This document shows, one piece after another, positions 1 to 36,754 of a DNA stretch of 36,754 nt; positions within the stretch are counted from its first letter, which is position 1; every line of letters starts with the position of its first letter. The notes under the pieces are model-generated. The model did no database searches. It worked only from the letters and a program-made list of their open reading frames with translations, and was not told where the DNA came from. The translations under genes and the position numbers were made by a program. Origin of the DNA: Clostridiales bacterium (GTDB taxonomy: Bacteria > Bacillota > Clostridia > Lachnospirales > JAQSXR01); assembly GCA_029256575.1 (NCBI GenBank), contig JAQSXR010000022.1, forward strand, positions 1 to 36,754, in the 5' to 3' direction.

Positions 1-1
1 A

Positions 2-754
2 AAGATGAGAAACCAAATTAAAGGGTTACAACAAGCTTCAACAAATGCACAAGATGGAATTTCATTAATCCAAACAGCAGAAGGTGCATTAACAGAAGTT
101 CATGAAATATTAAAAACAATGAGACAAAAAGTAGTAGATTACGGAAATGGTACTAAGACATCAGACGATAGAAATGCTATCTTTGCTCAATTACAACAAT
201 CAATACAAGAAGTAAACAGGATTGCAACTACTACTGAATTTAATACAATGAAATTATTCACAGGTAAATATTCAGCATCAGCTACTGAAATGAAACTTCA
301 AATCGGTGCTAATGGTGGACAAACTATGGGAGTTATCGTTGGTAACATGCAAGTATCTAAGCTTGGATTATCTGTTGCAGGTGGTGAATTTGCTGCAGGG
401 CATAGTATACTAATGCTTAAAGCAGATAATACTACTTCGGGTGTTGGAGCAGCTACTGGAGCACAAATTGCTACTGCAGTTAGTAAGACATTAAAATTAT
501 TAGATTCATCTATTAAGACAGTATCTTCACAAAGATCATCTTTAGGTGCATACCAAAACAGACTTGAAAATACTATTAACAACTTAAATGTATCTGCAGA
601 AAACTTACAAGCAGCTGAATCACGTATTAGAGACGTAGATATGGCAAAAGAAATAATGGAACACCAAAAGAACAACATATTATTACAAGCTTCACAATCT
701 ATGTTGGCTCAAGCAAATCAAGCGCCACAAGGTGTTTTATCATTACTTAGATAA
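2..754 (+). CDS. hag: Flagellin, 5' end outside window
   Basis: Structural subunit of the flagellar filament. The reading frame is already open at base 2, and the first 82 bases match bases 1111-1192 of the next flagellin exactly. By that alignment about 50 N-terminal residues lie outside the window, giving a full protein of about 300 residues. Visible are the end of the N-terminal D0/D1 coiled region, a short central variable segment (bases about 375-490), and a complete C-terminal D1/D0 region with the typical AESRIRDVDMAKE motif and a final LSLLR. It has no large outer domain, so it is a compact clostridial-type flagellin. The internal ATG at base 5 is not a start. A strong terminator follows. 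A Maf glycosyltransferase is encoded just downstream, so glycosylation of this protein is plausible but inferred. Confidence 0.95.
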   Translation, partial: KMRNQIKGLQQASTNAQDGISLIQTAEGALTEVHEILKTMRQKVVDYGNGTKTSDDRNAIFAQLQQSIQEVNRIATTTEFNTMKLFTGKYSASATEMKLQIGANGGQTMGVIVGNMQVSKLGLSVAGGEFAAGHSILMLKADNTTSGVGAATGAQIATAVSKTLKLLDSSIKTVSSQRSSLGAYQNRLENTINNLNVSAENLQAAESRIRDVDMAKEIMEHQKNNILLQASQSMLAQANQAPQGVLSLLR

Positions 755-779
755 TTTTAATTAATATTTTTATACATAA

Positions 780-804
780 CAAAGCTGACTATATGTCAGC
801 TTTG
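780..804 (+). terminator. Flagellin terminator
   Basis: Perfect 10-bp stem (780-789 with 795-804, core AAAGCTGAC/GTCAGCTTT) with loop TATAT, 25 bases after the flagellin stop and followed by T-rich sequence. The same stem core recurs after the second flagellin at 1613-1646, consistent with duplication of the whole gene unit. Confidence 0.85.
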
Positions 805-852
805 TTTATGTATAAAATTTTACATTTATGAAGAATATATAAAAAAGAGCAT

Positions 853-879
853 TAAGTTTTATTAAAACAATGTCGATAT
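853..879 (+). promoter_or_regulatory. Sigma-D (sigma-28) promoter of second flagellin
   Basis: TAAG (853-856), a spacer of exactly 15 bases, then GTCGATAT (872-879). The known sigma-D consensus is TAAA-N15-GCCGATAT, so this differs at one base in each box. It lies 82 bases before the flagellin start codon, giving an untranslated leader of roughly 75 bases. The site looks intact although the gene it serves is broken. Confidence 0.85.
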
Positions 880-961
880 ATAGTCATAAGTGTATAACTG
901 GCCGTTTACATTAAAAAATAACGTGGCAAGGAGCCACCAACATTCCAAGGAGGAATTTATT

Positions 962-1580
962 ATGATAATTAATCACAATATTTCAGCTATGAATACTCAT
1001 AGACAATTAACAGGAACAACTGGATCACTTGGAAAATCAAGTGAAAAACTTTCATCTGGTTACAGAATCAACCGTGCTGGTGATGATGCAGCTGGTCTTA
1101 CAATCTCTGAAAAGATGAGAAACCAAATTAAAGGGTTACAACAAGCTTCAACAAATGCACAAGATGGAATTTCATTAATCCAAACAGCAGAAACTTCAAA
1201 TAGGCGCAAATGGTGGACAAACTATGGGCGTTATCGTTGGAAACATGAAAGTATCTAAACTTGGATTATCTGTTGCAGCAGCAGGTGCTGGTCATAAGAT
1301 TCTTATGAATGCAGTTGGTACTGCTCCTGGTCTTCTTTCAACAGCTCCTGGTGTTTCTGTTGCAGCAGCAGTTAGTGCTACATTAGGTGTATTGGATACA
1401 GCTATCAAGACAGTATCTTCACAAAGATCATCTTTAGGTGCTTACCAAAACAGATTAGAAAACACAATCAATAACTTGAATGTATCAGCAGAAAACTTAC
1501 AAGCAGCTGAATCACGTATCAGAGACGTAGATATGGCAAAAGAAATAATGGAACACCAAAAGAACAACATATTATTATAA
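962..1580 (+). pseudogene. Degenerate second flagellin gene
   Basis: Starts at ATG 962 after a good GGAGG site, with a normal flagellin N terminus ([16 protein letters not shown]). The frame runs correctly to base 1192, then joins sequence that in the first flagellin lies 212 bases further on (position 295). Because 212 is not a multiple of three, the frame shifts and ends at 1258. The C-terminal part continues in another frame to a stop at 1578-1580, where a CAA codon of the first copy is TAA. The last 20 or so residues, needed for the D0 coiled coil, are missing. No slippery heptamer is visible at the junction, so programmed frameshifting is unlikely. It could be a true pseudogene, a recombination reservoir, or a misassembly between near-identical copies. 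Promoter, ribosome site and terminator remain intact. Confidence 0.85.
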
Positions 1581-1612
1581 GTATAATGAATTTGCTTAAA
1601 TGTAAATAACTG

Positions 1613-1646
1613 AAAATAAAGCTGACTAATATGTCAGCTTTATTTT
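1613..1646 (+). terminator. Terminator after degenerate flagellin
   Basis: Perfect 14-bp stem (1613-1626 with 1633-1646) around loop TAATAT. The 3' arm ends in TTTATTTT, which supplies the T-run. It ends only 18 bases before the start codon of the next gene, so that gene depends on read-through or has a promoter I cannot see. Confidence 0.85.
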
Positions 1647-1663
1647 ATACGGAGGGTAATTAT

Positions 1664-1981
1664 ATGCAATATTTAAAAAAGAATTGTATTGGTCTAATAA
1701 ACCAAATTGACAAGGCAGTAGATTTGCTAGTGAAACAAAATATAGAACTGGCTATGGATGAATTAATAACCGTAATTGATCTTATGACTAATACAGTAGA
1801 GCTGGTATTTAGTAATAAACAAGAGTTGCTTGAAAAAGGTATTGAGGTCGATGAGCAACATATAATAGATTTACTTAAACAGGTAGTTGAAGCAATTACT
1901 AATGGTGATTTTGTGTTAGTAGCAGATTTATTAAATTATGAAATAAAGGAAATCTTTGAACAATACATTCAAAAAATATAA
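1664..1981 (+). CDS. Small helical protein of flagellar locus, unknown function
   Basis: Encodes 105 residues beginning MQYLKKNCIGLINQ. The ATG at 1664 is chosen because GGAGGG lies at 1651-1656; an upstream in-frame ATG at 1631 falls inside the terminator hairpin and has no ribosome site. The protein is acidic, lacks signal peptide and membrane segments, and reads as amphipathic helices throughout. It sits between flagellin and the Maf gene, with only 13 bases before the Maf start, so the two are probably co-translated. I do not recognise the family. Its size and helical character resemble flagellar export chaperones such as FliS/FliT, but this is only context-based inference. Confidence 0.75.
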   Translation: MQYLKKNCIGLINQIDKAVDLLVKQNIELAMDELITVIDLMTNTVELVFSNKQELLEKGIEVDEQHIIDLLKQVVEAITNGDFVLVADLLNYEIKEIFEQYIQKI

Positions 1982-1994
1982 GTAGGTGAAAATA

Positions 1995-3893
1995 ATGTCA
2001 AATATCATTTTTGATAATAATATAGAAGCTTTGAAAAAGAAAGGCTTTCCTTGTGAGAGCATATTGGAACAAAAGGATAAATATGAAATAGATAATACTT
2101 TTGAGTTTGTAGAAGCGAAAGATAAAAATCTTATTTTAAAATATAAGAATGATAAAGAAGTGTATTTTAATAGTACTTACAGACCAATCGAGGAAGCAAA
2201 GAAATGGGCTGAGCAATATAGAAACAAAGAAAAAAATAAAGTTTCTATAATATATGGGTTTGGCAGTGGATACCAAGTAGAGGAATTAGTAGAAGATTTA
2301 ACAGAAAATGATATTATGATAGTATACGAACCAAGTATAAATATTTTCATAAAATTATTGCTATGTAGAGATATAACACATCTTATTGCGAATGAACAAG
2401 TTATCATTATAGTGAATGAAATTAATGATGACAAATTTAGAAGATATCTATCGATCGAAATAAAATGGTTTAATTTGGAAAGAACCAAAATAATTGACCT
2501 TCCACAATATTTAAATATCTTTTCAGAGCAATACGATAAAGTGCTCAGTGACTTTAAAAAGGAAGTAGTTGCACAAGTTGGAAATACAGCAACACTAATT
2601 GCTAGAGCAAAAGACAGAATAGGAAATATCATCTGTAATTTACAACAATTTAAAAGAATAAACACAATAAATGAACTTATAGGGAAATTCAACAATGATA
2701 TTCCTTTTATAGTTGTTTCCGCGGGACCATCATTAATTAAGAATATTGATATTCTTCATGAGGCAAAAGGAAAAGCGTTTATATGTGCAACTGATACAGC
2801 AGCAAAGGTAATGTTAAAACATAATATTATACCAGATGTTTATGTTTGTGTGGATCCGATTAAGTTTGATATTCTTGAAATAGATGATGAGAGAGTATGG
2901 GATATACCTGTAGTATGTTCTGTTACTAGTCACTACAAATTATTAAGAGAATCAAAGGGTAAGATAATTTTATTTAATGAAGGACATGAAATAGTAAGTA
3001 GGTTAATAAAAGGAAAAGGGAAAGAATGTGATGCATTAGGATCAGGGGGATCTGTGGCACATAACGCATTTGCATTAGGCCGATTCTTGAATTTTAAGAG
3101 AATTGTTTTAATTGGACAAGATCTTGCATTTACGAATAATAAAACTCACATAGAGGGTGCTTTTTCTGATTTGTCTGTTTCAACTCAAACCAAAGAAAAT
3201 GAGATTTATGTTGAAGATATAAATGGAGACATGGTATTAACAAGGTTTGACTTTAAAGCATATTTAGACTGGTTTGAAAGAGAGATACATGCTCTTAAGG
3301 ATGAAGTTGAAGTAATCGATGCTACAGAAGGTGGGGCAAAGATTCATGGAACTGAAATAATGACCTTACGAGAAGTAATTGACAAGTATTGTATTGAAGA
3401 GGATAAAGTATCTGAAATAATAAATGAAATGGATAATTTGTTTTCTGAAAAGGATTATGATTATATTGATAAAGAAATCAGTAAACTTAAGACAAGGATT
3501 TGTACATTAGCCAAGAAGGCAAAAAAAGCTAAAGTTGCTAACATTAAAAGGTATGATTATTTTACTAAGAAAATGTTTGGTAATTCTAAATTTATCAAAG
3601 CAGAAGATGATTTAGAAAAACTTGATAAATATATAAATAATTCACCCGATATGGTTTTTATAGATGATTTAATAATAGGTTCTGAGTACATTATGGTAAG
3701 TGAAAGTTCTGGTCTTGCAGCAGATGATCCTGAAGCAATCAAGAAGCGTGTTGAAAATAAAAACACACTATATGATCAAATTGATATTGCTGTGAAGAGA
3801 GTCTTAGCTACATTTGAAAGTGTAGAAAGTGGAAAGTACTTTGAAGAAGAAAATTATGGTGTAATACCAGAGGATAGAGTATCAGATAAATAA
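1995..3893 (+). CDS. Maf-type flagellin glycosyltransferase (motility accessory factor)
   Basis: Encodes 632 residues. The ATG at 1995 is preferred over the in-frame GTG at 1986, because that GTG is part of the AGGTGA ribosome site. The middle (from about residue 235) has the signature of the Maf/DUF115 family: IPFIVVSAGPSL, then FICATDTAAKVML, IPDVYVCVDP, GSGGSVAHNAF and LIGQDLAF. Family knowledge: Maf proteins transfer nonulosonic acids (pseudaminic or legionaminic) to serine or threonine of flagellin in the cytoplasm before export, using a sialyltransferase-like fold. An N-terminal region with GFGSGYQVEEL precedes the core and a lysine-rich helical region follows. The position beside flagellin, flaG, fliD and fliS fits this role. 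The exact sugar cannot be read here, but legB at 35275 suggests a legionaminic-type donor. Confidence 0.88.
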   Translation: MSNIIFDNNIEALKKKGFPCESILEQKDKYEIDNTFEFVEAKDKNLILKYKNDKEVYFNSTYRPIEEAKKWAEQYRNKEKNKVSIIYGFGSGYQVEELVEDLTENDIMIVYEPSINIFIKLLLCRDITHLIANEQVIIIVNEINDDKFRRYLSIEIKWFNLERTKIIDLPQYLNIFSEQYDKVLSDFKKEVVAQVGNTATLIARAKDRIGNIICNLQQFKRINTINELIGKFNNDIPFIVVSAGPSLIKNIDILHEAKGKAFICATDTAAKVMLKHNIIPDVYVCVDPIKFDILEIDDERVWDIPVVCSVTSHYKLLRESKGKIILFNEGHEIVSRLIKGKGKECDALGSGGSVAHNAFALGRFLNFKRIVLIGQDLAFTNNKTHIEGAFSDLSVSTQTKENEIYVEDINGDMVLTRFDFKAYLDWFEREIHALKDEVEVIDATEGGAKIHGTEIMTLREVIDKYCIEEDKVSEIINEMDNLFSEKDYDYIDKEISKLKTRICTLAKKAKKAKVANIKRYDYFTKKMFGNSKFIKAEDDLEKLDKYINNSPDMVFIDDLIIGSEYIMVSESSGLAADDPEAIKKRVENKNTLYDQIDIAVKRVLATFESVESGKYFEEENYGVIPEDRVSDK

Positions 3894-3912
3894 ATTAATC
3901 ATTTCTAGCTAT

Positions 3913-3939
3913 TAACAAATATGAATAATAATACGATAT
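3913..3939 (+). promoter_or_regulatory. Sigma-D promoter of flaG-fliD-fliS
   Basis: TAAC (3913-3916), a 15-base spacer, then TACGATAT (3932-3939). The fit to TAAA-N15-GCCGATAT is good: the CGATAT core is exact. It lies 48 bases before the flaG start and would transcribe flaG, fliD and fliS as a late-flagellar unit. Confidence 0.75.
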
Positions 3940-3987
3940 ATAGTACAAGAAGAATTTTAATTAAAAAAATATTATGGAGGTGACAGC

Positions 3988-4392
3988 GTGGAAGTATCAA
4001 ATAATATCTCAAAAACTACCTATACTGACAATACAGTAGATTATGGAAAAAAACAAAACATTACTTCGGATATTTCACTAAGAGATACACGAGAATTTCA
4101 ATCAAAAGAAGTTGTAATTAATTCAGGCGGAATAATGATTGGTGATTCAAAGAAAAGCATTGGTGTAATACCGGATGACGTGGCAAAAGCGGTAATTAGC
4201 GAAATTAACAAAAAGATAAATCGTAATACTACTGCACATTTTGCTTATCATGAAAAAACAAACAGGGTAATGATTAAAATAACTGATTCAGAGACAAATG
4301 AGATCATTAAAGAAATTCCACCTGAAAAGACTCTTGATATGATTGCAAAGATTTGGGAATTAGCAGGAATATTGGTGGATGACAAACGATAA
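3988..4392 (+). CDS. flaG: FlaG family flagellar protein
   Basis: Encodes 134 residues from a GTG start at 3988, placed by the strong GGAGGTGA site at 3977-3984. The N-terminal half is polar and probably disordered. The C-terminal half carries the FlaG pattern: NRVMIKITDSETNEIIKEIPPEKTLDM ends the fold (given here by its key parts VMIKI, IIKEIPPEK and a terminal helix). FlaG proteins affect filament length and are usually encoded immediately before fliD, as here. The fliD start follows 21 bases after the stop. It is the first gene behind a sigma-D promoter. Confidence 0.85.
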   Translation: MEVSNNISKTTYTDNTVDYGKKQNITSDISLRDTREFQSKEVVINSGGIMIGDSKKSIGVIPDDVAKAVISEINKKINRNTTAHFAYHEKTNRVMIKITDSETNEIIKEIPPEKTLDMIAKIWELAGILVDDKR

Positions 4393-4413
4393 ATATATGA
4401 AGGAGTGATTATT

Positions 4414-5961
4414 ATGGGTATTTCATTATCAGGACTTGCATCAGGCATGGATACAGAAAGTATGATAACTGAAATGATGAAAGCACAAAATACAAGAGTA
4501 GACAAGCTTACTAAAGCGAAGAATAAAATAGAAATGAGAAAAGAAGTTTGGAGTACAGTAAATTCGAAAATATTGAAATTCTATAATGGTACTTTAAATA
4601 ATCTTAAGATGCAAGGTACATTTTTGTCTAAGAAAGTAAATGTTTTGAATCCTGGAGTAGGTACTGCTACTGCAACTATTACTGCTGCAAATGGAACGCA
4701 TGACTTTACAATCGATAAACTTGCAAAAAGTTCTGGAATTACTTCAAGCACAGCAATTTTAAAAGATGGAGTTAATGCTGCAGGAAGCACCACACTTGTT
4801 GATCTTGGAATTGACGCTGATACTAAGTTCATCAAGATTCAATCGACAGTAAATGGCGAAGAAAAAGTAATAAATATAGAGGCAACAGATACATTGTCTA
4901 GTTTGGCCAGTAAGATTGCAGCAGCAGATACGAACCTAATTGTCAGCTATGAAGCTAGTTATGGAAGAATGATTATAAAGACGAAAGATACAGGCGTAGA
5001 CAAGCAAGTTACTTTAACTGCATTAAAATCAGACGCAGTAGATGTAGATGGAAAATATACAGATATTAATACTACCACGAATATCTTTGAAAAATTAAAT
5101 ATGGGAACTGCAACGAATGGTGCTATTGTAGCAGGGTTAGGACAGGATGCAGAATTTACATATAATGGGGTAACTGGTCTTAAAAGCAAAAGTAATCAAA
5201 TCGAAATTGGAGGAATTAAGCTTGATGCTTATGCTACAGGTTCTACTTCAATTATAGTGGCAAGTAATACGGAAGAAGTTTATAAAGCGGTTAAGGATTT
5301 TGTTAAGGAATATAATGAAATATTAACGGAATTAAATAGTAGAGCTTATTCTGGAGTTGCAAAAGGGTATGAACCATTAACAAAGGAAGAAAAGAGTTCA
5401 ATGTCAGAAGCAGATATTAAGTTGTGGGAAGATACTGTTAAGAGTGGATTGCTAAATAGAGATTCTACTGCTATTGAATTAATAGACGTAATGAGAAATG
5501 TTATGACTGCAAATTCTGGTGTAGATACATCAAAAATGAAGGCACCATATACACTAATTACTTCACTTGGAATCGATACATTTACCTATCAAGAAAAAGG
5601 TGCTTTACATATTGGTGGGGATTCCGAAGATCCTATTGGAGCAATGAATGAAGATAAATTAACAAAAGCCATCAATGAAGACCCAGAAGCAGTAATGAAT
5701 CTTCTAAATGGTTTAGGTAAAGCTTTATCAGATCAATTAGGAGCTAAGATGTCCTCAGTCGTAAATGTAAAAAGTGCATTTACATTTTATAATGATAAGC
5801 AGATTGATAAAGAAATTGAATCCAAAGCTGAAGATATTACTAAAATGCAGGAGAGATTAGCTATGGTTGAAAGAAGATATAGAAGTCAATTTTCAGCAAT
5901 GGAGCAAGCTATGACTAAATCAAATGCTACTTCGTCTTGGTTAACACAAATGCTTGGATAA
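4414..5961 (+). CDS. fliD: Flagellar filament cap protein FliD
   Basis: Encodes 515 residues. The ATG at 4414 follows AAGGAGTGA at 4400-4408; an in-frame GTG at 4405 lies inside that ribosome site and is rejected. The N terminus GISLSGLASGMDTESMI and a coiled region with DKLTKAKNKIEMR are typical of the FliD N-terminal domain. The C-terminal domain begins near residue 290 and ends in a long coiled coil (KMQERLAMVERRYRSQFSAMEQAM) whose final residues WLTQML are typical of FliD. The central part is the variable outer domain. FliD forms the cap that folds exported flagellin at the filament tip. fliS follows within 15 bases. Confidence 0.95.
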   Translation: MGISLSGLASGMDTESMITEMMKAQNTRVDKLTKAKNKIEMRKEVWSTVNSKILKFYNGTLNNLKMQGTFLSKKVNVLNPGVGTATATITAANGTHDFTIDKLAKSSGITSSTAILKDGVNAAGSTTLVDLGIDADTKFIKIQSTVNGEEKVINIEATDTLSSLASKIAAADTNLIVSYEASYGRMIIKTKDTGVDKQVTLTALKSDAVDVDGKYTDINTTTNIFEKLNMGTATNGAIVAGLGQDAEFTYNGVTGLKSKSNQIEIGGIKLDAYATGSTSIIVASNTEEVYKAVKDFVKEYNEILTELNSRAYSGVAKGYEPLTKEEKSSMSEADIKLWEDTVKSGLLNRDSTAIELIDVMRNVMTANSGVDTSKMKAPYTLITSLGIDTFTYQEKGALHIGGDSEDPIGAMNEDKLTKAINEDPEAVMNLLNGLGKALSDQLGAKMSSVVNVKSAFTFYNDKQIDKEIESKAEDITKMQERLAMVERRYRSQFSAMEQAMTKSNATSSWLTQMLG

Positions 5962-5975
5962 GGAGAATTAGAAAT

Positions 5976-6353
5976 ATGGTAGGGAATGCAATTAGTACAT
6001 ATAACGATAACAAAATAAATACTGCCTCACCAGCTGAATTAACACTAATGTTGTATGAGGGAATGATAAAGTTTGCTAATCTAGCTTATATGGCTTTAGA
6101 AAAAAAAGATTATGAAAAAGCAAATAATAATATTATAAAGATTGAAAATATAATATTAGAATTACAAGCTACCTTGAATGTAAAATACGAGGTTGCAAAC
6201 AGTTTTAACGTTATGTATGTATATATTTATGAGAGACTACTCGAACTTAATAAAACAAAGAAGATAGAGATGTTAGATAATGAAATATTACCAATGTTAA
6301 GAGATTTAAGAGAAACTTGGAAGCAAGTAATGCTAAATTCGAAGAACAAATAA
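5976..6353 (+). CDS. fliS: Flagellin export chaperone FliS
   Basis: Encodes 125 residues. The ATG at 5976 is preceded by AAGGAGAA at 5960-5967; an upstream in-frame ATG at 5937 would overlap fliD by 25 bases and lacks a ribosome site. The family pattern is clear: YNDNKINTASPAELTLMLYEGMIKF near the N terminus (ASPAELTLMLYEG being diagnostic), followed by a four-helix bundle. FliS binds the flagellin C-terminal helix to prevent early polymerisation and to deliver it to the export gate. The degenerate second flagellin lacks much of that C-terminal segment, so it should not be a normal FliS client. Last gene of the flaG-fliD-fliS unit, followed by a terminator. Confidence 0.93.
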   Translation: MVGNAISTYNDNKINTASPAELTLMLYEGMIKFANLAYMALEKKDYEKANNNIIKIENIILELQATLNVKYEVANSFNVMYVYIYERLLELNKTKKIEMLDNEILPMLRDLRETWKQVMLNSKNK

Positions 6354-6362
6354 TTGATAACT

Positions 6363-6400
6363 TAAGACTATATAATAGAGATAATCTATATATGGTCTTA
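6363..6400 (+). terminator. Terminator after fliS
   Basis: A 12-bp stem (TAAGACTATATA at 6363-6374 with TATATGGTCTTA at 6389-6400, one G-T pair) followed by TTTTGTCT. It closes the flagellar operon 9 bases after the fliS stop. Confidence 0.75.
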
Positions 6401-6449
6401 TTTTGTCTAATTTATTTGGAAATGTTATTTTGTGAATAGGAGAATTATT

Positions 6450-7508
6450 ATGGCGAAAGAATATGTATTTCAAATACCAACTCATAATAGTGTATATATA
6501 GAAAATTATGAGAAAGGTAACTATGAAAATCGAGAAATTAGAGTGAATTATTGTTTGCCAGAAAAAGGAGTTAATACTGAGACAGGGGTATTGTTACTAA
6601 TATGCGGTTATGGAGCAACTATTGATTCTAATGTCTATATAAAAATGAGGCGAAATTTTTCGGATCATTACAATTTAATAACGATTCAATGTGACTATTT
6701 TGGAAGCAAATATATGCATTCTAATTTTTCAGATAGTTTTAAGGATCAAGAAGAGCTCAGAAGATGCTTTGCAGAGAACCTTACCACGGCACAGATTTCA
6801 TTTAGTGAGGAACTTAACGATTTTAATGATATGGGAATTATGCAAGCGATTGATAATATAGTTTCAACAATTACTGTTTTGGGTACATTAAAACAGCAAG
6901 GTTTGGTTTTTAATACAAACAAAGTAATGATTTATGGACATTCTCAAGGTGGATATTTAGCATTCTTGTGTAATAGATTTGCTCCTGGTTTATATAATTT
7001 GATTATTGATAATTCTGCTTGGAACGTGCCAAAGTATTTAGATGAATCAAGGTTGGTTCTTCTAAGAGTTGAACCTTTTGGAGATTTAACACTTGATATA
7101 GAATATCTAATTGCAAAAGATAAAAGCCTTAGAATAAGTACAAGTATATATGATTTGAATTTTTTGTATAAAGATTATATCAATACTTGTCAGGTAATTT
7201 CTTGTCATGGAGTAGATGATGAACTAGTGAGAATTGAAGATAAGCGAATGTTACTAAAGGATATAGAAAATATGATGCTAATAGAAATTGAAAAAGAAGA
7301 TGTTGATGGGATTTTATTTGGATCATCAGAACATGGGTTAGGTGCAGACTTCCTAAAACTTTTTGATTTAATATATAGCGAATATACACCAATATATTTA
7401 GCTGATTTTGACTTTAAAAAACCTGATAATGTGATTATTGAATTAGAAAATGGAAGAATAATTGAAATAAATTACGATAATCTATTTCCTAATATTTTAT
7501 TAAGATAG
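6450..7508 (+). CDS. Serine-hydrolase-like protein, DUF2920-type, in flagellar locus
   Basis: Encodes 352 residues from ATG 6450, behind a modest ATAGGAGA site; an in-frame GTG at 6432 has no ribosome site. It reads as an alpha/beta hydrolase: a strand and turn with LLLICGYGAT near residue 50, a nucleophile elbow GHSQGGY with Ser165, acid candidates Asp256/Asp257 in CHGVDDELV, and His295 in SSEHGLG. The stretch DFNDMGIMQAIDNI and overall length recall the DUF2920 family, proteins of unknown function that I associate with flagellin glycosylation loci of Campylobacter and clostridia; this is recall, not a search. No signal peptide or membrane segment, so it is cytoplasmic. Deacylation or trimming of flagellar sugars is possible, but no substrate can be assigned. 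Confidence 0.65.
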   Translation: MAKEYVFQIPTHNSVYIENYEKGNYENREIRVNYCLPEKGVNTETGVLLLICGYGATIDSNVYIKMRRNFSDHYNLITIQCDYFGSKYMHSNFSDSFKDQEELRRCFAENLTTAQISFSEELNDFNDMGIMQAIDNIVSTITVLGTLKQQGLVFNTNKVMIYGHSQGGYLAFLCNRFAPGLYNLIIDNSAWNVPKYLDESRLVLLRVEPFGDLTLDIEYLIAKDKSLRISTSIYDLNFLYKDYINTCQVISCHGVDDELVRIEDKRMLLKDIENMMLIEIEKEDVDGILFGSSEHGLGADFLKLFDLIYSEYTPIYLADFDFKKPDNVIIELENGRIIEINYDNLFPNILLR

Positions 7509-7531
7509 TAGGAAATATTAATTAAACATTA

Positions 7532-7573
7532 AAAAATGCCAGTTACTGAGCTGTTTCAGTAGCTGACATTTTT
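7532..7573. terminator. Bidirectional terminator between hydrolase gene and amt
   Basis: An 18-bp near-perfect stem (7532-7549 with 7556-7573; one mismatch and one G-T pair). A-run and T-run at the outer ends form a T-run in either direction. It lies between the convergent gene ends at 7508 and 7596 and can serve both. Confidence 0.85.
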
Positions 7574-7595
7574 ATATACCCACTTCTAAATCTCA

Positions 7596-8852
7596 TTATT
7601 GAATCTTACTTACAAAATCAGGATAACTTTCCATTCCATGTTCGTGAATATCAAGTCCTTGAATTTCTTCAATTGCAGGAACACGAAGACCTACAGTTTT
7701 TTGAATTACTTTAAAAAGAATGAATGTAGTACAAACAGTCCAAGCGGCAACTGCAAGTACCCCGACTGCTTGAATACCAAGAAGCTTAGCACCACCACCA
7801 TAGAATAAACCTGTTATTGCTTTTTCTGTACCTGGGGCATAGTTTGCAAATAATCCTACTAATAATGTACCGCCAACACCATTTAGTAAATGAACACCAG
7901 TAGCACCAACTGGATCGTCAATTTTACAAACTTTATCAATGAATTCCACACCAAACACGATAAGGAAACCAGATATTATACCGATAATTATTGATCCCCA
8001 CATTGTTACTACTTGGCATCCAGCAGTAATAGCAACTAAGCCTGCTAGTGCTCCATTTAGAGTAAGACCAACGTCTGGTTTTTTATACTTAAGCCAAGTG
8101 ATTATCATTGCTACACATGCACCAGCAGCAGCAGCTAAGTTAGTAGTCATTGCTATATGACCTATTTCATTATTAGCAGCAATAGTAGAACCAGGATTAA
8201 ATCCAAACCATCCAAACCAAAGGATAAATACTCCGAGTGCACCAAGAGTTATACTGTGACCAGGGATAGCATTTGAACTACCGTCTTTGTTATACTTTCC
8301 TATTCTTGGCCCAAGTATTGCAGCTCCAACTAGGGATGCCCAACCACCAATGGAGTGAACTACTGTAGAACCAGCAAAATCTACAAAACCAAGGTCAGCT
8401 AACCAACCACCGCCCCATATCCAATGACCAACAACAGGATAAATAACAAGACTGATTACAGCTGAGTATATTACATAGGATAAGAATTTAGTACGTTCAG
8501 CCATTGCGCCAGAAACGATAGTTGCAGCAGTAGCACAAAATACTGTTTGGAAGAAAATAAATACTCCAGGAGTAAGGGCTGTGAATTGAGCTACATTTGT
8601 CATTTGATCCGGATTGAAGAAACCACTTGTTCCGAATAATCCCATAAATGAGTCTCCGAACATAATACCAAAACCAATAATAAAAAATAGTATCGAACCA
8701 ATAGCAAAGTCCATTAAGTTTTTCATTATAATGTTACCAGCGTTTTTTGCTCTAGTAAATCCAGTTTCTACCATTGCAAAGCCAGCTTGCATAAAGAATA
8801 CGAGTGATGCAGCAATCATTGTCCATATAATATCAACATAATTTAATTCCAT
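7596..8852 (-). CDS. amt: Ammonium transporter Amt
   Basis: Integral membrane ammonium channel of 418 residues. Start ATG at 8852, with GGAGGT on the minus strand (complement of 8859-8864). The protein is a run of about eleven hydrophobic helices with Amt landmarks: FFMQAGFAMVETGFTRAKN near the N terminus, GAMAERTKF, VVHSIGGWASLVGAAILG carrying the first conserved pore histidine, and DDPVGATGVHLLNGVGGTLLVGLF carrying the second. There is no cleavable signal peptide of note. It is the last gene of the minus-strand set and follows glnK by 48 bases, the standard pairing in which GlnK plugs the channel when nitrogen is ample. The order glnK then amt is the reverse of the common arrangement. Confidence 0.95.
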   Translation of the reverse strand: MELNYVDIIWTMIAASLVFFMQAGFAMVETGFTRAKNAGNIIMKNLMDFAIGSILFFIIGFGIMFGDSFMGLFGTSGFFNPDQMTNVAQFTALTPGVFIFFQTVFCATAATIVSGAMAERTKFLSYVIYSAVISLVIYPVVGHWIWGGGWLADLGFVDFAGSTVVHSIGGWASLVGAAILGPRIGKYNKDGSSNAIPGHSITLGALGVFILWFGWFGFNPGSTIAANNEIGHIAMTTNLAAAAGACVAMIITWLKYKKPDVGLTLNGALAGLVAITAGCQVVTMWGSIIIGIISGFLIVFGVEFIDKVCKIDDPVGATGVHLLNGVGGTLLVGLFANYAPGTEKAITGLFYGGGAKLLGIQAVGVLAVAAWTVCTTFILFKVIQKTVGLRVPAIEEIQGLDIHEHGMESYPDFVSKIQ

Positions 8853-8900
8853 AAGAATACCTCCGTTTTTTGAGTAAGTTATTATTGTGTCTTAGAAATA

Positions 8901-9239
8901 TTAAAGTGCAGATTCACCGCGTTCGCCAGTACGGATACGAATCGCATCTGCCACATCGATTAAGAAAATTTTGCCATCGCCGGCATCTCCAGTAGACATT
9001 CGTTTACAGACAAGATCTATTATTTTCTCAGCAACTTCTTCCGTAGTAACTGTTTGAATCTTTACTTTAGGTAACAAATTAACTGTATATTTTGTGCCTC
9101 TGTATTGGGCCGTGAACCCCTTTTGATTACCAAATCCCATAATATTACTTAACATAAGACCAGTAGCACCACATTCTTCTAAAATAACTTTTAGTTCCTC
9201 TAGACGTTCTGGTTTAATAATAATTTCAATTTTTTTCAT
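8901..9239 (-). CDS. glnK: P-II nitrogen regulatory protein GlnK
   Basis: Encodes 112 residues. Start ATG at 9239 (MKKIEIIIKPERLEE), placed by AAGGAGAAAT just upstream; a start 18 bases earlier at 9257 would consume the ribosome site. Family features: YRGTKYTVNLLPKVKI is the T-loop with Tyr46 and Tyr51, the latter being the uridylylation site in enterobacterial homologues; TGDAGDGKIFLIDV is the C-terminal P-II signature, with AIRIRTGERG binding nucleotide phosphate. P-II trimers sense ADP/ATP and 2-oxoglutarate and block Amt. Whether Tyr51 is modified here is unknown because no glnD is in the window. It is probably expressed from a leader or read-through downstream of glnN. Confidence 0.95.
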   Translation of the reverse strand: MKKIEIIIKPERLEELKVILEECGATGLMLSNIMGFGNQKGFTAQYRGTKYTVNLLPKVKIQTVTTEEVAEKIIDLVCKRMSTGDAGDGKIFLIDVADAIRIRTGERGESAL

Positions 9240-9302
9240 ACATATTTCTCCTTCCACTTTAAGTGATAAATTGATGTAGTTAATTTAAAATATATACAAC
9301 AA

Positions 9303-9341
9303 AGGCGTGACTACCGGATGGTAGCACGCCTATGTGCAAAT
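9303..9341 (-). terminator. Hairpin between glnN and glnK (terminator or attenuator)
   Basis: Read on the minus strand, a GC-rich hairpin AGGCGTG-CTACC / GGTAG-CACGCCT (arms 9331-9325 plus 9324-9320, and 9315-9311 plus 9309-9303, one bulged base) is followed by TTTGTTGT. It ends glnN transcripts and could attenuate glnK-amt. The eleven bases directly before it (ATTTGCACATA on the minus strand, 9341-9331) occur identically just downstream of the glnN -10 box. No convincing separate glnK promoter was found. Confidence 0.65.
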
Positions 9342-9358
9342 ATAAATTTAGTTGTGGT

Positions 9359-11404
9359 TTATACGTTAAATAATAAATCGGAGTAAGTTGGGTATGGCCA
9401 GTACAGTGTACTAACTATTTCTTCAAGAGCATCTGCAACTGTTCTTAACTCGCCCATAGCTATAAATACAGTATCTCTATAGTATTTAGCAAGATCAAGA
9501 GCATTCGTAATTTCTTTTGCTTTTATATTAGATATTTGAAGAATATCAATCTTTTCTATAAGCGATTCCGTTAAATTAGATACCTTTGTAACGAAAGCTT
9601 CTTCTCTTACTGTAGCTAGGTTTAATCCAGATGCCTTCTTCAAAGCTAGTGAATTTAACAACTCAGTCGAATATTCAATACAAGCTGGTAAAATTTCTTT
9701 ATTCGCCATATCAATCATTGTAAGAGCTTCAATATTAATTGCCTTCGTATAATCTTCAAGTAAAATTTCATAACGTGAATGAATTTCAGCTTCTGAGAAT
9801 ATACCGTGTTTTGTAAATACCTCTATATTCTTAGGAGCAATGAAAGATGGTAGAGCTTCTACGGTCGATCTTAAATTTGGTAAACCACGTTTTTTAGCTT
9901 CTATTACCCAATCTTCGCTATAATTGTTTCCGTTAAATATAATTCTCTTATGTTCTTTAATCGTCTCTTTTACTAATGATTCAACGCATAAATCAAAATC
10001 ATCAGCCTTTTCAAGTATGTTAGCAAATTTTCTAAGTGATTCTGCTACGATTGTATTTATTGTAATATTAATTCCCGCAATACTTTGAGATGAACCAGGC
10101 ATTCTAAATTCGAATTTGTTTCCAGTAAATGCAAAAGGTGAAGTACGGTTTCTGTCTGTTGTATCTTTATTAATAGTTGGTAATGAATCAACACCGGTTA
10201 CGACAATACCTCTAATTTTATCCAATGATGTTTTTCCAGCTTCAATTGCTTCAAGAACATTTGTAAGTTCTTCACCTAAAAACATTGAAACAATAGCAGG
10301 TGGAGCTTCGTTTGCACCTAAACGGTGATCATTTCCTGCAGTTGCTACAGAAACTCTTAATAGATCTCCATAAGTATCAACGGCATCAATTATTGCACTT
10401 AAGAAAAACAAGAACTGTTTGTTGTGAATTGGATCTTCACCTGGTTTTAATAAGTTTTCACCTGATGTAGTACCAAGTGACCAGTTATTATGTTTACCAG
10501 AGCCATTTACACCAGCAAAAGGTTTTTCATGTAAAAGACAAACTAGACCGTGTCTTTTAGCAATTTTCTTCATAAGGTCCATCGTGAGTTGGTTATGATC
10601 AGTTGCTATATTTGTTGTTGAATAAATTGGAGCAAGTTCATGTTGACCTGGTGCAACTTCATTGTGTTTTGTTTTGGCATGCACGCCAAGCTTCCAGAGT
10701 TCTTCATCGAGTTCTTTCATATATGCAGAAACTCTTTCTTTTATTGATCCAAAGTAATGGTCTTCAAGTTCCTGACCTTTTGGAGGCATTGCACCAAAAA
10801 GAGTTCTTCCTGTAAATATTAAGTCTTTACGTTGTTTGTATGTTTCTTCATCTATTAAAAAGTATTCTTGTTCTGGCTTTAAAACTTTAAGAGCTTCTTT
10901 ATTAATTGCTTCCATTGAACGTAGTAGAGGAGTTTTCTTATCTAATACTTCACCACTATATGAACAGAAAGCTGTTGGTATGCAAAGTGAGTCATCTTTA
11001 ACGAAAGCGTATGAAGTTGGGTCCCAAGCAGTATAACCTCTTGCTTCAAATGTTGCACGTAATCCACCTGAAGGAAAACTAGATGCATCAGGTTCGCCAA
11101 GAATAAGTTCTTTGCCTGAGAATTCCATAATGATTTTTCCTTCAACAGAAGGTGAAATAAAAGCATCATGTTTTTCTGCTGTGATACCAGTCATTGGTTG
11201 GAACCAATGTGTAAAATGAGTAGCACCTTTTTCAATTGCCCAATCCTTCATCGCATTTGCGACTACTTGAGCTACAGTTTCATCTAAAGGAGCACCTTCG
11301 TCGATTGTTTTCATTAAAGATTTGAAAGTTTCTTTTGGTAAACGCTCTTTCATAATTGATTCGTTAAAAACATTACTACCAAATAATTCATTTATTTTTT
11401 TCAC
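9359..11404 (-). CDS. glnN: Glutamine synthetase type III
   Basis: ATP-dependent glutamine synthesis from glutamate and ammonium. Encodes 681 residues, close to the usual 700 or so for GSIII and far longer than GSI (about 440). Start is GTG at 11404 ([11 protein letters not shown]), placed by AGGAGG at complement 11413-11418; the open frame extends upstream to 11497 but runs through the leader hairpin. Diagnostic motifs include [21 protein letters not shown] near the N terminus, [44 protein letters not shown] and [21 protein letters not shown], containing metal and substrate residues of the catalytic domain. The C terminus is a helical extension specific to GSIII. Transcribed divergently from the glutamate synthase operon; its leader carries a terminator-like hairpin. 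Confidence 0.95.
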
Positions 11405-11435
11405 TGTAATAACCTCCTGGAATTCTAGTTTAAAC

Positions 11436-11473
11436 AAAAAATGGCGCTGTGCGGAGACCCACACAGCGCCATT
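11436..11473 (-). terminator. glnN leader hairpin with U-run (candidate attenuator)
   Basis: On the minus strand AATGGCGCTGTG (11473-11462) pairs perfectly with CACAGCGCCATT (11451-11440), and a TTTTTG run follows. The T-run is present only in the minus-strand direction. It lies between the glnN promoter (11498-11526) and the glnN start (11404), so it would end most transcripts about 60 bases after initiation unless relieved. This is the layout of an attenuator. I did not find the paired hexaloop hairpins expected of an ANTAR-controlled leader. Confidence 0.7.
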
Positions 11474-11497
11474 GCTGTTCGAAATTAATATGTGCAA

Positions 11498-11526
11498 ATT
11501 TTATCACGGAATATGCAACGTGTCAA
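11498..11526 (-). promoter_or_regulatory. Sigma-A promoter of glnN
   Basis: Minus strand: TTGACA (complement 11521-11526), spacer of exactly 17 bases, TAAAAT (complement 11498-11503). A near-consensus promoter. Predicted start of transcription is near 11490, about 18 bases before the leader hairpin. Confidence 0.85.
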
Positions 11527-11582
11527 TAGGTAAATTGCAAAAATAGTTAAAATTAAGTAATTTAGTGAATATTAAGAGGATG

Positions 11583-11620
11583 AACTTGTACAAAATGCAA
11601 GTTGTACCAAGAAAACTTGC
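11583..11620. promoter_or_regulatory. Operator-like inverted repeats upstream of glutamate synthase promoter
   Basis: AACTTG (11583-11588), CAAGTT (11598-11603) and AACTTG (11614-11619) form overlapping inverted pairs; the second pair extends to GCAAGTT/AACTTGC. They end 11 bases before the -35 box of the glutamate synthase promoter, a typical activator position, and lie between two divergent promoters. No regulator is assigned. Confidence 0.45.
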
Positions 11621-11630
11621 AAAAAAGGTA

Positions 11631-11659
11631 TTGACCTCAAAAAAAATATATTGTATAAT
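11631..11659 (+). promoter_or_regulatory. Sigma-A promoter of glutamate synthase operon
   Basis: TTGACC (11631-11636), spacer of 17 bases, TATAAT (11654-11659). Expected start of transcription is near 11666, giving a leader of about 90 bases. Confidence 0.88.
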
Positions 11660-11673
11660 AAGGAAAGAACAAT

Positions 11674-11711
11674 GGCGTTCATAAGGGGATAATAGTCTCT
11701 TTGTGGGCGCT
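11674..11711 (+). other. Glutamate synthase leader hairpin (candidate attenuator)
   Basis: GCGTTCATAA (11675-11684) pairs with TTGTGGGCGC (11701-11710) using several G-U pairs, and the inner GGGGA/TCTCT stem (11685-11689 with 11696-11700) closes the hexaloop TAATAG. The T-rich TTTATTATTT follows. It starts about 9 bases after the predicted transcription start. Sequence before and inside it (GAACAATGGCG, GTCTC, GGCGC) echoes the glnN leader hairpin. Confidence 0.55.
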
Positions 11712-11754
11712 TTATTATTTATAAACTGAATTATATACAAGGAGGATATTCAAC

Positions 11755-12855
11755 ATGCTAAAAGAAGGGCAAGTAAGAATCCCATCAGGGTGTGCCATAT
11801 CAGGCATATTTTCAAAATCAGGTGAAAATATTTGTGGAGATAAAATAGTTAAGTCAATCGCTACAATGCATGATCGTTCGAATGGATTAGGTGGGGGATT
11901 TGCAGGGTATGGAATTTACCCAGAATATAAGGACTTATATGCTTTTCACGTATTTTTCGACAATATGACTGCCCGAGAAAACACGGAAAAGTTCTTAGAT
12001 AGACATTTTGATGTAGTTAATTTATCTCGAATCCCTACTAAGAAAATACCACAGATTACAAATGAACCTCTTATTTGGAGATATTTTGTTAATCCATTGG
12101 CAACAAAATTGGCGGAATCACAGTTAGGGGAACTTGAATTTATTACAAGATGTGTAATAAATATCAACAACCGAATCGATGGAGCTTATGTTTTTTCAAG
12201 CGGAAAGAATATGGGCGTATTTAAAGCAGTAGGTTTTCCGGAAGATGTAGGCGAATTCTACAGACTAGAAGAATATGAAGGATACTCATGGACTGCTCAC
12301 GGAAGATATCCGACGAATACACCAGGATGGTGGGGCGGAGCTCATCCATTTGCATTGCTAGACTATTCAATTGTTCATAATGGTGAAATCTCAAGCTATG
12401 ACGCAAACAGAAGATTTGTTGAAATGTTTGGCTACAAATGTTCATTACAAACAGATACTGAAGTTATTACCTATATTATTGATTATCTGAACCGAAGACA
12501 GGGATTATCTCTTGAAGATGTAGCTACCGTAATAGCAGCACCTTTCTGGAGCCGAATTGATAAGATGGATACCCAGACAAAAGAAAAAATTACTTATTTA
12601 AGAAATACATTTGCAAGTTTATTAATAACAGGACCATTTTCAATTATATTAGGATTTAATGGTGGAATGATGGCTTTAAATGATAGATTGAAATTACGTT
12701 CTATGGTTGCTGCAGAGAAGGGCGAAACAGTTTACTTTGCCAGTGAAGAGTGTGCAATTAGGGTTATTGAAGAAAATCCAGACAGAATTTGGTCACCAAA
12801 GGGTGGCGAACCACTAATCGTAACTTTAAATGGAGGTGTTAATAGTGGCAATTAA
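11755..12855 (+). CDS. Glutamate synthase, glutamine amidotransferase subunit (class II)
   Basis: Encodes 366 residues from ATG 11755 behind AAGGAGGATATT. Corresponds to the amidotransferase domain that is fused at the N terminus of classical GltB but is a separate protein in the archaeal-type enzyme. It should hydrolyse glutamine and pass ammonia to the FMN subunit. Cys13 in SGCAISGIFS is the expected N-terminal nucleophile after removal of a 12-residue leader. Class II landmarks follow: GRYPTNTPGWWGGAHPF and SIVHNGEISSY with the conserved Asn-Gly-Glu, then ECAIRVIEENPDRIW near the C terminus. It overlaps the next gene by 11 bases, so translation is coupled and an equimolar complex is expected. 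First gene of the operon. Confidence 0.88.
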   Translation: MLKEGQVRIPSGCAISGIFSKSGENICGDKIVKSIATMHDRSNGLGGGFAGYGIYPEYKDLYAFHVFFDNMTARENTEKFLDRHFDVVNLSRIPTKKIPQITNEPLIWRYFVNPLATKLAESQLGELEFITRCVININNRIDGAYVFSSGKNMGVFKAVGFPEDVGEFYRLEEYEGYSWTAHGRYPTNTPGWWGGAHPFALLDYSIVHNGEISSYDANRRFVEMFGYKCSLQTDTEVITYIIDYLNRRQGLSLEDVATVIAAPFWSRIDKMDTQTKEKITYLRNTFASLLITGPFSIILGFNGGMMALNDRLKLRSMVAAEKGETVYFASEECAIRVIEENPDRIWSPKGGEPLIVTLNGGVNSGN

Positions 12856-14350
12856 TTTTATTTATCCAGAATATGAAGTAATAAGAAATAAAGACCGCTG
12901 TATTTCATGCCGTGCGTGTGAAAGACAATGTGCCAATGAGGTACATAGCTATGATAAAGAGCTTGGTATTATGTGCGCAGATGAATCAAAATGTGTAGAT
13001 TGTCATCGTTGCGTATCAATTTGCCCAACTAGAGCTTTAAAAATCGTTAAATCTGATCATACATTTAGAGAAAATGCTAACTGGAAAGATCAAACGATAA
13101 ATGAAATATACCGTCAAGCAGACTCGGGCGGAGTATTGTTGTCCTCAATGGGAAATCCAAAAGACTATCCTGTATACTGGGATAAGATATTGATTAATGC
13201 GTCTCAAGTAACAAATCCATCCATTGATCCACTCCGAGAACCAATGGAAACAAAAACGTTCCTTGGAAAAAAAGATCAAAAGGTTAAGTTTGATGAAAAT
13301 GGAAAATTGATTACAAAGACAGAACCAAATATTGAATTATCTGTTCCAATTATGTTTTCTGCTATGAGTTATGGATCAATAAGTTATAACGCACATGAAA
13401 GCTTAGCACGTGCTGCTGAAGAACTTGGTATTTTGTATAACACAGGAGAAGGCGGACTTCACGAAGATTTCTACCAATATGGTAAAAATACAATTGTTCA
13501 AGTGGCATCAGGCCGTTTTGGGGTACATCGTGGTTATTTAGAAGCAGGAGCAGCAATCGAAATTAAAATGGGTCAAGGAGCGAAGCCTGGAATAGGTGGA
13601 CATTTACCTGGAGCCAAAATAGTTGGAGATGTATCAAAGACTCGTATGATTCCTGAAGGAACAGATGCTATATCACCTGCTCCACATCATGACATATATT
13701 CTATAGAAGATTTAAGACAATTAGTTTTCTCGCTTAAGGAAGCCTCCGATTATAAGAAACCAGTAATCGTTAAGATAGCTGCCGTTCATAATGTAGCAGC
13801 AATTGCATCAGGAGTTGCTAGAAGTGGGGCAGATATTATAGCAATAGATGGTTATCGAGGCGGAACTGGAGCAGCACCAACAAGAATCAGAGACAATGTT
13901 GGTATACCAATCGAACTAGCATTAGCAGCAGTTGATGAAAGATTACGAGAAGAAGGTATTAGAAATGATGTGTCTGTTGTAGTTGGGGGATCAATACGAT
14001 CAAGCGCTGATGCAGTAAAGGCAATTGCGCTTGGTGCAGATGCTGTATATATTGGAACAGCTGCACTACTAGCTTTAGGTTGTCACTTATGTAGAAGTTG
14101 CCATACGGGTAAGTGTAATTGGGGTATCGCAACACAAAGACCTGACTTGGTTAAGAGACTTAATCCTGAGGTTGGTTACAAAAGATTAGTGAATCTTGTA
14201 ACTGCATGGGAACATGAAATAAAAGAAATGATGGGTGGAATGGGTATTAACTCAATTGAAGCACTCAAAGGTAACCGTTTAATGCTAAGGGGCATTGGAC
14301 TAAATGAAAGAGAACTTCAAATCTTAGGAATAAAACATGCAGGTGAATAA
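12845..14350 (+). CDS. Glutamate synthase, FMN/iron-sulfur catalytic subunit
   Basis: Encodes 501 residues. The GTG at 12845 is chosen because GGAGGT lies at 12832-12837; an in-frame ATG at 12830 contains that site. The N terminus has two 4Fe-4S motifs (Cys19/22/25/29 and Cys50/53/56/60). The body is the FMN-binding barrel of glutamate synthase: PIMFSAMSYGSISYNAHESL, NTGEGGLHEDFY, KPGIGGHLPGAKI and the flavin site GGSIRSSADAVKAIALGADAV. Cys413/416/419/424 in CHLCRSCHTGKC matches the 3Fe-4S site region. It makes two glutamates from 2-oxoglutarate and glutamine-derived ammonia using two electrons. The added N-terminal ferredoxin domain is the archaeal-type feature and suggests electrons arrive through the ferredoxin-like protein encoded next rather than a GltD subunit. 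Confidence 0.92.
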   Translation: MAINFIYPEYEVIRNKDRCISCRACERQCANEVHSYDKELGIMCADESKCVDCHRCVSICPTRALKIVKSDHTFRENANWKDQTINEIYRQADSGGVLLSSMGNPKDYPVYWDKILINASQVTNPSIDPLREPMETKTFLGKKDQKVKFDENGKLITKTEPNIELSVPIMFSAMSYGSISYNAHESLARAAEELGILYNTGEGGLHEDFYQYGKNTIVQVASGRFGVHRGYLEAGAAIEIKMGQGAKPGIGGHLPGAKIVGDVSKTRMIPEGTDAISPAPHHDIYSIEDLRQLVFSLKEASDYKKPVIVKIAAVHNVAAIASGVARSGADIIAIDGYRGGTGAAPTRIRDNVGIPIELALAAVDERLREEGIRNDVSVVVGGSIRSSADAVKAIALGADAVYIGTAALLALGCHLCRSCHTGKCNWGIATQRPDLVKRLNPEVGYKRLVNLVTAWEHEIKEMMGGMGINSIEALKGNRLMLRGIGLNERELQILGIKHAGE

Positions 14351-14432
14351 ACTTTTACTAAAAACTATAATGTAGTATTTTTGAAAATTAAAAAATTTGC
14401 TTTGTAAAATTTTGAAAGGCAGGATTCAATAA

Positions 14433-14864
14433 ATGAAAAAAGTGTACGTTAACGAAGAATGGTGTTTAGGTTGTCATTTGTGTGAATATTATTGTGCTTT
14501 TGCTAACAGTGGAATTACCGATATGGTTAAGGCTCTTAAGGACAAAAAGATAAATCCGAGAATACAAATAGAAGAAGGCGGCGATGTATGTTTTGCAGTT
14601 TCGTGTCGCCACTGCGAAGAACCTTTGTGCGTTAAAGGGTGTATTACAGGTGCGATTACGATCGTAGACGGAGTAGTAAGTGTTGATAGGGAAAAATGCG
14701 TATCCTGTTATACCTGTATATTATCTTGTCCATATGGAGCAGTTATGCCATCTGACGAGGGTGCTATACAAAAATGCGAACTTTGTGTAAAAAATGCAGG
14801 TGGTGAGCCGAATTGTGTTAAAGGATGTCCAAACAAAGCAATAGTATTTGAGGAAAGGGGTTAA
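14433..14864 (+). CDS. Polyferredoxin electron-transfer subunit (HycB/CooF-like)
   Basis: Encodes 143 residues from ATG 14433 with a moderate AAAGGCAGG site. Sixteen cysteines arranged for four 4Fe-4S clusters are visible: CLGCHLCEYYC, CRHCEEPLCVKGC, CVSCYTCILSCP and CELC followed by CVKGCP. This is the pattern of the HycB/DmsB/CooF electron-transfer family. There is no signal peptide, so it is cytoplasmic. It lies between the FMN subunit and the flavoprotein, so it probably wires the flavoprotein to the glutamate synthase core. The 82-base gap before it is the widest in the operon and holds no clear terminator. Confidence 0.88.
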   Translation: MKKVYVNEEWCLGCHLCEYYCAFANSGITDMVKALKDKKINPRIQIEEGGDVCFAVSCRHCEEPLCVKGCITGAITIVDGVVSVDREKCVSCYTCILSCPYGAVMPSDEGAIQKCELCVKNAGGEPNCVKGCPNKAIVFEERG

Positions 14865-14868
14865 AAAT

Positions 14869-16104
14869 ATGAACTATGTAATAATAGGAAATTCAACAGC
14901 AGGAATTGGGACAGTTGAAGGTATTAGAAAACATGATAAATCAGGTGAAATAATAATAATTTCCAATGAAAAGCACCATACTTATTCAAGACCTCTAATT
15001 TCTTACCTACTATATGGAAAAACAACAGAAGAAAAGATGAAATATCGCAAAGATTCTTTTTATGAAGATAATAATGCAAAATTAGTATTTGGAAATGTTC
15101 TCAGTATTGATGATAAGAAAAAGACCGTTAATCTTGAGAATGGTGAAAGCATTTCATATGATAAATTATTAGTTGGAGCAGGGTCGAAACCTTTTGTTCC
15201 ACCAATGCAGGGGCTAGAATCTGTTAAGAATAAATTTACTTTTATGTCATTAGACGATGCGAAGGCTTTGGAAGCAATTATTACAAGTGAAACTAGAGTA
15301 CTGATAATTGGAGCAGGCTTAATAGGACTAAAGGCTGCGGAAGGGTTATCGAAAAGGGTTGCAAGTATTACGGTAGTGGATATGGCAACAAGAGTATTAC
15401 CTAGTATACTAGATGAAGAAGGTTCAAAAATTGTTGAAGAACATCTTGTGAAAAGCAATATTAAATGTATTTTGGGAACAACAACGAAGGAACTATTTGA
15501 AGAAAAAGCGATTTTATCAAATGGTGATGAAATTAACTTTGATGTTTTAATAGTAGCTGTTGGTGTAAGACCAAATACGGAACTAGTTAAAGATATAGGC
15601 GGCCAAGTTAATCGCGGCATTCAAATAAATACAAAATGTGAAACTTCTATTAATGATATCTATTCAGCAGGTGATTGCACGGAAAGTTATGATATTACAA
15701 CAGGAGAAAATAAAATACTTGCGATACTCCCAAATGCGTATATGCAAGGTGAAGTAGCAGGAATAAATATGGCAGGTGGTAATAAAGAATATACAAATGC
15801 TATTCCGATGAATGCGATGAGTATTCTAGGACTACATATGATAACCGCTGGTAGCTATGATGGTGAACAAATTATTACGAAAGCAGAAAATGCGTATAAG
15901 AAATTAGTAGTAAGAGACGGGCTGCTAGTAGGCTATATTATGATAGGTGAAGTAAATAGAGCAGGCATTTATACTTCATTAATAAGGGATAAAGTTCAAC
16001 TTGATTCAGTTGATTTTGAAGTGCTTAAGAATAAACCTCAACTTATCGCTTTTTCTAAGCAGGTAAGAATGCAAAAGTTAGGTGGTGTTAAGAATGATAA
16101 TTAA
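14869..16104 (+). CDS. FAD-dependent NAD(P)H oxidoreductase of glutamate synthase operon
   Basis: Encodes 411 residues from ATG 14869, preceded by AGGAAAGGGG; the frame opens earlier at 14848 inside the previous gene. It has the two-nucleotide-fold pattern of the pyridine-nucleotide-disulfide oxidoreductase superfamily: N-terminal FAD motif NYVIIGNSTAGIGT (the usual third Gly is replaced within GNSTAG), NAD(P) motif VLIIGAGLIGLKAAEGL near residue 145, and a second FAD motif DIYSAGDCTE near residue 265. No redox-active CxxC is present, so it resembles rubredoxin/ferredoxin reductases and the NirB N-terminal part, not thioredoxin reductase. Likely role: hydride entry to the polyferredoxin. It overlaps the next gene by 11 bases. 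Confidence 0.87.
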   Translation: MNYVIIGNSTAGIGTVEGIRKHDKSGEIIIISNEKHHTYSRPLISYLLYGKTTEEKMKYRKDSFYEDNNAKLVFGNVLSIDDKKKTVNLENGESISYDKLLVGAGSKPFVPPMQGLESVKNKFTFMSLDDAKALEAIITSETRVLIIGAGLIGLKAAEGLSKRVASITVVDMATRVLPSILDEEGSKIVEEHLVKSNIKCILGTTTKELFEEKAILSNGDEINFDVLIVAVGVRPNTELVKDIGGQVNRGIQINTKCETSINDIYSAGDCTESYDITTGENKILAILPNAYMQGEVAGINMAGGNKEYTNAIPMNAMSILGLHMITAGSYDGEQIITKAENAYKKLVVRDGLLVGYIMIGEVNRAGIYTSLIRDKVQLDSVDFEVLKNKPQLIAFSKQVRMQKLGGVKNDN

Positions 16105-16810
16105 TGCAAAAGATTTACATTTCTCTAAACTCAATGCAATGATAAAGGAATGTAGTGAAAGTGAAATAGTTCTTGACAATGTAATTGGACACCGTTATAT
16201 TGGTGGTGGGACTAAAGGTAAAAATATAGCAATAAATGGTATACCAGGAAATGCTCTCGGAGCATATCTTGATGGTAGTTATATACGAGTAAAAGGCAAT
16301 GCACAAGATGCAACAGGGGATACAATGAATCGAGGAACTATTGTTATTGAAGGTTCTTCTGGCGATGCAACTGGATATGCAATGCGTGGTGGTAAAATAT
16401 TTATCAAAGGCGGCGCAGGTTACAGAGCGGGAATTCATATGAAAGCCTATAAAGAGTTAAAACCTATATTAATTATTGGTGAAAAAGCTGGAGACTTCTT
16501 GGGAGAATACCAAGCAGGCGGTATTATAGCAGTTCTCGGCAATAATTGTGAGGGCATTCCTGTAGGAAACTATTGCGGAACTGGTATGCATGGTGGTATG
16601 ATATTTATAAAAAGTGATAAGGCACCTGAGGATTTACCATTACAGATTATATGTAGAAAAGCAACACAAGAAGATTTTGATAATGTAGAACCTCATATTG
16701 AAGAGTTTTGTAAAGAACTTAATATAGAAAATTGTTATAAAGCAGAACAATTTTTTGTGCTTATTCCAAACACTAAGAACCCATACAAGCAACTTTATAC
16801 ACACAACTAA
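16094..16810 (+). CDS. Glutamate synthase GXGXG (alpha C-terminal) subunit
   Basis: Encodes 238 residues. The ATG at 16094 follows AGGTGGTG with good spacing and overlaps the flavoprotein stop; an in-frame GTG at 16082 lies too close to the ribosome site. The sequence is a right-handed beta-helix of repeated G-x-x-x-G-x-x-x-x-G units (GNALGAYLDGSYIRVKGNA, GDTMNRGTIVIEG, GYAMRGGKIFIKGGAGYRAG), the GXGXG domain that closes classical GltB and also occurs in formylmethanofuran dehydrogenase FwdC. In the split enzyme it is structural and helps form the ammonia channel. Together with the two subunits encoded at 11755 and 12845 it reconstitutes the large GltB chain in three pieces. Last gene of the five. 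Confidence 0.88.
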   Translation: MIINAKDLHFSKLNAMIKECSESEIVLDNVIGHRYIGGGTKGKNIAINGIPGNALGAYLDGSYIRVKGNAQDATGDTMNRGTIVIEGSSGDATGYAMRGGKIFIKGGAGYRAGIHMKAYKELKPILIIGEKAGDFLGEYQAGGIIAVLGNNCEGIPVGNYCGTGMHGGMIFIKSDKAPEDLPLQIICRKATQEDFDNVEPHIEEFCKELNIENCYKAEQFFVLIPNTKNPYKQLYTHN

Positions 16811-16815
16811 GATTC

Positions 16816-16844
16816 CTATCTTGAATGTTTATGTTCAATGATAG
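16816..16844 (+). other. Hairpin between glutamate synthase and purF
   Basis: CTATCTTGAA (16816-16825) pairs with TTCAA-T-GATAG (16834-16844, one bulged base). No T-run follows, so it is not a standard terminator. It may be a processing or stability element, or purF may simply be co-transcribed. Confidence 0.35.
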
Positions 16845-16877
16845 AGGTCAAAAGGCAAATATCGGAGGGCAAACACT

Positions 16878-18287
16878 TTGAGAAAACATAATGAGGAATG
16901 TGGAGTTTTTGGTATATCTGGAATCAAAAACGGAGAAGCAGCAGGGATAGCTTATAATGCGTTACTAACTCTACAACATAGAGGCCAAGAAGGTGCAGGA
17001 GTGGCAGTCGTAGATGGTAACTCAATATATTGCTATAAGGACAAAGGACTTGTATCTGAAGTGTTTAATGGTTCAGTTTTATCAATGATACCAAAAAGCA
17101 ATTTAGCAATCGGACACGTAAGGTATTCGACCACTGGGTCAAATACAAAAGAAAATGCACAACCAATTGTAACGGAATATTTTATGGGTAGACTTGCCGT
17201 TGCTCATAATGGAAATATTATAAATGCTAAGCCTTTAAGAGAAAAACTTGAAGGCTATGGTATTTTATTCACAACTAGTAATGATAGTGAAGTTATTTCT
17301 GCATTAATAGCATATGAAAGATTAAGAACAGAAACGATAGAACAGGCTGTCCTTAAGGCAGTAACACAAATTGAAGGTGCTTACTCACTCGTGATTATTA
17401 GTGGTGATAAGCTTATTGCAGTTAGAGATCCAGCTGGATTTAGACCTCTATGTATTGGTAAGTTAGGTGGAATTACTGCATTTGCATCAGAAAGTTGTGC
17501 ATTAGATGCAGCATCAATACCTTTTATAAGAGATATAAAACCTGGTGAAATAGTTAGTATTGATTCCAATGGAAATGAGACCAATGTTTTCTTTGGAGAA
17601 GATGCGAAAAAGGGTTTATGTATATTTGAATATGTATATTTTGCAAGAACGGATTCCGTAATAGATGAAATGAGTGTTTACAAAGCAAGATGTAATGCTG
17701 GAGAAATTCTTGCAGAAGAATGCCCAGTTGAAGCAGATATTGTTTGTGGAGTTCCGGACTCTGGGCTAGAGGCAGCACAAGGATATGCAAGTGCTAGCGG
17801 AATACCTTATGGTTCAGCTTTTGTAAAAAATCGATATATAGGAAGAAGTTTTATTTTCCCTACTCAAGAGCAAAGAGAGACAGCAGTAAAAATAAAACTT
17901 AATCCACTAAGAGCAGTAGTTGAAGGGAAGAGAGTTATTTTAGTAGATGATTCGATTGTTAGAGGAACAACTAGTGCTTTGATAATTGAAGCATTAAAAA
18001 ATGCCGGTGCAAAAGAAGTACATCTAAGAATATCTTCACCACCATTTATACATACTTGTCATTTTGGTACGGATATAGATGGGGAAGAAAATTTAGTAGC
18101 AAACAACTATAGCTTAGAAGAAATAACCAAACAAATAGGTGCAGATAGCCTTGGATATATTAGTGTTGAAGGCTTAAAAAAAGCATGTAATGATGCGAAA
18201 ATTTCTTTCTGTACTGGTTGTTTTACAGGAGATTATCCTGTAAAATTAAGAACAGAACATGTAAAAAATGAACTTGAAAAGAAGTAA
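16878..18287 (+). CDS. purF: Amidophosphoribosyltransferase
   Basis: First committed step of purine synthesis: PRPP plus glutamine gives phosphoribosylamine. Encodes 469 residues from a TTG start at 16878 with GGAGGG at 16864-16869; no better start exists before the catalytic cysteine. Cys8 in EECGVFGIS becomes the N-terminal nucleophile after removal of a 7-residue propeptide, as in Bacillus-type PurF. The class II amidotransferase part includes LQHRGQEGAGVAV and AVAHNGNIINA. The PRPP-binding loop VILVDDSIVRGTT lies near residues 352-364, and cysteines in HTCHFG and SFCTGCFTG fit the structural 4Fe-4S cluster of this subgroup. It is not beside other pur genes here; its position after glutamate synthase suggests control by glutamine supply, or a second copy. 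Confidence 0.93.
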   Translation: MRKHNEECGVFGISGIKNGEAAGIAYNALLTLQHRGQEGAGVAVVDGNSIYCYKDKGLVSEVFNGSVLSMIPKSNLAIGHVRYSTTGSNTKENAQPIVTEYFMGRLAVAHNGNIINAKPLREKLEGYGILFTTSNDSEVISALIAYERLRTETIEQAVLKAVTQIEGAYSLVIISGDKLIAVRDPAGFRPLCIGKLGGITAFASESCALDAASIPFIRDIKPGEIVSIDSNGNETNVFFGEDAKKGLCIFEYVYFARTDSVIDEMSVYKARCNAGEILAEECPVEADIVCGVPDSGLEAAQGYASASGIPYGSAFVKNRYIGRSFIFPTQEQRETAVKIKLNPLRAVVEGKRVILVDDSIVRGTTSALIIEALKNAGAKEVHLRISSPPFIHTCHFGTDIDGEENLVANNYSLEEITKQIGADSLGYISVEGLKKACNDAKISFCTGCFTGDYPVKLRTEHVKNELEKK

Positions 18288-18294
18288 ATGAAAA

Positions 18295-18314
18295 GGGCAG
18301 CCAAAAGGTTGCCC
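18295..18314. other. Hairpin after purF
   Basis: GGGCAGCC (18295-18302) pairs with GGTTGCCC (18307-18314, one G-T pair) around AAAA, 8 bases after the purF stop. The T-run is on the minus strand side only (TTTTCATTT), so as a plus-strand terminator it is weak. Confidence 0.4.
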
Positions 18315-18359
18315 AAATAACTGTTATGGGCATGTAAAAAATTATTTTAAGGAGTAAGT

Positions 18360-18443
18360 ATGAATCAAATTATGTTCATACTAAGATGTATCCGTCAAAT
18401 GGATGCAAACGACTTCTTGACAGACTGGAGGGTCAAATTATGA
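18360..18443 (+). CDS. 27-codon upstream ORF overlapping dapF start
   Basis: An ATG at 18360 with a strong AAGGAG site six bases upstream opens a 27-codon frame starting MNQIMFILRC and ending DWRVKL. Its stop TGA (18441-18443) overlaps the dapF ATG (18440-18442) as ATGA, the classical arrangement for translational coupling. The start lies within an inverted repeat (AGTATGAA/TTCATACT, 18357-18364 with 18375-18382), so hairpin formation could hide it. No family is recognised. It may be a leader peptide that gates dapF or only a chance frame; the matching ribosome site and the ATGA overlap favour a real element. Confidence 0.5.
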   Translation: MNQIMFILRCIRQMDANDFLTDWRVKL

Positions 18444-19285
18444 AAATTAAATTTACAAAAATGCAAGGTTGTGGAAATGATTATATCTATATTGACTGTT
18501 TTAAACAAGAAATAAGCAACCCTGAGCAATTATCAATCGATTTAGCAGACCGTCATTTTGGTATAGGCGGTGATGGAATAGTATTGATATGTCCGTCTGA
18601 AGTCGCCGATGCAAAGATGAGGATGTTTAATGCCGATGGGTCAGAAGGAAAAATGTGTGGTAATGCAATTAGATGTATTGGCAAATATCTTTTTGATAAT
18701 GGTTATGTTAAGACGGATGAAGTAAAGATTGATACTTTAAGTGGTATAAAAACTTTAAAGTTACAAATAACTAACAATATTGCGGTTGGAGCAACCGTAA
18801 ATATGGGTAAAGCAATCTTGAATTCAAAAGATATTCCTGTGATTTGGGATAAAAATGAAGTGATAAATGAGAAATTTATAGTAGATAATAAGGAATATCA
18901 TGTTACATGTGTTTCGATGGGAAATCCGCATTGCATTACTTACTGCGATGATGTTGATGCAATTGAGCTAGAAAAAGTGGGACCAAAATTTGAAAATAAT
19001 AGTATTTTTCCTGAAAAAATAAATACGGAATTTGTACAGATAATAGATGAACATACGATTAAAATGAGAGTATGGGAACGTGGAAGTGGTGAAACTTTAG
19101 CTTGTGGAACGGGTGCATGTGCATGTGCAGTTGCTACTGTATTAAATGGTTTTTCCAAAATAGATACAGAAATGACCGTTCAGTTAAAGGGTGGAGATTT
19201 AGTAATTAAATATTGTGAAGATGGAACTGTTTTTATGACCGGACCGGCAACCAAAGTATTCGAGGGGGAAGTAACGCATGAATAA
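18440..19285 (+). CDS. dapF: Diaminopimelate epimerase
   Basis: Converts LL- to meso-diaminopimelate for lysine and peptidoglycan. Encodes 281 residues. ATG 18440 has GGAGGG at 18427-18432; a longer frame from 18386 would add 18 unrelated residues. The catalytic cysteine pair is visible: Cys73 in [10 protein letters not shown] and Cys222 in [10 protein letters not shown]. The N terminus [17 protein letters not shown] and the [13 protein letters not shown] segment are family signatures, and the length is normal. It overlaps pyrG by 8 bases and an upstream small ORF by 3. DapL, which makes its LL-DAP substrate, is encoded two genes downstream, so the pathway is grouped around pyrG. Confidence 0.95.
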
Positions 19286-20885
19286 GAAGTTTGTATTTGT
19301 AACAGGAGGTGTAGTATCAGGCCTTGGTAAAGGAATAACGGCAGCAGCTTTAGGAAGACTCTTAAAAGCAAGAGGAATTAAAGTTACAATGCAAAAGTTA
19401 GATCCATATATTAATATTGATCCAGGTACAATGAGCCCTTTTCAACATGGAGAAGTATTCGTTACTGATGATGGAACTGAAACAGACCTTGACCTTGGGC
19501 ACTATGAACGTTTTATAAATGAAAGTCTAACGATTAATTCAAATATAACAACAGGTAAGGTTTATTGGAATGTACTAACGAAAGAAAGAAATGGTGAATA
19601 TCTTGGAGGAACAGTTCAAGTTATTCCGCACATTACGGATGAGATTAAGAATAGTATATATAGAGCTGCTAATTCTTCAAATGCGGAGGTTTGTATCGTG
19701 GAGATTGGTGGAACAGTAGGTGATATAGAGAGCCAACCTTTCCTAGAATCAATTAGACAAGTGTCAATTGAACAAGGAAAAGAAAATTGCGTTTTCATAC
19801 ATGTTACGTTAGTACCATATGTTCCAGGTTCAGAAGAATATAAATCAAAACCAACGCAACATTCAGTGAAAGAATTACGTTCAATTGGTATTCAACCAGA
19901 CATTCTAGTATGTCGTTGTGATGAACCAATTGAAGAAGGTATGAAGAAAAAAATAGCAATGTTTTGCAATGTAAGTGAAAATTGTGTTATTGATAATACA
20001 AATGTTAAAACATTATATGAAGCACCTCTTATGCTTGAAAAGAATGGTCTTTCAAAAGTAGTTTGTAAAAAACTTGATCTTACAGATAAAGAACCAGATC
20101 TTGAAGAATGGACTAAGATGGTAAATCGAATAAAAGATAGCACGCAGACAGTGAGAATAGCATTGGTTGGTAAGTATGTAAAATTACATGATGCTTATTT
20201 ATCCGTTGCGGAATCACTTTTCCATGGTGGAATTAATAATGATGTAAAAGTTGAGATTGATTGGGTAGATTCCGAGGAAATAGAAGAACAAAATGTATCT
20301 GAAAAGCTTGGAAAAGCAGATGGTATAATAGTTCCAGGTGGGTTCGGTAATCGTGGTATTGAAGGTAAAATATCAGCAATTAAATATGCAAGAGAAAATA
20401 AGATTCCTTTCTTCGGTATATGTCTTGGTATGCAAATGGCTGTTGTAGAATATGCAAGAAATGTATTAGGATTAAAAGATGCTAATTCTGGAGAATTTGT
20501 TGAAGATTGTTTAAGTCCAGTTATTGATATAATGGCAGATCAAAAAAATATAACTACTAAAGGTGGAACAATGCGTTTAGGTTTGTATCCTTGTGCTATT
20601 CAAAGTGATACTAAATTGTTTGATGCTTATCAAGAGAATAAGATACAAGAACGTCACCGTCATAGGTATGAATTTAACAATGAATATAGAGAAGCTTTAC
20701 TAAACTCTGGACTTATATTATCGGGAGAGTCTCCAGATAAGAAGTTAGTTGAAGCGGTTGAGATTAAAGAGCACCCTTGGTTTGTTGGTGTACAATATCA
20801 TCCGGAATTCAAGTCCAGACCAAACCATGCACATCCACTATTTAGAGAATTTATTAAGGCAGCAAAAATAAGAGGGGAGTTATAA
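19278..20885 (+). CDS. pyrG: CTP synthase
   Basis: ATP-dependent amination of UTP with glutamine nitrogen. Encodes 535 residues from ATG 19278, whose first 8 bases overlap the dapF end. The N-terminal synthetase domain has the P-loop [20 protein letters not shown] and the metal/UTP segment [21 protein letters not shown]. The C-terminal class I amidotransferase has nucleophile Cys382 in [12 protein letters not shown] and the His-Glu pair in [13 protein letters not shown]. Full length and no missing residue. Its coupling to dapF and dapL is unusual metabolically; all three serve cell-envelope and growth-linked precursor supply. No pyrG attenuator-like initially transcribed G/C tract is visible because it has no own promoter here. 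Confidence 0.96.
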
Positions 20886-20889
20886 AAAT

Positions 20890-22071
20890 ATGATTAATAA
20901 CAATTACAAAAACTTAAAGGATAGTTATCTTTTTTCTGACATTGCAAAAAGAGTAGCAAGTTTTACGAGTGCTAACCCTGATAAAAAAGTTATAAGGATG
21001 GGCATAGGCGATGTTACATTACCACTTTGCACATCTGTAGTAAATGCAATGAAATCTGCTTGTGATGAAATGAGTAATGCAGCAACTTTTAAAGGTTATG
21101 GTCCAGAACAAGGTTATGACTTTTTGAGAAATGCGATTGTAGATTATTATAAAGAACAAGATAATGTTGAATTAGCAGCAGATGAAGTCTTTATTTCGGA
21201 TGGAGCTAAGAGTGATATTGGAAATATAACTGATTTATTTAGTGATGATGTAAATATTCTTATTCCAGATCCTGTATATCCAGTATATGTTGACTCGAAT
21301 ATAATGCTAAATAGAAATATAATACTAGCAGATGCGAATGAAGAAAATGGATTTTTACCAATGCCAGATCAAAGCGTTAAAGCTGACATCGTATATCTTT
21401 GTTCACCAAACAATCCAACAGGCGCTGTTTATACCAAAGAGCAATTAAAGATTTGGGTAGATTATGCAAAAACAAATAATATGATTATTTTATTTGATGC
21501 TGCATATGAGTCTTTTATAGTTGATAAAGATTTACCACGCTCTATATTTGAAATTGAAGGGGCAAAGGAATGTGCAATTGAATTTTGTTCTTTTTCAAAG
21601 ACAGCTGGATTTACAGGAACAAGATGTGGATATACTGTAGTTCCGAAATCTTTAGTAGTTGAAGGAATGAACTTGAATAAAATGTGGTTAAGAAGACAAA
21701 CAACAAAATTCAACGGAGTACCATATATCGTTCAAAAAGGTGCTTATGCTGTATTTACAAGTGAAGGACAAAAAGAAATAAGAGCAAATATTGATACCTA
21801 TAGAGAAAATGCTAAGATAATGGCAGAAACACTAACTGCAAAAGGATTTAAATTTACTGGGGGTATTAACTCACCTTATTTATGGTTTAAATGCCCAAAT
21901 AATATGGGGTCTTGGGAATTCTTTGACTTCTTATTAAATAATGCAGCAGTAGTTGGAACACCTGGTGCAGGATTTGGGAAAAATGGTGAAGGCTGGTTTA
22001 GATTGACAGCATTTGGAAGTAAGGAAAATACGATTGAAGCAATGGATAGGTTGAGTAAACTTACATTGTAA
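20890..22071 (+). CDS. dapL: LL-diaminopimelate aminotransferase
   Basis: Encodes 393 residues, starting 4 bases after pyrG with a GAGGGGAG site. PLP enzyme of fold type I that makes LL-DAP directly from tetrahydrodipicolinate and glutamate, bypassing DapD/C/E. Diagnostic segments: YLFSDIAKRV, IRMGIGDVTLPL, FKGYGPEQGYDFLR, CSPNNPTGAVY and the Schiff-base Lys237 in SFSKTAGFTGTRCGY. The match of the N-terminal third to DapL rather than to general aspartate aminotransferases is clear. It consumes glutamate, the product of the glutamate synthase operon upstream, and supplies DapF. Last gene of this set; followed by a large inverted repeat. Confidence 0.93.
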   Translation: MINNNYKNLKDSYLFSDIAKRVASFTSANPDKKVIRMGIGDVTLPLCTSVVNAMKSACDEMSNAATFKGYGPEQGYDFLRNAIVDYYKEQDNVELAADEVFISDGAKSDIGNITDLFSDDVNILIPDPVYPVYVDSNIMLNRNIILADANEENGFLPMPDQSVKADIVYLCSPNNPTGAVYTKEQLKIWVDYAKTNNMIILFDAAYESFIVDKDLPRSIFEIEGAKECAIEFCSFSKTAGFTGTRCGYTVVPKSLVVEGMNLNKMWLRRQTTKFNGVPYIVQKGAYAVFTSEGQKEIRANIDTYRENAKIMAETLTAKGFKFTGGINSPYLWFKCPNNMGSWEFFDFLLNNAAVVGTPGAGFGKNGEGWFRLTAFGSKENTIEAMDRLSKLTL

Positions 22072-22112
22072 TAAATACATGACTGTGTAGTATGTTTTTC
22101 TATTACCAATAC

Positions 22113-22181
22113 ATTAGGGTAGCTGTGTTTATGTATGAAAGATAATGGACATCTTTCATACACGGACATAACTACCCTAAT
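22113..22181. repeat. Long near-palindrome downstream of dapL
   Basis: Two 31-base arms (22113-22143 and 22151-22181) around a 7-base loop. The outer ten and inner ten base pairs are perfect; the middle eleven pair with G-T pairs and two mismatches. No clean T-run follows. It could end dapL transcription in either direction, stabilise the mRNA, or be a palindromic repeat element. No target-site duplication was seen. Confidence 0.7.
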
Positions 22182-22271
22182 CTACTTTATCTTAAAATAA
22201 ATATTTCGTTTAAAACCAAGAGAAAATATAAAACAATCTTGATTGTAGGACTATAGTATTTTTATGATATA

Positions 22272-22280
22272 TGCTATAAT
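22272..22280 (+). promoter_or_regulatory. Extended -10 promoter of ThrE-type exporter
   Basis: TGCTATAAT (22272-22280) is a perfect extended -10 element, 33 bases before the start codon. The -35 region is poor, which such promoters tolerate. Confidence 0.6.
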
Positions 22281-22312
22281 ACAGTTAGAAAATAGCTTTA
22301 AGGGGTATACAA

Positions 22313-23068
22313 ATGAATTATTATAAATTATTAAATGTTATTACAAGCATAGGATTTAGTTTGATTTCGAGTGGGGCTGAGACTTATAGAGTTGAAGAGT
22401 CAATTGAGAGAATGCTTTCGGCGTATGATTTGGCGGAGGTAGATGTATTTGTTATACCCAACTGCATTATTATAACAATTCGTTTGCAAGACAATACTTC
22501 TATAACAAAGACAAAAAGAGTAAAAGCACGTACAATTAATTTGGACAAGATTGACTTACTCAATGATTTAGTACGGTCAATATGTATTAAGAAACCAGAT
22601 ATTGCTACAATAGAAAAGAGCATAGAAAATATACATCAAATTGAAAAAAAGTCACCAATAAAGCAAATTATTGGGCATGGACTTGTAGCATTCGGATTTA
22701 CGCTAATGTTTGGGGGTACTTACGAAGATGCTTTATGTGCAATACTAATTGGCCCTTTAATATATTTTGTAATGTATGGTGCCGCAAAATTCCAAGTAAA
22801 CTCTATTTTCAAGACTATGGTAGCAAGTTCTGTAACGGCAATTATAGCACTGCTCTTTTTGAGAATTGGGTTAGGAGATAATCTAGATAAAATTATAATT
22901 GGAGCATTTATGAATTTAGTGCCAGGGGTTTTGATGACGAATGGTATTCGAGATATTATTGTCGGTGATTTTGTTTCTGGTCAAGTTAGGTTGACAGAAG
23001 CGGTTCTTATTGCCACTGCTATGGCGGTGGGAGCTGGTATTGTTTTATCAGTTTATATGGCAATATAG
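22313..23068 (+). CDS. Threonine/serine exporter ThrE, large subunit (DUF1212/YjjP-like)
   Basis: Encodes 251 residues from ATG 22313 behind AAGGGG. The first 110 residues are soluble and include SSGAETYRVEESIERML and the pattern of the ThrE N-terminal domain; the remainder is four to five hydrophobic helices, with GHGLVAFGFTLMFGG and PGVLMTNGIRDIIVGDFVSG typical of this family. In Corynebacterium the two parts are fused in ThrE; in many Firmicutes and in E. coli (YjjP/YjjB) they are separate, as here. The next gene, 11 bases on, encodes the small membrane part. Export of threonine and serine, or of succinate as reported for YjjPB, is likely; the substrate cannot be decided from sequence. Confidence 0.82.
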   Translation: MNYYKLLNVITSIGFSLISSGAETYRVEESIERMLSAYDLAEVDVFVIPNCIIITIRLQDNTSITKTKRVKARTINLDKIDLLNDLVRSICIKKPDIATIEKSIENIHQIEKKSPIKQIIGHGLVAFGFTLMFGGTYEDALCAILIGPLIYFVMYGAAKFQVNSIFKTMVASSVTAIIALLFLRIGLGDNLDKIIIGAFMNLVPGVLMTNGIRDIIVGDFVSGQVRLTEAVLIATAMAVGAGIVLSVYMAI

Positions 23069-23079
23069 GGAGGAAAGTA

Positions 23080-23562
23080 ATGGAGATATTATTACCATGT
23101 GTTTATTCATTTATAGCATGCGTAGGCTATTGCTTTGTAGCAAACGTAAGGTTACGTAAAAAGATGCTTTTTTTTGCTTCGCTTGGTGGGGCAATCGGTT
23201 GGGGTGTTTATCTGAGTTTTGGTTATATGGAAAATGGTATAGTACAATCATTTTTAGCGATAATGATAGTTACGATTTATGCCGAAATTTTATCAAGAAT
23301 ATTTAAAGCACCAGCAACGGTATATTTAGTAGTAGGAATCATCCCGCTAGTACCAGGGGGTGGAATATATTATACGATGGAACAGGCGATTAGGGGAAAT
23401 ACAATAGAATTTCTGAATACTGGCCTTCGGACCTTTGGTATAGCGGGAGCGATAGCATTAGGAATACTTTTTGCTTCTTCAGGTGTTAGAATGATTGTAA
23501 ATATAAGGAATCTTTCTAAAAGTATAAAAAGTCCAAATAAATCCGTAAGTAAAAAGACTTGA
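23080..23562 (+). CDS. Threonine/serine exporter, small membrane subunit (YjjB-like)
   Basis: Encodes 160 residues from ATG 23080 behind GGGAGGAAAG. Almost entirely hydrophobic with four to five membrane helices. The segment PATVYLVVGIIPLVPGGGIYYTMEQAI is the signature of the ThrE_2/DUF3815 family, the partner of YjjP. A short basic tail (KSIKSPNKSVSKK) ends the protein. The stop codon overlaps the -35 box of the rpmG promoter, so the two transcription units are packed closely. Confidence 0.82.
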   Translation: MEILLPCVYSFIACVGYCFVANVRLRKKMLFFASLGGAIGWGVYLSFGYMENGIVQSFLAIMIVTIYAEILSRIFKAPATVYLVVGIIPLVPGGGIYYTMEQAIRGNTIEFLNTGLRTFGIAGAIALGILFASSGVRMIVNIRNLSKSIKSPNKSVSKKT

Positions 23563-23587
23563 CTATCATTGTTTTGCGTGGTAAACT
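23559..23587 (+). promoter_or_regulatory. Sigma-A promoter of rpmG-secE-nusG
   Basis: TTGACT (23559-23564), spacer of 17 bases, TAAACT (23582-23587). The -35 box overlaps the stop codon of the preceding gene. The leader to rpmG is about 70 bases. Confidence 0.75.
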
Positions 23588-23663
23588 GTATGAGCGATGG
23601 AAGAGGTCTTTTTTTTATGCCTAAAAATTAAATTATGAAACAAAACAAATGGAGGTGGCAGTT

Positions 23664-23813
23664 GTGCGCGTAAAAATCACATTGGCATGTAATGATTGTA
23701 AGCAACGTAACTACAACATGACAAAGGAAAAGAAAACACATCCAGAAAGAATGGAAACTAAAAAGTACTGTAAATTCTGTAAGGCACACACAATGCACAA
23801 GGAAACTAAATAA
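23664..23813 (+). CDS. rpmG: 50S ribosomal protein L33
   Basis: A 49-residue protein starting at GTG 23664, with GGAGGTGG at 23651-23658. It begins [17 protein letters not shown] and contains two CxxC pairs (CNDC and CKFC) for zinc, so this is the zinc-binding (C+) form of L33. [18 protein letters not shown]-like C terminus is standard. Located directly before secE and nusG as in most Firmicutes. A zinc-free paralogue, if present, would be elsewhere. Confidence 0.96.
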
Positions 23814-23844
23814 TTCTTGTAGTATATGCGAAGGAAGTGATTGA

Positions 23845-24048
23845 ATGGGAGAAACAAATAACGAAAGCTCAGTAATAAAAAAGAGCTGGATCAAAGAACT
23901 TAAAGGTGAGTTCAAGAAAATTATCTGGCCAGACAAAGAATCACTAGTTAAACAGACAGCATTAGTACTTTTCATCTCCGTATTATTAGGCACTATCATA
24001 TATGTAATTGATTTAGTGTTTAGTAACGGAGCTAAGTTCTTATTCTAG
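23845..24048 (+). CDS. secE: Preprotein translocase subunit SecE
   Basis: A 67-residue protein from ATG 23845 behind AAGGAAGTG. Single-helix SecE of Gram-positive type: cytoplasmic amphipathic part ELKGEFKKIIWPDKESLVKQ with the conserved W-P, then one membrane helix LVLFISVLLGTIIYVIDLVF. It clamps SecY in the translocon. Encoded 19 bases before nusG, the usual arrangement. Confidence 0.95.
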   Translation: MGETNNESSVIKKSWIKELKGEFKKIIWPDKESLVKQTALVLFISVLLGTIIYVIDLVFSNGAKFLF

Positions 24049-24066
24049 TAAGGAAAAGGTGAGTAT

Positions 24067-24582
24067 ATGTCAGAAGCGAAATGGTTCGTAGTTCATACCT
24101 ATTCAGGTTATGAAAACAAGGTAAAGGCCAATATCGAGAAAACAATTGAAAACAGAAAACTTCAAGACCAAATAACAGAAGTGGTCGTTCCACTACAAGA
24201 TGTTGCAGAAATTAAAAACGGTGTTAAGAAGCAGGTATCCAAGAAAATGTTTCCAGGTTATGTTCTCTTAAAGATGGACATGAATGATGAGACATGGTAC
24301 GTTGTTAGAAATACTCGTGGAGTAACAGGATTTGTAGGACCAGGCTCGAAGCCGGTACCGTTGTCAGAAGCTGAAATAAGATCTATGGGCATAAGAATCG
24401 AAGAAGTAGCTCTTGACATACAAGTAGGCGACGTAGTGAAAGTCGTAACTGGAGCGTTTACAGGTTCCGTAGGTGCAATAAAATCTATTAACCAACATAA
24501 ACATGCAGTAACAGTTTCACTGTCAGTATTCGGAAGAGAAACACCTGTGGAACTAGCTTTCACAGAAGTAGAAAAAATGTAA
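24067..24582 (+). CDS. nusG: Transcription termination/antitermination factor NusG
   Basis: Encodes 171 residues from ATG 24067 behind AAAGGTGAG. The NGN domain starts KWFVVHTYSGYENKVKANIE and includes KMFPGYVLLKM and VRNTRGVTGFVG; the KOW domain near the C terminus is VGDVVKVVTGAFTGSVGAIKSIN. It binds RNA polymerase and affects pausing and Rho or ribosome coupling. Its position before rplK is standard. The L1-type leader of rplK begins right after the stop. Confidence 0.96.
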   Translation: MSEAKWFVVHTYSGYENKVKANIEKTIENRKLQDQITEVVVPLQDVAEIKNGVKKQVSKKMFPGYVLLKMDMNDETWYVVRNTRGVTGFVGPGSKPVPLSEAEIRSMGIRIEEVALDIQVGDVVKVVTGAFTGSVGAIKSINQHKHAVTVSLSVFGRETPVELAFTEVEKM

Positions 24583-24592
24583 CAAATTAAGA

Positions 24593-24660
24593 TGTCTGCC
24601 ACGCGGACAGTGGGAGGGACAATTCCGTTTCCCGCTAAATACCACAATTTTCAGGAGGTG
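24593..24660 (+). promoter_or_regulatory. rplK leader, probable L1-binding RNA element
   Basis: A small stem (24593-24598 with 24604-24609) is followed by GTGGGAGG (24610-24617), a GC inner stem and TAAATACCAC (24636-24645): GTGG pairs with CCAC. The same GTGGGAGGG ... CCCG..AATACCAC layout recurs before rplA. Ribosomal protein L1 is known to bind and repress the L11-L1 mRNA; this matches the GTGGGAGG-type element I recall in Firmicutes. Confidence 0.6.
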
Positions 24661-24666
24661 CTTTAA

Positions 24667-25092
24667 ATGGCAAAGAAAGTAACAGGTTATATCAAATTAC
24701 AAATTCCAGCAGCAAAAGCAACACCAGCACCACCAGTTGGACCAGCTCTTGGACAACACGGTGTAAACATTATGCAATTTACAAAAGAATTCAATGCTAG
24801 AACAGCTGACCAAGCAGGATTGATAATACCAGTAGTAATCTCTGTGTATGCAGATAGAACATTTAGTTTTATAACTAAAACTCCACCTGCAGCAGTTCTT
24901 TTGAAAAAAGCTTGTAAAGTTGAATCAGGATCAGCTACACCTAACAAGAAAAAGGTTGCTAAGATTTCTAAAGCAGAAATTCAAAAAATAGCTGAATTAA
25001 AAATGCCTGATTTAAATGCAGGAAGTATTGAAACAGCAATTAGCATGATAACTGGAACAGCAAAAAGCATGGGAATTACAGTAGAAGAATAG
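24667..25092 (+). CDS. rplK: 50S ribosomal protein L11
   Basis: Encodes 141 residues from ATG 24667 behind CAGGAGGTG. N terminus [36 protein letters not shown] is the classical L11 proline-rich head; the C-terminal RNA-binding domain ends [11 protein letters not shown]. It binds 23S rRNA at the GTPase centre and takes part in the stringent response. Paired with rplA. Confidence 0.97.
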
Positions 25093-25106
25093 TTCTACTA
25101 GAGACT

Positions 25107-25140
25107 GTGGGAGGGTTTACTCCCGATAATACCACAAGGA
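25107..25140 (+). promoter_or_regulatory. rplA leader, second L1-type RNA element
   Basis: GTGG (25107-25110) pairs with CCAC (25132-25135) and the inner GGGAG with CTCCC (25110-25114 and 25120-25124), leaving GATAATA unpaired on one side. Nearly the same element precedes rplK. It is 16 bases before the rplA start and next to the AGGAGG site, so L1 bound here could block translation. Confidence 0.6.
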
Positions 25141-25150
25141 GGATTATAAA

Positions 25151-25846
25151 ATGAAAAAAGGTAAGAAATATGCAGAAGCTGCAAAGATAATTGATCGTTC
25201 AGCTCAATATGACATAAAAGACGCCATGTCTTTAATTAAAAAAACTGCATTTGCTAAATTTGACGAAACAGTAGAAGCTCATCTTAGATTAGGTGTAGAC
25301 GGACGTCATGCAGATCAACAAGTTCGTGGTGCGGTTGTATTACCTCACGGAACTGGTAAAAAGGTAAGAATTCTTGTATTCGCTAAAGGCGATAAAATAG
25401 ACGAAGCTATAAAAGCGGGTGCTGATTTCGCTGGTGGAGAAGAATTAATACCAAGAATCCAAAATGACAACTGGTTTGAGTTTGATGTTGTAGTAGCAAC
25501 ACCAGACATGATGGGTGTAGTTGGTCGTTTAGGTAGAGTACTTGGACCTAAAGGATTAATGCCAAATCCAAAAGCTGGAACAGTTACTATGGACGTAACA
25601 AAAGCAGTAAATGAAATTAAGGCTGGTAAAATCGAATACAGACTTGACAAGACTAATATCATTCACGTGCCAGTGGGAAAAGTTTCTTTTACAGAAGAAC
25701 AACTAGTGAACAACTTCCAAACGTTAATTAATGCAGTTAACAAAGCAAAACCAGCTACAGCTAAAGGTCAATATTTGAAGAGTGTTACACTTAGTTCAAC
25801 TATGGGTCTTGGTGTTAAATTAAACACTGGTAGATTAGCTGAATAG
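25151..25846 (+). CDS. rplA: 50S ribosomal protein L1
   Basis: Encodes 231 residues from ATG 25151 behind AAGGAGGATTAT. Family signatures include [25 protein letters not shown] near the N terminus and [32 protein letters not shown], the 23S L1-stalk binding signature, in the middle. Full length. L1 is a translational repressor of its own operon in other bacteria; two candidate binding elements are present upstream. Confidence 0.97.
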
Positions 25847-25866
25847 TTAGGGTGAATTAATTATCC

Positions 25867-25932
25867 GTGAATTACTTGAAATTCACTTCAAAAGGGTAAA
25901 ATTAATTTCCCGCGAATTGCTTTGCAATTCAC
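25867..25932. repeat. Twin hairpins between rplA and L10 leader
   Basis: GTGAATT/AATTCAC (25867-25873 with 25880-25886) and GAATTGC/GCAATTC (25914-25920 with 25924-25930) are related sequences about 46 bases apart, with GGGTAAAATTAATTTCCC between them. Neither has a T-run of its own. They precede the rplJ promoter and may end or protect the rplA transcript. Confidence 0.5.
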
Positions 25933-25950
25933 TATAAAATTAATTTTTTG

Positions 25951-25979
25951 TTGACAGCATATAGATAAGGTGTTATAAT
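25951..25979 (+). promoter_or_regulatory. Sigma-A promoter of rplJ-rplL
   Basis: TTGACA (25951-25956), spacer of 17 bases, TATAAT (25974-25979): both boxes are consensus. It drives the L10 leader. Confidence 0.92.
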
Positions 25980-25985
25980 ACACCT

Positions 25986-26125
25986 CAGTAATGAATTTAA
26001 TATTTACCGTAGACAGTAGGTGCTCATTAGAGCGTAAGCGTTAACGCCTACCGAGGAGTTAATAACTCACTTAATGAGTGCATAATGACTATATGCCTCT
26101 CTGTCTATGATAGAGAGGCTTTTTT
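25986..26125 (+). promoter_or_regulatory. L10 (rplJ) leader with attenuator
   Basis: The leader has a branched region around TACCGTAGACAGTAGGTGC and GCGTAAGC followed by GCCTACCGAGGAG, as in Firmicutes L10 leaders. Its 3' end is a terminator: GCCTCTCT (26095-26102) pairs with AGAGAGGC (26112-26119), then TTTTTT. GTAGACAG (26009-26016) can pair with CTGTCTAT (26101-26108), part of the terminator, giving an antiterminator alternative. Known biology: the L10-L12 complex binds the leader and favours termination. About 330 bases separate rplA and rplJ and this element fills most of that space. Confidence 0.85.
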
Positions 26126-26179
26126 AATGCAATTGCTAAACGAAGAAATTCGTAGCAAATAATATAAGGAGGTACACCA

Positions 26180-26665
26180 ATGGCAAAAATCGAACAAAAA
26201 TCAAATGTAGTTGATGAAATCAAAGCTGTTATTAAAGATGCGAAGTCAGTAGTTTTAGTTGACCACCGTGGATTAACAGTTGATCAAGATACACAACTTC
26301 GTAAATCACTCAGAGAAGCAGGTATTGTATACAAAGTATACAAAAACACTATGATGAGATTTGCATTTGAAGGAACAGTTTTCGAATCATTATCACAACA
26401 TTTAGAAGGACCAAGTGCAATAGCTATCAGTACAACTGATTCTACTGCTCCAGCAAGAATTCTTAGTAAAACTGCTAAAGCTTGTCCTGCTCTTGAATTT
26501 AAAGCAGGGGTTGTTGAAGGCGAATACTATGATGCAGTGAAGATGGTTCAAATCGCAGACATTCCATCAAAAGAAATATTACTTGGAAAGTTACTTGGAA
26601 GTATCCAATCTCCAATTTCAAGCTTTGCAAGAGTTATCAAACAAATTGCAGAACAACAAGCTTAA
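26180..26665 (+). CDS. rplJ: 50S ribosomal protein L10
   Basis: Encodes 161 residues from ATG 26180 behind AAGGAGGTACACC. N terminus with KSVVLVDHRGLTVDQDTQLRKSLREAGI, then YKVYKNTMMRFAFEGT, the L10 signature; the C-terminal helix SSFARVIKQIAEQ binds L12 dimers. Regulated by the upstream leader. Confidence 0.96.
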   Translation: MAKIEQKSNVVDEIKAVIKDAKSVVLVDHRGLTVDQDTQLRKSLREAGIVYKVYKNTMMRFAFEGTVFESLSQHLEGPSAIAISTTDSTAPARILSKTAKACPALEFKAGVVEGEYYDAVKMVQIADIPSKEILLGKLLGSIQSPISSFARVIKQIAEQQA

Positions 26666-26720
26666 TCTACTTAATGTAGCTTAAAAACAAATAAAAAAAC
26701 ATACATGGAGGAATAATAAA

Positions 26721-27092
26721 ATGGCAAAGTTAACAACAGCAGAATTTATTGAAGCTATAAAAGAATTATCAGTATTAGAATTAAACGAATTAGTTAAAGC
26801 ATGTGAAGAAGAATTTGGTGTTTCAGCAGCAGCAGGAGTTGCAGTAGCAGCAGGACCAGCAGCAGCAGAAGTTGAAGAACAAACAGAATTCACAGTTGAA
26901 TTAACTGAAGCAGGATCAGAAAAAGTTAAAGTTATCAAAGCTGTTCGTGAAATCACTGGCTTAGGCTTAAAAGAAGCTAAAGAATTAGTAGATGGAGCTC
27001 CAAAGGCAGTTAAAGAAGGCGCATCTAAAGAAGAAGCTGAAGAAATGAAAAAGAAATTAGAAGAAGTTGGCGCTAAAGTAACATTAAAGTAG
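26721..27092 (+). CDS. rplL: 50S ribosomal protein L7/L12
   Basis: Encodes 123 residues from ATG 26721 behind ATGGAGGAAT. The N-terminal dimerisation part [24 protein letters not shown] is followed by an alanine/glutamate-rich hinge and the globular C-terminal domain [25 protein letters not shown], which recruits translation GTPases. Ends with the usual GAKVTLK. A terminator follows. Confidence 0.97.
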
Positions 27093-27111
27093 TCATAAGA
27101 TTCTAAATATT

Positions 27112-27138
27112 AAAAGCCATGACAATGTCATGGCTTTT
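27112..27138 (+). terminator. Terminator after rplL
   Basis: AAAAGCCATGA (27112-27122) pairs with TCATGGCTTTT (27128-27138) around a 5-base loop, followed by another T. It separates rplJL from rpoBC. Confidence 0.88.
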
Positions 27139-27201
27139 TGAATATTATCCTATTATTTGGAAAGAATTAATATGATAAGTATAATTTATATAATAATTGC
27201 A

Positions 27202-27307
27202 GTAATTACGTATTGCGACGATAGTAATCGCGTATCACAACGTATTTCGATGATGTAATCACGTATCGCAACGTGTTACGATTGTAGTAATTGCGTATTG
27301 CAATAAT
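27202..27307. repeat. Degenerate tandem repeat between rplL and rpoB
   Basis: Four imperfect copies of a unit starting GTAATnnCGTATnnCnA at 27202, 27224, 27255 and 27287. The two middle copies are about 31-32 bases and include the extra part AACGTRTTNCGAT; the first is shortened by about 9 bases and the last is partial. AT-rich sequence with TTTATATA flanks both sides. It has no open frame. The remainder of the 460-base gap holds the rpoB promoter and leader. Confidence 0.65.
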
Positions 27308-27375
27308 TTATATAGGAAAACTTCGTTAAAAATAATTGTTTCCTAAAAATAATGAATTAAATGCATGAAAATAGC

Positions 27376-27404
27376 TTGACACAAGGTACCCCTTGTGATA
27401 ATAT
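27376..27404 (+). promoter_or_regulatory. Sigma-A promoter of rpoBC with palindrome in spacer
   Basis: TTGACA (27376-27381), spacer of 17 bases, TAATAT (27399-27404). The spacer contains the perfect inverted repeat CACAAGG-TACC-CCTTGTG (27380-27397), covering almost the whole region between the boxes. This is where a repressor or activator of the MerR type could act. Confidence 0.8.
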
Positions 27405-27451
27405 GATTTAATGTACTAAAATGGTTCAGTTTGCCCAAAAATGGACCTTAT

Positions 27452-27503
27452 GATGGCTATGAATTGTATGCTACGTTAGTGTAACGTATAGTTCATAGCT
27501 ATT
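27452..27503 (+). other. Leader hairpin of rpoB
   Basis: GATGGCTATGAA (27452-27463) pairs with TTCATAGCTATT (27492-27503), with a further inner stem (about CTACGTTA with TAACGTAT). It lies in the roughly 140-base untranslated leader and ends 50 bases before the start codon. No T-run, so it is not a plain terminator; it may stabilise the message or tune translation. Confidence 0.5.
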
Positions 27504-27552
27504 ATCAAACGATACTCGTAAAAAAATTTAATTCAAGGAGTGACATGTCAGT

Positions 27553-30500
27553 ATGGAAAAAAACAGAATCCGCCCTATATCAGTCGGTAAAGGTACGAGA
27601 ATGAGCTACTCTAGACAAAAAGAAGTTCTTGAAATGCCTAACTTGCTAGAAATACAAAAGGATTCCTACCAATGGTTCTTAAAAGAAGGACTAAGGGAAG
27701 TGTTCGATGATATTTCTCCAATAGCAGACTACAATGACTTCTTATCTTTATCATTCGTAGATTTTACGCTTAATGAAGATGATGTTAAGTACACTATTCC
27801 TGAGTGTAAGGAAAGAGATGCTACTTATGCAGCGCCACTAAAGGTTAAAGTAAGATTATTAAACAAACAAACAGAAGAAATCACAGAACATGAAATATTC
27901 ATGGGTGATTTACCATTAATGACTGAAACAGGTACATTTGTAATTAATGGAGCAGAACGTGTTATTGTAAGTCAGTTAGTACGTTCTCCAGGTATATATT
28001 TTAGTATTGATCATGATAAGATAGGTAAACAACTTCATTCTGCAACAGTTATTCCATATAGAGGAGCATGGCTAGAATATGAAACAGATTCTAACGATGT
28101 TTTTTCAGTGCGAGTAGATAGAACAAGAAAAGTACCTATTACTGTACTTATTCGTGCAATTATTTTTGCAGATTTAACAAATTCAGATTCTTTAATTGAC
28201 TCTGAAAATGGTACGGATCAACAAATTATAGATTTGTTTGGTGACGAACCTAAGATTTTAGCAAGTATTGAAAAAGATACTACTAAGACTGCAGAAGAAG
28301 CTTTAATCGAAATCTATAAGAGAATTCGTCCAGGCGAGCCACCAACAGTTGAAAGTTCAAAATCTTTACTTGATTCTATGTTCTTTGATGCAAGAAGATA
28401 CGATCTTGAAAAAGTTGGTCGTTATAAATTTGATAAAAAGTTACATTTAAAGAATAGAGTACGTGGACAAGAATTGGCAGAAGATGTTATAGATACGCTA
28501 ACAGGTGAAGTACTTGCAACTCAAGGAACTATTATTACAGAAGAATTAGCAATAACAATTCAAGATGCTGGTGTTCCTTATATAATGATAAAAACAGAAG
28601 AGAGAAATATAAAAGTTATTTCTAACTTAATGGTAAATATCAACAAACATTTAAATGTTGATGCTGAAAAATTAGGCGTATACCAAGAAGTATATCTTCC
28701 TGTATTAGAAGAAATCATGAATGAATATGAAACACAAGATGAAATTGAAGATGCAATTGTTAAGAGCCTCCAAAGATTGATTCCAAAACATATAACTAAG
28801 CATGATATGATTGCTTCCATTAACTACAATATTCATTTAGAATATAATGTTGGAACAAAGGATGACATTGACCATTTAGGAAACAGAAGAATCCGTGCAG
28901 TTGGCGAATTACTTCAAAATCAATATAGAATTGGTTTATCAAGAATGGAACGTGTAGTTAGAGAAAGAATGACAACTCAAGATATTACAGGGATATCACC
29001 ACAATCATTGATTAACATAAAACCTGTAACAGCTGCGGTAAAAGAATTCTTTGGAAGCTCACAGTTGTCACAATTTATGGATCAGACAAATCCTCTTGCG
29101 GAACTTGCTAACAAGAGACGTTTATCAGCATTAGGACCAGGCGGTTTATCTCGTGATAGAGCGAGTTTTGAAGTTCGTGACGTTCATTATTCTCATTATG
29201 GAAGAATGTGTCCAATCGAAACTCCAGAAGGTCCAAATATCGGTCTTATTAACTCACTTGCATCCTATGCAAGAATTAATGATTACGGATTTATTGAAGC
29301 ACCATATAGAAAAATTGACAGATCCTCAGGTGAGCCAGTTGTAACGGATGAAGTAGTATATTTAACAGCAGATGAAGAAGAAAACTATAGAGTTGCACAA
29401 GCGAATGAACCAATTGATGAAGAAGGACATTTTGTGAATTCAGCTGTATCCGGTCGTTTTAGAGATGAAATAACTGAGTTTGACAAGTATACAATTGATA
29501 TGATGGATGTTTCTCCAAAGATGGTATTCTCGATCGCAACATCAATGATTCCTTTCTTAGAAAATGATGATGCGAACCGTGCACTTATGGGATCAAACAT
29601 GCAACGTCAGGCAGTTCCACTTATAACTACTACAGCTCCAATTGTTGGAACTGGTATGGAGTATAAGGCAGCTGTTGACTCTGGTGTTTGTATCGTTGCA
29701 AAGAATTCAGGAGTAGTTGAAAAGTCTTCTGCAAAAGAAATTATTATCAAAAAAGATGATGGTAAAAGAGATGTATACAAAGTAATTAAATTTACAAGAA
29801 GTAATCAAGGGACTTGTATCAATCAAAGACCAATCGTATTTAAAGGGCAAAAAATTGAAGCTGGAGAGGTTATTGCTGATGGACCATCAACATCAGGTGG
29901 AGAAATTGCACTTGGTAAGAATCCACTTATCGGATTTATGACTTGGGAAGGTTACAACTTCGAAGATGCGATTCTTCTTAGTGAAAAACTTGTTCAAAAT
30001 GATGTATATACATCACTTCATATAGAAGAATACGAAGCTGAGTCAAGAGATACTAAGCTAGGACCTGAAGAAATAACAAGAGATGTTCCAGGTGTTGGTG
30101 ATGATGCATTGAAAGATTTAGATGAAAGAGGAATTATCCGTGTTGGAGCGGAAGTTCGTCCTGGAGATATATTAGTAGGTAAAGTAACTCCTAAGGGAGA
30201 AACAGAACTTACAGCTGAAGAAAGACTGCTTAGAGCAATCTTTGGTGAAAAAGCAAGAGAAGTTAGAGATACTTCATTAAGAGTTCCACATGGTGAAGCA
30301 GGTATTATTGTAGATGCAAAAGTGTTCACGAGAGAAAATGGTGATGAACTTTCACCAGGAGTAAATCAAACTGTACGCGTATATATCGCTCAAAAGAGAA
30401 AAATCTCTGTAGGTGATAAGATGGCTGGTCGTCATGGTAATAAGGGTGTTATTTCAAGAATTCTTCCAGTAGAAGATATGCCTTTCCTTCCAAATGGTAG

Positions 30501-31410
30501 ACCACTTGATATCGTTCTTAATCCACTTGGTGTTCCATCTCGTATGAACATTGGTCAAGTACTTGAAGTCCATTTAGGTCTTGCAGCGAAAGCATTAGGC
30601 TTTAACATTGCAACACCAGTGTTTGATGGCGCAGACGAATATGACATTATGGATACACTTGAAATGGCAGATGATTATGTAAATACTGATTGGGAAGCAT
30701 TTGAAGAAAAATATGCGGCAACAACGAAAAAAGAAGTTATGTCATTTTTATATGATAACAGAGATCACAGAGAAGAGTGGAAGGGAGTTCCACTTAGTAG
30801 AACAGGTAAAATTCAACTACGAGATGGTAGAACCGGAGAACCTTTCGATAGCCAAGTAACAGTTGGATATATGCATTACTTGAAACTTCATCATTTAGTA
30901 GATGATAAGATACATGCTCGTTCAACAGGACCATATTCACTCGTAACACAACAACCTCTTGGTGGTAAAGCACAATTTGGTGGACAAAGATTTGGTGAAA
31001 TGGAAGTTTGGGCACTTGAAGCATACGGCGCTGCATACACGTTACAAGAAATCTTAACAGTTAAATCAGATGACGTTGTAGGTCGTGTTAAGACTTATGA
31101 AGCTATTATAAAGGGAGAAAACGTTCCAGAAGCTGGAATACCTGAATCTTTTAAAGTATTATTGAAAGAATTACAATCTCTATGTCTTGACGTTAAAGTT
31201 CTAAGAGAAGATCAAACAGAACTTGAAATGAAAGAAAGCATTTACGATAGAGATGAGGAAATATCTTCAATACTTGAAAGAGAAGATGAATTTGGCTTTG
31301 CAAGAGGCGCGGATGATTTCAAAGAATCTGATTCATTCTTCTTTGAAGATGAAAACGGAGAAGCAGATTTCAATGACACTGCTGCAGAGGAAGACGATTT
31401 ATTTGAATAA
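27553..31410 (+). CDS. rpoB: DNA-directed RNA polymerase subunit beta
   Basis: Encodes 1285 residues from ATG 27553 behind AAGGAGTGAC. Standard landmarks: [17 protein letters not shown] at the N terminus, [22 protein letters not shown], the rifampicin region around [44 protein letters not shown] with the catalytic-region lysines, and [19 protein letters not shown] near the C terminus. The rifampicin region has the usual susceptible-type residues. The C terminus is an acidic tail rich in Asp/Glu/Phe, as in many Firmicutes. Followed at 76 bases by rpoC. Confidence 0.98.
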
Positions 31411-31417
31411 TTGGAAA

Positions 31418-31437
31418 GTGCCAGATTTATCTGGCAC
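31418..31437 (+). other. rpoB-rpoC intergenic hairpin
   Basis: GTGCCAGA (31418-31425) pairs perfectly with TCTGGCAC (31430-31437), loop TTTA. No T-run follows, so it should not terminate. A processing or stability role between rpoB and rpoC is possible. Confidence 0.5.
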
Positions 31438-31486
31438 ACCATTATAATAATAATGAGTTACCAAAATTTGAAAGGAGTATTGTTCT

Positions 31487-34400
31487 ATGTCGACAAACAA
31501 TGTGATTGATCAACCGATGGTATTTGATTCAATTAAAATTGGATTAGCATCACCAGAAAGAATTAGAGAATGGTCTCATGGCGAAGTAAAAAAACCTGAG
31601 ACAATCAACTATAGAACACTTAAACCAGAAAGAGATGGTTTATTCTGTGAAAAAATATTTGGACCAAGCAAGGACTGGGAATGTCATTGCGGTAAATATA
31701 AGAAAATAAGATACAAAGGTGTAGTATGTGATCGTTGTGGAGTAGAAGTTACGAAATCTAAAGTTAGAAGAGAACGTTTAGGACACATCGAACTTGCAGC
31801 ACCAGTTTCTCATATTTGGTATTTTAAAGGAATTCCTAGTAGAATGGGATTAATCCTTGATATATCACCTAGAACCCTTGAAAAAGTATTATACTTTGCA
31901 TCTTATATTGTACTTGATCCAGGTGAAACAGGATTGCTTTACAAACAAGTATTAACAGAACCAGCTTATAGAGAAGCATATGATAAATATGGAAATAAGT
32001 TTAGAGCTGGTATGGGTGCTGAATCAATAAAAGAATTATTAGAAGCAATTGATCTCGAAGGAGAATCAGTTGAACTGAAAAAAGGTCTTAAGGATTCAAC
32101 AGGCCAAAAGAGAGCTAGAATAATTAAAAGACTTGAAGTTATAGAAGCGTTCAGACTTTCTGGAAATAAACCAGGATGGATGATTATGACTGTTGTTCCA
32201 GTTATTCCACCAGATCTTAGACCAATGGTTCAATTAGATGGTGGTAGATTTGCTACTTCAGACTTAAATGACTTATATAGAAGAGTTATAAATAGAAATA
32301 ATCGTTTAAAGAGACTACTTGAACTTGGAGCTCCAGACATTATCGTAAGAAATGAAAAGAGAATGTTACAAGAAGCAGTAGACGCTTTAATTGATAATGG
32401 TAGACGTGGACGTCCAGTAACTGGCCCAGGTAATAGAGCACTTAAATCTTTATCCGATATGTTAAAAGGTAAGCAAGGACGTTTCCGTCAAAACTTACTT
32501 GGAAAACGTGTTGACTATTCAGGTCGTTCCGTTATCGTTGTAGGACCAGAATTAAAGATTTATCAATGTGGTCTTCCAAAAGAAATGGCAATAGAATTAT
32601 TCAAACCGTTTGTTATGAAAAGACTTGTAGCGGATGGTATGGCACATAATATTAAATCTGCTAAGAAAATGGTTGAAAAACTTCAATCAGATGTATGGGA
32701 TGTATTAGAAGACGTAATTAAGGAACATCCAGTTATGCTTAACCGTGCTCCTACACTTCATAGATTAGGAATACAAGCATTCGAGCCAGTACTAGTAGAA
32801 GGTAGAGCAATTAAACTTCACCCATTAGTATGTACAGCATATAATGCTGACTTTGACGGTGACCAGATGGCTGTTCACGTTCCACTTTCTGTAGAAGCTC
32901 AATCTGAATGTAGATTCTTATTATTATCACCAAACAACTTATTGAAACCATCAGATGGTACACCAGTTGCAGTTCCTTCACAGGATATGGTACTTGGTAT
33001 TTACTATTTAACTCTTGAAAAACCAGGAGCAAAAGGAGAAGGTAAGTACTTTAAGAGTAAAAATGAAGCTTTCCTTGCTTATGAAAACGATGAATTAACA
33101 CTTCACTCAAGAATTAATGTAAGAAGAGTTTTGAATAGAAATGGTGTTGATGAACACAAAACAATTTCTACTACTTTAGGTCATATGCTATTTAATGAAG
33201 TAATTCCACAGGATTTAGGATTTGTTGATAGATCAATTCCAGATAATGAATTTTTATATGAAATTGATTTCTTATGTGGAAAGAAACAATTAAAGAATAT
33301 TCTTGATAAATGTATTAATACACATGGATCAACTATGACAGCTGAAGTATTAGATGGTATTAAGAAATTAGGTTATAAATTTGCAACACGTAGTGCAATT
33401 ACTGTATCTGTATCAGACATGGAAGTTCCTGCAGCAAAAAAGGAAATCATCCAAGATGCAGAAGGAAATATTGAAAAAATCACAAAGAACTTTAGACGTG
33501 GTCTTATTACGAACGAAGAACGTTATAAAGAAGTAATTGATATATGGAAAAATGCAGATGATAAAATAACAAAAGAACTATTAGGTAACTTAAATAAATA
33601 TAATAATATATTCATGATGGCTGACTCTGGAGCCCGTGGATCTGATAAGCAGATTAAACAGCTTGCAGGTATGCGTGGACTTATGGCAGATACATCAGGA
33701 CGTACACTTGAATTACCAATCAAGTCAAATTTCCGTGAAGGTCTTGACGTACTTGAATACTTTATATCAGCACATGGTGCTAGAAAAGGTCTTGCCGATA
33801 CAGCACTTCGTACAGCCGATTCAGGATATTTAACTCGTCGTCTTGTTGACGTATCACAAGAAGTTATTATTAAAGAAGTTGATTGTTGTGAAGGAAAAGA
33901 AATCTCAGGAATGGTTATTAAAGCATTCATGGATGGAGCAGAAACAATTGAAAGTTTACAAGAAAGACTTACAGGAAGATATGCTGCTGAAAATGTAGTT
34001 CATCCAGAAACGGGAGAACTTCTTTGCAAAGCAAACCATATGATATATCCAAGAAGAGCGGAAGCGATTGTTAAAGCTGGTGTTACTAGTGTAAAACTTC
34101 GTACTGTACTTTCATGTAAATCAAAAGTTGGTGTATGTGCCAAATGTTATGGTGCTAACATGGCTACAGCGTTACCAGTTCAAGTTGGTGAAGCAGTTGG
34201 TATTATCGCGGCTCAATCAATTGGAGAACCAGGTACACAGCTTACAATGCGTACATTCCATACAGGTGGTATAGCTGGAGATGATATAACACAAGGTCTT
34301 CCTCGTGTTGAAGAAATTTTTGAAGCTAGACGTCCAAAAGGTCTTGCAATTATTGCAGAATTTGCTGGTATCGCAACAATAAAAGAAACAAAGAAGAAAA

Positions 34401-35077
34401 AAGAAGTTATCATTACAAGTAATGAAACAGGCGAAGCAAAAGCATATTTAATCCCATATGGTTCAAGAGTAAAAGTTCAAGATAATGACCAAATGGAACC
34501 TGGTGATGAAATAACTGAAGGTAGTGTAAATCCTCATGATATCTTGAAAATTAAAGGTATGCGTCCATTACAAGATTACATGATTCAAGAAGTTCAAAGA
34601 GTTTATCGTTTACAAGGTGTTGAAATAAATGATAAGCATATTGAAGTAATTCTTCGTCAAATGCTTAAAAAGAATAGAATTGAAGAAAAGGGTGACACTG
34701 AATTCTTGCCAGGATCATTGGTAGACATTTTAGAAATTAACGAAGTGAATGCACAAATGATTGAACAAGGGTTAGAACCAGCTGAGGCAAATCAAGTATT
34801 GCTTGGTATAACAAAAGCATCACTTGCTACGAACTCATTCCTTTCAGCAGCTTCATTCCAAGAGACTACTAAAGTTCTTACGGAAGCAGCAATTAAAGGA
34901 AAGTCAGATCCACTTCTTGGTCTAAAGGAAAACGTTATTATTGGTAAATTAATTCCTGCAGGTACAGGTATGAAGAGATATCAATCTGTAAGATTGGATA
35001 ATGAAGATACTACCAATATGGAAGTATTGATTGATTCAATGGATGAAGCGGATGAAGATTTATTTGAACAAGTATAA
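31487..35077 (+). CDS. rpoC: DNA-directed RNA polymerase subunit beta'
   Basis: Encodes 1196 residues from ATG 31487 behind AAAGGAG. The first zinc site is Cys66, Cys68, Cys81 and Cys84. The catalytic magnesium loop [13 protein letters not shown] has Asp455, Asp457 and Asp459. The second zinc site cysteines appear in [21 protein letters not shown] near residue 880. The trigger loop region [16 protein letters not shown] follows. Length is typical for Firmicutes without the large insertion found in Gammaproteobacteria. Acidic C terminus [11 protein letters not shown]. Confidence 0.98.
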
Positions 35078-35106
35078 ATAATAAAAGACTACGTCTTTAT
35101 TGAACG

Positions 35107-35147
35107 ATACCCCTTATGTTAGATATATAATCTAATATAGGGGGTAT
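35107..35147 (+). terminator. Hairpin after rpoC, probable terminator
   Basis: A 17-bp stem (35107-35123 with 35131-35147) containing CCCC/GGGGG, 7-base loop TATATAA. The T-run after it is weak (TGTAAAAT), so termination may be partial. Located 29 bases after the rpoC stop. Confidence 0.7.
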
Positions 35148-35170
35148 TGTAAAATAACGAGGTAGTTTTT

Positions 35171-35199
35171 TTGACATCAAAAAATAATAATGTTAAAAT
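35171..35199 (+). promoter_or_regulatory. Sigma-A promoter upstream of legB
   Basis: TTGACA (35171-35176), spacer of 17 bases, TAAAAT (35194-35199). A near-consensus vegetative promoter. A sigma-D-type promoter lies directly downstream. Confidence 0.8.
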
Positions 35200-35213
35200 T
35201 AGATATTACTATA

Positions 35214-35240
35214 TAGAATAATAGGTTGTTTTGCCGATAA
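35214..35240 (+). promoter_or_regulatory. Sigma-D (sigma-28) promoter upstream of legB
   Basis: TAGA (35214-35217), a spacer of 15 bases, then GCCGATAA (35233-35240), the exact -10 consensus of sigma-D. It lies 34 bases before the legB start. The same spacing and -10 core occur upstream of the second flagellin and flaG. Confidence 0.75.
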
Positions 35241-35274
35241 ATTATATTATAAATACATTTGAAAAGGAGAAATT

Positions 35275-36258
35275 ATGGGAAAGAAAGTATTGATAACAGG
35301 TTCAGATGGGTTTATTGGTAGTCATGTAACGGAAAAATTAATTGAAGAGGGTTATGATGTTAGGGCCTTTGTTTTTTATAATTCCTTTAACAATTGGGGA
35401 TGGCTCGATACATTTCCAAAAGATAAATTAAAAAATATTGATATTTTTACAGGGGATGTTAGAGACCCAAATGGTGTTCGAAAAGCAATGGAAGGGATTG
35501 AAGAGGTATATCACTTAGCTGCTTTGATTGCAATACCGTTTAGTTACCATTCACCTGATTCATATGTGGATACAAATATAAAAGGAACTTTAAATGTATT
35601 ACAGGCAGCAAGAGACTTAGGGACTCAACGTGTACTTGTAACATCGACTTCTGAGGTTTATGGAACAGCACAATATGTTCCAATTGATGAGAAACATCCA
35701 TTACAAGGACAATCACCATATTCAGCAACTAAAATAGGAGCGGATAAATTGGCAGAAAGTTTTTATAGAAGCTTTAATTTACCAGTTACAATTGTAAGAC
35801 CGTTTAATACCTATGGTCCAAGACAATCTGCAAGAGCCGTAATTCCAACGATTATAACTCAATTACTCGCTGGAAAAGAAGAGATTAAGTTAGGATCATT
35901 ATCCCCAACAAGAGATTTCAATTTTGTAAAAGATACAGCAAATGGATTCTTGGAAATAGCAAAGTCGACGAAAACGATTGGTGAAGAAATAAACATTGCA
36001 ACGGGAGAAGAGATATCAATAGGTAATTTGGCAAATGAATTGATTCGTCAGATAAATCCAAATGCACGAATAATCTGCGAGGAAGATCGATTAAGACCAG
36101 AGAATAGTGAAGTTAATCGATTGTTAGGGTGTAATAAAAAGATAAAAGAATTAACAAATTGGGAAGCTCAATATTCATTCTCACAAGGACTTTCAGAGAC
36201 GATAGAATTTTTAAAGAATAATATGGATAAGTATAAAACAGACATCTACAACATGTAA
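35275..36258 (+). CDS. legB: NAD-dependent nucleotide-sugar 4,6-dehydratase, LegB-type
   Basis: Encodes 327 residues from ATG 35275 behind AAAAGGAGAAATT. Extended short-chain dehydrogenase/epimerase: glycine motif VLITGSDGFIGSHV, YHLAALIAIPFSY, catalytic Ser-Tyr-Lys in STSEVYGT and SPYSATKIGADKL, and VRPFNTYGPRQSARAVIPTII. The segment YNSFNNWGWLD and the adjacent CBS-nucleotidyltransferase point to the LegB group, which acts on a GDP- or UDP-GlcNAc intermediate of legionaminic acid synthesis. A generic UDP-glucose 4-epimerase/dTDP-glucose dehydratase is the alternative. The sigma-D promoter supports a role in flagellin glycosylation. The partner aminotransferase LegC is expected beyond the window. 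Confidence 0.78.
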   Translation: MGKKVLITGSDGFIGSHVTEKLIEEGYDVRAFVFYNSFNNWGWLDTFPKDKLKNIDIFTGDVRDPNGVRKAMEGIEEVYHLAALIAIPFSYHSPDSYVDTNIKGTLNVLQAARDLGTQRVLVTSTSEVYGTAQYVPIDEKHPLQGQSPYSATKIGADKLAESFYRSFNLPVTIVRPFNTYGPRQSARAVIPTIITQLLAGKEEIKLGSLSPTRDFNFVKDTANGFLEIAKSTKTIGEEINIATGEEISIGNLANELIRQINPNARIICEEDRLRPENSEVNRLLGCNKKIKELTNWEAQYSFSQGLSETIEFLKNNMDKYKTDIYNM

Positions 36259-36271
36259 AGGGGTTGAAGAA

Positions 36272-36754
36272 ATGGACTTTTCAAAAATGCTAATTAGTGA
36301 AGATTCAACAATTCTAAAAGCCATGCAAGCAATTGACAAAGCAGCAAAACAAATCGTGTTTATTGCAACTCAAAATAAGTTAAAAGCAGTTGTAACGGAT
36401 GGTGATATTAGAAGACATATACTAAAAGGTGGATCGTTAGATGAACCAGTATCCAAAATTGCTAATTATAATCCGAAGTATGTTGCTAGAAAAGACAAAA
36501 ACAAAGCATATGAGCTACTAAAGGGAGGGGCACTAAAGGCAATTCCAGTAGTAAATTCTGCACATGAAATAATTGATATAATCTATGGTATTATGGAGGG
36601 TGTAACAACAAAAAAAGTTTGCGCACCAGTTGTCATAATGGCTGGTGGACTTGGGACAAGATTATATCCATATACAAAAATATTACCAAAGCCACTGATT
36701 CCAATCGGAGATATTCCGATTGTAGAACATATAATTAATAAATTTCAGAATTAT
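36272..36754 (+). CDS. CBS-domain sugar nucleotidyltransferase (PtmE-like), 3' end outside window
   Basis: The frame starts at ATG 36272 behind AAGGGGTTGAAG and is open to the window end: 161 codons are visible. Residues 1-115 form a pair of CBS modules with the motif VVTDGDIRRHI; residues 120-150 begin a nucleotidyltransferase domain with VVIMAGGLGTRLYPYTKILPKPLIPIGDIPIVE, in which GGLGTRL binds the nucleotide. This combination is typical of PtmE, the glucosamine-1-phosphate guanylyltransferase of the Campylobacter legionaminic pathway. It follows legB by 13 bases. Mannose-1-phosphate guanylyltransferase-like function remains possible until the rest is seen. Confidence 0.8.
   Translation, partial: MDFSKMLISEDSTILKAMQAIDKAAKQIVFIATQNKLKAVVTDGDIRRHILKGGSLDEPVSKIANYNPKYVARKDKNKAYELLKGGALKAIPVVNSAHEIIDIIYGIMEGVTTKKVCAPVVIMAGGLGTRLYPYTKILPKPLIPIGDIPIVEHIINKFQNY

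What the first reader, a model, noticed from the sequence alone, without database searches (positions are those of the whole stretch)
11436..11526. glnN transcript appears to begin with a terminator-like hairpin
A near-consensus promoter is followed within about 20 bases by a perfect 12-bp GC-rich stem and a U-run, 32 bases before the start codon region. A full terminator so close to the transcription start needs relief for glnN to be expressed, so antitermination or a nitrogen-responsive RNA or protein switch is likely. There is no room upstream for a large riboswitch, and no ANTAR twin-hexaloop signature was found.
Basis: partly seen in the sequence, partly recalled or inferred. Interest (0 to 1): 0.55.

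Follow-up and report, generated by a model that had tools for sequence, protein, structure and literature searches.

The report
One-hairpin RNA switch for nitrogen genes
The RNA of a glutamine-making gene seems to begin with a tiny protein-readable hairpin that blocks a stop signal, and the same one-hairpin switch stands before many ammonium-assimilation genes in related bacteria, although the textbook version of this switch uses two hairpins.

Summary
In detail: a near-consensus promoter is followed by a strong terminator ahead of glnN. The divergent gltS operon, the unlinked glnA-nitR operon and an MCP-like gene have the same layout; nitR is the only ANTAR gene found in the genome.

Across 80 glnN loci the hairpin recurs with covarying stems: 40 of 62 ANTAR-positive genomes, 1 of 17 ANTAR-negative. 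Of 82 pooled promoter-hairpin-terminator leaders, 68 have the hairpin base 7-13 nt after the -10 box (own glnN: 20). None has a second hexaloop with a 4-bp stem, although a like scan finds double hexaloops before eutA and a microcompartment gene.

Best explanation: antitermination by a glnA-linked, pseudo-receiver ANTAR protein through a single hexaloop near the RNA's 5' end, a variant of the known dual-hexaloop system. Binding and antitermination are inferred, not measured.

The parts
11498..11526 (-). glnN promoter TTGACA-17-TAAAAT with TG extension
   Evidence: 11 of 12 matches
11463..11478 (-). single ANTAR-type hexaloop hairpin A-CAGC[AAUGGC]GCUG-U of the glnN leader (proposed antiterminator)
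   Evidence: top hit of a covariance model made only from other genomes, E 0.0036 in the 3.1-Mb genome
11440..11473 (-). 15-pair terminator stem-loop whose 5' arm starts inside the hexaloop; mutually exclusive with it
11432..11439 (-). U-rich tail UUUUGUUU of the glnN leader terminator
9359..11404 (-). glnN, glutamine synthetase type III (GTG start)
   Evidence: GSIII_N E 1.2e-81
11631..11659 (+). promoter of the divergent gltS operon, TTGACC-17-TATAAT
11667..11680 (+). single hexaloop hairpin GAAC[AAUGGC]GUUC of the gltS leader
   Evidence: (E 2.8); base 7 nt after the -10
11674..11711 (+). terminator of the gltS leader overlapping the hexaloop
   Evidence: z -7.2
11755..16810 (+). presumed glutamate synthase operon: class-II GATase, Glu_synthase, Fe-S protein, Pyr_redox protein, GXGXG protein
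   Evidence: co-transcription inferred from spacing
9324..9337 (-). tentative: variant hexaloop GCAC[AUAGGC]GUGC between glnN and glnK-amt, overlapping a terminator; no good promoter of its own seen by eye
9303..9331 (-). terminator-like hairpin (one bulge) between glnN and glnK
8901..9239 (-). glnK (P-II protein)
7596..8852 (-). amt, ammonium transporter

Best explanation
The glnN leader is a transcription attenuator of the ANTAR kind reduced to one hexaloop. RNA polymerase starts a few to about 15 nt before a small hairpin, CAGC[AAUGGC]GCUG. Left alone this weak hairpin gives way to a far stronger terminator that reuses the 3' half of its loop and stem, and transcription stops after about 50-60 nt. 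When nitrogen is short, the ANTAR protein NitR, encoded right behind glnA, grips the hexaloop as it leaves the polymerase. This locks the lower part of the terminator's 5' arm and leaves a shortened upper hairpin set back from the U-run, so that glnN, gltS, glnA-nitR and others are read. NitR's own operon has the same leader, so the circuit would feed back positively. Shown here: the anatomy, its conservation and covariation, the target genes, co-occurrence with the ANTAR gene, and the absence of a second hexaloop. Inferred: start sites, that NitR is the binder, that it relieves termination, and that the signal is nitrogen shortage.
For: Hexaloop plus overlapping terminator at glnN, gltS, glnA-nitR and an MCP-like gene. 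One ANTAR gene found in the genome, directly after glnA. C-closed AANGGN hairpin within 350 nt of glnN in 40 of 62 ANTAR+ and 1 of 17 ANTAR- genomes, shuffles 0.34 of 62. In a selection that ignored the 5' flank, 32 of 46 candidates pair at all four positions against 10.5 (max 19) with permuted flanks. A model from other genomes ranks the glnN leader first. Pool of 82 leaders: -10-to-hairpin distance 7-13 nt in 68; second hexaloop (4-bp stem) in 0. Promoter-linked hairpins upstream of the 80 glnN genes, loops left free: with 6-nt loops 40 of 66 are A1/G4 and all 40 are C-G closed; loops of 4, 5, 7, 8 and 9 give 3 such in all. Targets: GS, GOGAT, Amt, P-II, AsnA, GlmS-like and other GATase genes. 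EutV and NasR recognise loops of this kind. Hexaloop hairpin -1.6 to -5.4 against -15 to -32 kcal/mol for the whole fold in 5 own leaders.
Against: No binding, termination or expression data. In the E. faecalis work deletion of the first hexaloop abolished induction by EutV, and NasR binds a single hairpin more weakly, at about 12 uM, so one hexaloop might not suffice. The small hairpin by itself is not more stable than shuffles (z -0.25). With the hexaloop held, the gltS leader still keeps a 10-pair hairpin about 6 nt from the U-run and the MCP leader a hairpin about 4 nt away, so relief there is less clear-cut than in glnN. 22 of 62 ANTAR+ genomes had no such hairpin within 350 nt of glnN; in five of these (L006, L008, L009, L012, L048) a full leader lies further upstream, not shown to be in the same operon, and L043 and L049 have near variants. 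Leaders without a found ANTAR gene: L051, L023 (elsewhere in its locus), G162, G170, G154. In one search the next commonest 6-nt class is G1/G4 (11 of 66), unexplained. Single model hits for gltS, glnA and the MCP gene are weak by E-value (2.8-3.7). The genome comparison ignores kinship and many genomes are incomplete.
Confidence: 0.85

Rival explanations
1. It is an ordinary dual-hexaloop ANTAR leader: the true start site is further upstream, or the second hexaloop is a degenerate hairpin that the scan misses.
For: The ANTAR leaders described in the passages I read have two hexaloops.
Against: Promoter-like sites (9 or more of 12) end 7-13 nt before the hairpin in 68 of 82 leaders; a second A1/G4 hairpin within 25 nt occurs in 1 of 82 (3-bp AU stem), below the null of 5.0; a like scan finds duals before eutA and a BMC gene.
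Confidence: 0.05
2. A plain attenuator: the terminator sets a fixed basal level or responds to transcription and translation conditions, and the hexaloop is read by no protein or by a protein other than an ANTAR one.
For: A few genomes without a found ANTAR gene keep the leader (L051; G162 and G170).
Against: Loop identity A1/G4 with C-G closure is kept while stems covary, and the element tracks the ANTAR gene.
Confidence: 0.07
3. The hairpin is a 5' RNA stabiliser or a terminator that insulates the divergent glnN and gltS promoters.
For: The two -35 boxes lie about 105 bp apart, and each promoter is followed by a hairpin with a U-run.
Against: Each terminator lies downstream of its own promoter and before its own gene; glnA, whose upstream gene runs the same way, has the same element, and so do other genes elsewhere.
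Confidence: 0.02
4. A small-molecule riboswitch for glutamine or ammonium.
For: Nitrogen genes downstream.
Against: The leader before the U-run is about 50 nt and is largely taken up by the hexaloop and terminator; no Rfam family at gathering score.
Confidence: 0.01

Closest known systems
Dual-hexaloop ANTAR target RNAs (eutP/G/S/A of Enterococcus faecalis, nasF of Klebsiella, amiE of Pseudomonas; Ramesh et al. 2012, PMC3369931, sections 7 and part 1 of 10 read)
   Same: Hexaloop with A1 and G4, C-G closing pair, hairpin built into the 5' arm of an intrinsic terminator, nitrogen-related genes, ANTAR protein in the genome.
   Different: One hexaloop instead of two; in most leaders close to the predicted 5' end at a near-fixed distance from the promoter; extended loop consensus AANGGC, where loop positions 4-6 also form the base of the terminator.
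nitR, an antiterminator gene of Clostridium acetobutylicum ammonia assimilation, and Clo1313_2030 of C. thermocellum in a GS-GOGAT gene cluster (PMC4676874, passages; it cites Fierro-Monti et al. 1992, not read)
   Same: Antiterminator tied to glutamine synthetase; the C. thermocellum one is an annotated receiver-ANTAR protein, proposed to be ammonia-sensitive.
   Different: No RNA target element is described in the passages seen; here a candidate target element and regulon are shown by sequence. That the present gene is the orthologue is inferred from linkage.
AmiR of Pseudomonas (pseudo-receiver ANTAR; described in the discussion of PMC8934654)
   Same: Receiver-like domain lacking the phospho-acceptor, ANTAR output domain.
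   Different: The partner is AmiC in AmiR; here it is unknown, with glutamine synthetase or P-II as guesses from linkage.
GS-GlnR circuit of Gram-positive bacteria (PMC9249791, start of abstract in the listing only)
   Same: Regulator encoded in an operon with glutamine synthetase and tied to nitrogen status.
   Different: GlnR is a repressor of transcription; NitR carries an RNA-binding ANTAR domain.

Membership tests
ANTAR target RNA (dual hexaloop motif) | hexaloop with A at position 1 and G at position 4 | tested here: met
   AAUGGC (glnN, gltS), AAAGGC (glnA); with loops left free, 40 of 66 six-base loops are A1/G4 (next class G1/G4, 11)
ANTAR target RNA (dual hexaloop motif) | terminal C:G pair under the loop | tested here: met
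   all 40 A1/G4 six-base loops
ANTAR target RNA (dual hexaloop motif) | two hexaloop hairpins joined by a short linker | tested here: not met
   0 of 51 (3-bp stems, null 3.8); 0 of 82 with 4-bp stems and 1 of 82 with 3-bp stems, null 5.0
ANTAR target RNA (dual hexaloop motif) | hexaloop hairpin overlaps the 5' arm of an intrinsic terminator | tested here: met
   required for the 82
ANTAR target RNA (dual hexaloop motif) | bound by an ANTAR protein that relieves termination | not testable with these tools
   only co-occurrence with the gene: 40/62 against 1/17
ANTAR protein (PF03861), for the nitR product | ANTAR domain above Pfam cut-off | tested here: met
   48 bits against cut-off 27.3
Response regulator with a working receiver, for the nitR product | phospho-acceptor Asp (EutV Asp54) | tested here: not met
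   aligned column is Ser in the own protein; among 22 aligned it is Asp in 1, N 15, S 4, G 1, V 1
EutV-type RNA contact | Tyr164 stacking on G4 and Met172 plug | tested here: inconclusive
   Met kept in 22 of 22; the Tyr position is His in 43 of 45 glnA-linked ANTARs, and in the 14 with no glnA, GXGXG or glnN match within 1.7 kb upstream it is Tyr 8, His 5, Met 1

The most novel reading that the evidence does not exclude
One hexaloop is enough in nature. A large class of nitrogen leaders across Clostridia (with like hairpins in Treponema and Calditrichales glnN loci) carries a single ANTAR hexaloop, in most cases fixed within a few bases of the predicted RNA start. It is read by glnA-linked pseudo-receiver ANTAR proteins that mostly have His where EutV stacks Tyr on G4. 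Because the hairpin emerges within the first 30 or so nucleotides, NitR would have to capture it on a polymerase that has barely left the promoter, a mode of antitermination without the recruitment hairpin that the current model requires.
Probability: 0.5. Interest if true: 0.75.

Novelty: new variant of a known kind. Interest (0 to 1): 0.62.

Why it matters
The published model holds that an ANTAR dimer must visit two hexaloops, a recruiting one and an antiterminating one, to stop termination in time (PMC8934654). A widespread natural class with only the second would show that the first is dispensable, and would give a roughly 60-nt system in which recruitment, timing and promoter distance can be tested directly. 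It also offers a concrete RNA mechanism for how many Clostridia, including species from gut and rumen samples, switch glutamine synthetase, glutamate synthase and ammonium uptake, and may explain why searches built on the dual motif would miss it.

Tried and rejected
Riboswitch or other known RNA: one Rfam match in the window at gathering score, the L10 leader, far from here; at E up to 10 only four matches far below their cut-offs; one implausible match (rli40, 26.7 bits against a cut-off of 100) across 13 loci. Twin hexaloop: looked for, not found beside these hairpins. Plain A..G.. hairpins without further conditions are not very informative: 46/62 against 7/17, with shuffles at 17 of 62. 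The strict promoter+hairpin+terminator rule misses leaders that looser scans find (27/62 ANTAR+ against 1/17 upstream of glnN; 28/62 against 2/17 over whole loci), so it is a lower bound. Family-level searches returned only the own genome. In the order-level survey Fisher on hairpins is weak (37/142 against 3/34, p 0.04) and on genomes is 25/92 against 3/54 (p 0.001). There some loci were fetched twice and counted twice among the 37, only listed hits were examined, and stricter filters applied; about 0.1 chance hit per genome is expected at the E-value used. One search stopped with a script error after 13 of 35 other leaders (2 of these skipped), and its automatic U-run columns are unreliable; only the folds and energies of the five own leaders are used, with gaps read from the folds. 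No structure prediction was made.

Rows dropped: L017 (genome not held) from ANTAR counts. For the covariance model 15 of the 37 distinct candidate hairpins were left out (14 with broken or not C-closed stems, and one paired AU-rich hairpin of L056 by judgement) and 4 were added (L026, L029, L080, L082), so the covariation is biased by choice; one search is the less biased test.

Full report
What is there. On the minus strand the glnN leader has TTGACA-17-TAAAAT (11526-11498), then a 15-pair stem (12 perfect pairs, a G-U and two more; 11473-11440) and UUUUGUUU, before a GTG start at 11404. The stretch folds 6.9 standard deviations below shuffles.

What was missed. Folded without its last 16 bases, the leader forms CAGC[AAUGGC]GCUG with one further pair on each side (11478-11463); this small fold is no better than shuffles by energy (z -0.25). 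The loop has A at 1, G at 4 and a C-G closing pair, the features recognised by EutV and NasR (PMC3369931 section 7 read; PMC7496416 passages; PMC8934654 part 1 of the discussion and passages). The loop's GGC and the 3' stem are also the base of the terminator's 5' arm, so the two folds exclude each other. The gltS operon on the other strand has its own promoter (11631-11659), GAAC[AAUGGC]GUUC (11667-11680) and a terminator (11674-11711).

The regulator. The genome (3.1 Mb, 95% complete) has one ANTAR match, directly behind glnA. The glnA leader again has promoter, GAAC[AAAGGC]GUUC and terminator. A model made only from other genomes ranks the glnN leader first in the whole genome (E 0.0036; 150 of 694 first-look candidates scored). 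Its seven hits at E up to 10 include gltS, glnA and an MCP-like gene with the same layout; the other three lie inside reading frames. The E-values of those three further leaders are weak (2.8-3.7), and they are accepted because promoter and terminator coincide. The name nitR is borrowed from PMC4676874 (passages), which cites Fierro-Monti et al. 1992 (not read).

Conservation. The 80 glnN loci were fetched by protein only. Of 79 genomes held, 62 have an ANTAR match. A C-closed AANGGN hairpin with at least four pairs lies within 350 nt upstream in 40 of 62 ANTAR+ and 1 of 17 ANTAR- (Fisher 1.4e-5, not corrected for kinship); shuffles give 0.34 of 62. In a selection blind to the 5' flank, 32 of 46 candidates (44 from the related loci, 2 from the window) pair at all four positions, against 10.5 (maximum 19) for permuted flanks. 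In the 26-sequence alignment 4 of 5 pairs change on both sides (that set was chosen for pairing). With loops left free, promoter-linked hairpins of six-base loop number 66, of which 40 are A1/G4 and all 40 C-G closed, while loops of 4, 5, 7, 8 and 9 give 3 such in all; 11 of the 66 are G1/G4 and unexplained. In five further ANTAR+ loci a full leader lies further upstream of glnN (L006, L008, L009, L012, L048); whether it drives glnN was not shown.

One hexaloop, near the start of the RNA. Pooling loci L003-L293 gives 82 distinct promoter-hairpin-terminator leaders (rule: C-closed A..GG., so loop conservation cannot be judged from this pool). A second A1/G4 hairpin within 25 nt occurs in 1 of 82 (3-bp AU stem) and in none with a 4-bp stem; the null for 3 bp is 5.0. 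In the own genome the distance is 20 (glnN), 7 (gltS), 11 (MCP gene) and 19 (glnA, counted by eye), so two of four lie outside the usual range. As a positive control, a dual scan of 15 regions (14 around ANTAR genes of other genomes, one own) finds dual hexaloops with terminators before eutA (L283) and a BMC-domain gene (L285), plus two less convincing pairs (L286 without a terminator, L292). One of these genomes (G217) also has a single-type leader, with a weaker promoter, before an amino acid permease.

Regulon. An order-level search (146 genomes; 99 with a hit at E up to 0.1, 92 with ANTAR) and fetched hits show full leaders before glnN, amt, glnA and gltS (read by eye from the proteins), a gltB-like GATase, asnA, a glmS-like gene, P-II, an amino acid permease and a periplasmic binding protein (Pfam), and before a gene I read as purF (no Pfam hit on the fragment). 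Full leaders occur in 25 of 92 ANTAR+ and 3 of 54 ANTAR- genomes, counting only listed hits. In a class-level search (54 of 196 genomes with a hit at E up to 0.02) 18 of 27 newly fetched top loci have the full layout, and 16 of these 18 have a glnN, gltS, glnA or amt match within 1.5 kb downstream.

NitR-like proteins. 45 of 61 distinct ANTAR proteins in the loci examined have glnA within 1.7 kb upstream. The phospho-acceptor column is Asp in 1 of 22 aligned, so most look like pseudo-receivers, as in AmiR. The residue at EutV Tyr164, which stacks on G4, is His in 43 of the 45 glnA-linked proteins (the others Tyr and Phe). In the 14 with no such N gene detected upstream it is Tyr in 8, His in 5 and Met in 1, and it is His in the 2 with only a GXGXG gene upstream. 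The Met plug is kept in the 22 aligned.

Mechanism. In five own leaders the hexaloop hairpin is weak (-1.6 to -5.4 kcal/mol) and the whole fold strong (-15 to -32), so the default should be termination. With the hexaloop held, glnN keeps only a 4-pair hairpin 9 nt before the U-run and glnK a 4-pair hairpin about 8 nt before; gltS keeps 10 pairs about 6 nt before and the MCP leader a hairpin about 4 nt before, which is less clear-cut. That NitR is the binder, that binding relieves termination, and that the signal is nitrogen shortage are inferences from loop identity, co-occurrence, gene linkage and target function. NitR's own operon bears the leader, so positive feedback is expected.

Known or new. 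ANTAR leaders before nitrogen genes are known (PMC3369931 section 10, part 1; PMC3369936 passages), defined as dual hexaloops (also PMC8164766 passages). Walshe et al. (PMC8934654) redefined the minimal binding site as one hexaloop but hold that both are visited for antitermination, and suggest that single sites may exist where polymerase timing does not matter. Ten library searches listed no paper that, in the listings and passages I read, describes single-hexaloop attenuators; many subscription papers are not held. I file this as a new variant of ANTAR attenuation, not as a member of the dual-hexaloop family, whose two-hairpin criterion fails.

Noticed in passing
window 9285-9340, minus strand: Between glnN and glnK-amt a variant hexaloop GCAC[AUAGGC]GUGC overlaps a strong terminator-like hairpin, possibly a second checkpoint inside a glnN-glnK-amt operon.
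   Followed up: partly
L287 around 2220 (own genome, contig C6): An MCP signalling-domain gene with a Cache-domain match has the same promoter-hexaloop-terminator leader, which would tie chemotaxis to the nitrogen regulon.
   Followed up: partly
L308 around 1422, 1506 and 1588: Three similar hexaloop hairpins in tandem, 82-84 nt apart, two of them with terminators by the scan: possibly stacked single attenuators.
   Followed up: no
L164 around 761: In a genome without a found ANTAR gene, a full leader precedes a class-I glutamine amidotransferase gene (hisH-like by eye).
   Followed up: no
L020 and L045 upstream of glnN: Two ANTAR-negative genomes keep GCGGCAAAGGCGGC near a good promoter but with pairs of the small hairpin broken, possibly decay after loss of the regulator.
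   Followed up: no
L283 and L285: Dual hexaloops with terminators before eutA and a microcompartment-domain gene.
   Followed up: yes
window 25989-26134: Ribosomal protein L10 leader (Rfam RF00557), an ordinary known element.
   Followed up: no
window 5-1580: Two flagellin-like reading frames in tandem (named by eye); the second seems split into two overlapping frames (890-1258 and 1224-1580).
   Followed up: no

Follow-up and report, generated by a model that had tools for sequence, protein, structure and literature searches.

Legionaminic-type acid is a sugar with which bacteria decorate their flagellar filaments, and the locus described here raises the question of how an operon for such a sugar, located behind rpoC, is transcribed. 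The window, i.e. the whole stretch of 36,754 nucleotides that was analysed, is an entire contig (C24) and ends at 36754. A sequence-only reading had placed the operon in the flagellar regulon, with a sigma-A and a sigma-D promoter in tandem before its first gene, legB. According to our results this reading is largely right: the sigma-D type box resembles the genome's own flagellar promoters and has counterparts on the flagellum-linked leg operons of relatives. What was overstated is the completeness of the sugar pathway.

The gap between rpoC and legB

The last gene upstream of the leg operon is rpoC (31487–35077, forward strand, an ORF of 1196 aa), for which an ortholog was matched in 55 of the 56 genomes searched, our own included. 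Between rpoC and legB lies a gap of 197 bp (35077–35275), where a terminator, a sigma-A type promoter, a sigma-D type site and the ribosome binding site AAGGAG (Shine-Dalgarno, 35264–35269) follow each other on the forward strand before the ATG of legB at 35275. The intrinsic terminator of rpoC (35083–35171) is very strong (fold −47 kcal/mol, z −9.2) and its T-run extends into the −35 box of the sigma-A type promoter that follows. This terminator is not clearly a mobile repeat, as judged over some 1 Mb of genome sequence.

The sigma-A type promoter (35171–35199, forward strand) consists of TTGACA at 35171–35176, a 17-base spacer and TAAAAT at 35194–35199, exactly as read earlier, and the TG at 35191–35192 gives it an extended −10. 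Transcription from this promoter would be expected to start around 35206. This 11-of-12 match is the sole one between 30000 and 36754, and a match this good has a p of 0.0002 when the 197-bp gap is simulated with a first-order Markov model. The sigma-D (sigma-28) type promoter (35214–35240, forward strand) has TAGA at 35214–35217, a 15-base spacer and GCCGATAA at 35233–35240, again with the elements in the positions first proposed, and an expected start around 35247. Measured against the consensus TAAA-N15-GCCGATAW the −10 fits, whereas the −35 has one mismatch. In the same Markov versions of the gap, GCCGATAA alone gave p=0.002 and the full match p=0.009, the latter not fully corrected, given that the earlier reader was free to choose among all gaps of the window.

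Sigma-D type sites in this genome and on the leg operons of relatives

About a third of the genome (~0.98 Mb) was read, with 395 upstream gaps. The pattern TA-N17-RYCGATAW was present in six of these: before two hag genes, flgM, the mreB-flgF-flgG-flgJ genes, a gene for a 316-aa protein and legB. The set includes contigs that were picked as flagellar and the proportion is biased by this; in regions not picked for sigma-D sites, the gene for the 316-aa protein was alone in having such a site. The promoters of the two hag copies read TAAG-N15-GTCGATAT, that of flgM TAAT-N15-ACCGATAT and that of mreB-flgF-flgG-flgJ TAAT-N15-GTCGATAA. The N15 spacing of the legB site is thus the same as that of the genome's own flagellar sites, as illustrated in the window by the sigma-D type promoter that precedes a flagellin copy (853–879, forward strand, TAAG-N15-GTCGATAT). 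At the −35 the sites differ, with TAGA at legB as compared to TAAG at hag and TAAT at flgM. The 316-aa protein (L305 9135–10082, minus strand, on contig C58) belongs to no known family and is preceded by a perfect 12/12 box, TAAA-N15-GCCGATAT, which makes it a candidate member of the flagellar regulon.

Other routes to the regulon were less informative. Over the whole genome such patterns were about as frequent as their reversed controls, because most of the matches fall inside genes. Genes for MCPs failed as a training set for sigma-D, since 22 of 23 were without a convincing box, and the regulon can therefore not be read from gene function. A sigma-D-like 11/12 match before tuf (with GCCGAGAA) was judged to be probably due to chance, and a perfect match to the pattern on contig C43 (L001) was likewise judged to be chance. 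FlgM was found (PF04316, 50 bits); no sigD gene turned up in the roughly one third of the genome covered.

Leg operons of relatives were also analysed for sigma-D-like boxes. At 80 named legB loci and five from order-level genomes the operon was traced upstream to its head gene, and a box was counted if it reached p<=0.05 at the operon head, with the window left out of the counts. Among 17 flagellum-linked operons 6 had such a box at their head, and among 42 unlinked operons 3 did (Fisher's test, p=0.013). Scoring the case headed by hag itself as negative lowers the first count to 5 and gives p=0.037. Here linked means near hag, maf or other flagellar genes as judged from the available flanks, operons are bounded by gap size only and the loci are phylogenetically non-independent. 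We take this enrichment as support for, not as proof of, a sigma-D promoter on such operons. The head boxes of two Sedimentibacter operons were perfect (12/12), and in Mobilitalea sibirica TAAT-N15-GTCGATAT is found 74 bp upstream of legB with a p of only 0.11. A scan of the 250 bp before legB in all relatives showed no excess of sigma-D sites, as legB is often internal to its operon, and the operon-head test alone separated linked from unlinked operons. In Alkaliphilus, Sedimentibacter and Acetobacterium the maf-leg operons that appear to be sigma-D-driven are headed by a gene for 207 to 216 aa (L022 7504, L024 7466, L028 7444, L035 7507 and L079 6663); no Pfam family matched the two Sedimentibacter copies.

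Gene content and state of the sugar pathway

LegB (35275–36258, forward strand) scored 516 bits with TIGR04180, whose cut-off is 475, which upholds its assignment as an NAD-dependent 4,6-dehydratase in the legionaminic pathway. The nucleotidyltransferase gene read after it (36272–36754, forward strand) does encode a CBS pair together with a sugar-1-phosphate nucleotidyltransferase domain, is of the PtmE/LegX type and is cut by the contig end. The last 99 bases of C24 recur without a mismatch as the first 99 of contig C15 and have no other match in the assembly, and for this reason we regard C15 as the natural continuation of C24, a join that rests solely on the 99-bp overlap. On C15 the rest of ptmE (L099 1–654) is followed by a NeuD-type acyltransferase gene, legI, legG, legF, an L7Ae-family gene, rpsL, rpsG, fusA and tuf. 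The NeuD/LegH-type acyltransferase and the LegI synthase (NeuB family) matched TIGR03570 and TIGR03569, respectively, both above cut-off. LegG belongs to the NeuC family, and LegF is a PseF-like cytidylyltransferase that matched the PseF model below cut-off and has about 50% identity to the LegF of relatives. From this gene content, legB-ptmE-NeuD-type-legI-legG-legF, the operon between rpoC and the str operon is identified as one for a nonulosonic acid, presumably of the legionaminic type.

The inspection of these genes for legC, legI, legG and legF, as suggested by the sequence-only reading, gave a mixed outcome, with legI and legF in place, legG in place but damaged, and legC missing from the operon. 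Reading across C24 and C15, no legC was present between legB and legF. The best homologue (C63:91142–92200) is divergent and scores 362 bits against the LegC family cut-off of 420, and LegC still fits it better than any other family. The LegC-like aminotransferase gene on C63 (L165 9122–10264) lies away from the sugar operon, with a shikimate-kinase-like gene behind it. In the assembly the 3′ end of legG (L099 2394–3395 on C15) is missing because of a deletion combined with a frameshift. The protein ends after the NIGNRQKGRI motif, and an alignment with 24 relatives showed that about 25 conserved residues are missing; the YGDGTTSEKI motif is found in another frame with an early stop after it. 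A search for the Epimerase_2 family revealed no second NeuC-type gene in the assembly, and the sole other member, which spans the full family model, is taken to be WecB-like. The damage to legG may be either decay or an assembly error. Since legG is without its 3′ end and legC is outside the operon, the output of donor sugar is uncertain and the working state of the pathway is doubtful.

The activated sugar is probably used by a Maf-family motility-associated glycosyltransferase (1986–3893, forward strand), a gene that had been noticed at 1995 and that was confirmed with 142 bits to PF01973. The match to the Maf N-terminal domain PF20157 was weak, and the NCBIfam PseD model gave 129 bits, which is below its cut-off. 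The maf gene adjoins flagellin genes, and the leg operon is about 30 kb away from this hag-maf cluster. Directly before maf a 116-aa protein is encoded (1631–1981) that has no convincing family match; it may act as a partner of Maf, a role that GlfM reportedly has. The flagellin copy behind the 853–879 promoter (890–1580) looks like a pseudogene, as it is split over two frames and is without its middle and last residues. Further flagellin copies are found at 2–754 and on contig C26.

Control of the operon, its placement and known systems

Taken together, we consider it probable that the tandem sigma-A and sigma-D promoters drive the leg operon and that its sugar serves Maf-dependent glycosylation of flagellin. 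The strong terminator would insulate the two-promoter region from rpoC, and the upstream sigma-A promoter would then provide constant transcription from ~35206, that is a floor. Once FlgM is exported and sigma-D is free, late transcription from ~35247 would be added. Both promoters would transcribe legB-ptmE-(NeuD-type acyltransferase)-legI-legG-legF, whose products may yield a CMP-legionaminic-type sugar that is at hand when flagellin is made, and the Maf encoded near the flagellin genes would attach this sugar to flagellin. The analysis shows the sequence elements, the gene content of the operon and the enrichment in relatives; the activity of the promoters, dependence on sigma-D, the division of labour into a basal sigma-A and a late sigma-D part, the identity of the sugar and its use on flagellin are inferred.

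Possibly, the sigma-A promoter alone works, GCCGATAA is a chance match in the 5′ untranslated region and the operon is expressed constantly. This is in line with a sigma-A promoter that is near-perfect and has an extended −10, with the mismatched TAGA of the sigma-D site and with a p of 0.009 that is not overwhelming across all gaps of the window, and the 11/12 match before tuf illustrates that chance matches do arise. However, motifs of the RYCGATAW type occur in only 6 of 395 gaps and four of the five others are flagellar, and in relatives the flagellum-linked leg operons have sigma-D-like promoters; we regard a chance match as the less likely case. Even more improbable, in our view, is a nonulosonic acid made for a target other than flagellin (a capsule, a teichoic-type polymer or the spore surface) with only an incidental link to Maf, given the maf gene that adjoins hag in the same genome, the sigma-D box of legB that has the same form as those of hag, and about 20 relatives in which the leg genes adjoin hag, maf or another flagellar gene. 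Still, in the 80 relatives the majority of leg operons do not adjoin flagellar genes, the distance of about 30 kb from the hag-maf cluster also fits another target, and in B. subtilis the sps genes, which are under sigma-K, provide legionaminic acid for the spore crust (PMC7439481).

A decaying pathway, in which the promoters serve an operon that is partly dead, is compatible with the tandem-promoter explanation and concerns the output rather than the control. The truncated and frameshifted LegG is the sole NeuC-type gene product found in the assembly, the closest homologue of LegC lies on a different contig and scores under the family cut-off, and the flagellin copy at 890–1580 is disrupted. 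On the other hand maf and the remaining five genes of the operon are intact, the legG damage may be an assembly or sequencing error and the LegC homologue outside the operon matches LegC above any other family, which leaves decay as the less likely state of the pathway.

The leg operon parts rpoBC from the L7Ae-rpsL-rpsG-fusA-tuf operon (35077–35275 and L099 4180–4559) in what is among the most conserved gene neighbourhoods. Roughly 1.5 kb downstream of rpoC was examined at 30 loci, own included, and rpsL directly follows rpoC in 17 of the 29 order-level relatives; legB follows it in none of the 80 named relatives and in none of the order-level ones. The genus consists of this genome only. No relative has the rpoC-legB junction, and direct conservation therefore lends no support to the box. 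The neighbourhood of leg genes and rpoBC is shared with relatives, as in G040, where a leg operon is upstream of nusG-rplKAJL-rpoBC, and in L083, where hag, maf, leg genes and rpoB are within one 21-kb stretch; the exact position was seen only in this genome. The str operon has its own promoter (TTGACA-17-TAAACT), and a Ribosomal protein L10 leader (RF00557) precedes rplJ at 25989–26134. We tentatively suggest that the sugar operon may have left a flagellar locus for the gap between rpoBC and str and either kept or re-evolved its sigma-D promoter under a housekeeping promoter, so that membership in the regulon outlived linkage, a history that we hold possible and somewhat doubtful.

If the proposed control is true, the supply of donor sugar is coupled to the expression of late flagellar genes, and this in a lineage that is without close relatives in the searched set. 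The locus would then also be a glycosylation operon outside the flagellar cluster but under flagellar control, a case that can be checked. Existing knowledge of flagellin glycosylation in Clostridia would be unchanged, as flagellin-glycosylation genes controlled by sigD and dual sigma-A/sigma-28 promoters of flagellin genes are already published and the mechanism is ordinary. In C. difficile 630 the flagellar glycosylation genes CD0240–CD0244 are within the SigD regulon, expression of flagellar glycosylation genes drops 11- to 50-fold when sigD is mutated and the SigD promoter is given as TAAA-N-CCGATAA (PMC3865298). However, the type A glycan is not legionaminic acid and the genes adjoin fliC with no SigD promoter of their own found, whereas the leg operon here is about 30 kb away and has its own tandem promoters. 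In Butyrivibrio fibrisolvens and Eubacterium/Roseburia a housekeeping (sigma-43) and a sigma-28 promoter precede a flagellum-related gene (PMC3720852). The B. fibrisolvens fliC has two promoters, and the sigma-28 consensus, TAAA-N16-17-MCGATAa (PMC3720852), fits the legB site save for the −35 mismatch. There the dual promoters belong to the flagellin gene itself, here to a donor-sugar operon.

The flagellum-linked maf-legB-legC-ptmE-neuD-legI-legG operons of Sedimentibacter, Acetobacterium and Alkaliphilus share the pathway genes, and their heads are preceded by a sigma-D-like box. These operons begin, near hag, with the gene for roughly 210 aa and with maf, and they include legC, whereas the operon here stands by itself, with rpoC on one side and the str operon on the other, and is without legC. 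Leg and pse pathways are present together with Maf in Clostridium flagellar loci (PMC13317340), and the ptm/leg locus of Campylobacter jejuni has the same LegB, PtmE/LegX, LegI, LegG and LegF set, which there is used on flagellin (PMC13317340), although in another phylum, under other regulation and with the full LegC and LegH set.
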